This document shows, piece by piece, positions 1 to 39,852 of a DNA stretch of 39,852 nucleotides. Positions within the stretch are counted from its first letter, which is position 1; each line of letters starts with the position of its first letter. The stretch spans positions 1-39,852 of IMG/VR virus record IMGVR_UViG_3300048065_000682. One strand, written 5' to 3'. This stretch comes from a virus. The translations under genes were made by a program, and so were the position numbers. Under the pieces are notes generated by a model, which did no database searches, was not told the origin of the DNA, and worked only from the letters and a program-made list of their open reading frames with translations.

Positions 1-332
1 GACAAACCAAAGTGTTTCTTCCATTTCTGAGGCGTCACTAAATGCATTGGCGTTTTGTTAGCCGCCACACATGCAAGCAAAGATCCGTAGCCCATGCCAA
101 ATCTAAACGTGGCAACTGACGATTGATTTGGCCTCGATGCCACTTGCTCAATCACAGCCATCCTTAACTTTGCCTCTGGCTCAAAAATATGCAGGAGCGT
201 GTATATATCAACTTCCGTTTTATTTTTAGAGTTAAGCACTGTCGGCATATCCACGACATCCAGATCTTTAGTGCGTGTGCAATAATGTGCAATCGCTCCA
301 GAGAAACCACAATCAACACCAATGACTATCAT
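1..332 (-). CDS. RuvC-like Holliday junction resolvase, 3' part cut by window edge
   Basis: This is the N-terminal part of the same resolvase found complete at 36512-36982. It begins with ATG at 332 and runs off the left edge of the window. The shared DNA aligns without gaps at an offset of 36650, and most differences look silent. The start overlaps the stop of the upstream ribbon-helix-helix gene (ATGA). The conserved N-terminal acidic site is present. The C-terminal acidic motif seen in the complete copy lies outside the window here, so truncation is due to the window and not to decay. Confidence 0.85.
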   Translation of the reverse strand, partial: MIVIGVDCGFSGAIAHYCTRTKDLDVVDMPTVLNSKNKTEVDIYTLLHIFEPEAKLRMAVIEQVASRPNQSSVATFRFGMGYGSLLACVAANKTPMHLVTPQKWKKHFGL

Positions 333-520
333 TCCACAACCTGTATATTCTCAGCGTCAGATGTCTCTGGCTTGGCAACTTCAACGCCAGCTTTAGACGC
401 CGCCATATAAGATGCCATCCTGACAAACGCATTGAAGCTCAGAGCCGATTTGTTGGCGGCCTCTGCGACGGCTTCATATTGCGCCTCGCTAAAATTAATT
501 AATACTCTCTTATCAACCAT
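329..520 (-). CDS. Small ribbon-helix-helix (Arc/CopG/MobC-like) protein, left copy
   Basis: A 63-residue protein. A short basic beta-strand (KRVLINFS) is followed by two helices separated by a turn (about residues 12-41, ending FVRMASYMAA), which is the fold plan of ribbon-helix-helix DNA-binding proteins. Such proteins are dimeric repressors or relaxosome accessory proteins. The C-terminal 20 residues are acidic and variable. It differs from the copy at 36979-37170 at only two residues. A good ribosome site (GGAGAAAAG) precedes the ATG, and the stop overlaps the resolvase start. It could autoregulate the divergent promoters, but no target is shown. Confidence 0.75.
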   Translation of the reverse strand: MVDKRVLINFSEAQYEAVAEAANKSALSFNAFVRMASYMAASKAGVEVAKPETSDAENIQVVE

Positions 521-545
521 TTCTTTTCTCCTAGGTTTAATTATC

Positions 546-575
546 TAAGCACTGCGACCTGAGCCACAGTGCTTA
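546..575. other. Intergenic hairpin, left copy
   Basis: Perfect 9-bp inverted repeat TAAGCACTG / CAGTGCTTA with a 12-base loop, between the ribbon-helix-helix gene and the gene upstream of it. It is also present at 37196-37225. There is no clear T-run on either side, so an attenuator or RNA-processing site is as likely as a terminator. Confidence 0.6.
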
Positions 576-589
576 TTAATTATACCTTA

Positions 590-787
590 TTAATATTTAG
601 CATCAAATTGAGCATATTTCTGATACATTTTTTCCCAGCCCCATTTTACAAATTTAGCCATGTCATCGCCTTCCTCGATGCCATGATTGAACGCAAATTG
701 TTTTAACGCTGATGTAAATTCCATTTCTGGAAATTCAACAACCAAATCTAATGCATCCTCAAAAGCCTTTTCCCAAGTTGTATTCAT
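590..787 (-). CDS. Hypothetical 65-residue acidic protein
   Basis: Short acidic protein with several Trp and aromatic residues (WEKAFEDALDLV near the start, WGWEKMYQKY near residues 49-58), probably all-helical. No family recognised. Its leader, with AAACACAAAC and then GAGGAG before the ATG, is nearly identical to the leader of the unrelated 131-residue gene at 37230-37625. It therefore occupies the equivalent place in the leftward operon and was probably swapped as a cassette. Confidence 0.65.
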   Translation of the reverse strand: MNTTWEKAFEDALDLVVEFPEMEFTSALKQFAFNHGIEEGDDMAKFVKWGWEKMYQKYAQFDAKY

Positions 788-814
788 AACAAATCTCCTC
801 GTTTGTGTTTGTAA

Positions 815-1117
815 TTAATAGTAATCGTAATCGTTATAAGCATCATTTTCATATTCAAGATCATCTTGGCATATCTCAGCATTGCCACTCCAACATAGAT
901 GCTTAGTCAATTCTTTTACCCTATCCCTCAAAGCTATGTCTGCAAGAATAATTGCATTATTTAAATAACCACCTCTATCTAATTCTTTGTTACGAGTTTT
1001 AATCCAGAGAGCTAAAAGTTCAGTTGCTTCATCAATTCTTTTTTGCACTCCACTTTCCAAAGCCCAATCAGAAAACTTTAATAATGTTTTTTCATCATAA
1101 ATTTCTTGTGTATACAT
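815..1117 (-). CDS. Hypothetical 100-residue protein, first gene of left-end leftward operon
   Basis: I place the start at 1117 because ATGGAGAGTACAAA, a ribosome-site leader shared with other early genes here, lies directly upstream; an in-frame start at 1150 would lie inside that leader. The product is helical and mixed-charge with an acidic, Tyr-rich tail (NDYDYY). No family recognised. It is the first gene after the leftward promoter at 1153-1180 and has no counterpart at the right end. An early host-interaction role is possible from position only. Confidence 0.65.
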   Translation of the reverse strand: MYTQEIYDEKTLLKFSDWALESGVQKRIDEATELLALWIKTRNKELDRGGYLNNAIILADIALRDRVKELTKHLCWSGNAEICQDDLEYENDAYNDYDYY

Positions 1118-1152
1118 TTTGTACTCTCCATTAAGTTTGTGTTTATACAAGT

Positions 1153-1180
1153 ATAATAGCAGTTATTCAGATGGCGTCAA
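1153..1180 (-). promoter_or_regulatory. Leftward sigma70-type promoter, left copy
   Basis: On the minus strand TTGACG (1180-1175) and TATTAT (1158-1153) are 16 bp apart. The spacer CATCTGAATAACTG nearly equals the spacer of the opposing promoter (CATCTGAATACCTG), so the two promoters form an imperfect inverted repeat. The shared spacer may be an operator. Confidence 0.72.
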
Positions 1181-1189
1181 CAACATAAT

Positions 1190-1207
1190 GATATATAAAA
1201 GATATAT
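1190..1207. promoter_or_regulatory. Tandem GATATAT repeat between divergent promoters, left copy
   Basis: GATATAT occurs at 1190-1196 and 1201-1207, 11 bp apart (one helical turn). The AT-rich element sits just upstream of both -35 boxes. It fits either a binding site for a regulator or an UP-element-like site for an RNA polymerase alpha C-terminal domain. The same pair with the same spacing recurs at 37694-37711 and 38364-38381. Confidence 0.6.
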
Positions 1208-1214
1208 TTTCCGC

Positions 1215-1242
1215 TTGACCGCATCTGAATACCTGTTATATT
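1215..1242 (+). promoter_or_regulatory. Rightward sigma70-type promoter, left copy
   Basis: TTGACC (1215-1220), a 16-bp spacer and TATATT (1237-1242), followed by the leader ATAAACACAAACACAA and the ribosome site ATGGAGAATACAAA of the gene at 1279. Equivalent promoters occur at 37719-37746 and 38389-38416. Confidence 0.78.
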
Positions 1243-1278
1243 GAGTGAATAAACACAAACACAAATGGAGAATACAAA

Positions 1279-1875
1279 ATGACTACTTACAAAACAAGAA
1301 CAGCTCAAGATTATATCACACTTGCACTAAGCTGTATTCAAGATGATCAAACTTTTGCGGCTAAGTCTCACAAGAAAGACGCACTAAGTTTATTAAATCG
1401 CGCTTATGAAGTTATTACAGAAAAAAACTTTAGCTTTGGACGTGAAAATTTATCACGCGAAGATTTTTTCTCAATTCCATTTGATTTACATTTGATCCGT
1501 GAAAAGCATAAAAGATTATTTGATGCATCTTTTCATAAAGATTTGCAGGAGCTAGTTGAGCTTCGCGTTTTGCTTAAACTGCTTGATGTAGTTAAGCCAG
1601 CACCTAAGACTGAGCGCATCACTGCAAAGCAGGCTGAGGTTACAAAAACTGTGATGGATCTTATTGATCGCCGTATGGCTCAGTATCATGAGGCTGTTGA
1701 AATGGGGCGCTTGTTTGGCGGCTTGAACGTGAGCGTTACGCCACACCAAGTTACTAATGAGCATAACACTACGTTCACTAGATGCTTTTATTTTTTAGAA
1801 GGCAAGTTCACTCCATTGCAAGTTATAATGGCGGCAATGGATACTTTAGCCGCAGAAAAGAAAGCAAGATCATGA
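1279..1875 (+). CDS. Hypothetical 198-residue protein, first gene of left-end rightward operon
   Basis: Helical, mixed-charge protein with no family I recognise. Residues about 100-150 contain a basic, coiled segment (TERITAKQAEVTKTVMDL). The start is fixed by the conserved leader ATGGAGAATACAAA. The stop overlaps the next start (ATGA). At the right end this place is taken by three different genes (37783-38999), so it belongs to the variable early cassette. Confidence 0.7.
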   Translation: MTTYKTRTAQDYITLALSCIQDDQTFAAKSHKKDALSLLNRAYEVITEKNFSFGRENLSREDFFSIPFDLHLIREKHKRLFDASFHKDLQELVELRVLLKLLDVVKPAPKTERITAKQAEVTKTVMDLIDRRMAQYHEAVEMGRLFGGLNVSVTPHQVTNEHNTTFTRCFYFLEGKFTPLQVIMAAMDTLAAEKKARS

Positions 1876-1982
1876 ACATCACAATGATCAAAGATGGAGT
1901 GGCTATGGCATTATTTGCCCTAGCCTGCATTCACCTTCCAGAGATTATAGTTTTTCTGGATACAATTATTAACGCAAACTAA
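1872..1982 (+). CDS. Small hydrophobic 36-residue protein, left copy
   Basis: Begins MNITMIKDGVAMALFALA and carries one hydrophobic segment (about residues 9-33), a likely membrane helix. The ATG overlaps the upstream stop (ATGA). The copy at 39013-39132 differs at a few residues and has a different tail. Conservation of the reading frame between copies that differ elsewhere supports a real gene. Function unknown. Confidence 0.65.
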   Translation: MNITMIKDGVAMALFALACIHLPEIIVFLDTIINAN

Positions 1983-1992
1983 GGAATATAAA

Positions 1993-2178
1993 ATGCAAAC
2001 TTTTAAATTTGAAATTACCATTGATGTTGGTGAAGATATGTGTGGCGACAGTGAAGGCCAGCCCACACTTCACGAAACTAAAGAGTGGTTAAAAAATATG
2101 ATCTCTTGGCAACATCCACATGATGCCAGAAGGTATTTTAATGACGTCAAAATTGTATCTAAAAGGGGGGTGAAGTGA
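1993..2178 (+). CDS. Hypothetical 61-residue protein, left copy
   Basis: Starts MQTFKFEITIDVGEDM, with an acidic beta-like N-terminus and a helical second half (KEWLKNMISWQHPHDARRYF). It is identical to the right-end protein (39134-39313) up to residue 57, after which the two end differently. No known family. RBS-like AAGGAATATAAA lies upstream. The stop shares a base with the next start (TGATG). Confidence 0.65.
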   Translation: MQTFKFEITIDVGEDMCGDSEGQPTLHETKEWLKNMISWQHPHDARRYFNDVKIVSKRGVK

Positions 2179-2465
2179 TGTCAGAGGACATCAAGCGCAA
2201 GTGGTGGATTTTCCACCACGAAAACCCCACCATTTATGAGCTATTCAAGCGCTTTACTTTTGAGGTAATTGAGAGAGGCCATGACCAGTATAGCAGTAAA
2301 GCAATCTTTGAGCGCATTAGGTGGCATACCGATATTGAAACAAATGGCGAAGAGTTTAAAATGAGTAATAACTATACGCCATATTATGCACGTTTTTTTA
2401 TGCATGAGCATCCTCAATATCAAGGATTTTTTAGAACACAAATATTAACTGAAGAAAGAGAATAA
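2178..2465 (+). CDS. 95-residue phage protein, paralogue of the gene at 33985-34275
   Basis: I use the ATG at 2178, coupled to the upstream stop as TGATG; the GTG at 2175 is less likely. It shares the pattern NPxIYExFK near the N-terminus, then YSxKxIFxRxRW, then YARxFMxExPxxxGFFxT with the protein at 33985-34275. This pattern recurs in phages as a small family of unknown function. The gene is missing from the right-end copy of the region, so it is a recent gain or loss in this cassette. Confidence 0.72.
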   Translation: MSEDIKRKWWIFHHENPTIYELFKRFTFEVIERGHDQYSSKAIFERIRWHTDIETNGEEFKMSNNYTPYYARFFMHEHPQYQGFFRTQILTEERE

Positions 2466-2466
2466 A

Positions 2467-3315
2467 ATGCAAACATTAATTATTAAATCAATACACGAGC
2501 ATGGCTTTGGTTTTGCTTTTACCAAAGATGAGCATGACCAAGTGTTTCTGCCTAAAAAACTTTTAGCAGATTTTGAGCATCTGGATTGGTTAGAACCAGC
2601 AGATGAGGTGTATGCAAAAATTATACCAAATTATAAAGATAAATTAGATGGTGGTTGTAAGTACGTTTGTACTTACATTACTATTGATAGGTTTGATCCA
2701 GTTTATGTTGCCAGTGTCAGGGAAGCATTAGGTGAAGTTATAGAGACAATTTGCCCAACAAAAACACCATTTGTACCATCGTTTGAGCCAACAGTTGATA
2801 AGGGCAATTTATTAAGTGAATTAAATAATCGATTAAACGAATTAGTAATTGAAAATAAAGTTTACACAGATCGCATTGAAACTATATCTGCAATTAATAA
2901 TTTAGATGAATTAAGCCTTAAAATATTTTTATTTCATAATCTTGAAAGCTCAGATCCATATTTATATAAATTATTATTTAGCACGATTGAGCAAGGTTTT
3001 TTTTCAAATCGCGTCTGGGGATGCTTAAATCATATGGTCGGCAATAGTTTATTTTCATATGGCAAGCCAGAAAAAAATAAAAGAATTCGTAACCCTATAT
3101 ATTTTTATGATGTAATATTAAGATCCGATAAATTTTTCTTAAATTTTCCAAACTTTGGTAAAAAATCATTAACCGATCTTAAATCATATTTGAGTGAATT
3201 TGGTTTACAGCTAAATACAGATTTAAAAGATATTAAATATGAAACATTAAAATCTTTTAATTTGCATAACAAAAAGAACGATTACTTATTTGTTAAAACG
3301 AGGGAAATAGTATGA
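2467..3315 (+). CDS. Candidate phage transcription factor: S1/cold-shock-like domain plus RNA-polymerase alpha-CTD-like domain
   Basis: A 282-residue protein. Residues about 5-70 (HGFGFAFTKDEHDQVFLP, then LEPADEVYAKIIPNY) resemble an OB-fold of the cold-shock/S1 type. Residues 110-160 look helical and linker-like. Residues about 179-254 resemble the C-terminal domain of the RNA polymerase alpha subunit: RVWGCLNHMV fits the first helix (R..NCL...), and FLNFPNFGKKSLTDLKSYL with GLQLN fits the helix-hairpin-helix motif (LL..PN.GKKSL.EIK..L, GL.LG). In bacteria this domain binds AT-rich UP elements and activators. The gene is noticeably more AT-rich than the structural genes and overlaps the next gene by 4 bases. 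Domain calls are by eye; the role is inference. Confidence 0.72.
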   Translation: MQTLIIKSIHEHGFGFAFTKDEHDQVFLPKKLLADFEHLDWLEPADEVYAKIIPNYKDKLDGGCKYVCTYITIDRFDPVYVASVREALGEVIETICPTKTPFVPSFEPTVDKGNLLSELNNRLNELVIENKVYTDRIETISAINNLDELSLKIFLFHNLESSDPYLYKLLFSTIEQGFFSNRVWGCLNHMVGNSLFSYGKPEKNKRIRNPIYFYDVILRSDKFFLNFPNFGKKSLTDLKSYLSEFGLQLNTDLKDIKYETLKSFNLHNKKNDYLFVKTREIV

Positions 3316-3536
3316 CATTCTACACAACGCTCGTTTTAACATATGTCATTGGCGGCGTGGAGCTACAGGATACCACGCTGTATCGCAGTGCGCGTGAATG
3401 TGGTGACGCATTGCCAGCAGTTTACAAGCCATATGAGAAAATGGATAGCATGGCTCAGTGCATTGAAACAAGCTACATCAGCTCGTCATTTATTGTACCA
3501 AAGCTCAGACCGAAAGGATTAACCAATGGCAAGTAA
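3312..3536 (+). CDS. Hypothetical 74-residue protein with hydrophobic N-terminus
   Basis: Begins MTFYTTLVLTYVIGGVEL, a short hydrophobic stretch too brief to be sure of a signal peptide. Two Cys (in ECGDALPAVY and AQCIETSY) could pair, suggesting an exported or membrane-associated protein. The tail is basic and Pro-rich. The start overlaps the previous stop (ATGA) and the end overlaps the next gene by 11 bases, so translation is probably coupled. Function unknown. Confidence 0.65.
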   Translation: MTFYTTLVLTYVIGGVELQDTTLYRSARECGDALPAVYKPYEKMDSMAQCIETSYISSSFIVPKLRPKGLTNGK

Positions 3537-3750
3537 ATATTACCCATGCCCAGAATGCGATGGCGCAGGCGAAACACTATTCGAAAAAGATTATAATATC
3601 TTTCATGAAACTTACCTGTACGAAAAGGCTGATTGCAAAAATTGCGCTGGCACTGGATTGATTTTGCCAGAGATGCCAGAAAAACCCAACAGACTGATCC
3701 CAGCTCTTAATGATCAGGGAAAATTTGTGAGACGTGAAAATGATGAATGA
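3526..3750 (+). CDS. DnaJ-type zinc-ribbon protein, 74 residues
   Basis: Contains two CxxCxGxG motifs, CPECDGAG (residues 8-15) and CKNCAGTG (about 37-44), the four-cysteine zinc-binding arrangement of the DnaJ central domain. There is no J domain, so this is a stand-alone zinc ribbon. Phages often carry such small proteins with unknown partners. RBS-like AAAGGATTAACC precedes the ATG. Confidence 0.75.
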   Translation: MASKYYPCPECDGAGETLFEKDYNIFHETYLYEKADCKNCAGTGLILPEMPEKPNRLIPALNDQGKFVRRENDE

Positions 3751-3761
3751 GGAGAACGTAA

Positions 3762-3959
3762 ATGAAAACCAAAGATTGTTATCAAGCTGTGACGAGAGCA
3801 ATCAAGCTCAACGAAAATGTGCAGGAAGATCTGAAGGGCAAGGAAGTGAGAACGAGGAGCTTCTATCTGTTCATGATGCAGGAGCAACTTGCAATATTGA
3901 ACAACCTCGAACACCAGCTTTCGCTTATGCGTCGAAAGAACAAGTCGCCCAAGCAATGA
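3762..3959 (+). CDS. Hypothetical 65-residue helical protein
   Basis: Preceded by an excellent ribosome site (GAGGAGAACGTAA before ATG). The product is mostly helical with a heptad-like second half (LAILNNLEHQLSLMRRK) and a basic tail, so it could dimerise by coiled coil. It ends ATGA, overlapping the next gene. A longer open frame starting at GTG 3734 covers this gene in another frame, but the strong ribosome site favours this reading. Confidence 0.68.
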   Translation: MKTKDCYQAVTRAIKLNENVQEDLKGKEVRTRSFYLFMMQEQLAILNNLEHQLSLMRRKNKSPKQ

Positions 3960-4375
3960 GGGATGAGCCTACACATAAATATGAGATTATGTATTCCCAC
4001 TTGCTATACAATTTTGAGAAAGAGCAGATCAAACGTGGCCTCAGAAATAACATCAATAAAACTTTTGAGAGGCCACGCCAAATCACAGTTAACAAGGCGT
4101 CACATAGAAACTTTGTAAGTGACAATGATTTAAGAAAGATCAAACCTATACCACAAAAAAAATACGACGCGATATTAAAGCATATGAAGAGTTATAAAAG
4201 ATACACGACGACTATGATAGCTCTCAGCAGTTCCATTGGCGTATCTGATATAGCGTGGACGCTTAACGTAATGTATCGTCAAGGATTAGTTGATCGTGCT
4301 TACGAGAAAACCACACCGATCATAGGCAACGCTGGAGCTAAGTCTCTGCGTTACGTTTACTTTAAGAAAAGATAA
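3956..4375 (+). CDS. Winged-helix DNA-binding protein, last gene of rightward operon
   Basis: A 139-residue basic protein. Residues about 70-135 form a helix-turn-helix with a possible wing (ILKHMKSYKRYTTTMIAL, GVSDIAWTLNVMYRQGLVDR, then a strand rich in basic residues), as in winged-helix regulators. I choose the ATG at 3956, coupled to the preceding stop as ATGA, over an in-frame GTG at 3734 that would overlap the whole preceding gene. As the last gene before a terminator and facing the late operon, it could be a repressor or late regulator; that is inference. Confidence 0.65.
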   Translation: MRDEPTHKYEIMYSHLLYNFEKEQIKRGLRNNINKTFERPRQITVNKASHRNFVSDNDLRKIKPIPQKKYDAILKHMKSYKRYTTTMIALSSSIGVSDIAWTLNVMYRQGLVDRAYEKTTPIIGNAGAKSLRYVYFKKR

Positions 4376-4380
4376 AAAAT

Positions 4381-4414
4381 CGTGTGGGCAAATCATGCCC
4401 GAATTGCCCACGCG
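4381..4414. terminator. Hairpin terminator between converging operons
   Basis: CGTGTGGGCAA (4381-4391) and TTGCCCACGCG (4404-4414) pair over 11 bp, with one G-U on the plus strand. On the minus strand the stem is followed by ATTTTTTATC, giving a T-rich tail for the long leftward operon. It sits in the 79-bp gap between converging genes, so it may serve both. Confidence 0.75.
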
Positions 4415-4454
4415 CCTAAATAAATCTAACAGCATAAATCATCAAGCAATTTAT

Positions 4455-4847
4455 TTAATCTATGAAGCTGTTTATTACTTGATTTAATAATTTTTCTTCA
4501 TCTGCAAATTGATCTGGATATAATCGAGTTGACGTTTTCTTTATTATGGGGTCGTCACCTCTAGCCCAATAAATTTTCTTTATGTCATACGCCACCAGTG
4601 CATACACATCGGATTTTTTATTATTTCCAAGGGGCTGTGTATTCCACCTGTACTGCCGCGCATTTCCTGTTTTCTTGCTGGCAGTCTTGACCTGTAAAGT
4701 CAGTAATTTACCGCTTGGCGTTTTCAAGTATGCATCGTCAATTTCATGTTGAACCAAGATGCAGGAAATGCCAGCGAATGATAATCTCGATAGAGCCAGA
4801 AATTCGCCAGCTCTACCAATTTTATTATTATGCGTTGAGCCACTCAT
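4455..4847 (-). CDS. PD-(D/E)XK nuclease-like protein
   Basis: A 130-residue protein. N-terminal GRAGEFLALSRLSFAG (Glu15) is followed by an acidic pair (Asp37/38) and LQVKTASKK (Gln52-Val-Lys54), then KSDVYALVAYD, the order of the PD-(D/E)XK fold as in small homing-type and resolvase-like endonucleases. It is the last gene of the leftward operon and overlaps the endolysin gene by 20 bases. A role in trimming DNA or in attacking host or rival phage DNA is possible; the substrate is unknown. Confidence 0.72.
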   Translation of the reverse strand: MSGSTHNNKIGRAGEFLALSRLSFAGISCILVQHEIDDAYLKTPSGKLLTLQVKTASKKTGNARQYRWNTQPLGNNKKSDVYALVAYDIKKIYWARGDDPIIKKTSTRLYPDQFADEEKLLNQVINSFID

Positions 4848-5442
4848 AGATTTTGTTTGTCTCAGATGTTCTATCCACTAAACCATGTGTGCCACCATTC
4901 ACACGCCTACAGATCTTTAATATGGTTTCGTCGTTCACGCCATCGTCTGCGATGTCAAATAACTTGTTTGTATTGAAGAACCACATTGCAGTATCAAAAG
5001 CATAATCTGTAGCCACCAGATCTGGATCTGTCATAATCTCAGGTAAGCCCATATCGGAGCTGAATGCCCTGTAATTATTCTTCCCTGTAATCATAAGATA
5101 ACCTCTGCCAGAAAAAATTTTACCTTCCGTCGGAGAATTACCCATGCGCCCACCATAAACCTTATCGGCTAGTGCTGATGGGTTTCGAGAATATCCCTCG
5201 CAGGATGCCAGATCAGGAAAACGGCTAGGCCAAACGCGCATCATACTTTCGGCACTGTAGTTCAGATTTTCCCTTGTATGCCGCCAGTGACCGCTTTCGT
5301 GGCTCGCCTGACCCATTAGATGCGCGGCTCTTTCATTTGATAACTCATAATACTGAGCAATAGCCTTTGCAGTATTCTTGCCAAAATGTCCGTCCGCCCC
5401 AACACCAACTTTATCTTGGAGCTTTTTCATTGCTTCACTCAT
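4828..5442 (-). CDS. Endolysin, glycoside hydrolase family 19 type
   Basis: A 204-residue muramidase/chitinase-like lysin. GQASHESGHW carries the likely catalytic Glu49, with a second acid at Glu58 (RENLNY), the nine-residue spacing seen in phage GH19 endolysins. FSGRGYLMITGKNNY (about 107-121) is the conserved substrate-groove segment. There is no signal peptide, so export should depend on the holin encoded upstream. It follows a small basic gene by two bases and overlaps the nuclease gene downstream. Confidence 0.92.
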   Translation of the reverse strand: MSEAMKKLQDKVGVGADGHFGKNTAKAIAQYYELSNERAAHLMGQASHESGHWRHTRENLNYSAESMMRVWPSRFPDLASCEGYSRNPSALADKVYGGRMGNSPTEGKIFSGRGYLMITGKNNYRAFSSDMGLPEIMTDPDLVATDYAFDTAMWFFNTNKLFDIADDGVNDETILKICRRVNGGTHGLVDRTSETNKIYEWLNA

Positions 5443-5444
5443 GA

Positions 5445-5612
5445 TTATGCCTTTTTAGTTTTACGTTTAGTTGGCTTTTTCTTAGCAGTTTTCGCCGCTT
5501 CTTTAAAAGCCTTGTTCGTTGGAGCGCCCTTAGCACCCTTTTTACGCATTGTCTCGCCACTTCCAGCTTTAATGCGCTTACGCTTCTTATGAATGTTTTC
5601 ATACAATGACAT
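5445..5612 (-). CDS. Very basic 55-residue protein between holin and endolysin
   Basis: Starts at ATG 5612, sharing a base with the holin stop (TAATG), and ends two bases before the endolysin start. The product begins MSLYENIHKKRKRIKAG, and about 40% of its residues are Lys or Arg, with a KKKPTKRKTKK tail. Tight packing in the operon supports translation. It could bind nucleic acid or anionic membrane; the function is not known. Confidence 0.7.
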   Translation of the reverse strand: MSLYENIHKKRKRIKAGSGETMRKKGAKGAPTNKAFKEAAKTAKKKPTKRKTKKA

Positions 5613-5971
5613 TATTTTTTACCCCCAAAATATTTACTTACACCACGCATCCCAATAGATGCACTCACAATACCACCTAAACTATACTGATACCAAGCTG
5701 GCATGTTTGTTAAAGCGGCAAACCCATCTTGCACGATCTGATTGCCCCAATCGCCACAGAATGCCAGAATAAGGGGTATGCTAAACAGCAATGTAATCCA
5801 CTCGTCCTTCCAGCTATTCTCAGTAGCCTTCATGGCGGCAATATCCCAATCGATCTCGCCTGTCGCTATTTTCATTTTAGTTTGCGCCTCTGCTTTCTTC
5901 ACAGCAGTTTTGCCTTCGATCATAGTGCCAGCAAGATCGGCAACTTGACCTATTAATCCTAATCCAATCAT
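5612..5971 (-). CDS. Holin, GTA_holin_3TM-like
   Basis: A 119-residue membrane protein with a short hydrophobic N-terminus (MIGLGLIGQVADLAGTMIEG), an amphipathic charged stretch, KATENSWKDEW leading into WITLLFSIPLILAFCGDW (about 57-75), and a last hydrophobic segment (YSLGGIVSASIGMRG), then a basic tail. This matches the three-helix holins first named in gene transfer agents. It would form the inner-membrane lesion for the endolysin. The start overlaps the preceding stop (ATGA). Confidence 0.85.
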   Translation of the reverse strand: MIGLGLIGQVADLAGTMIEGKTAVKKAEAQTKMKIATGEIDWDIAAMKATENSWKDEWITLLFSIPLILAFCGDWGNQIVQDGFAALTNMPAWYQYSLGGIVSASIGMRGVSKYFGGKK

Positions 5972-6285
5972 TTATCCTTACCTTTCGCTAAAGCATTTGC
6001 CCCAAAAAACACAGATACGATACCAGCCACAGACACAAAGTAAATGCTTGCCATCGATCCTAATATATTTGCGGCTTCATCTAATCCAAAAATTACAGCG
6101 CCAATCACGGCAAATGGGTATAGCAACATTCCAAACAGCGCAAACCATGTCATTGACCTAATTGCGTCTCGCTGGGCATCCTCATCCTGCATTCGCAAGC
6201 GCCTGTCTTCCAGAGCCATGCGATCCCACTCGGCCTGATCAATCGTGCCATTTCCATCTACATCAAATTTTTTAAATTCATCCAT
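5968..6285 (-). CDS. Membrane protein with N-terminal EF-hand
   Basis: 105 residues. Residues 8-19 (DVDGNGTIDQAE) are a complete EF-hand loop with ligands D8, D10, N12, T14, D16 and E19. Two hydrophobic segments follow (about 46-69 and 75-97), so the EF-hand end and the basic tail would lie on the same side of the membrane. It sits directly upstream of the holin and overlaps it by 4 bases. Calcium-dependent control of lysis or membrane state is an inference from position. A lone EF-hand might also be structural. Confidence 0.75.
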   Translation of the reverse strand: MDEFKKFDVDGNGTIDQAEWDRMALEDRRLRMQDEDAQRDAIRSMTWFALFGMLLYPFAVIGAVIFGLDEAANILGSMASIYFVSVAGIVSVFFGANALAKGKDK

Positions 6286-6286
6286 G

Positions 6287-6778
6287 TCAATCCGCCAGAG
6301 GGTTATCCAGCGCCCTTTGTAGTTTATTCATTAGTTTATCTTCCAGCTCTTTCATTTCGCCGCTTTGTGAAACTCTAACACGTTCTCTCTGATTTTCAAA
6401 GCGCACCTCAGCCTTGTCGATCATCTCCCTAACATTGTCCTCAGATTTTCGCACCATGTCCTCAACTCTGTCGGCTTGGCGCTCAATGCTTAAAATATCG
6501 TCACGAAGTCCAGTTTTAATCTCGCGTGTGTAATCCATAGTTTGCTGAATGTTAGCGTCCATCAATTCCATTTGGGTTTGGTATTCTTGTAAATCAAGGC
6601 CAGCAACCTCTTCTATCTTTTGCCACATTAACAAGCCGCCATATAGGCCAGATCCCACTGTAGACAGGAATGCAAATATTGCTATTATAGATCCAGCCGT
6701 CAGCTTCATGCCCCCAGCTTGTAGTTGGCGGTCAGCTAAACCATCAATACCATCCGCGATTTTAGTTGTATCGACCAT
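6287..6778 (-). CDS. Single-pass membrane protein with long coiled coil
   Basis: A 163-residue protein with one membrane helix (about residues 26-50, LTAGSIIAIFAFLSTVGSGL) and a long charged heptad-rich region (about 65-150). The topology resembles an inner-membrane spanin or a membrane-anchored tether. There is no obvious partner lipoprotein: the genes on either side lack a lipobox. It starts on the stop of the previous gene (TAATG) and lies in the lysis end of the operon. Confidence 0.68.
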   Translation of the reverse strand: MVDTTKIADGIDGLADRQLQAGGMKLTAGSIIAIFAFLSTVGSGLYGGLLMWQKIEEVAGLDLQEYQTQMELMDANIQQTMDYTREIKTGLRDDILSIERQADRVEDMVRKSEDNVREMIDKAEVRFENQRERVRVSQSGEMKELEDKLMNKLQRALDNPLAD

Positions 6779-7170
6779 TAGTTCTCAAATTCCATATTTG
6801 TAGATTGAAGATTTTTCATTGCATTCAGCTCTTCCTGCAACATGCGTATTTCCATTTTGCGCTGTAACAGCTCAACCTCAAATAATTTCTGGCATTCAAT
6901 ACGTTTCTTAGGTGCATTTAGTGGAATGACAATGCGTGCATAAATTCCAATATCTTTACCTCTGGCATTCGTATCAAGCCCAGAGATCAGACCAGTTAAG
7001 CCATATTCCAGCAGTGTAGACCCAGAGATAGAGTTCGAGCATTCTATGCTACCAGACCTTATTCTATCGGATTGAGTATTAATGTTAGGCGTTGGTAGCG
7101 CCAGAGAAAGTGACGAGCTGTCGGCTAATGCACTGCCAGCAATTAAGGATAAAATGATTGCATATTTCAT
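6778..7170 (-). CDS. Exported 130-residue protein with C-terminal coiled coil
   Basis: The signal peptide MKYAIILSLIAGSALA is followed by DSSS. The mature protein has two Cys, a Gly-rich middle (SGSTLLEYGLTGLISGLD) and a coiled-coil tail (FEVELLQRKMEIRMLQEEL). No lipobox Cys at the cleavage site. The start overlaps the upstream stop (ATGA). One of five consecutive genes with export signals. Function not recognised. Confidence 0.7.
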   Translation of the reverse strand: MKYAIILSLIAGSALADSSSLSLALPTPNINTQSDRIRSGSIECSNSISGSTLLEYGLTGLISGLDTNARGKDIGIYARIVIPLNAPKKRIECQKLFEVELLQRKMEIRMLQEELNAMKNLQSTNMEFEN

Positions 7171-7559
7171 TTACTTTTCTCCATAATTTTTGAGCATATC
7201 AAAGATGACACAAACGGCTTAGATTTGTTATCTTTTAGCAGTTTTGATTTTGTGCAAATATACATTGCCCTATCTAAATCAACTTTCCTAACATATACGT
7301 CAAAATTTACTCTCGTTTTGTAATCGACTTTCATTATCCTATATTTTGACGAAAATGGAAGCCCCACAAAATTTTTATCAAATACACCAATTTGGTAATA
7401 CTTTACCTCTTCCCTTGAGTTAAAAATTGATAGCTCAAATTTAACAATCCCATCTACTGTGGAATACTGTTTTTTAGGGTAAGCTGGGGTCTGTTCGTGA
7501 GCAGAAACGCCAGACCCCAATAACGTAGCAATTACAATCGCTTTTAGGTGGGTATACAC
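7167..7559 (-). CDS. Exported 130-residue protein, GTG start
   Basis: Starts with GTG (7559), the only start that keeps the signal peptide (MYTHLKAIVIATLLGSGVSA then HEQ). The mature part is beta-rich, with two Cys near the C-terminus (YICTKSK and LICSKIM) that may pair. It overlaps the end of the preceding gene by 16 bases. No family recognised. Confidence 0.65.
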   Translation of the reverse strand: MYTHLKAIVIATLLGSGVSAHEQTPAYPKKQYSTVDGIVKFELSIFNSREEVKYYQIGVFDKNFVGLPFSSKYRIMKVDYKTRVNFDVYVRKVDLDRAMYICTKSKLLKDNKSKPFVSSLICSKIMEKSK

Positions 7560-8035
7560 GATATTGTAGCCTGAGCTGTATACGTTCCGCCTGTAAACGG
7601 CTTGCCACCGCCATATTCAGCAACGCTTGATATTGCAAACCATGTAGAGCCAGCAGTTGTTAACGAGTAGCTTGTGGTAGCCCCAGCAATCGTCTTGTTA
7701 GTGTCATATGATGACATAGCCGCATCGCTTGTATTCACAACGCTGACAGATCCTGTCCACGTCACAGTGTCATTTAGGGATGGTGATGAGGTAAAAGTTG
7801 TTGGGTGCGTGATATTAGCTGTGTAGCTATTCGCAATTGCCACATCTATTCTCACCTCTGGATGTATTCCACCATCACTTGGGCTTGTACTTAACTTGTT
7901 TGCCGTAGGAGATCCAAATACACCGCTTTTAGTTGTCTGGATTATACATTTCGCAGACACGTTTCCCACTATATCGACACTATCTGCAAAAGCTGGTGTA
8001 GCTAGTGCTAATAGTGGTATTGCTAAATATTTCAT
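7544..8035 (-). CDS. Exported beta-rich protein, pilin/spore-coat-like appearance
   Basis: The signal peptide MKYLAIPLLALATPAFA is followed by a 146-residue Ser/Thr/Gly-rich domain with a Cys near each end (SAKCIIQTT and ATISCIPT). This resembles secreted immunoglobulin-like or pilin-like domains closed by a disulfide. RBS GAGGTTAAT precedes the ATG. Family membership is not established. It could decorate the host surface or virion, or act in the periplasm late in infection. Confidence 0.68.
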   Translation of the reverse strand: MKYLAIPLLALATPAFADSVDIVGNVSAKCIIQTTKSGVFGSPTANKLSTSPSDGGIHPEVRIDVAIANSYTANITHPTTFTSSPSLNDTVTWTGSVSVVNTSDAAMSSYDTNKTIAGATTSYSLTTAGSTWFAISSVAEYGGGKPFTGGTYTAQATISCIPT

Positions 8036-8042
8036 ATTAACC

Positions 8043-8918
8043 TCACTTATTGTACTGCATGTCTACCATTTGTTCATGCTTTAGTTGTTGTGCTAAATTA
8101 TTACGCAACGCCTTCTTATTTTCTGGCATTTGATTTTGACTTAGCTGATACTTGTCTTTGTATATACCACCATTTAGAGCAAGATCATAGTATGATTGCA
8201 AATTGGTTTGATCGTTAATAATGCTAATTATTTCGTCTTGCTGATATTCTTGGAACATAGTCAATGCATTCTCAGCAGACATCAGACCCAGCTCTATTTT
8301 TGTTGGCTTGTCATCGTCCTCATCATCCTCTGGGATCTTAGCCTCATCTGGGTATTCGTATTCTTCCTCTTCAATTGCGTCTACAACTGCGTCATCTTCC
8401 AATGCATTATAAACCTCAACCTCTGGGATCTCTGGAATGGGCTTCTTATACCCAGCGCAACTTGGATTAAGCTGTGGGTCATAACATTCGTCAACGCGGA
8501 ATGTATATACAACTGTAGCATCCTTAACAGTACCATCACCCTCAACTGTGATTGACCCATCGCCCCAATTTTCTAATGGAATGTTATTCAATGGAAATGA
8601 CTTTGTGATTGTATTCGATGGCACGCCAGACCAATCATCAGTTTCTTTGAATAAGTAGCCATCGCCGCCAAAGTTTAGATTACCGACTGTAACCTTCATG
8701 TCTGCGTCTGTTTCTTTTTCTGTAGTATATCTGTAAATTAGGCCATTTATATCTACGCCGCCAATTGATGGTAAGACAGATGACATACTCCAGCTCAATC
8801 CATTTTTGGCGGCATTCGTACTCGCCCAATAACTGTATGGATCAGCGTTAGAGTAAGAGTAGTAAGAACAAAGTGCTAATGATAACACCAAGCCCAATTT
8901 TTGTTTCAGCTTGTTCAT
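8043..8918 (-). CDS. Large exported protein with acidic central region
   Basis: I start at ATG 8918; the frame is open from a TTG at 8921, but AAAGG lies seven bases before the ATG. A signal peptide (MNKLKQKLGLVLSLALCSYY, cleaved near SNA) leads to a beta-rich domain, a Cys pair (ECYDPQLNPSCAGY), a very acidic stretch (about residues 180-210) and a helical Gln-rich C-terminus. The first 71 bases lie inside the end of the upstream gene in another frame. Function unknown. Confidence 0.72.
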   Translation of the reverse strand: MNKLKQKLGLVLSLALCSYYSYSNADPYSYWASTNAAKNGLSWSMSSVLPSIGGVDINGLIYRYTTEKETDADMKVTVGNLNFGGDGYLFKETDDWSGVPSNTITKSFPLNNIPLENWGDGSITVEGDGTVKDATVVYTFRVDECYDPQLNPSCAGYKKPIPEIPEVEVYNALEDDAVVDAIEEEEYEYPDEAKIPEDDEDDDKPTKIELGLMSAENALTMFQEYQQDEIISIINDQTNLQSYYDLALNGGIYKDKYQLSQNQMPENKKALRNNLAQQLKHEQMVDMQYNK

Positions 8919-9399
8919 CAAAAAGCCTTTCTACTAGATTTTTCTGGTCTTCACTTATCCTTGCTTCCACAGCTTTCATCTCCCATTCCAGCCTAGCCTC
9001 GTCTCCTATTTTACCATTTATTGGGCAAAAACTGCCCGAATTAGCCATCGCAATTCTCACTCTTTCGTCTTGGCAGAGAAGTGAAACAGAAGCTACCTTC
9101 ATGCCTAAATCGTACAATAGCTTCGATGCTCTTAGGCGTTCACAGTTCAAATCCTTCACAGTTTTACCGCCAGAGATACCTAATATCTGCGTCTGCACTG
9201 CGCCTGAGATCCCCACTACGCACAAATCAGATCCACTTGTGCTTACTTGTGGTGAGATCGCAGATGGTGGTGGGCTTTGTATAGTTGTATCCATAGACCC
9301 ACTGGAATTGATATTGGTATTCGTATTTATTGTGTCATCTTCAGCATAAACAAAACTGCCAAAAATAATGAAAAAACTTACTATAAAGAAACGTAGCAT
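8848..9399 (-). CDS. Exported protein with C-terminal membrane anchor
   Basis: The signal peptide MLRFFIVSFFIIFGSFVYA is followed by an Asn/Ser/Thr/Pro-rich linker, a domain with four Cys (LCVVGISG, LNCERL, LLCQDE, SFCPIN; about 75-125), a charged helix and a final hydrophobic anchor (GLGVIISTLFLLLLL). The protein would sit in the inner membrane with its domain in the periplasm. The anchor-coding DNA overlaps the signal-peptide DNA of the next gene by 71 bases. First of the exported run. Confidence 0.72.
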   Translation of the reverse strand: MLRFFIVSFFIIFGSFVYAEDDTINTNTNINSSGSMDTTIQSPPPSAISPQVSTSGSDLCVVGISGAVQTQILGISGGKTVKDLNCERLRASKLLYDLGMKVASVSLLCQDERVRIAMANSGSFCPINGKIGDEARLEWEMKAVEARISEDQKNLVERLFDEQAETKIGLGVIISTLFLLLLL

Positions 9400-9400
9400 T

Positions 9401-9643
9401 TTACTTCCGTTCTAATATACGATCCATTTTAGCGTCTATTGCGTCGAGCCTGCTGAACAATCTATTCATTGACGCACTGCTATCAACTTTGGTCACATAT
9501 TCCTCTCGCGTTCTGTTCAACAGAATTTGTAATCTATTCAACTCTAGAACATATCCGCGTAAAACAAAACCCACAAACGCCAATGCGAATGTGAGCGTGC
9601 CACTCCATAGGTCTGCCATTTCCATCAATATTTTCCCTGCCAT
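9401..9643 (-). CDS. Small membrane-anchored coiled-coil protein
   Basis: 80 residues. A hydrophobic segment (about 12-33, LWSGTLTFALAFVGFVLRGY) is followed by charged coiled-coil helices (RLFSRLDAIDAKMDRIL). It overlaps the preceding gene by 19 bases and ends one base before the next. A virion or membrane role is possible; no family recognised. Confidence 0.62.
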   Translation of the reverse strand: MAGKILMEMADLWSGTLTFALAFVGFVLRGYVLELNRLQILLNRTREEYVTKVDSSASMNRLFSRLDAIDAKMDRILERK

Positions 9644-9924
9644 ACTCGCAAGTTATCAAATTCGCCTGACAATATTTTCTTTTTAATTACCTCATTAGCC
9701 GCTTCAGTATCGCTCCAGCTCACGCCAGCTTCTTTAAGCCAAATACCAATGAAAGCTGGATCAACTTGTGCAATCAATTTATTTTCTGAACCAAAGCTAT
9801 TATCGGCATACTGTCGAGCATACTCAGCATCTTTCAACATCTGGCTACCATCAAATGTGCGCTTTATATTAATTTCGCCATTGTCAGATATTTCAATTTT
9901 TTCGCCTATTTTAGAGCTTGTCAT
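9625..9924 (-). CDS. Hypothetical 99-residue protein downstream of capsid genes
   Basis: N-terminal beta-like half (EKIEISDNGEINIKRTFD), then a helical half with IGIWLKEAGVSWSDTEAA and a tail EFDNLRVWQGKY. Similar short proteins with a Trp-containing C-terminus sit beside capsid genes in marine podoviruses. A virion or assembly role is likely from position, but I do not know the function. The start is at ATG 9924, one base after the previous gene. Confidence 0.62.
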   Translation of the reverse strand: MTSSKIGEKIEISDNGEINIKRTFDGSQMLKDAEYARQYADNSFGSENKLIAQVDPAFIGIWLKEAGVSWSDTEAANEVIKKKILSGEFDNLRVWQGKY

Positions 9925-9925
9925 T

Positions 9926-10177
9926 TTATGTTCTCTTAGATTTAGTGCCAGAACATTTCCAGCGTTTGCGTGATAAATTCAGTGGGCTATTTGGATTTTT
10001 AGCCGCCTTCGGAGATCTCTTCTTTTGACCAGCAGATCGAGCGCAATATGCGTCACCCTTTTTTGTGCCAGCCCTTACTCTTGGCTTACCATCTTTTGCA
10101 AGCCCAGCTTGTCCGTAGCTAACTTTTCTGCCGTTAACCATTTTAGCCTTTGCCTTACCTTTGCGTGGTGTAGCCAT
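9926..10177 (-). CDS. Basic protein, DUF6321-like
   Basis: 83 residues, about one third Lys or Arg, with the central motif KKGDAYCARSAG and a second Cys near the end (RWKCSGTK). The motif matches my memory of the DUF6321 phage family, which occurs beside head genes. Its charge suggests DNA or nucleoprotein contact. RBS AGGAGTGATTT precedes the ATG. It is the first gene after the capsid terminator, so it needs read-through or an unseen promoter. Confidence 0.68.
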   Translation of the reverse strand: MATPRKGKAKAKMVNGRKVSYGQAGLAKDGKPRVRAGTKKGDAYCARSAGQKKRSPKAAKNPNSPLNLSRKRWKCSGTKSKRT

Positions 10178-10197
10178 AAATCACTCCTATAAATAAA

Positions 10198-10219
10198 TAA
10201 GGGGGGTTTCCCCCCCTTA
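10198..10219 (-). terminator. Strong terminator after major capsid gene
   Basis: Perfect 9-bp stem TAAGGGGGG / CCCCCCTTA with a 4-base loop, 12 bases after the capsid stop. On the minus strand it is followed by TTTATTTATAGG. It should end or thin the transcript behind the capsid gene, so genes further left would be made at a lower level. Confidence 0.82.
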
Positions 10220-10230
10220 CTATAGTTGTT

Positions 10231-11184
10231 TTATGAAGTTGTGCAATCAGCTACCATGCCGTTTGCCGCTTCTGAAGTACATACCAATGTGAGTTCAGTG
10301 GTTAATTGTCTTTTCGAATTATCCCCTGTTTTTGCTAATTCTACGTTTTTCATTGGACGTAGAGTAGCCACTTGCCATGTATCGTTCTGCATTAAGAACA
10401 CATCGCGTGATCTGTTCTCTCTCGTTGGCCTTAGCGATATCTCGCCCCAAGGTGTCAGATATATGGAAATTGAGTTGATAACACGCTCATCAGCACCTAC
10501 CACGTTTGCACGTTGGTTGTTGTTACCAGCAAATCCAAGACATTTTGTCATATTAAATGCTGACAAATATGCAGTCTTTGAACCTGTTCCGCCATTTTCC
10601 CAAACGCTCTGCATCACTGTGTCAAACTTAGCTTGAGTGAATACTGTTTGAGTACCATCAGTACGAGCATTTGAACCTGTACCATTAGCATCAGCGCCGC
10701 CAGAACCTTTGACAGTGTTTGATGTTAACCATGTTGGCGCACCAGCAAGCTCACGAGCCGCAGTTGAAGAACCAGCCACTTTAGCATTGTTATCGAAAAG
10801 AGCCTTTTCAATATCCAATTTCATGCTTTTCCCAGCCTTGAGGATTTGATAGCTCATTTCCTTGTCCTTGGCTACTTTTGATAAGCCTTCGTCAGTGTCG
10901 GAAATAACAATTGCATCCTTAAAGATCTGCGTTCTGTTGTTCAAACGAGTAACACCAGTAATGGCAGTTGCTACACTGTCGTCACCTTCGATATGCGCAT
11001 TTGAAGCACTTGATCTTAGTGTGTCTGTTGACCACTCATGCAAAGTTGATTTTGCAGTTGTTTTTTTACACGCAGATAAAAATGGGGTTTCGTCTGGTGA
11101 AATGTTATAAATGATATCTTGGATATCCTCACGTATGCTATTCGCATTATCGATTGAATCGAACGTATTGCTTGGCTGTGCCAT
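10231..11184 (-). CDS. Major capsid protein, SU10-like (DUF5309)
   Basis: A 317-residue protein. The N-terminus has SIREDIQDIIYNISPDETPF, the signature of the SU10/DUF5309 capsid family (HK97-type fold), followed by a beta-rich core. The middle contains Gly-rich loops and FDTVMQSVWENGG. The C-terminal half has DVFLMQNDTWQVATLRPM, typical for the end of this family. It lies next to the scaffold gene and is followed by a very strong terminator, as expected for the most abundant virion protein. There is no sign of a prohead protease gene nearby. Confidence 0.9.
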   Translation of the reverse strand: MAQPSNTFDSIDNANSIREDIQDIIYNISPDETPFLSACKKTTAKSTLHEWSTDTLRSSASNAHIEGDDSVATAITGVTRLNNRTQIFKDAIVISDTDEGLSKVAKDKEMSYQILKAGKSMKLDIEKALFDNNAKVAGSSTAARELAGAPTWLTSNTVKGSGGADANGTGSNARTDGTQTVFTQAKFDTVMQSVWENGGTGSKTAYLSAFNMTKCLGFAGNNNQRANVVGADERVINSISIYLTPWGEISLRPTRENRSRDVFLMQNDTWQVATLRPMKNVELAKTGDNSKRQLTTELTLVCTSEAANGMVADCTTS

Positions 11185-11225
11185 TTTATTGTGTCCTTTC
11201 AGAGACTTAGAAGACTAACTTAATG

Positions 11226-12212
11226 TTAATCATTGTTTAACATCAGGCTCAATGCATCATCGATTGAACCTGTTTTCATTAAGCGCTGTTGCGCCTTTTG
11301 TCGCTCCGCTTGAACGCCAGTTGATTTTCGCTTCTTTACGCCAGCTTTAACGACAGGGCGAGCTTTCTCGCCTTTTGCCTGCGTAGCCTTGCGCTTAGAT
11401 TTCAGCTCCCGATATTTCCTCGCGTCGTTCAATGCCTCGATGTATCTCGCGTCAGTTACCATAGACATTTCGTCTTCAGTAAATCCGTAAGCTACACCAG
11501 TTTGAACCAGCGATTGCTTTAATGCTTCACCCTTAACAGGATCTGCAATCTCTGGGATACGTTTTCTAAGCACCTCGGCCTGCTCTTGCAGATACGACTG
11601 ATGCGCCTGCGCCTGAGCTTGCTGTTGTTGCTGTTGTAAAGTTTGAACCTGATACATTGACTGATCGTATGCAGTCTTCGCCTCGTCGTACTTCATTTTT
11701 TGTTCCATGTATCCGATTGGATCACTTTCAAAAAGTTCAGAGCTAGGGGGCGTAGGTGCTACCAACGATCCATTTTGTATCTGATTTGCTAGACCAAGAG
11801 CTTGCGCTTCTCGCTTCGCTATTTCGGCTTCTTTCTGCTCAAACTGCTTTCGCACTTGTGCTATTTCTTGAAACCTTTTGTTAATCGCCTTCTGCCCTGC
11901 GGCGTCACGTTGTAACTCAGCCTCTGTCCAATACTGCTTCTCTCCGTCTACTGTGACTTCGATCATTCTTTCTTGGTTTGGCTCAGTGTCATCTGCCTCT
12001 GGTTCTTCGTAGTCGATTTCGCTATCATCCTCGCTGGATAGCTCTTCAGCGTCATCTGAACCCTCGTCTACAGCTTCCATTTCTTCAGCTTCGCCGTCGC
12101 TAACTGCTTCCACTTGTTCTGGAGCTTCGTCCAAATTTTGTTCCTGATCTTTTTCCGCGTCAGGTGTTACGATCATGCTGTCTACAGCTTCTTCTAGTGT
12201 AGTCGATGACAT
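11226..12212 (-). CDS. Scaffolding protein
   Basis: A 328-residue, highly charged protein. Residues 1-80 are strongly acidic (Glu/Asp-rich), followed by VTVDGEKQYWTEAELQRDA, a Gln-rich coiled coil (about 115-220) and a basic C-terminal third (KKRKSTGVQAERQKAQQR) that would bind the capsid shell. This layout, between portal and capsid genes, is typical of scaffolds for SU10-type capsids. It should leave the particle after assembly. Confidence 0.83.
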   Translation of the reverse strand: MSSTTLEEAVDSMIVTPDAEKDQEQNLDEAPEQVEAVSDGEAEEMEAVDEGSDDAEELSSEDDSEIDYEEPEADDTEPNQERMIEVTVDGEKQYWTEAELQRDAAGQKAINKRFQEIAQVRKQFEQKEAEIAKREAQALGLANQIQNGSLVAPTPPSSELFESDPIGYMEQKMKYDEAKTAYDQSMYQVQTLQQQQQQAQAQAHQSYLQEQAEVLRKRIPEIADPVKGEALKQSLVQTGVAYGFTEDEMSMVTDARYIEALNDARKYRELKSKRKATQAKGEKARPVVKAGVKKRKSTGVQAERQKAQQRLMKTGSIDDALSLMLNND

Positions 12213-12217
12213 CGGTG

Positions 12218-12457
12218 CTACTTCCTTTGTTTATCAAGAATTACCTCTGCCGATATTGCGGCGTCGAGTGTAATTTCGATTTCGTTTAAAGCCCTCACAA
12301 TTGAATGAGCTTCCTCACGCACATCAACGTCTGATGCACTACTTTCTGCAAAGATCTTCATTTGATCTTCACGAACATTTTTTACAAATTTTTGAAAAGC
12401 CGTATCGTTTTTTAAACGTCTAGCCTCTTCAGCTTCTATTCTTACAACTTGCGCCAT
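12218..12457 (-). CDS. Small helical protein between portal and scaffold
   Basis: A 79-residue, nearly all-helical, charged protein starting MAQVVRIEAEEARRLKND. Its ATG shares one base with the portal stop (TAATG) and it ends five bases before the scaffold. Small helical proteins here often assist head assembly, but no family is recognised. Confidence 0.65.
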   Translation of the reverse strand: MAQVVRIEAEEARRLKNDTAFQKFVKNVREDQMKIFAESSASDVDVREEAHSIVRALNEIEITLDAAISAEVILDKQRK

Positions 12458-14535
12458 TATGACATATTTCCTTGTGCAATGTTGCCAATCATGCGGTTTT
12501 TATCTTGCTCCGCCTTAACTCTAGCAACGTCTACTTTAGTGCCATATTCGCCGTAAATCTTGGCGGCGTCTACAAGTAAATCTTGCGCCATTTGATCGCG
12601 CTTCAAGTCATCAGCCTGAGCATTCTTAGCCATATCCATTTGCAACTTGGCGGCGTCTGCCTGCATCTTAGCTTGCACTTTCATTTGCTCTGCCTGCAAG
12701 AATGCGGCGTTTGGATCTTGTGCTTGACCCTGAGCCTCTTGTGCCGCCTGCTGTTGCTGTAACATTTGCATTTCAATTTCCTCAGTAATAGGCGCAAAGT
12801 ACCTGTCAGCATTGCGTATTCCTGCAACTGCCAACTGATCAGCTAACGTGTTTCTGATATTGGTGAGGCTCACTAGGCCATTTTGTGCGCCATATGTTTG
12901 ATAGACAAGTTGTTGCATTTGTAGGGCTTGGTTAAGCGCCATTGCTTTTTCCTCTTCCCTGCCAGTGCCTAATCCGACATTAATCATCACGTCCATTGAG
13001 CCATCCCAGATACGTGGGTCTACAGGCACAAACGAGCCGTTCATTCGCATCATTTGCTCTTCGTCAATATTCTTGTGTGTTAGGCGCAACATAAGGCCAA
13101 ACAGGTCTTTCATACCATCTGCAAGGTTTCTCACCATTACTTCAGTTTGGCCAGCTCCAGCCTGTATTGTGGCCTGTACAGCCGCTTTAGTTGTAGACTG
13201 CATTGCATCTGGATCTAACCCCATAGAGGCTCTGGATACGCCTGTTTTCGTCTCTACGAGGCCATCCAGATAGGTTAATGCGTTTAATGTCTGCCCAGCG
13301 TGAAATGGTACTGATAAATCCTGTACTTGACCCATTTGTTGCATACGCACAATTGAGCCAATTTCATTGTTTAGTAAGTCATCAATATTAACGCCAGACG
13401 TCACTGCCATGCGTGGGTTGTTTGTCATCGCCACGTTATCTAAGATGCCACGTAAAACTGATGTCGCCGCATCCTGATCATCCATCACTATCTCAGCTAG
13501 AGATCTGCCGTAGAAAGTGTGTGGCTCTGGATCTATCTCAAATTTAGCAAATGGGCATTCGTCGCATGGCTCTAAATCAAGTAATTTATACTTTGTGCCG
13601 CCACAAGTTATTTTATGTAAAATTGGTACGCCAGTTCCATCCGCATCAATACGCATATAAGCCTGCGTAATAGTTACGTTTTGCATAGCTGGATCTGCTG
13701 GATCTTCGTCGCTGAAGTCAGTGTCATACCCACGTCTGGCAAATTCCTCGCTAGATGACGTGTCGCCGCCACCATCGAAACTGTCTAATCCAAAGATTTC
13801 ATCTGGGTCAAAGCCCATCGCAATTGCGTCGCCAGCTCTCATTTCTGTTCTGTGAGCCACCACATACGCATCCTTTAGTGTACGTGCGTCACGACTAATA
13901 AAAAATTCCTCTGGTGGCACACTTTCAATGCACAACTCGCCTTTTTCTTTTTGGCGGCTAATCTTTGCGCTGTGAATAGGCATCTGCATCTCCATGCCCA
14001 TTTCATCAATCTCAATCGCCATTTCCACGCTATGTTCCAGCACTGTCACGTCATCTGCATCGATTAGGTATGTGTACTCATCGTCAGATAAATCTGTATA
14101 TGTGAATATTTCAGCTTCTGGATATGTCATCCAATATGCCTTCACGATACCTTGCTTCTTAACAAGTGCGTCTTGGAACGCATCGTTAATTACGCGATAA
14201 CCATTTAATCTGGTAAATTCGTGGTGCATAAATTCTGTCGCTTGGTCTGCCATAGCCACATCTTCAGCGCCGCGTGGTATGTACTCCACTGGCTTTGCAG
14301 TGCTTAGAAATATACGCATCAAACTTGGCTTAACAGCTCTTACAGTGTCACGCACTTTTGTTGCCACAACACTACTGCGACCATCTTCGTGACCTAAGTG
14401 AACCTCGCCATCGTAGTATTCTTGCGCCTTAATTCTATCTTCAGCAATTTCGCCCTCGACAAAAGAAACTGCATCCTCAATGGCATCCGAAACTATACCC
14501 TCGATTTCAATTATAGATTTTGGTTTTAGTTCCAT
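12457..14535 (-). CDS. Portal protein (head-tail connector)
   Basis: A 692-residue protein of the podovirus portal type. The N-terminal region has EDRIKAQEYYDGE and VRDTVRAVKPSLMRIFL. The core contains EPHTFYGRSLAEIVMDDQDA and the stem-like VLRGILDNVAMTNNPRMA. The C-terminal about 130 residues are Gln/Ala-rich coiled coil (MQMLQQQQAAQEAQG), as in portals with an internal barrel. It would form the dodecameric DNA channel at one capsid vertex and dock the terminase. Upstream of the scaffold and capsid genes, as usual. Confidence 0.9.
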   Translation of the reverse strand: MELKPKSIIEIEGIVSDAIEDAVSFVEGEIAEDRIKAQEYYDGEVHLGHEDGRSSVVATKVRDTVRAVKPSLMRIFLSTAKPVEYIPRGAEDVAMADQATEFMHHEFTRLNGYRVINDAFQDALVKKQGIVKAYWMTYPEAEIFTYTDLSDDEYTYLIDADDVTVLEHSVEMAIEIDEMGMEMQMPIHSAKISRQKEKGELCIESVPPEEFFISRDARTLKDAYVVAHRTEMRAGDAIAMGFDPDEIFGLDSFDGGGDTSSSEEFARRGYDTDFSDEDPADPAMQNVTITQAYMRIDADGTGVPILHKITCGGTKYKLLDLEPCDECPFAKFEIDPEPHTFYGRSLAEIVMDDQDAATSVLRGILDNVAMTNNPRMAVTSGVNIDDLLNNEIGSIVRMQQMGQVQDLSVPFHAGQTLNALTYLDGLVETKTGVSRASMGLDPDAMQSTTKAAVQATIQAGAGQTEVMVRNLADGMKDLFGLMLRLTHKNIDEEQMMRMNGSFVPVDPRIWDGSMDVMINVGLGTGREEEKAMALNQALQMQQLVYQTYGAQNGLVSLTNIRNTLADQLAVAGIRNADRYFAPITEEIEMQMLQQQQAAQEAQGQAQDPNAAFLQAEQMKVQAKMQADAAKLQMDMAKNAQADDLKRDQMAQDLLVDAAKIYGEYGTKVDVARVKAEQDKNRMIGNIAQGNMS

Positions 14536-14544
14536 GTTTTTTCC

Positions 14545-16230
14545 TTAATATGCTTTATCTCTTGCGAATTGCACTTGCTCATCTGTCGCCGCAATTGTGC
14601 CTCTAGTTGCCCCAGATGTTAATGAGTTTGCCGCCGCTTCTAAAGCTCTAAATGCAGATGGGTTTGCAGTCTTAACTTGGTCAGCTAATCCATTAGCTAC
14701 AATTGCTTGAAAAAGCTCAACTCTTTGTTTGAGAGACTGCTCCCTCACATGCCTTAATCCTGCCAAACCAGCAGTGGATGCTAAACTTATTGAAGTTGCC
14801 ATCATTGGATCAAGACCAGCAAGCATTCCGCCTACAAATGGCAATCCAGCGCCACTTATTGCAGATATGGGATTACTGCCGCCAGACGACGACAGACCCA
14901 TTTTACTTAAATTTCCAATTAAATTGCCAAGTGGTGTGCCTTGCTGTATTTGAGCTAATAAATTTTGCTCTTCCTTACTAAACTGCGCCCTTTTTTTCTT
15001 GCTGTTTAGTATGCTTTTAACTTGGTTTTTTAAGCCACTCTCTAGGCCACCCCTGTAATTTGGCGCGGTATTTAGTATCTCTTCAATAACACCAGCTTTA
15101 GACATTTTAGCCCAAAGGCCACGCGCCTTTTGGATAGTGTCTACAACATTGTCTGCCGAGCCAGAAACAAGTTGATCTGGGCTTAACTCTGCCATGTACT
15201 CATCTATTGCGTCTAGTATAAATCCGCCTGCACGTTGTTCTGATGGATTTCCAAATTCAGCCATTGGTGTTTTTGCAGTTCTTCTTAGCTCTTCTAAATC
15301 TTCTATGCCAAATGATTTATTAATATCTTTACTAAAGTCTTTAATGGCACTTCTAATATCATCAATCACGCCAGCGCTTTTAGGTGTTAACCCTCTGTTA
15401 AAATTATCACCGCTTCGCCTACCAGCAGTTAATGCATTATCAATTATTACTTGCAGTGATGCTGGGTCTATTTTTAAACCACTTTTCATAGCTTGGTCAT
15501 AAAATGCGCTTGCTTCGTCTTTGAGTTGCTGTACTGACTTTGCACCTTCAGCCGCCGCTTTCTGCGCTTTTTTACTTAAAAAGTCTTTTAAAAGATCTTG
15601 CACAGTTCTGCCTGCAACTTGGAATGTGCCACCAAGTATTGCGCCAAAAGCCGCGCCTGTTGGCACTGCCATCAAGCGATCCATTGCGTCGCCCTCAGCA
15701 GAACCAGCCGCATATAAACCACCAGTTCCAGCGCCATACTTAACTGCTTGCTTTACATTTTTTGCAACTCCAAGTGGAAGAGCCATGCCTCCAGCAAACT
15801 CAGCGCCATACGCTTTTATTGGATCTGTTTCTCTAAACTCTTCAATTCTATCCTGCTCTCGATTAAGCTCTTGATTGTATATTTCTTTATATGGCCTGTC
15901 ATCTCCACTTATTAATTTTCTAAGTCCAGCAGTTCCGCCTGCAACAATTTCATCGCCAAATGGAAACATTTGAAACGCCGCACGAGCTGTACCCATTACA
16001 TCTCCGCCGACACTTGGCTTATTAGCGTTGTTAAACCCAACAGTTTGACCCTGCTTGCCAGCTTCGACAAGAAAATCTGTTACCTGATCTTTTTCTAAAT
16101 CTAACTGTTTAGCAAAACCAACTAATGGTTTGTCGCTGTAAAACTTTTTATAAACGCCAAACAATAATTGGGCGTCAGTTTTATCTTGGTACTGTGGGTA
16201 CTTTTGGCGCAGTTTTTCAATAGCTGACAT
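14545..16230 (-). CDS. Internal virion / DNA-ejection protein candidate, 561 residues
   Basis: The N-terminus (EKLRQKYPQYQDKTDAQLLF) is a pattern common in podovirus internal proteins. Several Gly/Ala-rich hydrophobic segments (about residues 155-205 and 455-490) alternate with charged helices, as expected for a protein that leaves the capsid and enters the host envelope. It lies between other virion genes and the portal. The specific function is inferred from context; no enzymatic motif seen. Confidence 0.7.
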   Translation of the reverse strand: MSAIEKLRQKYPQYQDKTDAQLLFGVYKKFYSDKPLVGFAKQLDLEKDQVTDFLVEAGKQGQTVGFNNANKPSVGGDVMGTARAAFQMFPFGDEIVAGGTAGLRKLISGDDRPYKEIYNQELNREQDRIEEFRETDPIKAYGAEFAGGMALPLGVAKNVKQAVKYGAGTGGLYAAGSAEGDAMDRLMAVPTGAAFGAILGGTFQVAGRTVQDLLKDFLSKKAQKAAAEGAKSVQQLKDEASAFYDQAMKSGLKIDPASLQVIIDNALTAGRRSGDNFNRGLTPKSAGVIDDIRSAIKDFSKDINKSFGIEDLEELRRTAKTPMAEFGNPSEQRAGGFILDAIDEYMAELSPDQLVSGSADNVVDTIQKARGLWAKMSKAGVIEEILNTAPNYRGGLESGLKNQVKSILNSKKKRAQFSKEEQNLLAQIQQGTPLGNLIGNLSKMGLSSSGGSNPISAISGAGLPFVGGMLAGLDPMMATSISLASTAGLAGLRHVREQSLKQRVELFQAIVANGLADQVKTANPSAFRALEAAANSLTSGATRGTIAATDEQVQFARDKAY

Positions 16231-16244
16231 TATTGCTTACCTTA

Positions 16245-17450
16245 TTAATTAAGACCCAATGGGTCACTATCTTCTTTAGGCGTACTTGTACCTGTAACAC
16301 CTAATTTTTCGTAATATTCTTGCTCTGACCCACCTGTAATAAAATGCATCAATGTCTCTTCAACAGCTTTTTGTACTTTTGTTTGCTCCTCAATCGCCTC
16401 ATTTAGCCATATTCTTAGTTCATCTGGCGATAAAGTATCTGATGGCATTGCCGTACTTTTAGCTAAATCCAACTCACCCTTACTTAACGCGCCAAATGTA
16501 ACAGACCCTATCACATTTAAGGCAAGTTCATTTCTAATTTGATTGATAGTCGCAGACGCCTTAGTTACATCTGGCAAGAAACTAACAAGCACACCAGTTT
16601 TACCACCTTTGTTCAATTGGTCTAACACTCTTCTATATTTACTGATATTACTGCTTACGATATTGTTAGTTTTCGTGGCTTGGTCTACCATATCAGCCCT
16701 AGCAATACCTCTTTTTTCTGCAAACTTTTTATCGCCAGCAAGTCTCACCTCAACTTCGCCTGCACCTAATGCTTTAGCTTCAGCAATTGCCTTTTGATTT
16801 TCAAAGTTATTTTCAGTTGCAGTTCTAACAAACTTAATCGCCTCTTGGCCTGATAAAGTTCTATTATCTGCCGTTCTAACTTCTACCCTGCCATCTTTAT
16901 ATTTAATCATTACGCCAGATAGATCTGGTAAATCTGTTACAGACTGCACATTAATATTTCCAGTTAATCCAGCCTTATAAAGCTCTAGCTGTTTTTTTCT
17001 TTCAAATTCTTTATCTTGGCCTCTCTCTTGCAACATTAATTTAGTTGCGTCGGTCATTGATAAAGCCCCAGATTGAACGGCGTCGGCTAAGTCATCTCTA
17101 TTGATAGATCTTAAATACTCTACTGTTTTGTTTTTATTTCCAGACTGCAACCTTTGTGCGCCGCGTTCCCTAATAGCCTCGCCAGCTCTAAGCTCTGGCA
17201 AAATTAGTGGGTCTAATGCTTGTGCAAAATTTTCCAAGCCAGATAATCCTGTTGTGCTGGATCTCTGGTTAAACTTATCAAATAACCCAGCTAGGCCAGT
17301 TCTTGGTTGTGGTTGACCCTGCATCTGAGTTTGCCCACCGCCAGTTACCAGAGGATTAGCTTGCTTTTGAATTACCTGTTGTTGTTGCACTGGATAATTT
17401 CTTTGCAAATTTGTTTCTTCTAGTGGGTTTCTACTTGGAAATCCTATCAT
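16245..17450 (-). CDS. Internal virion protein candidate, 401 residues
   Basis: The Gln-rich, Pro-containing N-terminus (about 60 residues) is followed by a long charged helical region and a conserved-looking segment GSVTFGALSKGELDLAKSTA with DELRIWLNEAIEEQTKVQ (about 313-353), a pattern seen in other phage virion proteins. The start shares a base with the upstream stop (TAATG). It probably belongs to the ejection set with its neighbours; the exact role is unknown. Confidence 0.65.
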   Translation of the reverse strand: MIGFPSRNPLEETNLQRNYPVQQQQVIQKQANPLVTGGGQTQMQGQPQPRTGLAGLFDKFNQRSSTTGLSGLENFAQALDPLILPELRAGEAIRERGAQRLQSGNKNKTVEYLRSINRDDLADAVQSGALSMTDATKLMLQERGQDKEFERKKQLELYKAGLTGNINVQSVTDLPDLSGVMIKYKDGRVEVRTADNRTLSGQEAIKFVRTATENNFENQKAIAEAKALGAGEVEVRLAGDKKFAEKRGIARADMVDQATKTNNIVSSNISKYRRVLDQLNKGGKTGVLVSFLPDVTKASATINQIRNELALNVIGSVTFGALSKGELDLAKSTAMPSDTLSPDELRIWLNEAIEEQTKVQKAVEETLMHFITGGSEQEYYEKLGVTGTSTPKEDSDPLGLN

Positions 17451-18595
17451 TATCTCATACCCCCCATTACATTAGCTCCGAGCTGTAAGTAGTTGAAAAG
17501 GCCAGGTTTCATGCTGTCTGTGGTTGTCTGTTGAGCTGGTGTCGCACCCAATGCCGCCAGTGGTGCAGACAGAGCCGCAAGTGGAGAACCAGTGTATCCT
17601 GCATATTGAGCCTTAGCCGCATCGATAAGCGCCTGTTGCATTCCCTGTTGTAGAATACCTTGTTGCGCCTGTTGATTTTGAATTGCTTGACCAGTACCAA
17701 ATGCCTGTTGACCTAATGCACCCATTTGATTAGCCGCCTGCAATCTCGCTTGGTTAGCATTAGCTAATGCATTCTGGTTTGCCACTTGAGCCGCCATTGC
17801 TTGAGTTGCCCCAAACTGGTTTGCTTGATTTAGTGCCGCCATGTTTGATAAAGCCATCTGGTTAGATGCACCTGAGCCAAATTGAGCCGCTTGATTTTGT
17901 GCCGCCATATTTGCCGCCGCCGCTTGATTTGCGGCTGTTGCTCCAAATTGACCAGCCTGATTTAGTGCCGCCTGATTTGCTAAGTTTGACTGTTGACCAA
18001 ATCCAGCAGTAGTTGTGCCAGCCGCTAAATTTGCCTGTTGGTTGGCTAATGCCGCTTGCTGGGCTGTTCCTATGTCCTGCATAGCCATCTGCTGTGCTTG
18101 AGTGTATCCAGCTTGTCTGAGGCCAGATGCAGTTCTAGCCGCCTGATCAGCAAACGCACGATTTGTTTCAGCCTCGGCAATCCCCTGACGAGATCCGCCA
18201 AATGCATTCGCAGATGTTGCCTGAGCGCCCAATTGGTTTTGAGCCATTAATCTTGATCGCTCAATGTCACGTAATGACTGATCCACAACTTGGCTCTCAA
18301 ATGGGTTTGTGTATGCGCCTAGATTTGTATTTGCCAATTGACCAGCCTGCACGTTTTGAGCCGTGACTGTCGGAGATTGTCCGATAGTGGACGCCCCATA
18401 ATTTGCACTAGTCATTGCGCTTGGATTGTATCCAGTGGCCTGAGCATTCGCCGCATTATATGCAGTTGGCCTTATAGCTGTTGGCGCAAAATTCATTGCC
18501 TGTTGCGTGCCTTGCATCGCCTGTTGCAATCCGCCAGCCGCCGCTTGATTTACGTTAAAACCGCCTTGCGGTCTGATCTGTCCACCACCAGCCAT
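17450..18595 (-). CDS. Ala/Gln/Asn-rich repeat virion protein
   Basis: A 381-residue low-complexity protein. Residues about 195-290 contain repeating units of about 20 residues built on NQAxQFGA and NMAAxNQA, predicted as one long helix. The N-terminus is Gly/Gln-rich. Such proteins recur among marine podovirus ejection or internal proteins. The composition could also suit a flexible tail component. It is tightly packed between virion genes. Confidence 0.7.
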   Translation of the reverse strand: MAGGGQIRPQGGFNVNQAAAGGLQQAMQGTQQAMNFAPTAIRPTAYNAANAQATGYNPSAMTSANYGASTIGQSPTVTAQNVQAGQLANTNLGAYTNPFESQVVDQSLRDIERSRLMAQNQLGAQATSANAFGGSRQGIAEAETNRAFADQAARTASGLRQAGYTQAQQMAMQDIGTAQQAALANQQANLAAGTTTAGFGQQSNLANQAALNQAGQFGATAANQAAAANMAAQNQAAQFGSGASNQMALSNMAALNQANQFGATQAMAAQVANQNALANANQARLQAANQMGALGQQAFGTGQAIQNQQAQQGILQQGMQQALIDAAKAQYAGYTGSPLAALSAPLAALGATPAQQTTTDSMKPGLFNYLQLGANVMGGMR

Positions 18596-18596
18596 A

Positions 18597-20114
18597 TTAT
18601 ATATCCTTCTTTACTAAGCCAATTGCAAAGAATTGCGCCGTCCTAGCCGCAAAGTGTATTGCGCCTTTTACTGTGCGTTTCTTGCCATTAGCAAATGCAA
18701 TGTAATCTTTAAACTCGCCATAATGCTCACGAGCCTTGCCTTGCTCAATTTTCTTTTGGCCTAAATATCTGTAGCCACGTCTGATAGCTTCACCCCACCA
18801 CTTGCCATGCAGTACATTTACACACCAAACAATTGCTTCGCGCTTATCTTTGGTAGAAAAGCCGCCAGAATTTACAGCGTGAGTTGCAATTACGCATGAC
18901 CCACGATCTGGATCGCTTGATTTGTCGTTTTGTGATTTTGCGCTTTCGTTTTGTATTCTCATGTCAGCAGGAGCGTTAGCGCTTAATGTGGGTAAACCAG
19001 TACTTTTGGAAGTCCAATTTCCTGTCGTGCTATTCCAGTATTGATCTCCAGCCCCATCTTTGACTGATTGTGGAATTGCTGTTCTTTCATTGCCAAATCT
19101 ATCGTAGTTCATATTGCGACCTAAGCCACCCTCGTTAAAGTCGCCATATCCCTCTCCCAACTTGCGTCCACCCGAAACTCCAGATGCAAAAACTTGGTCA
19201 CTTATAACGTCCTGAGTATCATACGGCTCATACTTACCAGTGCCAAATACTTTGCTAATAAAACTGTCGTCTTGTCCAGGATTTTTCTGTATGTAAGCAA
19301 TCTCTTCGGGTGTTTTAGCACTCCCAGCAACCATAGAATTAACAAATCCGCTAAATGGCACAAATGACGGCAACCTTCTGCCATAGGAAAGTGCCTTATC
19401 CTCATATTCAGCCGCAGTTGGAGCTACAAAGCCTTGCCCACCAATACCATCTTCATTATCATTTCTACCTATTCCAGCTAAATCTCCAGAAACTGGCGTA
19501 GGGTTTGAAGGCGTGCTAAGAATTGGATCTACATATCCAGAATTTATCCCATAATCGCCAGCGCTAGGCATTCCAGATGTGTTCATCGTTGTGTTAGATA
19601 CTGCTGGCTGTGTGTAATATGAGCTGTTAGCTCCATAATCTGTAGTGTTAACTGCTGGCTGGGCATTCATATTTAAAGGCATTACAGAACCACCAGCACG
19701 CCCTTGAAATTCTGCGTATGGATTAAAGCCAGCATTAGGGTTTACAAAAAAGCTATCAATTAAATTAGCTTGAGCTGGTCTTAAATATCTCAATGTGTCG
19801 ACGCTGTCTTGGAACATTGGGGCTGATGAGTAACCTGTTACACCATCTGCATAAACTGTAGGCGCACCCATGTTGCCCATAATATCTGTCGGGCTTGTCG
19901 GTGTAGCCATACCAAATGCATTTGCAGTATCAGCCGTATTTTGAAACGCCGCCTGTTGCATTGGATTGAAAGCCGCAACGTCTGCGCCGTAATATGGTGT
20001 AAATCCAATACGAGATATATCATCAGCTTTTGTTAAATTGCGACGTGCCGCATTTTCAATATAATCTGGTACTGTTATTTCTGAAGTGGTTGAGCCACCT
20101 TTTCCGCCTGACAT
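18597..20114 (-). CDS. Virion-associated protein with C-terminal CVIATH domain
   Basis: 505 residues. The N-terminus (SGGKGGSTTSEITVPDYI, then NPMQQAAFQNTADTA) is of a type shared by many marine podovirus structural proteins. A Ser/Asn/Gly-rich middle links to a C-terminal domain from about residue 407 that starts CVIATHAV and contains VLHGKWWGEAIRRGYRYLG and a basic helix. This domain recurs at protein ends in phages; its function is unknown. The Cys, His and Trp residues hint at, but do not prove, an enzyme or peptidoglycan role. The stop shares a base with the next gene. Confidence 0.7.
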   Translation of the reverse strand: MSGGKGGSTTSEITVPDYIENAARRNLTKADDISRIGFTPYYGADVAAFNPMQQAAFQNTADTANAFGMATPTSPTDIMGNMGAPTVYADGVTGYSSAPMFQDSVDTLRYLRPAQANLIDSFFVNPNAGFNPYAEFQGRAGGSVMPLNMNAQPAVNTTDYGANSSYYTQPAVSNTTMNTSGMPSAGDYGINSGYVDPILSTPSNPTPVSGDLAGIGRNDNEDGIGGQGFVAPTAAEYEDKALSYGRRLPSFVPFSGFVNSMVAGSAKTPEEIAYIQKNPGQDDSFISKVFGTGKYEPYDTQDVISDQVFASGVSGGRKLGEGYGDFNEGGLGRNMNYDRFGNERTAIPQSVKDGAGDQYWNSTTGNWTSKSTGLPTLSANAPADMRIQNESAKSQNDKSSDPDRGSCVIATHAVNSGGFSTKDKREAIVWCVNVLHGKWWGEAIRRGYRYLGQKKIEQGKAREHYGEFKDYIAFANGKKRTVKGAIHFAARTAQFFAIGLVKKDI

Positions 20115-20476
20115 TATGTTAACTCCTTAATGTATGAGGAATGTAGTTGATCCCAACCATGTTCCGATAGTGGTTTTTTCCATCCTGCACGACCTGTCAT
20201 CGTCAATGCGCTACAGCCTTGAGCCTTTGCCCAATTAATTACGTCAGTGTGCATATCCATTATTTGATCCAACTCGCCGCCGCCAAGAAATATATTTAAA
20301 TGCTTCTTTAATGGATATACCACAATTTCAGACACTATGCACCCCCTTGGTGTAGGCCAAAGTTGCATTGTGCCTGCCTTAATGCCTTCTACTACATGAA
20401 TAAAATCGTGAGTACCGCCAGAATACTCCAATGCGGCCTCAATCCATTCCCTGCAATTTTCAATTATTTCATCCAT
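20114..20476 (-). CDS. GNAT-fold-like small protein
   Basis: A 120-residue protein. WPTPRGCIVSEIVVYPLKKH, HLNIFLGGGELDQIMDMH and ALTMTGRAGWKKPL follow the pattern of a short acetyltransferase-like (GNAT) fold found beside podovirus virion genes. The usual acetyl-CoA loop is not clear, so activity is uncertain. It overlaps the upstream gene by 8 bases and the downstream gene by one (TAATG). Confidence 0.62.
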   Translation of the reverse strand: MDEIIENCREWIEAALEYSGGTHDFIHVVEGIKAGTMQLWPTPRGCIVSEIVVYPLKKHLNIFLGGGELDQIMDMHTDVINWAKAQGCSALTMTGRAGWKKPLSEHGWDQLHSSYIKELT

Positions 20477-21134
20477 GTGTCCTCGTTATAGATAGTGTAG
20501 AGGCTGGTAAAGCTGGCACTGATCCAGACGCCGCAGTGTAATTTAAGAAGCCATTTATGTTATCCATCATATAATTTACTTCAAGATAATCTCCAGCCGC
20601 CAATGTGAATATTTGCGTTCGACTTGTGACCATTGTGGCATTATTTTGGTGCATTGCAGTTGTCATAGCGCTGTTTGCTACGGCAGTGCCATTGACGCTA
20701 GGCCAAAAGTAGAAGTGTACTGTGCTTGAACTTGTCGATGATATTTGTGCAGAAAAGGATACAACATATTCGCCAGCTTCCTCAAACACAATTCTGCTTG
20801 TCGGTGTGCCTTGCGTAATTCTTGAATTGCCAGATGGCGCGTCATAGGTCAGCTTGTATGCCGTATTTGCCGCAACTGGTGTAACATCTGATGTTTTAAT
20901 AAAATTAGCGTGGCCACCCTCAACAACAATTTGACGAAATTCTCCGCCTTTTGACACGACAGGATATTTATAAATCCTATTCCACATAAGAGTTGCGTCA
21001 TCAGATGCGTTTTCTTCGCCGTTCTGCTGAACTAATGCGGATCGAGTTTGTGATAAATGCTGGACAAGCCTGCGACCCCACGTCCGCCAATCGTTGCCGA
21101 TGACGTCTGGGGCTTTCTGTGGCTGTTCGCTCAT
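20469..21134 (-). CDS. Virion protein with C1q/TNF-like jelly-roll domain
   Basis: 221 residues. A helical head (about 1-55) with WRTWGRRLVQHLSQTRSAL precedes a beta domain with TAYKLTYDAPSG, FEEAGEYVVSFSAQISS, TVHFYFWPSVNG and IFTLAAGDYLEVNYMM. These strands have the order of C1q/TNF-type jelly rolls, common in phage receptor-binding and capsid-decorating proteins. It probably forms trimers on the tail or head surface. Overlaps the upstream gene by 4 bases. Confidence 0.68.
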   Translation of the reverse strand: MSEQPQKAPDVIGNDWRTWGRRLVQHLSQTRSALVQQNGEENASDDATLMWNRIYKYPVVSKGGEFRQIVVEGGHANFIKTSDVTPVAANTAYKLTYDAPSGNSRITQGTPTSRIVFEEAGEYVVSFSAQISSTSSSTVHFYFWPSVNGTAVANSAMTTAMHQNNATMVTSRTQIFTLAAGDYLEVNYMMDNINGFLNYTAASGSVPALPASTLSITRTHG

Positions 21135-22612
21135 CTCGCCCCACCAGCCGTAACATTAAGTCTATTTATTCCGACACGCCAATCAGCTAAATTAGCCGCG
21201 TCAATCCTGAGTTTGACTTGCCTGCCTGTAAATCTCAGTGACGTTGGATTTGACATAGAGAATGCTCCATATGATCGCTCTTCGCCGTTAGGGTAAAACC
21301 TCGTCTTAAATGTAACTGTCACGTCGCCCTGCGTCTTCTCATCTGGGATCATTTCTGTGACTGACATTACATTCTCGCCAGTGCCTAACGCAATTGATCC
21401 ACTTTCAGCAAATGGCGTAAGTGAGCCATAATCAAAGCCAATCTCATGCTCATATAATTTGTTGTTTTCTGCGCTTGCCCAGATAGGTTGGCGATATGTA
21501 CCCATATCAAATCCAGCAGTTCTGCCTAGCTCACCAATATACCACGTATTCTCGACATAGTTATAAACGCAATATCTGTCATTTTCTGTAGATGATCCAG
21601 ATGGGTAGAACCAGAATATCTCGCCGTATGTGCTGTTTGTCACTGCAAAAGTTTTTGATATTTGTGCGCGGTTTATATCTGAGAATACATAGTCTGATAT
21701 TTCGCTTTCGATTTGTTGTACTGCGCCGCCTGCGTATGCATAGAATGAGTGATTGCCCATCCAGAATGCGCCCTTATCAACTGACGCTATAGCTTTGTTT
21801 GCTATTAATCCGCAACTCGCTCCGACACGCTCAATGCCGTAGACATATGGCGCACCAATGTAATTTGCTACGTGGGCGTCCATGCTTGTGAGTATTAGGG
21901 TTTGACCCTGCACACGTATGCCAGCCATAATTCGGCCACTTGTGTTAAGCTCTAAGTCACCAGCTTCATTTGTTGCGGCTGGCGTCCATGTGGAGCTATC
22001 TTCTCGGTCACACCACTGCACCTTGCGTTGATTTCCGCCTGCACCTAGTGCAAACAAAAAACGCTCTTCAGTTACAACGATGCTTTCATTGCTTGTGGGT
22101 GCATTCGTTAATACTGCGGCTGGTGTGGAATTGTTTATTTGCCACTCATAAATTTTTCCATCATCTTCATTACAGGCGACAAGGTATTCACCCCACGTAT
22201 CTAATGACCAAGTTGTTGCAGGCTGTATTCTTGCTGTGTCTGGACGAGCTACGCCGTAGGCATACTGCCCAAAGTAACTACCACCATATCCTGTAAATGC
22301 CTCGGCGTCTTCACGACCAGCAATTAGTCCAACTGGCGTTATGTCATGGCGCACACCCTGAGATGTCCAAGTATAAAGTTTGTTATATGTGCCACCGGCT
22401 ATAAACCTATCTTGGTTATTTCCAATCCAAGTAATTAATCCACGAATTTTAGCATTAGCCGCCGTATCTGATCGAGTGCGCCAACCACCCATCGGACGCA
22501 TTGTGCCATCAACCCATCTAATTAAGTTAGCGTCACGCCATCTCCCAGATGCTTGTAACTCAGTACCATTTCGGTAAATGCCAGCAGGGATATCTAATGG
22601 TATTAGTGGCAT
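21131..22612 (-). CDS. Tail/DNA-stabilisation-like protein, beta-propeller type
   Basis: 493 residues starting MPLIPLDIPAGIYRNGTE followed by SGRWRDANLIRWVDGTMRP, a widely seen N-terminus in podovirus tail proteins. Repeated short beta units (FIAGGTYNKLYTW, YLVACNEDDGKIYEW, FLFALGAGGNQRKVQW) suggest a propeller like P22 gp10 or T7 gp12 tail-tube proteins. A C-terminal beta domain ends in RWRVGINRL-like sequence. It probably closes the head-tail channel. Assignment to a specific family is not certain. Confidence 0.75.
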   Translation of the reverse strand: MPLIPLDIPAGIYRNGTELQASGRWRDANLIRWVDGTMRPMGGWRTRSDTAANAKIRGLITWIGNNQDRFIAGGTYNKLYTWTSQGVRHDITPVGLIAGREDAEAFTGYGGSYFGQYAYGVARPDTARIQPATTWSLDTWGEYLVACNEDDGKIYEWQINNSTPAAVLTNAPTSNESIVVTEERFLFALGAGGNQRKVQWCDREDSSTWTPAATNEAGDLELNTSGRIMAGIRVQGQTLILTSMDAHVANYIGAPYVYGIERVGASCGLIANKAIASVDKGAFWMGNHSFYAYAGGAVQQIESEISDYVFSDINRAQISKTFAVTNSTYGEIFWFYPSGSSTENDRYCVYNYVENTWYIGELGRTAGFDMGTYRQPIWASAENNKLYEHEIGFDYGSLTPFAESGSIALGTGENVMSVTEMIPDEKTQGDVTVTFKTRFYPNGEERSYGAFSMSNPTSLRFTGRQVKLRIDAANLADWRVGINRLNVTAGGAR

Positions 22613-22640
22613 GTTTACCTCATTGGTCTAAGTTACTGTG

Positions 22641-22670
22641 ACTATAACATATTTTTATGGTTGTTAACAA
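22641..22670 (-). promoter_or_regulatory. Possible weak promoter before tail protein gene
   Basis: On the minus strand TTGTTA (22670-22665) and TATAGT (22646-22641) are 18 bp apart in a 65-bp intergenic gap. The boxes are only fair, so this is tentative. Confidence 0.28.
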
Positions 22671-22677
22671 TATACCT

Positions 22678-22971
22678 TTACGTTGGTTTAGTAGGCCAAG
22701 TAATTGTATTTGGAAAGCCTTCTTGTTCTGGGACATCTAACAATGCTTGTCGATAATTAGTCCATTCTGTTTTCTTGGCTTCAGACATACCGTTCCAACG
22801 TAAAACATTAGATACGATAGGGTCTACATCCCCATTGAGCTTTAAGTCACGCGCTCTTCTGGCTCGTTCAGGGGCTTCAGCAATATGTTCTTCTTCATTG
22901 CGGATAAGCTCTTCCTCTTCTTGTTGTGTTAAAGCTACAACCACCCCATCAACTATTTTATGATTATTCAT
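22678..22971 (-). CDS. Tail-fiber assembly chaperone-like protein
   Basis: A 97-residue, Glu-rich helical protein ending ...EWTNYRQALLDVPEQEGF followed by ITWPTKP. The WxxYRQALxD..P...WP ending is that of the phage tail-assembly chaperone family (Phage_tail_APC), which sits directly behind the fiber gene, as here. It would help trimerise or attach the fiber and may not stay in the virion. Confidence 0.8.
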   Translation of the reverse strand: MNNHKIVDGVVVALTQQEEEELIRNEEEHIAEAPERARRARDLKLNGDVDPIVSNVLRWNGMSEAKKTEWTNYRQALLDVPEQEGFPNTITWPTKPT

Positions 22972-22982
22972 TTTATTTTCCT

Positions 22983-24416
22983 TTATGAGTTAGTTACGCC
23001 AAAAACGGATATTGTACCCGAAGCGATTGTACCTGAATTGAAATATAATCTAAAAGCATTTATTTGAGGGTGTGCGGTTGCACCATAAGCATTTGTATAT
23101 GTGCTAACCCTAGATTCTCTAACGTAATAACTGGTACTTTGCCTTGTAGTTACTATCCCTTGAAATGATGGCGAATATGCCGTACCTTGCTCAGGGCTTC
23201 TAAGCTGGAGATAGCCGTTTAAGCTACTACCATAAAGGTCAGCCAGTACGTCAGCTGCAATTCTTATGTGGGTAAGGTTTGCGGAATTACCCCCACTCCA
23301 CCAATAGCCTCCGTTTGAATCAGTAATAGAATGGGTATTCACGGTGCTACCCATATTCCAGCTAGTGCCGCCGTTGTTGCTTGATTGCAGTCTAAATTCT
23401 CTACCAGAACTTGAAGGTCTAATAGTATTAAACTCAATATGATAAGAGTCATATTTGGTACTATCAAAACCTGTAAATACATATTGTGAGGTGTTATTCA
23501 TAGTAGAACGATTTAATAATACATGCATTCCACCACCACTAGCGTCTGCCCATTGAGCAGTGCCAGCAGATGAGTATTTAAGTATTTGGTCTGTAGAGCC
23601 ACCACTAGGAATATGGTTATTACCATTACCTGTAGGGTGACTAAATGTTGTACCAGATAAATTTAATCCAGAACCAGCACTGTAAGTTGTGTTAGTGTCT
23701 GTGTTTACAACTGTTTCTGTAGCTGTAGCTAGGCCAGTGACGTGTCCATATGCATCAAGTGTAACGTCTTGAATGTATGTTCTGCCAGAGTTATTTGATG
23801 AGCTTTGAGATGATGTATCATCATGGCTAATACTAATTGTAGCGTTTCCACTTTGGTTAGCTGTAAATGTACCAGAACCACCTAATGCGCCAGTACCTTG
23901 TACTGTTAGTGTGCCATTACCAACTGACACAGTTCCAGTACCTACAGATGTAACGTGTCCATATGTGTCAAAGTTAATATCTTGGATAAACGTATTGCCA
24001 CTATTATCACTATTGCTAACACTACTTGTGTCAGCATGGCTTAGTGTTACATCGCCAGTACCACCACCTGATAATCCAGAGCCAGCAGTAATTGTCTGGT
24101 CATTTTTAGCGTTAGCCTCAATGCCATCTAATTTAGTGCCATCCGCCGCAACGTCACGTCCATCTACTGTGCCGCCAACTGTAATATTACCAGTTGCGCT
24201 TACTGTGGTAGCCGCAACAGTAGACGCAGAGTTTGCACCAATTGGCGTTCCATCAATTGATCCAGAGTTAATATCAATACCAGTGACAGGCGTCGTACCA
24301 TCTAACAGATTATCGACGTTATCTAAGTTGGTATTTATTTTTGTACCCCAAGTGTCCTCGGATGCACCAACTTCTGGTTTTACTAAACCATATGTGGTTG
24401 TTGTAGTATCTGCCAT
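22983..24416 (-). CDS. Tail fiber protein
   Basis: 477 residues. The N-terminus [20 protein letters not shown] is the common base of marine phage fibers. It is followed by [20 protein letters not shown] and two homologous repeats ending [20 protein letters not shown] and [20 protein letters not shown], typical triple-beta fiber shaft units. The C-terminal about 180 residues form a beta-rich head likely to bind the host receptor. Followed by a fiber chaperone gene. Host range would be set mainly here. Confidence 0.9.
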
Positions 24417-24524
24417 AATTAACTCCTATGTTTGGCCTTGCGGCCTAATATCGTTCATCAATGTAAGAGAAAGACGCAGTAGGCGCTGATTGCATACTGC
24501 CACAAAAATGCTTAAATTGCAACA

Positions 24525-25391
24525 TCATGCGGCTGTCCATATTTCTGTTACTTTTGGCACTGTCTGCCATGTTTCAGTTGCGGCTGGTAAGTCTTCCCAT
24601 TTTTCAATTGCACTTGCCGTAAATGCAGATGTATTAATTATTGTAGAATTTAATGAAAATACTCTACTGCAAGATGCGGTTACATTACTTGTAGTATTTA
24701 TATTTGCTGATTTAGAGAAAACTCCAATCCCATTTGCTGTAGCAGTGGATGCAGTGGCAATCTGTGAGTTAAATAATCTAACCCTATCTACTGAACCTGT
24801 AGCAGTTGATGAAGTTGAAGCACTTGCACTGCCTTGAAATATTTTTTCTGATGCACAAGTCGCTGAAGATGTAGTGGATATAGCAACGCTATCACTGACG
24901 ACAAATACGCCAGATGCTGTTGTAGATAGTGTAGATGAAATTGCGGCAGATGTTTGCCTATCTCTTTCACCAGATGTCACTACACCAGACGCTGTTGCCA
25001 CAATGGAACTAGCAATTCTTACACGCTTACCAGCAGACACAGTAGAGGAAACAGTTGCAACTGCGGTTGATGAGGCTCTAACCCTATCTATTCCAACGCC
25101 TGTTACACTGGTTGTAGATATAGTTGCACTTCTTACAAATGTAACATTAGGAACAACTGTAGTTGTACTCGCTTGCGGTATAGCTACAGATGTATTTCTT
25201 GTTAAATTATAAGCTGAAGAAATAGCTAAATTATTAGATGATGTTGCAGAGCCAACTGCTGTTTTAGCGCCAGACGCAGAAACACTTGCGGCTGGCGATA
25301 TTGTTACTGAGGCGTCCTTGACTGATCCATCAAAGCCGAATGTATGTTCGCCATATAGACTGTAGCCGTAGCCACCTCGGTAAACTGTCAT
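24525..25391 (-). CDS. Ser/Thr/Ala-rich repetitive fiber-like protein
   Basis: 288 residues. After a short N-terminus (YRGGYGYSLYGEHTFGFDGS) the protein is built from about ten degenerate units of some 20-25 residues rich in S, T, A and V, often with an Arg pair (such as DRVRxxSS). It ends in tandem Trp units (WEDLPAATETWQTVPKVTEI). Such repeats usually form extended beta structures. It lies directly upstream of the tail fiber gene and is probably a tail spike or fiber component. Confidence 0.72.
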   Translation of the reverse strand: MTVYRGGYGYSLYGEHTFGFDGSVKDASVTISPAASVSASGAKTAVGSATSSNNLAISSAYNLTRNTSVAIPQASTTTVVPNVTFVRSATISTTSVTGVGIDRVRASSTAVATVSSTVSAGKRVRIASSIVATASGVVTSGERDRQTSAAISSTLSTTASGVFVVSDSVAISTTSSATCASEKIFQGSASASTSSTATGSVDRVRLFNSQIATASTATANGIGVFSKSANINTTSNVTASCSRVFSLNSTIINTSAFTASAIEKWEDLPAATETWQTVPKVTEIWTAA

Positions 25392-25396
25392 TTAAT

Positions 25397-25777
25397 TTAC
25401 TCTAAAGTAATGTCTAAATCACCAGCAGGGATGCGGAACACATCACCAGTATCAATTGCTTTAGATGCAGATAATGCCGCGTATGCGATTAAGTTGCCGC
25501 CAGATGCCGCATCAAATACGCCTACGTGTGAAACTGTTCCATATGATGCAGTTGCTGTGGGATACTCAACAGCGCCAGAATTTGTAGCTGTGTTTCCAGA
25601 TACTGTGAATGTAACTGACTGACGCGCATATGCTCCGCCTGATACTTCAGTACCACCACCACTATCGTTTGGTGCGGCTGTGTATAATGCAACGTGCCAC
25701 GCAGTAGGACGTGTCACTGAACCTGTTGTGAATATGTATTGCAATACTCTTGTTTCGAAATCGTTTGAAAAACTCAT
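25397..25777 (-). CDS. Tail/fiber-associated protein, 126 residues
   Basis: SNDFETRVLQYIFTTGS, WHVALYTAAPNDSGGGTEVS and GAYARQSVTF are typical of a small phage tail protein family often found near fibers. The rest is beta-rich (AASGGNLIAYAALSASKA). It is probably a fiber base or decoration protein; the biochemical role is unknown. Confidence 0.75.
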   Translation of the reverse strand: MSFSNDFETRVLQYIFTTGSVTRPTAWHVALYTAAPNDSGGGTEVSGGAYARQSVTFTVSGNTATNSGAVEYPTATASYGTVSHVGVFDAASGGNLIAYAALSASKAIDTGDVFRIPAGDLDITLE

Positions 25778-25778
25778 T

Positions 25779-26399
25779 TTAATATGCCCTTATTTTTAGA
25801 CGACGACCAGAGCCGCCATATTTAGTTTGATCGCTGACTGCATTAATTGCGTCAACAGCGCTTTGATACAAAGCCGCCCAAGTCGTAATTCGAGCGTCTT
25901 CTTTTAAATATGGGGCTGAGTGTACCAAAGCTCCATACAAATAAGCATCTGGATATTCTTCCAGAAGCCAATTGGTTGTATTACTGTCAGATAATGTTGG
26001 AATTTTCTGATAATAATATAATTCTGCATTGTATACGCCATCTGGCGCTGGGTGTACTTGTAGTTCGCCAGCAGTCATTGCGTAGTATCTTGGGTTGCCA
26101 GATACGTTGCCAGCTCTTTGTTGCCTGTCTAATAATTCTGCCTGCGATATTAATTCTAGTGGGTTTGTCTCGCCACTCGTAATGTGAAAGCGGATAGGCT
26201 CTAACATATCTGCTGGGATCGCGCTGTACTTCGTGTCAATCTCGGCAGTGGATCTGGCTTCCATTTTCCAGTGACGCAATCTGCGATTTAGATCAGTCTC
26301 TGCCAAAGTTATGAATGTGCTAGACACAGAAGTAAGATCATCACGATTAAGAAAATCTGTGAGTGTCGTTTTTAATTCTGCGTATGTTGTTATTGGCAT
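25779..26399 (-). CDS. Head-tail adaptor protein, gp4/SU10-adaptor-like
   Basis: A 206-residue protein starting with TYAELKTTLTDFLNRDDL and then FITLAETDLNRRLRHWKME, the hallmark of the podovirus adaptor family that forms the ring between portal and tail. YPDAYLYGALVHSAPYLKED (about 145-164) is also conserved in this family. It sits two bases from the next gene in the tail cluster. Confidence 0.85.
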   Translation of the reverse strand: MPITTYAELKTTLTDFLNRDDLTSVSSTFITLAETDLNRRLRHWKMEARSTAEIDTKYSAIPADMLEPIRFHITSGETNPLELISQAELLDRQQRAGNVSGNPRYYAMTAGELQVHPAPDGVYNAELYYYQKIPTLSDSNTTNWLLEEYPDAYLYGALVHSAPYLKEDARITTWAALYQSAVDAINAVSDQTKYGGSGRRLKIRAY

Positions 26400-26437
26400 T
26401 GGTTAGCCCCTAGTTTTATTTCTATATATCATATTTA

Positions 26438-28054
26438 TTAACGAGATAGTAGCCCACCACCAGATAAAATCTTATTTGCAAAATCTAATGCCTGCTCTCT
26501 ACCTTGAGATTTTTCTATCAATAAAAATGTTTCTACTGTATCTGCAATCTCGTTATCAATTAATTGTACTGCTCTCTTAGGGCTACTTTCTAAAACTTTG
26601 TAATTTGGAGATGTCATTAGCAATCCACCACCTGAGCCTTTTTTTCTTAGCTGTGAGGCTGTATCTCTAAAAACTAAATTTGCTGGTATGCCGCGAGATC
26701 CATCTAGAAATGTTTCTGCGTTGCCAATCTTATCATATCCAGTGTTATATGTTGTAGAGTTATCTATAGTTGTAGGAAATGCACCTTTTTCTAAATTTGG
26801 CGTAAACCCTCTATATCCGACACTTCCCCAATCCATACCTATTTGATTAGCATCAGCAACAGCAAGCCTAGCATCAGATACTGATGGTGCGCCCATGTCT
26901 AATAAGCCCTTTTTATCCATACCTTTTAAAAAATGTGATCTTTGGCTACCAGTAGGCAAAGAATTAATGGCATTATAAATTGCATCTGGATCTTCAATAT
27001 CAATATTCATATCCTCAAATGGACGTGTCGTTATTGATTTAGTAACATTAGATCCATCAGCTTTTTTTAATATATTACCATTTGCGTCTCTAACTGGTAT
27101 TAATTTTGGGACACCCATATTCTTTATGTGTTCGTTTATTTTACTAGCACTCTCGCCGATAATTGCGCTGTTACCAGATTGCTTTTGTTTCCACATTTGC
27201 CCATAAACATCACCTTGATGCTGTGCAAAATCTCCAGAAACTTCACCCATCATAACTGACATCATATATGGGTCTTTTCTTTTTATTGCCTCATTTAATT
27301 TACTACTGGTAGCCTCTGTAGCTCCTGCATATCCTTGGTTTGGGACATCCATATACCTAAAGCCTGCCATAGATTTAACAGGCTCAGGTAACCTCAAATC
27401 ATTAACATGGGTAACAGTTTTTCTATCAGTCTGATCGCCAACAATAGACATTACATTCCTGCCAACTAAATCTGAAAAACTTTTTAACTTTGGCTCTACT
27501 GCATCTGCTGATAATAGCCCTGCGCTTGTATGTTGCCTTAATGCTGTTGGCTGTTGTGATTTAATATTTGTATACTTTGCGCCAACTGGTAATGCTTGAT
27601 TTGGGTTTAAAAAATTAAATGCAGTTGGTGTTTTTTCTAATTCATCTGCAATTTTTGCGCCAGACATTTCATATGGCTTGCCTGTATCTATTTTTGGCTT
27701 TAATTTAATATTACTAAAATTAGAACCCATCATACTTGGATCGACCTCAATGCGATCTGCCATATCAAGTAAGCCTTTGCCTACTTTTTTAATAGCAGGG
27801 GAAGCCGCGTCACCAATAAGTGGGATTAAACCTAGTAAAGCCGCGCCGCCTAAAACAGCAACATATCCAAGATCAGGCTCTGGCCTTTGTAATTCGTCGT
27901 ATATTTCTTTAGCCGCCATAGCGTCGCCAATGATAGGCGTGGCTTCAGCTATAAATTTTGCGGCGTCCATTGGGGTAAAGCTCATTGGCTCTACCGCAAG
28001 TCGCTGGCCTTCATCTGCGTAGCCTGCGTAGCTTTGTTGATCAAGCAGTCCCAT
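26438..28054 (-). CDS. Large virion-associated protein, function unknown
   Basis: About 538 residues. I prefer ATG 28054 (MGLLDQQSYAG), which has GGA at a suitable distance, over the in-frame ATG at 28066, which has none. Residues about 30-75 contain a hydrophobic Gly/Ala segment (AVLGGAALLGLIPLIGDA) that may insert in membrane. The remainder is globular, with no motif I recognise. It is likely injected or packaged, given its place between terminase and tail genes. It overlaps the upstream gene by 14 bases. Confidence 0.65.
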   Translation of the reverse strand: MGLLDQQSYAGYADEGQRLAVEPMSFTPMDAAKFIAEATPIIGDAMAAKEIYDELQRPEPDLGYVAVLGGAALLGLIPLIGDAASPAIKKVGKGLLDMADRIEVDPSMMGSNFSNIKLKPKIDTGKPYEMSGAKIADELEKTPTAFNFLNPNQALPVGAKYTNIKSQQPTALRQHTSAGLLSADAVEPKLKSFSDLVGRNVMSIVGDQTDRKTVTHVNDLRLPEPVKSMAGFRYMDVPNQGYAGATEATSSKLNEAIKRKDPYMMSVMMGEVSGDFAQHQGDVYGQMWKQKQSGNSAIIGESASKINEHIKNMGVPKLIPVRDANGNILKKADGSNVTKSITTRPFEDMNIDIEDPDAIYNAINSLPTGSQRSHFLKGMDKKGLLDMGAPSVSDARLAVADANQIGMDWGSVGYRGFTPNLEKGAFPTTIDNSTTYNTGYDKIGNAETFLDGSRGIPANLVFRDTASQLRKKGSGGGLLMTSPNYKVLESSPKRAVQLIDNEIADTVETFLLIEKSQGREQALDFANKILSGGGLLSR

Positions 28055-28610
28055 CAAAAATTCCATCTAGCATTTGTTGTAATCTAGGTGACATTTCCTC
28101 GCTGGGTGTTCTCGCTTCATTTGTTGCGGCGTATAAATACATTAACTCAGATAAGCCATTTGGGTTTGACATAACTCTCCTGTAACTCTCAGGCTCGTTA
28201 TTCATCTTGTATTCCAATAGCTCTACAAATCCCTGTTTATTCGCAATATTTGACGACATAATCGTCTGCATAACATCAACTGGTAGTATCAAGCTACGCA
28301 CAATCTGACCGCCTGTAGCGTCTGCACCGCGAGCCATTGTGCCTTGTGGCATCTGATTAGGGAACGACGTGATTGGATCATTGCCAGCAAAATTGGCTTG
28401 GCCTAACGTGCCGTAGCTCGTTTTCTCGCCAATACGATCCATTGCGGATGTGCCATCCATATTGCTTAGTAATCCGCCGCGATATTCAAACTCGTCATTA
28501 GGCGTCAGGAAATTAGCAACGCGCTCCGCAAAGCTATTGCGTCTGGATCGCTTGCCCTCATCAAGTTGATTGAGGAAGTTCAGTATGCCTCTATTTACCA
28601 TAGCCGCCAT
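28041..28610 (-). CDS. Hypothetical 189-residue protein downstream of terminase
   Basis: Basic helical N-terminus (NQLDEGKRSRRNSFAERV), a Gly/Met-rich middle and a helical C-terminus (FVELLEYKMNNEPESYRRVM). No family recognised. The start overlaps the small Cys-rich gene at 28591-28671. An internal ATG three codons on is an alternative start. The position suggests a virion or head-completion protein. Confidence 0.62.
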   Translation of the reverse strand: MAAMVNRGILNFLNQLDEGKRSRRNSFAERVANFLTPNDEFEYRGGLLSNMDGTSAMDRIGEKTSYGTLGQANFAGNDPITSFPNQMPQGTMARGADATGGQIVRSLILPVDVMQTIMSSNIANKQGFVELLEYKMNNEPESYRRVMSNPNGLSELMYLYAATNEARTPSEEMSPRLQQMLDGIFDGTA

Positions 28611-28671
28611 TCAAGCACATACCTTTGGCCTTACAGTTTGACTTGGTAGGGCATCCCTTGCACGTTTTCAT
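28591..28671 (-). CDS. Tiny Cys-rich (zinc-knuckle-like) protein, 26 residues
   Basis: Starts MKTCKGCPTKSNCKAKGMC: four Cys in a CxxC...C...C order that could hold a zinc ion. GAGG lies seven bases before the ATG. It sits in the gap behind the 61-residue gene and overlaps the next gene by 20 bases. Small size makes it uncertain, but the ribosome site and Cys pattern support it. Confidence 0.55.
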   Translation of the reverse strand: MKTCKGCPTKSNCKAKGMCLNGGYGK

Positions 28672-28706
28672 GATAAAACCTCATTGCTATATATTATGCG
28701 ACCATA

Positions 28707-28892
28707 TCACAATTCATCTATTGACGCCAGTATGTTACGCATTCTTTCTGATAGCTTCCACTCGCCAGCCTTCCACCGCGCCGCGTGTTGTGCATCCTGC
28801 AAAGATAATCCGCGCTTCACATATTGCTTAATCCATTTAGCCATCAATAAATTTTTCATCTTAGGTGACAAATTTAAAAATTTTTTTTTCAT
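28707..28892 (-). CDS. Basic 61-residue protein after large terminase
   Basis: The start overlaps the terminase stop (ATGA). Lys/Arg-rich helical protein (MKKKFLNLSPKMKNLLMAKW, then RGLSLQDAQHAARWKAGEW). It may bind DNA or assist packaging; no family recognised. Confidence 0.62.
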   Translation of the reverse strand: MKKKFLNLSPKMKNLLMAKWIKQYVKRGLSLQDAQHAARWKAGEWKLSERMRNILASIDEL

Positions 28893-30286
28893 GCAATTCC
28901 CTTTAAATTGCGCCTAATGGATTTATTCCAGTTATTATTGTTGCCAGATAATGCCGTGACTGCGTCGGATGCCATTGTTAGGCATAGTGCATCAGCGAGA
29001 TCTGGCGATTTAAGGCCACGTTTTCGCATTGCGTCCTTACTCTCAGCCTTCATTTTGCCTGACGATGTAAACGCATATCGTATGCCAGTTAATTCTGCGA
29101 CGAGCTGGTCATTCCTTGGTATCTTGCAGGATCTATCTTCTAGCCAGCCCTTTGTCTTAAACCACAGCTCACTTCGTAAATTCATGTAAGTCTTGCCCAT
29201 AGCTGGTGCTTCGCCAACATTAATGCCACGCACTGGCACGCCCAGCTCACGTAATCTATCAACTACACCGCCACCAACGCCAATGCTATCCACAAGTATT
29301 TCTGTTGGGCGTTGACTGCTGGGCAATGCCTCATATTCTGCCATAACTCGACCCACAGTTTGCATGAGATCTAATCCCTGCCACGCATCGATATCTGTGA
29401 CAACATTGCCGTACCTCTTGCACAATGCAGTTTTGTCAGTGCCAAACCTCGCAACGTCCAAGCCCCATATTGGCTTTATGTCGGGCGTCATCTCAATATC
29501 TCGTTGCGTTGCGCTGTGGGCTAAGTGAAATGGTATAATCGTGTCATCGTCCGCCATAGGAAATTCGCCGAGAACACGTATGCGAAATGCGTTGCTTTCC
29601 TCGCCATATCGCTCGCGCATTTCTTCGACAAACTCATCAGACACAAGTGGGCTATCCACGCACGACCAGCGCCTCGTCCACCAGCTCTTGGACATTCTGG
29701 TTTGGCTCTCGTAAAATGTGCCAGAGGATCTCGTCGGGTTTGATAATAACAACGTGGTTGCGCTGTGACCAGACATTGACCCAGCCGCCGCTTCGAAAAC
29801 TTTCTCAGGTACACCAGATGCCTCATCAACTACCAATAAAACATTCTCGGAGTGTACCCCAGCTAGTGCTTCTGGCGTTTCTGCGCGTGACGTTCTGGCT
29901 GATATAAATGCCTCGGAAGCGGCTGACGTTAATTCCACACGATCTGACTTAACAGTGAGTAATTGCTGTAGGTGGGGTGGCAACTCGTTTATCCAGCGTT
30001 TTAGCTCGGCAAACAATGCGTCAAACAATTGGCTTGATGTGGGCGCTGTGACAACGACTTTATTCGGGAAACGTAGCAGGAGAAACCAGAGCATAGCCCA
30101 AGACGCGGACGTTGACTTGCCTGTACCATGCCCAGATCTGACAGACATTTTACGCTCGCCATCTGATATAGCATTAAGAAACTCGGATTGGTAATCGTAT
30201 GGCTCTGCGCCCAGCACTTCCTTCACGAATAGCACTGGGTCATCTCTGTAGCGCAGGACAAACTCTGTTAATGGGTTATCACTCAT
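28889..30286 (-). CDS. Terminase large subunit
   Basis: A 465-residue packaging motor. The ATPase domain has Walker A SGHGTGKS (51-58) and Walker B VLLVVDEAS (149-157, Asp154/Glu155), with a coupling-type motif LLLSNPTR (about 179-186). The nuclease domain has the acidic triad in GLDVARFG (Asp277), LVDSIGVGG (Asp333) and KSPDLADAL (Asp429/432). It cuts concatemeric DNA and pumps it through the portal. It overlaps the small terminase by 8 bases. The type resembles Terminase_6 headful or cos enzymes; the packaging mode is not determined. Confidence 0.95.
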   Translation of the reverse strand: MSDNPLTEFVLRYRDDPVLFVKEVLGAEPYDYQSEFLNAISDGERKMSVRSGHGTGKSTSASWAMLWFLLLRFPNKVVVTAPTSSQLFDALFAELKRWINELPPHLQQLLTVKSDRVELTSAASEAFISARTSRAETPEALAGVHSENVLLVVDEASGVPEKVFEAAAGSMSGHSATTLLLSNPTRSSGTFYESQTRMSKSWWTRRWSCVDSPLVSDEFVEEMRERYGEESNAFRIRVLGEFPMADDDTIIPFHLAHSATQRDIEMTPDIKPIWGLDVARFGTDKTALCKRYGNVVTDIDAWQGLDLMQTVGRVMAEYEALPSSQRPTEILVDSIGVGGGVVDRLRELGVPVRGINVGEAPAMGKTYMNLRSELWFKTKGWLEDRSCKIPRNDQLVAELTGIRYAFTSSGKMKAESKDAMRKRGLKSPDLADALCLTMASDAVTALSGNNNNWNKSIRRNLKGIA

Positions 30287-30779
30287 CAGTTACATCCTCA
30301 TAATCTGCGTCAATCGTCTTGGCTTCGCGCTCCTGATCTTCTTTATGGATAGCCGCCAAGTCAGAATTAACTTTTCTTAGGGCGTCGAGATGCATATCGC
30401 CAACTGAGATATTCACGTTTGTCTGTGGCCTAGTGCCGTAACGATCTTGGTTATACGAGCTTGCCATAAATTTGCGCCACTGCACCTTCTCTCGCGTGGC
30501 GGCTATCTCACTGCTGGTCGAGCCACCATCCAAATCATCCACCATCGTCAAGCCCTGCTCGACTAGGGCATCTGCGGCGTGGCGTCTGGCTTCGTTCATG
30601 GCCTTCTCATATTCTGGCACTTTATTCAGTGACGAGCCAAGGTATTGACGAGAACATCCATATTCTACAGCCATTTTCGTCAAAGTATTACCTGATGCGA
30701 TTTGCTCAAACAGGTAATCTACGCCGCCTTTCTTCTCAACATCTGTTAGGATCTTCCTTCGTAATGCCTTGCCAGCCAT
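30279..30779 (-). CDS. Terminase small subunit
   Basis: A 166-residue DNA-recognition subunit. Residues about 31-52 (TLTKMAVEYGCSRQYLGSSL) form a helix-turn-helix, followed by a helical oligomerisation region (EYEKAMNEARRHAADALVEQ) and an acidic C-terminus that would contact the large subunit. Directly upstream of, and overlapping, the large terminase. Ribosome site TTGGAGAATATTA. The G/C-tract region just upstream is a candidate recognition site. Confidence 0.88.
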   Translation of the reverse strand: MAGKALRRKILTDVEKKGGVDYLFEQIASGNTLTKMAVEYGCSRQYLGSSLNKVPEYEKAMNEARRHAADALVEQGLTMVDDLDGGSTSSEIAATREKVQWRKFMASSYNQDRYGTRPQTNVNISVGDMHLDALRKVNSDLAAIHKEDQEREAKTIDADYEDVTDE

Positions 30780-30802
30780 TAATATTCTCCAATTTTTTTT
30801 AA

Positions 30803-30832
30803 ATTTTACAATAGGTAAGCGTTATATTGCAA
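30803..30832 (-). promoter_or_regulatory. Possible promoter before terminase genes
   Basis: On the minus strand TTGCAA (30832-30827) and TAAAAT (30808-30803) are 18 bp apart, with TTG just before the -10 box (extended -10 like). It would start transcription of the late genes behind the G/C-tract structure. Only the match to consensus supports it. Confidence 0.42.
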
Positions 30833-30905
30833 GGGGGTATGGGGGGTCTTCGTGTGCGTGAAAATCTACACAAACAACCCCCCGATTTTTTTATACAGGG
30901 GGGGG
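30831..30905. other. Alternating G/C tracts with two mutually exclusive hairpins; packaging-site or switch candidate
   Basis: Plus-strand tracts of G5 (about 30833-30837), G6 (30841-30846), C6 (30878-30883) and G8 (30898-30905). The C6 tract can pair with either the G6 tract (loop containing GTGT/ACAC) or the G8 tract, but not both. The region lies in the 290-bp gene-free gap before the small terminase. No other gene is evident in the gap. It could be a cos/pac element, a transcription switch or a pause site. Confidence 0.5.
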
Positions 30906-31069
30906 TCAAAAAATATGCCAGATCTGCTAGTTTCGGATAAATGGAACAACGCATAGCTCATAATAGCCTTATTTTACTGCAAAATCGTCTAACCTATTGA
31001 TATCATTAGATATACTGCGGATTTAGCCCATAATATCCGATAATGTATATTATGTTAACTTTCAGATTA

Positions 31070-31165
31070 TCAGGATGATTGACAACTGAAATACGATCTG
31101 CTACGCGCCCACGCGCCTGCGACGACGCCTGTATATGTTTTGTCACGCTCAAATGCTACCAACAT
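31070..31165 (-). CDS. Possible 31-residue protein
   Basis: The ATG at 31165 shares a base with the upstream stop (TAATG), the coupling used repeatedly in this operon. It begins MLVAFERDKTYTGVVAGAW. No domain is evident and the ribosome site (GAGGAAG) is distant. It may be only a chance frame. Confidence 0.35.
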   Translation of the reverse strand: MLVAFERDKTYTGVVAGAWARSRSYFSCQSS

Positions 31166-31368
31166 TAGTGCAACTTCCTCGCCTTATCTTCTGCATTCTG
31201 ATCATGTAATTCAATGAGAGCCTCAGCCAATGATTGTATTACAATGTCTGCGCCTACCACATGCAACCTATCTGTTATGAAGTCACAAAGTATATCCAGT
31301 TCATGATCATTCTCATCAGTATTCTTGCAGTGAAGATCTAGCGTTAATTTAATGTTAAACTCAGACAC
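31165..31368 (-). CDS. Hypothetical 67-residue acidic protein, GTG start
   Basis: Starts with GTG at 31368, with AAGG about nine bases upstream. A short beta-like start (EFNIKLTLDLHC) leads to helices (DILCDFITDRLHVVGADIVI) and a charged tail. Two Cys. No family recognised. It lies directly after the double-hairpin region, whose loops could affect its translation. Confidence 0.58.
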   Translation of the reverse strand: MSEFNIKLTLDLHCKNTDENDHELDILCDFITDRLHVVGADIVIQSLAEALIELHDQNAEDKARKLH

Positions 31369-31388
31369 GTCATCTAACCTTCTAAAGT

Positions 31389-31492
31389 GACCGCGTAGCT
31401 CGGAAGAGGAGGAGAAGCTACGCGGTCTAGTTCAGTGGGAAGCATATTGTAAATGCAAAAACAATACGCTTTAGAGGGAGGAGAACCCACTG
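31389..31492 (-). ncRNA. Double-hairpin RNA segment with anti-Shine-Dalgarno loops
   Basis: Gene-free 160-bp gap in the leftward operon. On the minus strand: (1) CAGTGGG pairs with CCCACTG (outer stem), enclosing an unpaired pyrimidine run with TTCTCCTCCC and an inner hairpin AGCGTATTGT / ACAATATGCT; (2) a perfect 12-bp stem GACCGCGTAGCT / AGCTACGCGGTC with a 15-base loop containing TCTCCTCCTC. In the inner stem one pair is G-U on the minus strand but A-C on the plus strand, which favours minus-strand RNA. A weak TTGAAT...TACTAT promoter lies just upstream. No U-run follows, so it may be a leader rather than a free RNA. Confidence 0.6.
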
Positions 31493-31528
31493 GCTATAGT
31501 ATGCCTCATGAGAAGCTCTTATTCAAGC

Positions 31529-31873
31529 CTATGTGACCTGATTAGACAACTCATAAGCCAGCGCCAGATAACCGCACCCATCAACTGAGCTATCCTGATG
31601 CACGCCGTTACGCATCCTTGCAATCTTTAACAGCGCCATCATGTTTGCCACGTCATACGCCGACACATGCCTGCCGAGATATGCCGTCCACATAGTCGCA
31701 ATGCAATTAAAGTTTTCCTCTGCGCTTCCGTACTGTTTTGCTCTATCGCCTGTTATGAGAATGTTTGCCTTCGACAGAATGTCCGACCTCACCATACTCT
31801 GTTGATCCAATGCTTGATCCCCATCGCCCTCGCTCGTCCCTCGCTTGCCACCAGCCTCGCCAATGCTATTCAT
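31529..31873 (-). CDS. DUF6378 family protein
   Basis: I start at ATG 31873, preceded by AAAGGAGAGATAAA; an in-frame ATG at 31894 lies upstream of that ribosome site. The product is 114 residues. After a Gly/Ser-rich N-terminus it has ILITGDRAKQYGSAEENF, MWTAYLGRHVSAYDVANMM, LLKIARMRNG and HQDSSVDGCGYLALAYEL, matching DUF6378, a phage family of unknown function. The helical DxxVD-type region resembles nucleotide-handling folds, but activity is unproven. Confidence 0.85.
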   Translation of the reverse strand: MNSIGEAGGKRGTSEGDGDQALDQQSMVRSDILSKANILITGDRAKQYGSAEENFNCIATMWTAYLGRHVSAYDVANMMALLKIARMRNGVHQDSSVDGCGYLALAYELSNQVT

Positions 31874-31933
31874 TTTATCTCTCCTTTGTTTCATTTAATT
31901 TAACCCCGATTTTACCTTCTCATAATATTCCTG

Positions 31934-32077
31934 ACTAATAATATAATAATATAATATACCTATAGGTATATATTATTATTATTAGTTGGGTTACGAGCTA
32001 ATAATTGTTTTTATTAGTTGTTCTGCTAAGTGTTTGATATTGTTATTAATAATAGCTATTATTAGTACATTATTAGT
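31934..32077. other. AT-rich iteron and palindrome region, candidate replication origin
   Basis: About 150 bp, nearly all A/T, directly downstream of the primase-helicase gene. TTATTAGT occurs at 31979, 32011, 32059 and 32070 (the last two 11 bp apart); inverted copies of the same motif (CTAATAAT) start at 31935 and 31998. The first and last copies frame a long palindrome (31934-31986) centred on the perfect ATATACCTATAGGTATAT. A second perfect 18-bp palindrome, TAATAATAGCTATTATTA, is at 32047-32064. Iterons plus easily melted DNA next to a replication gene suggest an origin; a transcription-control role is also possible. Confidence 0.55.
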
Positions 32078-32084
32078 AGTCATT

Positions 32085-33968
32085 TTAGCTCACTTTCCCA
32101 AAATCATCGCAGAACCATATATAGCCCTCATTTTGGACAATATGACCAGCGCTTGTCAGGCCATTTACCGCCTGCTTATATATTTGGTAAGGATTAGCCA
32201 CGCCAGATATTTTACCTACAAAATGCTTCTTAATATCTTCCTCTTTAATCACCCAGAACGTGCTAGGCTCAGGCCAGCCAACGCCAGCAGGATTAGACAT
32301 ACCCACGCCTTCACCCCTGAGTTGTTGGAAGCACGTCTTAAATAAGACCTGATTTTTACCCTTGATGGCTTTCTTATTAGCCTTCTCAATATCATCACTT
32401 GATGCTGGTATAATAACGCAAGTTGTGACAGGATCGCCATCCATATCATTGCCCAGCTCAATTACTTTCAACTTAAAGTGAAACTTCCTGCCGCCTTCCA
32501 GATCTCTCTGTTTGGTAGCTAATGCAGTTCGCAGACCTGTCGCCTCGTCATAACTCAGCTCTATCTCAGTTTCCACAGCCGCACGTAATGAGCTGTGACC
32601 ACGCGCCTTTGCTTCCAGATTTTTGCCTGAGTGATGCACCAGCATGAGATGTGCGCTCGTTGTAGCCCTGATTTTATCTACAGCAGATATCACAGCAGTT
32701 GCACTTGCAGGAGAATTTTCATCGCCAGCAGGCATTGACCGAGATAATGTATCCACGACAATCATGGCAATGTCGCCGTGCATCTTTTTTATCTCATCAC
32801 ACAAATCACAAATTTTATTCACGTCAACTTCACCATCCAACAAATTGAGTGGCAATGGCCTCACAGCCAATTTAACGTCTGAATGCTCTGGGTACTGCTG
32901 TTTGAGAGCCACAATGCGATTGTGCGTGGTTGTACCGCCTTCCAGAGCCAAGAATAGCACCACGCCGCCCTTAACCTTGTTTCCATGCCAATCTTGGCTC
33001 GCAGATACATGCCACGCAATATCCTGCACGAAAAATGATTTACCCACGTTGGACGCTCCATAAACCATCGATAATTGACCTTGACCGAACCAGCCCTTCA
33101 CTAAGTAGCTCCTATCGAGTTGTGCGACTGCATCATTTGGGAAAAACACCTGATCTAACAGGCTCTTTACTTCCAGAGCCTTTGCAGTAGCCTCTTTGCC
33201 ACGATTGATCCACATATCGCTGAAATCCCAGCCGTCAACGTCAGGCACAACAGATTGCACATTGTGATCGTTAACGCACTTTTCAATAGCTTTCATGCCA
33301 GCCTCGTCGTTGTCTCCTGCCACCACAATGCGTAAATTTGGACGTGCCTCGTAAAGCTCACCTATTACAGCAGTCATATTACCAGCCGACAATGCGAATA
33401 CTGCTGGCCTACCTGTAGCCATATGCACTGACATTGCTGTTGCCCAGCCCTCGCAAACATAAATTAAATCATCTAATTTTCCGCCAATAACGCTAAAATT
33501 TCCGACAACTGGCATACCAGTAGAAAATTTCTTTGATCCTGCTGGATTAATATTCTGGACGCCCACACGTTTGCCCTTGGAATTAATTACAGGGATGACC
33601 AGCAAGTTGCCATCTATCTTAGCATTGCCCAGCCCGATCTTTTTCTTAATCAGGTATGGATGCGTCGCCTCTGGCTCTGGCTCAGGCCAGCTTATTGTGT
33701 ATTCCCTTATCATTGGCTTCTCATTTTCATCAGGCCACAACTTCTGGTTTCTCAGTGCGTCTTTTATGCCAGCATAATCGCCACATTGGCGACAGCTCAC
33801 CATCACATCGTTGTTATTATCTTCCTTGATCCAGAAGCGATCTTTTCCTTGGCACACTGGACAAGCCCCATGATATTCGCCAACGGCAGTCTTTTTCAAT
33901 GATAATGCGCTTATAATTTTACTTGAATATTGATCCCAATTTGCATTTGGGTATTTCGTGTTTTGCAT
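32085..33968 (-). CDS. Primase-helicase (zinc ribbon, TOPRIM, RepA-type ATPase)
   Basis: 627 residues. A zinc ribbon CPVC (36-39) and CRQC (59-62) begins the primase part. The TOPRIM domain has VCEGWATAMS (Glu173) and VAGDNDEAG (Asp219/221). The ATPase domain of the RepA/AAA_25 type has Walker A GASNVGKS (304-311), Walker B MIVVDT (402-407) and LVHHSGKN (about 444-450). The C-terminus may be a winged helix. It would open the origin, unwind DNA and lay primers for a host polymerase, since no phage polymerase is seen. It follows the 96-residue gene by 16 bases. Confidence 0.92.
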   Translation of the reverse strand: MQNTKYPNANWDQYSSKIISALSLKKTAVGEYHGACPVCQGKDRFWIKEDNNNDVMVSCRQCGDYAGIKDALRNQKLWPDENEKPMIREYTISWPEPEPEATHPYLIKKKIGLGNAKIDGNLLVIPVINSKGKRVGVQNINPAGSKKFSTGMPVVGNFSVIGGKLDDLIYVCEGWATAMSVHMATGRPAVFALSAGNMTAVIGELYEARPNLRIVVAGDNDEAGMKAIEKCVNDHNVQSVVPDVDGWDFSDMWINRGKEATAKALEVKSLLDQVFFPNDAVAQLDRSYLVKGWFGQGQLSMVYGASNVGKSFFVQDIAWHVSASQDWHGNKVKGGVVLFLALEGGTTTHNRIVALKQQYPEHSDVKLAVRPLPLNLLDGEVDVNKICDLCDEIKKMHGDIAMIVVDTLSRSMPAGDENSPASATAVISAVDKIRATTSAHLMLVHHSGKNLEAKARGHSSLRAAVETEIELSYDEATGLRTALATKQRDLEGGRKFHFKLKVIELGNDMDGDPVTTCVIIPASSDDIEKANKKAIKGKNQVLFKTCFQQLRGEGVGMSNPAGVGWPEPSTFWVIKEEDIKKHFVGKISGVANPYQIYKQAVNGLTSAGHIVQNEGYIWFCDDFGKVS

Positions 33969-33984
33969 TTTATCCCCTATTTAT

Positions 33985-34275
33985 TTACGAGTGATATGAA
34001 TTTACTCGATTACGTGTTTTAAAAAAGCCTTCATGCTCTGGATTTTCGTCCATGAATTTACGAGCATAATGGCTAATCCATCCATCATCAATTTTATGAT
34101 CGCCAGTTCCTGACATCATTGTTTCCCAACGCACCCTATGAAATATACATTTTGCTGAATAGTATTCACGCTTCTCAGTTACAATCAATGCAAAGTGTTT
34201 AAACTGCTCGTAAATATGTGGGTTTTGCATATCGTATATTTTAAAATTTTCTTTTGACCATTTTCCGTTTTTCAT
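33985..34275 (-). CDS. 96-residue phage protein, paralogue of the gene at 2178-2465
   Basis: Shares NPxIYExFK, YSxKxIFxRxRW, YARxFMxExP and GFFxT with the protein at 2178-2465. Basic and aromatic-rich, with no Cys pattern. Preceded by a strong hairpin (34296-34331) and the ribosome site AAAGGAGAATATT. It lies between the SSB-like and primase genes, so a replication role is plausible. Function unknown. Confidence 0.72.
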   Translation of the reverse strand: MKNGKWSKENFKIYDMQNPHIYEQFKHFALIVTEKREYYSAKCIFHRVRWETMMSGTGDHKIDDGWISHYARKFMDENPEHEGFFKTRNRVNSYHS

Positions 34276-34295
34276 AATATTCTCCTTTTATATGG

Positions 34296-34331
34296 GCGTT
34301 AGACAAAACCTCGACCAGTTCTGCCTAACGC
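34296..34331 (-). other. Strand-specific RNA hairpin before the 96-residue gene
   Basis: In minus-strand RNA GCGUUAGGCAGAAC pairs with GUUUUGUCUAACGC over 14 bp including two G-U pairs, with an 8-base loop. On the plus strand the same positions are A-C mismatches, so the stem is meant for the leftward transcript. There is no U-run after it. A processing (RNase III-like) or translation-control site is likely. Confidence 0.65.
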
Positions 34332-34341
34332 TGTGATTAAT

Positions 34342-34986
34342 TTAAAATGGTATTTCGTCTTCCAGATCATTTGACTGAGCTGGTTGTGCTGGTGGCAATC
34401 CAAATGGATCTTGCTCCACGCCATTTATCTGAGCCGCACCGCCTGAGTATCCGCCAGCGACTTCAGTGAATGGGTCTTCACTCTCCTGCTTCTCTGCCAG
34501 CTCCAGCACTTGCACTGCACGTAATCTGAGCGACACACCATTTATTGTACCTGTATTGTATGGTACGACTGTCACTGCAATATTTACAGTTGACCCAGAT
34601 GTCAGCTCAAATCCATCTGGCAATTTCTTGCGTGATGCATCGACCTGACGTGGTGGGTTTGTAGCCTCGCCAGAGTATGCACCCTTGAGCTTCGCCTTAC
34701 CAATCCAATGACCTTCTTTGTTGTCATCACGTTTGTATGGCAAGCTCAGTGGTTGCTCAGGCCACTTGCGTTTGCTGGTTTCTAACGCCGCCGCATTTTT
34801 ATATGCTTGCATACAGATCGTGTTCAGCTCCTTACACTGCTCACCTGTAAGGTTAAACGACATTTCATATGCCGCCCCCTCATCTTTTGGGTCACACTTC
34901 ACTGATTTGTAATCTTCCTGATCAAATCTGTATGTAGAATTTAGTCTTGGGTATAGCGCCTTCACGCCAGAGATTATGTGTTGCAT
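34342..34986 (-). CDS. Single-stranded DNA-binding protein, DUF2815-like
   Basis: A 214-residue OB-fold-like protein. AYEMSFNLTGEQCKELNTIC, KRKWPEQPLSLPYKRDD and DGFELTSGSTVNIAVTVVPY fit the DUF2815/T7 gp2.5-like group. A flexible Gly/Pro/Gln-rich linker leads to an acidic tail ending DLEDEIPF, the usual SSB tip that recruits partner proteins. It probably protects ssDNA made by the helicase and the exonuclease encoded upstream and may help strand annealing, as no RecT-type annealase is seen. Confidence 0.85.
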   Translation of the reverse strand: MQHIISGVKALYPRLNSTYRFDQEDYKSVKCDPKDEGAAYEMSFNLTGEQCKELNTICMQAYKNAAALETSKRKWPEQPLSLPYKRDDNKEGHWIGKAKLKGAYSGEATNPPRQVDASRKKLPDGFELTSGSTVNIAVTVVPYNTGTINGVSLRLRAVQVLELAEKQESEDPFTEVAGGYSGGAAQINGVEQDPFGLPPAQPAQSNDLEDEIPF

Positions 34987-35019
34987 TTTACAACTCCTTT
35001 TAGGTTATGCGTAGTACCC

Positions 35020-35685
35020 CTACGCTGGGATTTTTGTATCTGTTGGCTTCAATGTTTTAAGTAATATTTCTGGTTTCATATCTTGTATTTCATCCAGAGC
35101 TTCTAAATAAGTACATCCTGACAACCTTTTAAAAAGCACTTTATAAGTAACAATACCTTGCGATGTTTTTATGTATCTTGCGCCAGTTTCTATTTCTTCA
35201 ATTAATTTTTCTTTAATTACATTTTTTAATCGTTTCTTCCAGTTCTCTAAATTTACGCCGTTAATACTTGCATTCAGTAAATTCAACCTCGTAAATTCTT
35301 TTGACAAACACCTGTAATTGTTTATTTCATCTGAATATAAATCTTCAAAGTAATTTTTACCAAAATTATTCAATACCAATAAATCGATAAATAAATTTGC
35401 TTTATCTGTAAGCGTAATTATTCTTTGGCGTTTATCAATTTGGCAAATGTGTGTGTTTAAAAAATTTAGTTTTTTTAAATAATTTATTGATCTATGTATT
35501 TTAGCTTGTGATTTACCTAATGACTTTTGCAATAAACTGCTATTTACATCATCTTTATTTATTTTTTTAATAAACAAAAGTATTTCAATAATATCTATTA
35601 AAACGTACTGATCTTTAACTTTCAATTCGCTTTTGCATATTTTAATAAAATTTAATGCATTATTTATCTGTATGTGTTTTAACAT
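35020..35685 (-). CDS. AT-rich winged-helix protein
   Basis: 221 residues. Residues about 47-93 form a MarR-like winged helix (SLLQKSLGKSQAKIHRSINY, then a wing with DKRQRIITLTDKA). The C-terminal half is helical and basic. The gene is much more AT-rich than its neighbours, suggesting recent transfer or relaxed composition. It could be a transcription regulator or, given its place in the replication block, an initiator-type DNA-binding protein. No known family is assigned. Confidence 0.65.
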   Translation of the reverse strand: MLKHIQINNALNFIKICKSELKVKDQYVLIDIIEILLFIKKINKDDVNSSLLQKSLGKSQAKIHRSINYLKKLNFLNTHICQIDKRQRIITLTDKANLFIDLLVLNNFGKNYFEDLYSDEINNYRCLSKEFTRLNLLNASINGVNLENWKKRLKNVIKEKLIEEIETGARYIKTSQGIVTYKVLFKRLSGCTYLEALDEIQDMKPEILLKTLKPTDTKIPA

Positions 35686-35701
35686 TTGTATTCTCCCTTA
35701 A

Positions 35702-36496
35702 TTATAAGCCGTGATCCTCATCGAGATATGCTGGAAGACTAATCGTATCCAACTCAGGCCATCCAGTGTCATAAGTGTTTGTATCTTGTGCCACTTTTAT
35801 TTTTCGCAGTGTCTTAAACATTTCTGCCTCTGCATACTTGTTATATTTATCTGACATCTCATAGCAGGCTGTAGCGTATGAGCCTTTTTCAGTAGCAATA
35901 AATATAAAGTTTGTAGTTTCAATTCCGCATAGCTTTAAGACATATCGATAGAAACATTCCTGCAAGTCGTACCTGTAATTTCTCACAGCCTTATCAAATC
36001 CACGATAGGATGCGTCCAAGCATGACTTTAGATCTATTACTATGCCAGCCTCTTTTAACAGCCCATCGGGTCTGCATTTAAGCTCTAATCCAGTTTCTGG
36101 GCATGTCGCTATGAAGCTATATTCAGCCAGCAGATCTTCATTCGTTAATAAGTTTCTCGCCATTTTATTTTGCAGGCAACCATCAACCATTTTCTGACAC
36201 TGCTCGTATTCACCCTCTGGCAATAGGATCTCATCGTCACCTAGAAAATTTTCCTGATCTTTCCAAGCCTTACTGCCACGACGTTGCAACCCAGAGTTTG
36301 TAACCAAGTTTTTCTCTGGCTCTAACAGCATCGCATGAAACGCAGAGCCTAAAATCATAGCAGGCGTGGAGCTAAACTTAGCGTTCTTCCAGTGGTATAA
36401 TGATGACGTTGCGACTGTCTTCACAGCGCTTGACGAGATTGCAAGCAGTTCGTGATATGCCTTATTTGACAGCTCTTCGCTGGGTATTATTTGCAT
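35702..36496 (-). CDS. PD-(D/E)XK exonuclease, RecE/RecB-like (DUF3799 type)
   Basis: 264 residues. GSAFHAMLLEP (His54), AEYSFIA (Glu125), LKCRPDGLL (Asp144), IVIDLKS (Asp155-x-Lys157) and DLQECFYRYVL (Gln179/Tyr183) are the motifs of RecB-like 5'-3' exonucleases such as the RecE C-terminal domain. It would create 3' single strands for recombination-dependent replication. Located between the resolvase and the SSB-like gene. Confidence 0.88.
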   Translation of the reverse strand: MQIIPSEELSNKAYHELLAISSSAVKTVATSSLYHWKNAKFSSTPAMILGSAFHAMLLEPEKNLVTNSGLQRRGSKAWKDQENFLGDDEILLPEGEYEQCQKMVDGCLQNKMARNLLTNEDLLAEYSFIATCPETGLELKCRPDGLLKEAGIVIDLKSCLDASYRGFDKAVRNYRYDLQECFYRYVLKLCGIETTNFIFIATEKGSYATACYEMSDKYNKYAEAEMFKTLRKIKVAQDTNTYDTGWPELDTISLPAYLDEDHGL

Positions 36497-36511
36497 TTAT
36501 ATTCTCCTAAT

Positions 36512-36982
36512 TTACTTATTTAAAACTTCTGCGCCATACAGCGCAATGAGTGCCGCTTCAGCTCTGCCATCATCTTTCTTTCTGGCAAACTTATCGGCAT
36601 GATTTGGAAATCTCTGCATCGCCAACTGGCGGCTAGTATCCTTATCAGATGACAGGCCAAAGTGTTTCTTCCATTTCTGAGGCGTGACCAGATGCATTGG
36701 CGTTTTGTTAGCCGCCACACATGCAAGCAAAGATCCGTAGCCCATGCCAAATCTGAACGTGGCAACCGACGATTGATTTGGCCTCGATGCGACTTGCTCA
36801 ATCACAGCCATTCTTAACTTTGCCTCTGGCTCAAAAATATGCAGGAGCGTGTATATATCAACTTCCGTTTTATTTTTTGAGTTAAGCACTGTCGGCATGT
36901 CAACGACATCCAGATCTTTAGTGCGCGTGCAGTAATGTGCAATCGCCCCAGAGAAACCACAATCAACGCCAATGACTATCAT
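36512..36982 (-). CDS. RuvC-like Holliday junction resolvase, complete copy
   Basis: 156 residues. Acidic site residues: Asp7 (GVDCGFSGA), Glu62 (AVIEQVASRP) and Asp137/138 with Glu142 (KKDDGRAEAALIALYG), as in phage RuvC-like resolvases. The fold includes FRFGMGYGSLLACVA and TPQKWKKHFGL. It would cut branched DNA before packaging or in recombination. The start overlaps the ribbon-helix-helix stop (ATGA). The left end of the window carries a near-identical partial copy. Confidence 0.93.
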   Translation of the reverse strand: MIVIGVDCGFSGAIAHYCTRTKDLDVVDMPTVLNSKNKTEVDIYTLLHIFEPEAKLRMAVIEQVASRPNQSSVATFRFGMGYGSLLACVAANKTPMHLVTPQKWKKHFGLSSDKDTSRQLAMQRFPNHADKFARKKDDGRAEAALIALYGAEVLNK

Positions 36983-37170
36983 TCGACAACCTGTATATTT
37001 TCTGCGTCAGTTGCCTCTGGCTTGGCAACTTCAACGCCAGCTTTTGACGCCGCCATATAAGATGCCATCCTGACAAACGCATTAAAACTCAGAGCCGATT
37101 TGTTGGCGGCTTCAGCCACAGCTTCATACTGCGCCTCGCTAAAATTAATTAATACTCTCTTATCAACCAT
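36979..37170 (-). CDS. Small ribbon-helix-helix protein, right copy
   Basis: 63 residues with the same KRVLINFS strand and two-helix pattern as the left copy, differing at two residues near the C-terminus. Ribosome site GGAGAAAAG. A candidate repressor for the promoter block immediately to the right, with the tandem GATATAT repeats or the promoter spacers as possible operators; untested. Confidence 0.75.
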   Translation of the reverse strand: MVDKRVLINFSEAQYEAVAEAANKSALSFNAFVRMASYMAASKAGVEVAKPEATDAENIQVVE

Positions 37171-37195
37171 TTCTTTTCTCCTTGGTTTAATTATC

Positions 37196-37225
37196 TAAGC
37201 ACTGCAACCTGAGCCGCAGTGCTTA
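37196..37225. other. Intergenic hairpin, right copy
   Basis: TAAGCACTGC / GCAGTGCTTA, 10-bp stem, same place as the left-end hairpin at 546-575. The extra base pair relative to the left copy keeps the stem intact. It may reduce expression from the early promoter into the resolvase and replication genes. Confidence 0.6.
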
Positions 37226-37229
37226 TTAA

Positions 37230-37625
37230 TTATACCTTAGCCCAATAGCCGTAAACCATTTTATGGGAGCAATCCCATATGTCGTGAACAGCTCCATCAA
37301 TAACAGCCACAAAATGTCTCGCCTGTCTAGCTATTACGACACCATCAGGCATATCCTCAGCTCTAGCCTTAACACCTTTAAACTTTGGTGCTGAATGCCA
37401 GACCCACCCATGACGCTTTAAGACTGCACCATACACGTCTTTCATAACGCCGTGACGAACAGATTTAGCTCTGCCATTATCTTTATTGGCTTGAGCTATC
37501 TCTTTATAGCAAGCATCGTAATCCAGCTCTAAAGCAATTGCCATTGCGCGTACTGCACAATCACCAGCTATACCTCTTCGGCCTGATGCTACACGTCCGC
37601 CGTCATTATAATTAAAGTCAGTCAT
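37230..37625 (-). CDS. Papain-like cysteine-protease-fold protein, 131 residues
   Basis: GDCAVRAMAIALELDYDACY (Cys23 at the helix start), RHFVAVIDGAVHDIWD (His104, Asp110/118) and VYGYW at the end follow the Cys-His-Asp order of small papain-like phage proteins. The Gly-Asp-Cys context is typical of the active Cys. It is the first gene of the leftward operon at this end, so it may act early on a host target. The left end has different genes here. Activity is not proven. Confidence 0.72.
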   Translation of the reverse strand: MTDFNYNDGGRVASGRRGIAGDCAVRAMAIALELDYDACYKEIAQANKDNGRAKSVRHGVMKDVYGAVLKRHGWVWHSAPKFKGVKARAEDMPDGVVIARQARHFVAVIDGAVHDIWDCSHKMVYGYWAKV

Positions 37626-37656
37626 AACAAATCTCCTCGTTTGTGTTTATACAAGT

Positions 37657-37684
37657 ATAATAGCAGTTATTCAGACGGCGTCAA
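37657..37684 (-). promoter_or_regulatory. Leftward sigma70-type promoter, right copy
   Basis: On the minus strand TTGACG (37684-37679) and TATTAT (37662-37657), 16 bp apart, identical boxes to the left copy. It should drive the replication-to-lysis operon. Confidence 0.75.
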
Positions 37685-37693
37685 CAACATAAT

Positions 37694-37711
37694 GATATAT
37701 AAAAGATATAT
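37694..37711. promoter_or_regulatory. Tandem GATATAT repeat, right copy
   Basis: GATATAT at 37694-37700 and 37705-37711, 11 bp apart, between the divergent -35 boxes. Unchanged from the left copy. Confidence 0.6.
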
Positions 37712-37718
37712 TTTCCGC

Positions 37719-37746
37719 TTGACCGCATCTGAATACCTGATATATT
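37719..37746 (+). promoter_or_regulatory. Rightward sigma70-type promoter, right copy
   Basis: TTGACC (37719-37724), 16 bp, TATATT (37741-37746), followed by the shared early leader and ATGGAGAATACAAA before the gene at 37783. Confidence 0.78.
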
Positions 37747-37782
37747 GAGTGAATAAATACAAACACAAATGGAGAATACAAA

Positions 37783-38193
37783 ATGAAAATCACAGTACAA
37801 CATGCAAATCGTAACCGCGAAACTGGTAATATTGAAGAATTTACATCAGTTGCAGAAGTGCAAATCCCAGTAGAAATATCCGCATATGAAACAATTAATG
37901 ATTGTCTTGAATATGCATATCGCTGGACAAATAACATTGAGGGGTCTTGGTCGAATGGTCTTTCTGTAATGAGTATTGCAGATGGTAGTTCAATTATAAA
38001 TGGTGATTTTAATAAAGATGTTACTGCATTACAGCATAGGGAAGATGGTTTAGGTCTGCGCTCTACAATGGCTTTTGACAGATTTATTGTTGATGGACAA
38101 AGGCAAGATGGCGAAATAATTCCTGATCTTAGACGAGTTTTTGAATGTGCATTTGTTGGCTTCAAAGAATTACAAGTTGAGGAGACAGTATAA
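37783..38193 (+). CDS. Hypothetical 136-residue early protein
   Basis: Starts after the conserved leader. Contains LEYAYRWTNNIEGSWSNG (about 46-63) and DGLGLRSTMAFDRFIVDG (about 87-104), a pattern I associate with a recurrent phage protein family of unknown function. Mainly beta with an acidic surface. The stop shares a base with the next start (TAATG). It replaces the 198-residue gene of the left end. Confidence 0.7.
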   Translation: MKITVQHANRNRETGNIEEFTSVAEVQIPVEISAYETINDCLEYAYRWTNNIEGSWSNGLSVMSIADGSSIINGDFNKDVTALQHREDGLGLRSTMAFDRFIVDGQRQDGEIIPDLRRVFECAFVGFKELQVEETV

Positions 38194-38342
38194 TGAAAAG
38201 TAAATTTTTTACATTTGGTAATCACGAAATGTCGCTTGTTTATGCGCCAAAAAAACGATTTAAATTTTTCTTTGTTAAAGACAAAGGCACTTACTTTTTG
38301 CACTTCGGCAAAATTGGGGGTTGGTACAGGTATAGGCGGTAA
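38193..38342 (+). CDS. Small basic, aromatic-rich 49-residue protein
   Basis: Starts at ATG 38193, coupled to the upstream stop (TAATG). Begins MKSKFFTFGNHEMSLVY and ends GGWYRYRR; about a quarter of its residues are Phe, Tyr or Trp and another quarter basic. A second promoter lies just after it. No family recognised. Confidence 0.55.
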   Translation: MKSKFFTFGNHEMSLVYAPKKRFKFFFVKDKGTYFLHFGKIGGWYRYRR

Positions 38343-38363
38343 GCCACTAGGGTCAGGCATTAT

Positions 38364-38381
38364 GATATATAAATGATATAT
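38364..38381. promoter_or_regulatory. Third tandem GATATAT repeat
   Basis: GATATAT at 38364-38370 and 38375-38381, 11 bp apart, just upstream of the promoter at 38389-38416. It has the same geometry as at the divergent promoters, although the flanking DNA differs. Confidence 0.6.
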
Positions 38382-38388
38382 AAAGTGC

Positions 38389-38416
38389 TTGACCCTATCT
38401 CATAATCTGTTAGATT
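38389..38416 (+). promoter_or_regulatory. Second rightward promoter of right end
   Basis: TTGACC (38389-38394), 16 bp, TAGATT (38411-38416), then ATAAACACAAATGGAGAATA leading to the gene at 38451. It is a rearranged relative of the divergent promoters without an obvious leftward partner. Confidence 0.68.
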
Positions 38417-38450
38417 ACTTAAATAACATAAACACAAATGGAGAATACAA

Positions 38451-38999
38451 ATGTTAAAACGCTACATAATTAAAGTTACTAAAATACTTACTACTGAAGA
38501 AAGTGATCGTTCATTTACAGATCATACTTACTTTCGTGCTTCTAGATCTTATCGCGTTGAAACAACGCACGATATAACAACAACTTTTGCAACTTTTGAA
38601 GAGGCAAGAGATATAATTAAACAGCTACCAGCGTCTTACAGTCGCTCACCTTATACTACAACATATGTTTATGCTTTAGACACCATTGATTATACACACG
38701 CTAATCATGTTGGTTACAGCGATGTAGATCCATATGAAATAGTTCGTGTTGTGTCACCTAAGACCATTGAGCTTCGCCAAGTTCATGCAGAGCTAGATCC
38801 AAACTGGAAGCCAGAAATTGTTTCTGGTGGTTATGCTGGTCACTGTACTAATCAACACACCCAAAAATGGAATTACAAATCTAATCCAGATGGTGGTGTT
38901 ATTCGCGCAAGAATGCGTAAAGATGGTTACTTTCACTCGGCGGCTGGGCGTCACAGCTTAAACACTGAGCCACGTAAATTTTACGATTATAACTTTTAA
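38451..38999 (+). CDS. Hypothetical 182-residue early protein
   Basis: The N-terminal half is basic and Thr/Ser/Tyr-rich. The C-terminal half has KTIELRQVHAELDPNWKPEI, GGYAGHCTNQHTQKWNY and RKFYDYNF, a conserved block found in several phage and plasmid proteins of unknown function. The His/Cys/Asn cluster (GHCTNQ) could be a metal or active site. Driven by its own promoter. Absent from the left end. Confidence 0.7.
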   Translation: MLKRYIIKVTKILTTEESDRSFTDHTYFRASRSYRVETTHDITTTFATFEEARDIIKQLPASYSRSPYTTTYVYALDTIDYTHANHVGYSDVDPYEIVRVVSPKTIELRQVHAELDPNWKPEIVSGGYAGHCTNQHTQKWNYKSNPDGGVIRARMRKDGYFHSAAGRHSLNTEPRKFYDYNF

Positions 39000-39012
39000 T
39001 AAGGATTTAATC

Positions 39013-39132
39013 ATGAACATTACAATGATCAAAGATGGATTGGCTATGGCATTATTTGCCCTAGCCGCCATTCACCTTCCAGAGATTATAGTTTTTCTGG
39101 ATCACTTAATTAACATTAACTTAGGAGAATAA
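39013..39132 (+). CDS. Small hydrophobic 39-residue protein, right copy
   Basis: Same as the protein at 1872-1982 with a few changes (for example DGLAMALFALAAIHL) and a different tail (LININLGE). One likely membrane helix. Here it starts after an intergenic gap, not coupled to the previous stop. Confidence 0.65.
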   Translation: MNITMIKDGLAMALFALAAIHLPEIIVFLDHLININLGE

Positions 39133-39133
39133 A

Positions 39134-39313
39134 ATGCAAACATTTAAATTTGAAATCACCATTGATGTTGGTGAAGATATGTGTGGCGACAGTGAAGGCC
39201 AGCCCACACTTCACGAAACCAAAGAGTGGTTAAAAAATATGATCTCTTGGCAACATCCACATGATGCCAGAAGGTATTTTAATGACGTCAAAATTGTATC
39301 TAAAATAGGATAA
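39134..39313 (+). CDS. Hypothetical 59-residue protein, right copy
   Basis: Identical to the protein at 1993-2178 up to the C-terminal few residues, where the left copy runs on and this one stops. Ribosome site TTAGGAGAATAAA directly upstream. The DNA difference at the end coincides with the indel of the 95-residue gene. Confidence 0.65.
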   Translation: MQTFKFEITIDVGEDMCGDSEGQPTLHETKEWLKNMISWQHPHDARRYFNDVKIVSKIG

Positions 39314-39317
39314 GATA

Positions 39318-39852
39318 ATGCAAACATTAATTATTAAATCAATACATGAGCATGGCTTTGGTTTTGCTTTTACCAAAGATGAGCATGACCAAGTGTTTCT
39401 GCCTAAAAAACTTTTAGCAGATTTTAAGCATTTGGATTGGTTAGAACCAGCAGATGAGGTGTATGCAAAAATTATACCAAATTATAAAGATAAATTAGAT
39501 GGTGGGTGCAAGTACGTTTGCACTTACATTACTATTGATAGATTTGATCCAGTTTATATTGCCAGTGTCAGGGAAAAATTAGGTGAAGTTATAGAGACAA
39601 TTTCCCCAACGAAAACACCATTTGTTCCATCGTTTGAGCCAACAGTTGATAAGGGCGATTTATTAAGTGAATTAAATAATCGATTAAACAAATTAGTAAT
39701 TGATAATAAAGTTTACACAGATCGTATTGAAACTATATCTGCAATTAATAATTTAGATGAATTAAGCCTTAAAATATTTTTATTTCATAATCTTGAAAGC
39801 TCAGATCCATATTTATATAAATTATTATTTAGCACGATTGAGCAAGGTTTTT
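39318..39852 (+). CDS. S1/cold-shock plus alpha-CTD-like protein, right copy, cut by window edge
   Basis: Codes for the first 178 residues of the protein at 2467-3315 with about ten substitutions (for example GEVIETISP for GEVIETICP), then leaves the window just before the alpha-CTD-like domain. It shows the gene is intact and under constraint in a second variant: most of the 17 nucleotide changes spare the OB-like motif. Confidence 0.85.
   Translation, partial: MQTLIIKSIHEHGFGFAFTKDEHDQVFLPKKLLADFKHLDWLEPADEVYAKIIPNYKDKLDGGCKYVCTYITIDRFDPVYIASVREKLGEVIETISPTKTPFVPSFEPTVDKGDLLSELNNRLNKLVIDNKVYTDRIETISAINNLDELSLKIFLFHNLESSDPYLYKLLFSTIEQGF

Follow-up and report, generated by a model that had tools for sequence, protein, structure and literature searches.

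This locus raises the question of whether a phage protein that carries a tail resembling the C-terminal domain of the RNA polymerase α subunit (α-CTD) is truly related to RpoA, and what such a detached domain might do for the phage. The protein, from a marine phage, has two parts: a cold-shock-like nucleic-acid-binding domain with an OB fold and the α-CTD-type tail. It is encoded at positions 2467..3315 (+) of the window, the 39,852-nucleotide stretch of DNA analysed here, and comprises 282 residues from an ATG start. The gene sits in a tightly packed, rightward row in which the upstream ORF ends at 2465 and the next ORF overlaps it by ATGA at 3312. This row (1279-4375) starts downstream of a σ70-like promoter, and the structural genes are read in the other direction. 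Among relatives that are 91-98% identical, both end domains of the protein are under purifying selection, while the linker between them is looser and tolerates an in-frame deletion of 11 residues. For the OB part and the CTD, dN falls far short of dS, and less so for the linker; the few changes available make these estimates rough. The ORF is a real gene.

The gene is AT-rich, in keeping with the initial annotation, which had called it more AT-rich than the late genes: its G+C content is 28.9%, falling to 26.7% in the C-terminal part, whereas the window as a whole has 41.7% and the neighbouring genes have 38-45%. A second very AT-rich gene (35020-35685, -; 25.2% G+C) has a weak winged-helix match (SarA/Rot, E=0.012) and is possibly another exchanged regulator. 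Two paralogous 96-residue proteins of the phrog_13625 type, about 42% identical, are encoded on opposite arms of the genome, at 2175-2465 and 33985-34275 (-). Close to the OB-αCTD gene, positions 3526-3750 encode a small CxxC protein with a DnaJ zinc-finger-like pattern, a relative of which also adjoins the OB-winged-helix gene of contig L087.

Near-identical homologues of the OB-αCTD protein occur in 18 viral contigs, and full-length homologues are found at 34% identity. The tail of the contig (36651-39852) repeats its head (1-3001) at approximately 95% identity, with indels and differing genes in between: the assembly wraps round and combines two variants of the phage, and the genome is probably about 36.7-36.9 kb long. 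The repeat holds a second copy of the gene (39318..39851, +), which is 96% identical over residues 1-178 and is cut by the contig end before the α-CTD is reached. The claim that both variants possess the domain therefore does not follow from the window itself; it is supported by contig L008, which shares the variant residues of the second copy in its N-terminal part and in which the α-CTD domain is present. The terminase is shared with Sinorhizobium phage φM5 and groundwater phages at 54-61%, a similarity that hints, and no more, at an alphaproteobacterial host. Two scans of genome contigs returned no relative of the OB family, and so identified neither a host nor a prophage.

Residues 1-74 (2467..2688, +) form the OB/cold-shock-like domain, where conservation within the family is highest. 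They contain RNP-like motifs, HGFGFAF and QVFLPKK, that were recognised by eye. The OB strand order is present in AlphaFold2 models of both the window protein and its relative L053, and Foldseek matched this part to the cold-shock proteins 2lxj and 5xv9 with TM-scores, by target, of 0.73-0.76. The proposed resemblance of the N-terminus to cold-shock/S1 domains thus stands at the level of fold. At the level of sequence families it is weaker: the match to Pfam OB_RNB has E=0.037 and 14.2 bits against a cut-off of 24, the sister-clade protein in L087 matches S1CSD-TOTE-2 at 3.7e-5, below the cut-off, and a profile of the OB part had no match by sequence in the PDB. The domain accordingly shares strand order, the GFGF and VFLP motifs and structural neighbours with the cold-shock domain, OB_RNB and S1CSD-TOTE-2, but differs from them in sequence. 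It is followed by a variable, mostly helical linker (residues 75-170; 2689..2976, +) marked by low pLDDT, indels and relaxed selection.

The C-terminal domain is homologous to the RpoA α-CTD. Its first helix (residues 179-191; 3001..3039, +), modelled at 181-191, holds Arg182, the counterpart of E. coli R265. An insertion of approximately 18 residues relative to RpoA follows (192-209; 3040..3093, +); it is shorter in most relatives, and pLDDT falls below 50 at residues 192-211 in the model of the window protein. The remainder of the domain (210-254; 3094..3228, +) includes the helix-hairpin-helix (HhH) motif PNFGKKSL and is delimited by matches to PF03118 (215-244), to RpoA (208-256) and by Foldseek. 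On its own, the window protein matches PF03118 over residues 215-244 with E=0.0022 and 18.1 bits, short of the curated cut-off of 23.8 bits, so that the profile search proposed in the initial annotation succeeds only when the family is brought in: L053, one of the viral relatives at 34% identity (L051-L059 and L067), scores 28.3 bits. In these relatives the stretch SLSVRTYNLIRNE..IYNYDLLSYTPAELLRIPNLGR has the RpoA pattern, and L053 is matched by the RpoA models of NCBIfam (3.3e-12), although solely in its C-terminal part. A phmmer search of the PDB with the window protein gave as top match the RpoA α-CTD 9zum (E=5e-5, residues 208-256), a Caulobacter α-CTD bound to AT-rich DNA. With a nine-member family profile, solved RpoA α-CTDs were retrieved at E=6.5e-11, and every match better than E=0.1 was an RpoA chain.

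Structure prediction agrees with these searches. The AlphaFold2 model of the window protein has low confidence (pLDDT 57), whereas that of L053 reaches 82 overall and about 92 in the α-CTD domain; the input alignment of the latter included three other phage α-CTD stretches and no RpoA. Foldseek placed RNA polymerase chains at ranks 2-3 for the window-protein model, and returned RpoA almost throughout for L053, with 9zum superposing at a TM-score of 0.78, an rmsd of 1.7 Å and 39% identity. As no Foldseek E-value was below 0.001, the fold serves as backing for the sequence searches and not as independent proof. The α-CTD helix-hairpin-helix fold is present in the L053 model, and the low-confidence window model has the same kind of matches; conservation within the family takes in the proposed domain. 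The family profile, L053 and Foldseek together uphold the initial assignment of an OB/cold-shock-like domain joined to an α-CTD. That the resemblance reflects a generic HhH or chance, with no kinship to RpoA, is very improbable: the subthreshold Pfam score of the window protein alone would fit such a reading, but it was rejected on the profile statistics, with only RpoA chains better than E=0.1, and is contradicted by the above-threshold score of L053 and by the fold searches. The protein is likewise not a member of RpoA proper, as the N-terminal dimerisation and assembly domain is replaced by an OB fold and RpoA models match the C-terminal part only.

The sequence, the four-helix HhH fold and the R265, N294 and G296 contacts are shared with RpoA. 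The minor-groove determinant of the E. coli α-CTD consists of R265, N268, N294, G296, K298 and S299. Every member of the OB-αCTD family has the equivalents of R265, N294 and G296, while the N268 position is Gly in the window protein. K298 and S299 are the same in the window protein and in L051 but changed in L053, L056 and L057; variation at these positions across the family (T/A or S in some members) could make DNA affinity lower than that of RpoA. The segment RVWGCLNHMV, assigned early on to the α-CTD, aligns as expected, with R182, C186 and L187 corresponding to R265, C269 and L270; the R182 equivalence comes from MAFFT and the model, as the HMM alignment starts at residue 209, after the 18-residue insert. 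In other phage α-CTDs, R265 is kept in 49 of 49 aligned rows. The residues that touch σ region 4 in E. coli, D259 and E261, have fared differently: these positions are Arg and Ser in four aligned relatives and are not acidic in the window protein (MAFFT), unlike other phage α-CTDs, in which E261 is mostly kept. Loss of the σ contacts and, in the window protein, the 18-residue insert between helices distinguish the domain from the α-CTD of RpoA. DNA binding by the domain is plausible.

Related phages with similar flanking genes retain the OB part but give it different C-terminal partners. Within the near clade, neighbouring genes are mostly 70-100% identical, whereas the OB-αCTD protein is 34% identical overall and about 69% in its OB part. 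The OB domain is followed by an α-CTD in the clade of the window, stands alone in L060-L066, and is joined to a winged-helix-like domain (phrog MarR match, E=2.5e-4) in L087 and L165-L193, which make up a sister clade at greater distance. Of the OB-only contigs, L063 has the following conserved gene immediately after the OB gene; in the others a 94-residue ORF intervenes and retains a piece of the linker. Because the OB domain is constant while its partner is an α-CTD, absent or a winged helix, the α-CTD tail probably acts as a module for DNA targeting that can be exchanged for others. This natural set allows the contribution of the module to be compared directly. One sister-clade phage, L172, encodes a separate 153-residue protein with an α-CTD above the Pfam cut-off (867-1328, -) in addition to its OB-winged-helix protein; the 12 other sister-clade records show no α-CTD protein.

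It had been proposed that the detached α-CTD draws host RNA polymerase to AT-rich GATATAT promoters of the phage. A putative promoter, recognised by consensus match, does lie upstream of the gene row (1190..1242, +) and comprises GATATATAAAAGATATAT, TTGACC (1215-1220), a 16-nt spacer and TATATT (1237-1242); a putative TTGACG/TATTAT pair faces the opposite direction at 1180-1153. Sequence matches identify a second GATATAT-TTGACC copy at 37694..37724 (+) and a third, two-sided copy at 38364..38394 (+). All three window blocks read ATGATATATAAA(A/T)GATATAT, 7 nt, TTGACC. The block lies between divergent -35-like boxes, is nearly palindromic in some copies and recurs in most near relatives for which the upstream region was recovered. 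However, GATATATAAA(A/T)GATATAT is equally present upstream of TTGACC in the OB-only relatives (L060-L066), whose partial contigs, of up to 29 kb, gave no PF03118 match; the winged-helix clade yielded no convincing copy. As relatives from which no α-CTD was recovered keep the element, it belongs to the phage group and not to the α-CTD, and it could serve as an UP element for the α-CTD of the host polymerase.

These observations weigh against a dedicated activator that binds GATATAT through its α-CTD and recruits the host holoenzyme, a reading that now appears rather unlikely. It would suit this reading that the AT-rich element immediately precedes TTGACC in the three copies of the window and in most relatives with a recovered upstream region, and that the DNA contacts are largely kept, but the element persists without the α-CTD on OB-only contigs, the host α-CTD alone could use it, the σ-contact residues are lost and no part of the protein is a known polymerase binder. 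The recruitment proposal is consequently not sustained. The domain might instead act as a decoy, occupying UP elements or the activators that contact the host α-CTD and so lowering host transcription. In its favour, the domain is an α-CTD by homology and fold without the RpoA assembly domain, and several phage take-over factors act on the α-CTD of the host; yet the OB part is left without a role, and we consider this explanation unlikely as well. A replication or recombination protein acting, like RuvA, on junctions of single- and double-stranded DNA has a lower probability again. The combination of OB and HhH, the appearance of RuvA low in both Foldseek lists, and the α-CTD modules found beside MazG and DUF3310 in other phages speak for this role, but the sequence similarity is specifically to RpoA, including the R265 motif before the hairpin, and the OB partner in sister phages is a winged helix.

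The reading to which we give about an even chance is that the OB-αCTD protein is an early phage regulator that binds nucleic acids through two modules. The constant OB/cold-shock-like module would probably bind single-stranded RNA or DNA. The exchangeable HhH module would probably bind the minor groove of AT-rich duplexes through R182, N229, G231 and their neighbours, as the polymerase α-CTD does. The protein would then most likely occupy AT-rich parts of promoters, whether of the phage or of the host, and alter their transcription by either assisting the α-CTD of the host polymerase or taking its place. This early two-module regulator is favoured by the homology and fold of its α-CTD, with invariant equivalents of R265, N294 and G296; by a gene slot that swaps its DNA-binding partner while near-clade neighbours stay mostly 70-100% identical; by a gene row that runs from a σ70-like promoter, opposite to the structural genes; and by the fusion of several other phage α-CTDs to HTH or sigma-r4 domains. 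Against it stand the subthreshold Pfam score and low pLDDT of the window protein and a promoter element that does not track the α-CTD, while the fusion of some phage α-CTDs to MazG or DUF3310 is no sign of a role in transcription. A DNA-targeting early protein, probably related to transcription, is most likely.

Detached α-CTDs are not confined to this family. A single scan with phage α-CTD stretches found α-CTD-type domains at 62 viral loci, although some of the contigs may be host sequence wrongly classed as viral. From these loci, 47 reading frames were extracted; they are mostly of about 100-250 residues and have no RpoA N-terminal part by inspection. Pfam analysis of ten examples identified fusions to HTH_17, HTH_23, sigma-r4 and DUF3310. 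The gut phage record L100 (MT835636.1) combines HTH_17, sigma-70 region 4 and an α-CTD in one protein of approximately 332 residues, and HTH-α-CTD fusions occur in L122 and L141. These resemble the OB-αCTD protein in placing an α-CTD outside RpoA beside nucleic-acid-binding domains, but their partners are different and include no OB fold. A cultured phage, Ruegeria phage vB_RpoS-V16, encodes in gp23 (AWY09459.1; L088:2923-3789) an α-CTD (PF03118, 41.4 bits) annotated as an HTH-domain protein or pyrophosphatase; unlike the OB-αCTD protein, it is fused to a MazG-like pyrophosphatase. When named phages and plasmids were searched by tblastn, neither the window protein nor L053 retrieved an OB-αCTD architecture from an isolated phage. 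Most matches were to rpoA of hosts, located on chromids or in phage records with contamination. The gut records MT837710, MT837142, MT835508 and MT839982 contain RpoA sequences and no detached domains. A match on the 16.5-kb plasmid NZ_CP150953.1 of Yoonia sp. BS5-3 (L021:3179-4348) is a full-length RpoA of 389 residues with a C-terminal extension, absent from the plasmid gene table. No description of phage α-CTD domains was found in the open papers searched, which is weak evidence of novelty because most subscription journals lie outside that literature.

The finding thus generalises: α-CTD-type domains that are not part of RpoA, most of them in small proteins, occur on dozens of phage contigs. 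In bacteria, the α-CTD is one of the main sites at which transcription activators and UP elements dock. As initially supposed, the phage appears to have no T7-type RNA polymerase of its own: the longest ORF in the window encodes 692 residues, too few for such an enzyme, and it is on this length that the absence rests, a PF00940 search having matched neither the window nor its controls. Tentatively, and with less confidence than in the regulator itself, we suggest that phages have repeatedly taken the host α-CTD as a free-standing, plug-in targeting module, which in this clade is coupled with a cold-shock-like domain and would direct the host polymerase at AT-rich promoters or drive it off them, and that such proteins may form an unrecognised class of take-over factor. 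For a phage that lacks a polymerase, a virus-borne, detached α-CTD would offer a simple route to redirecting host transcription.
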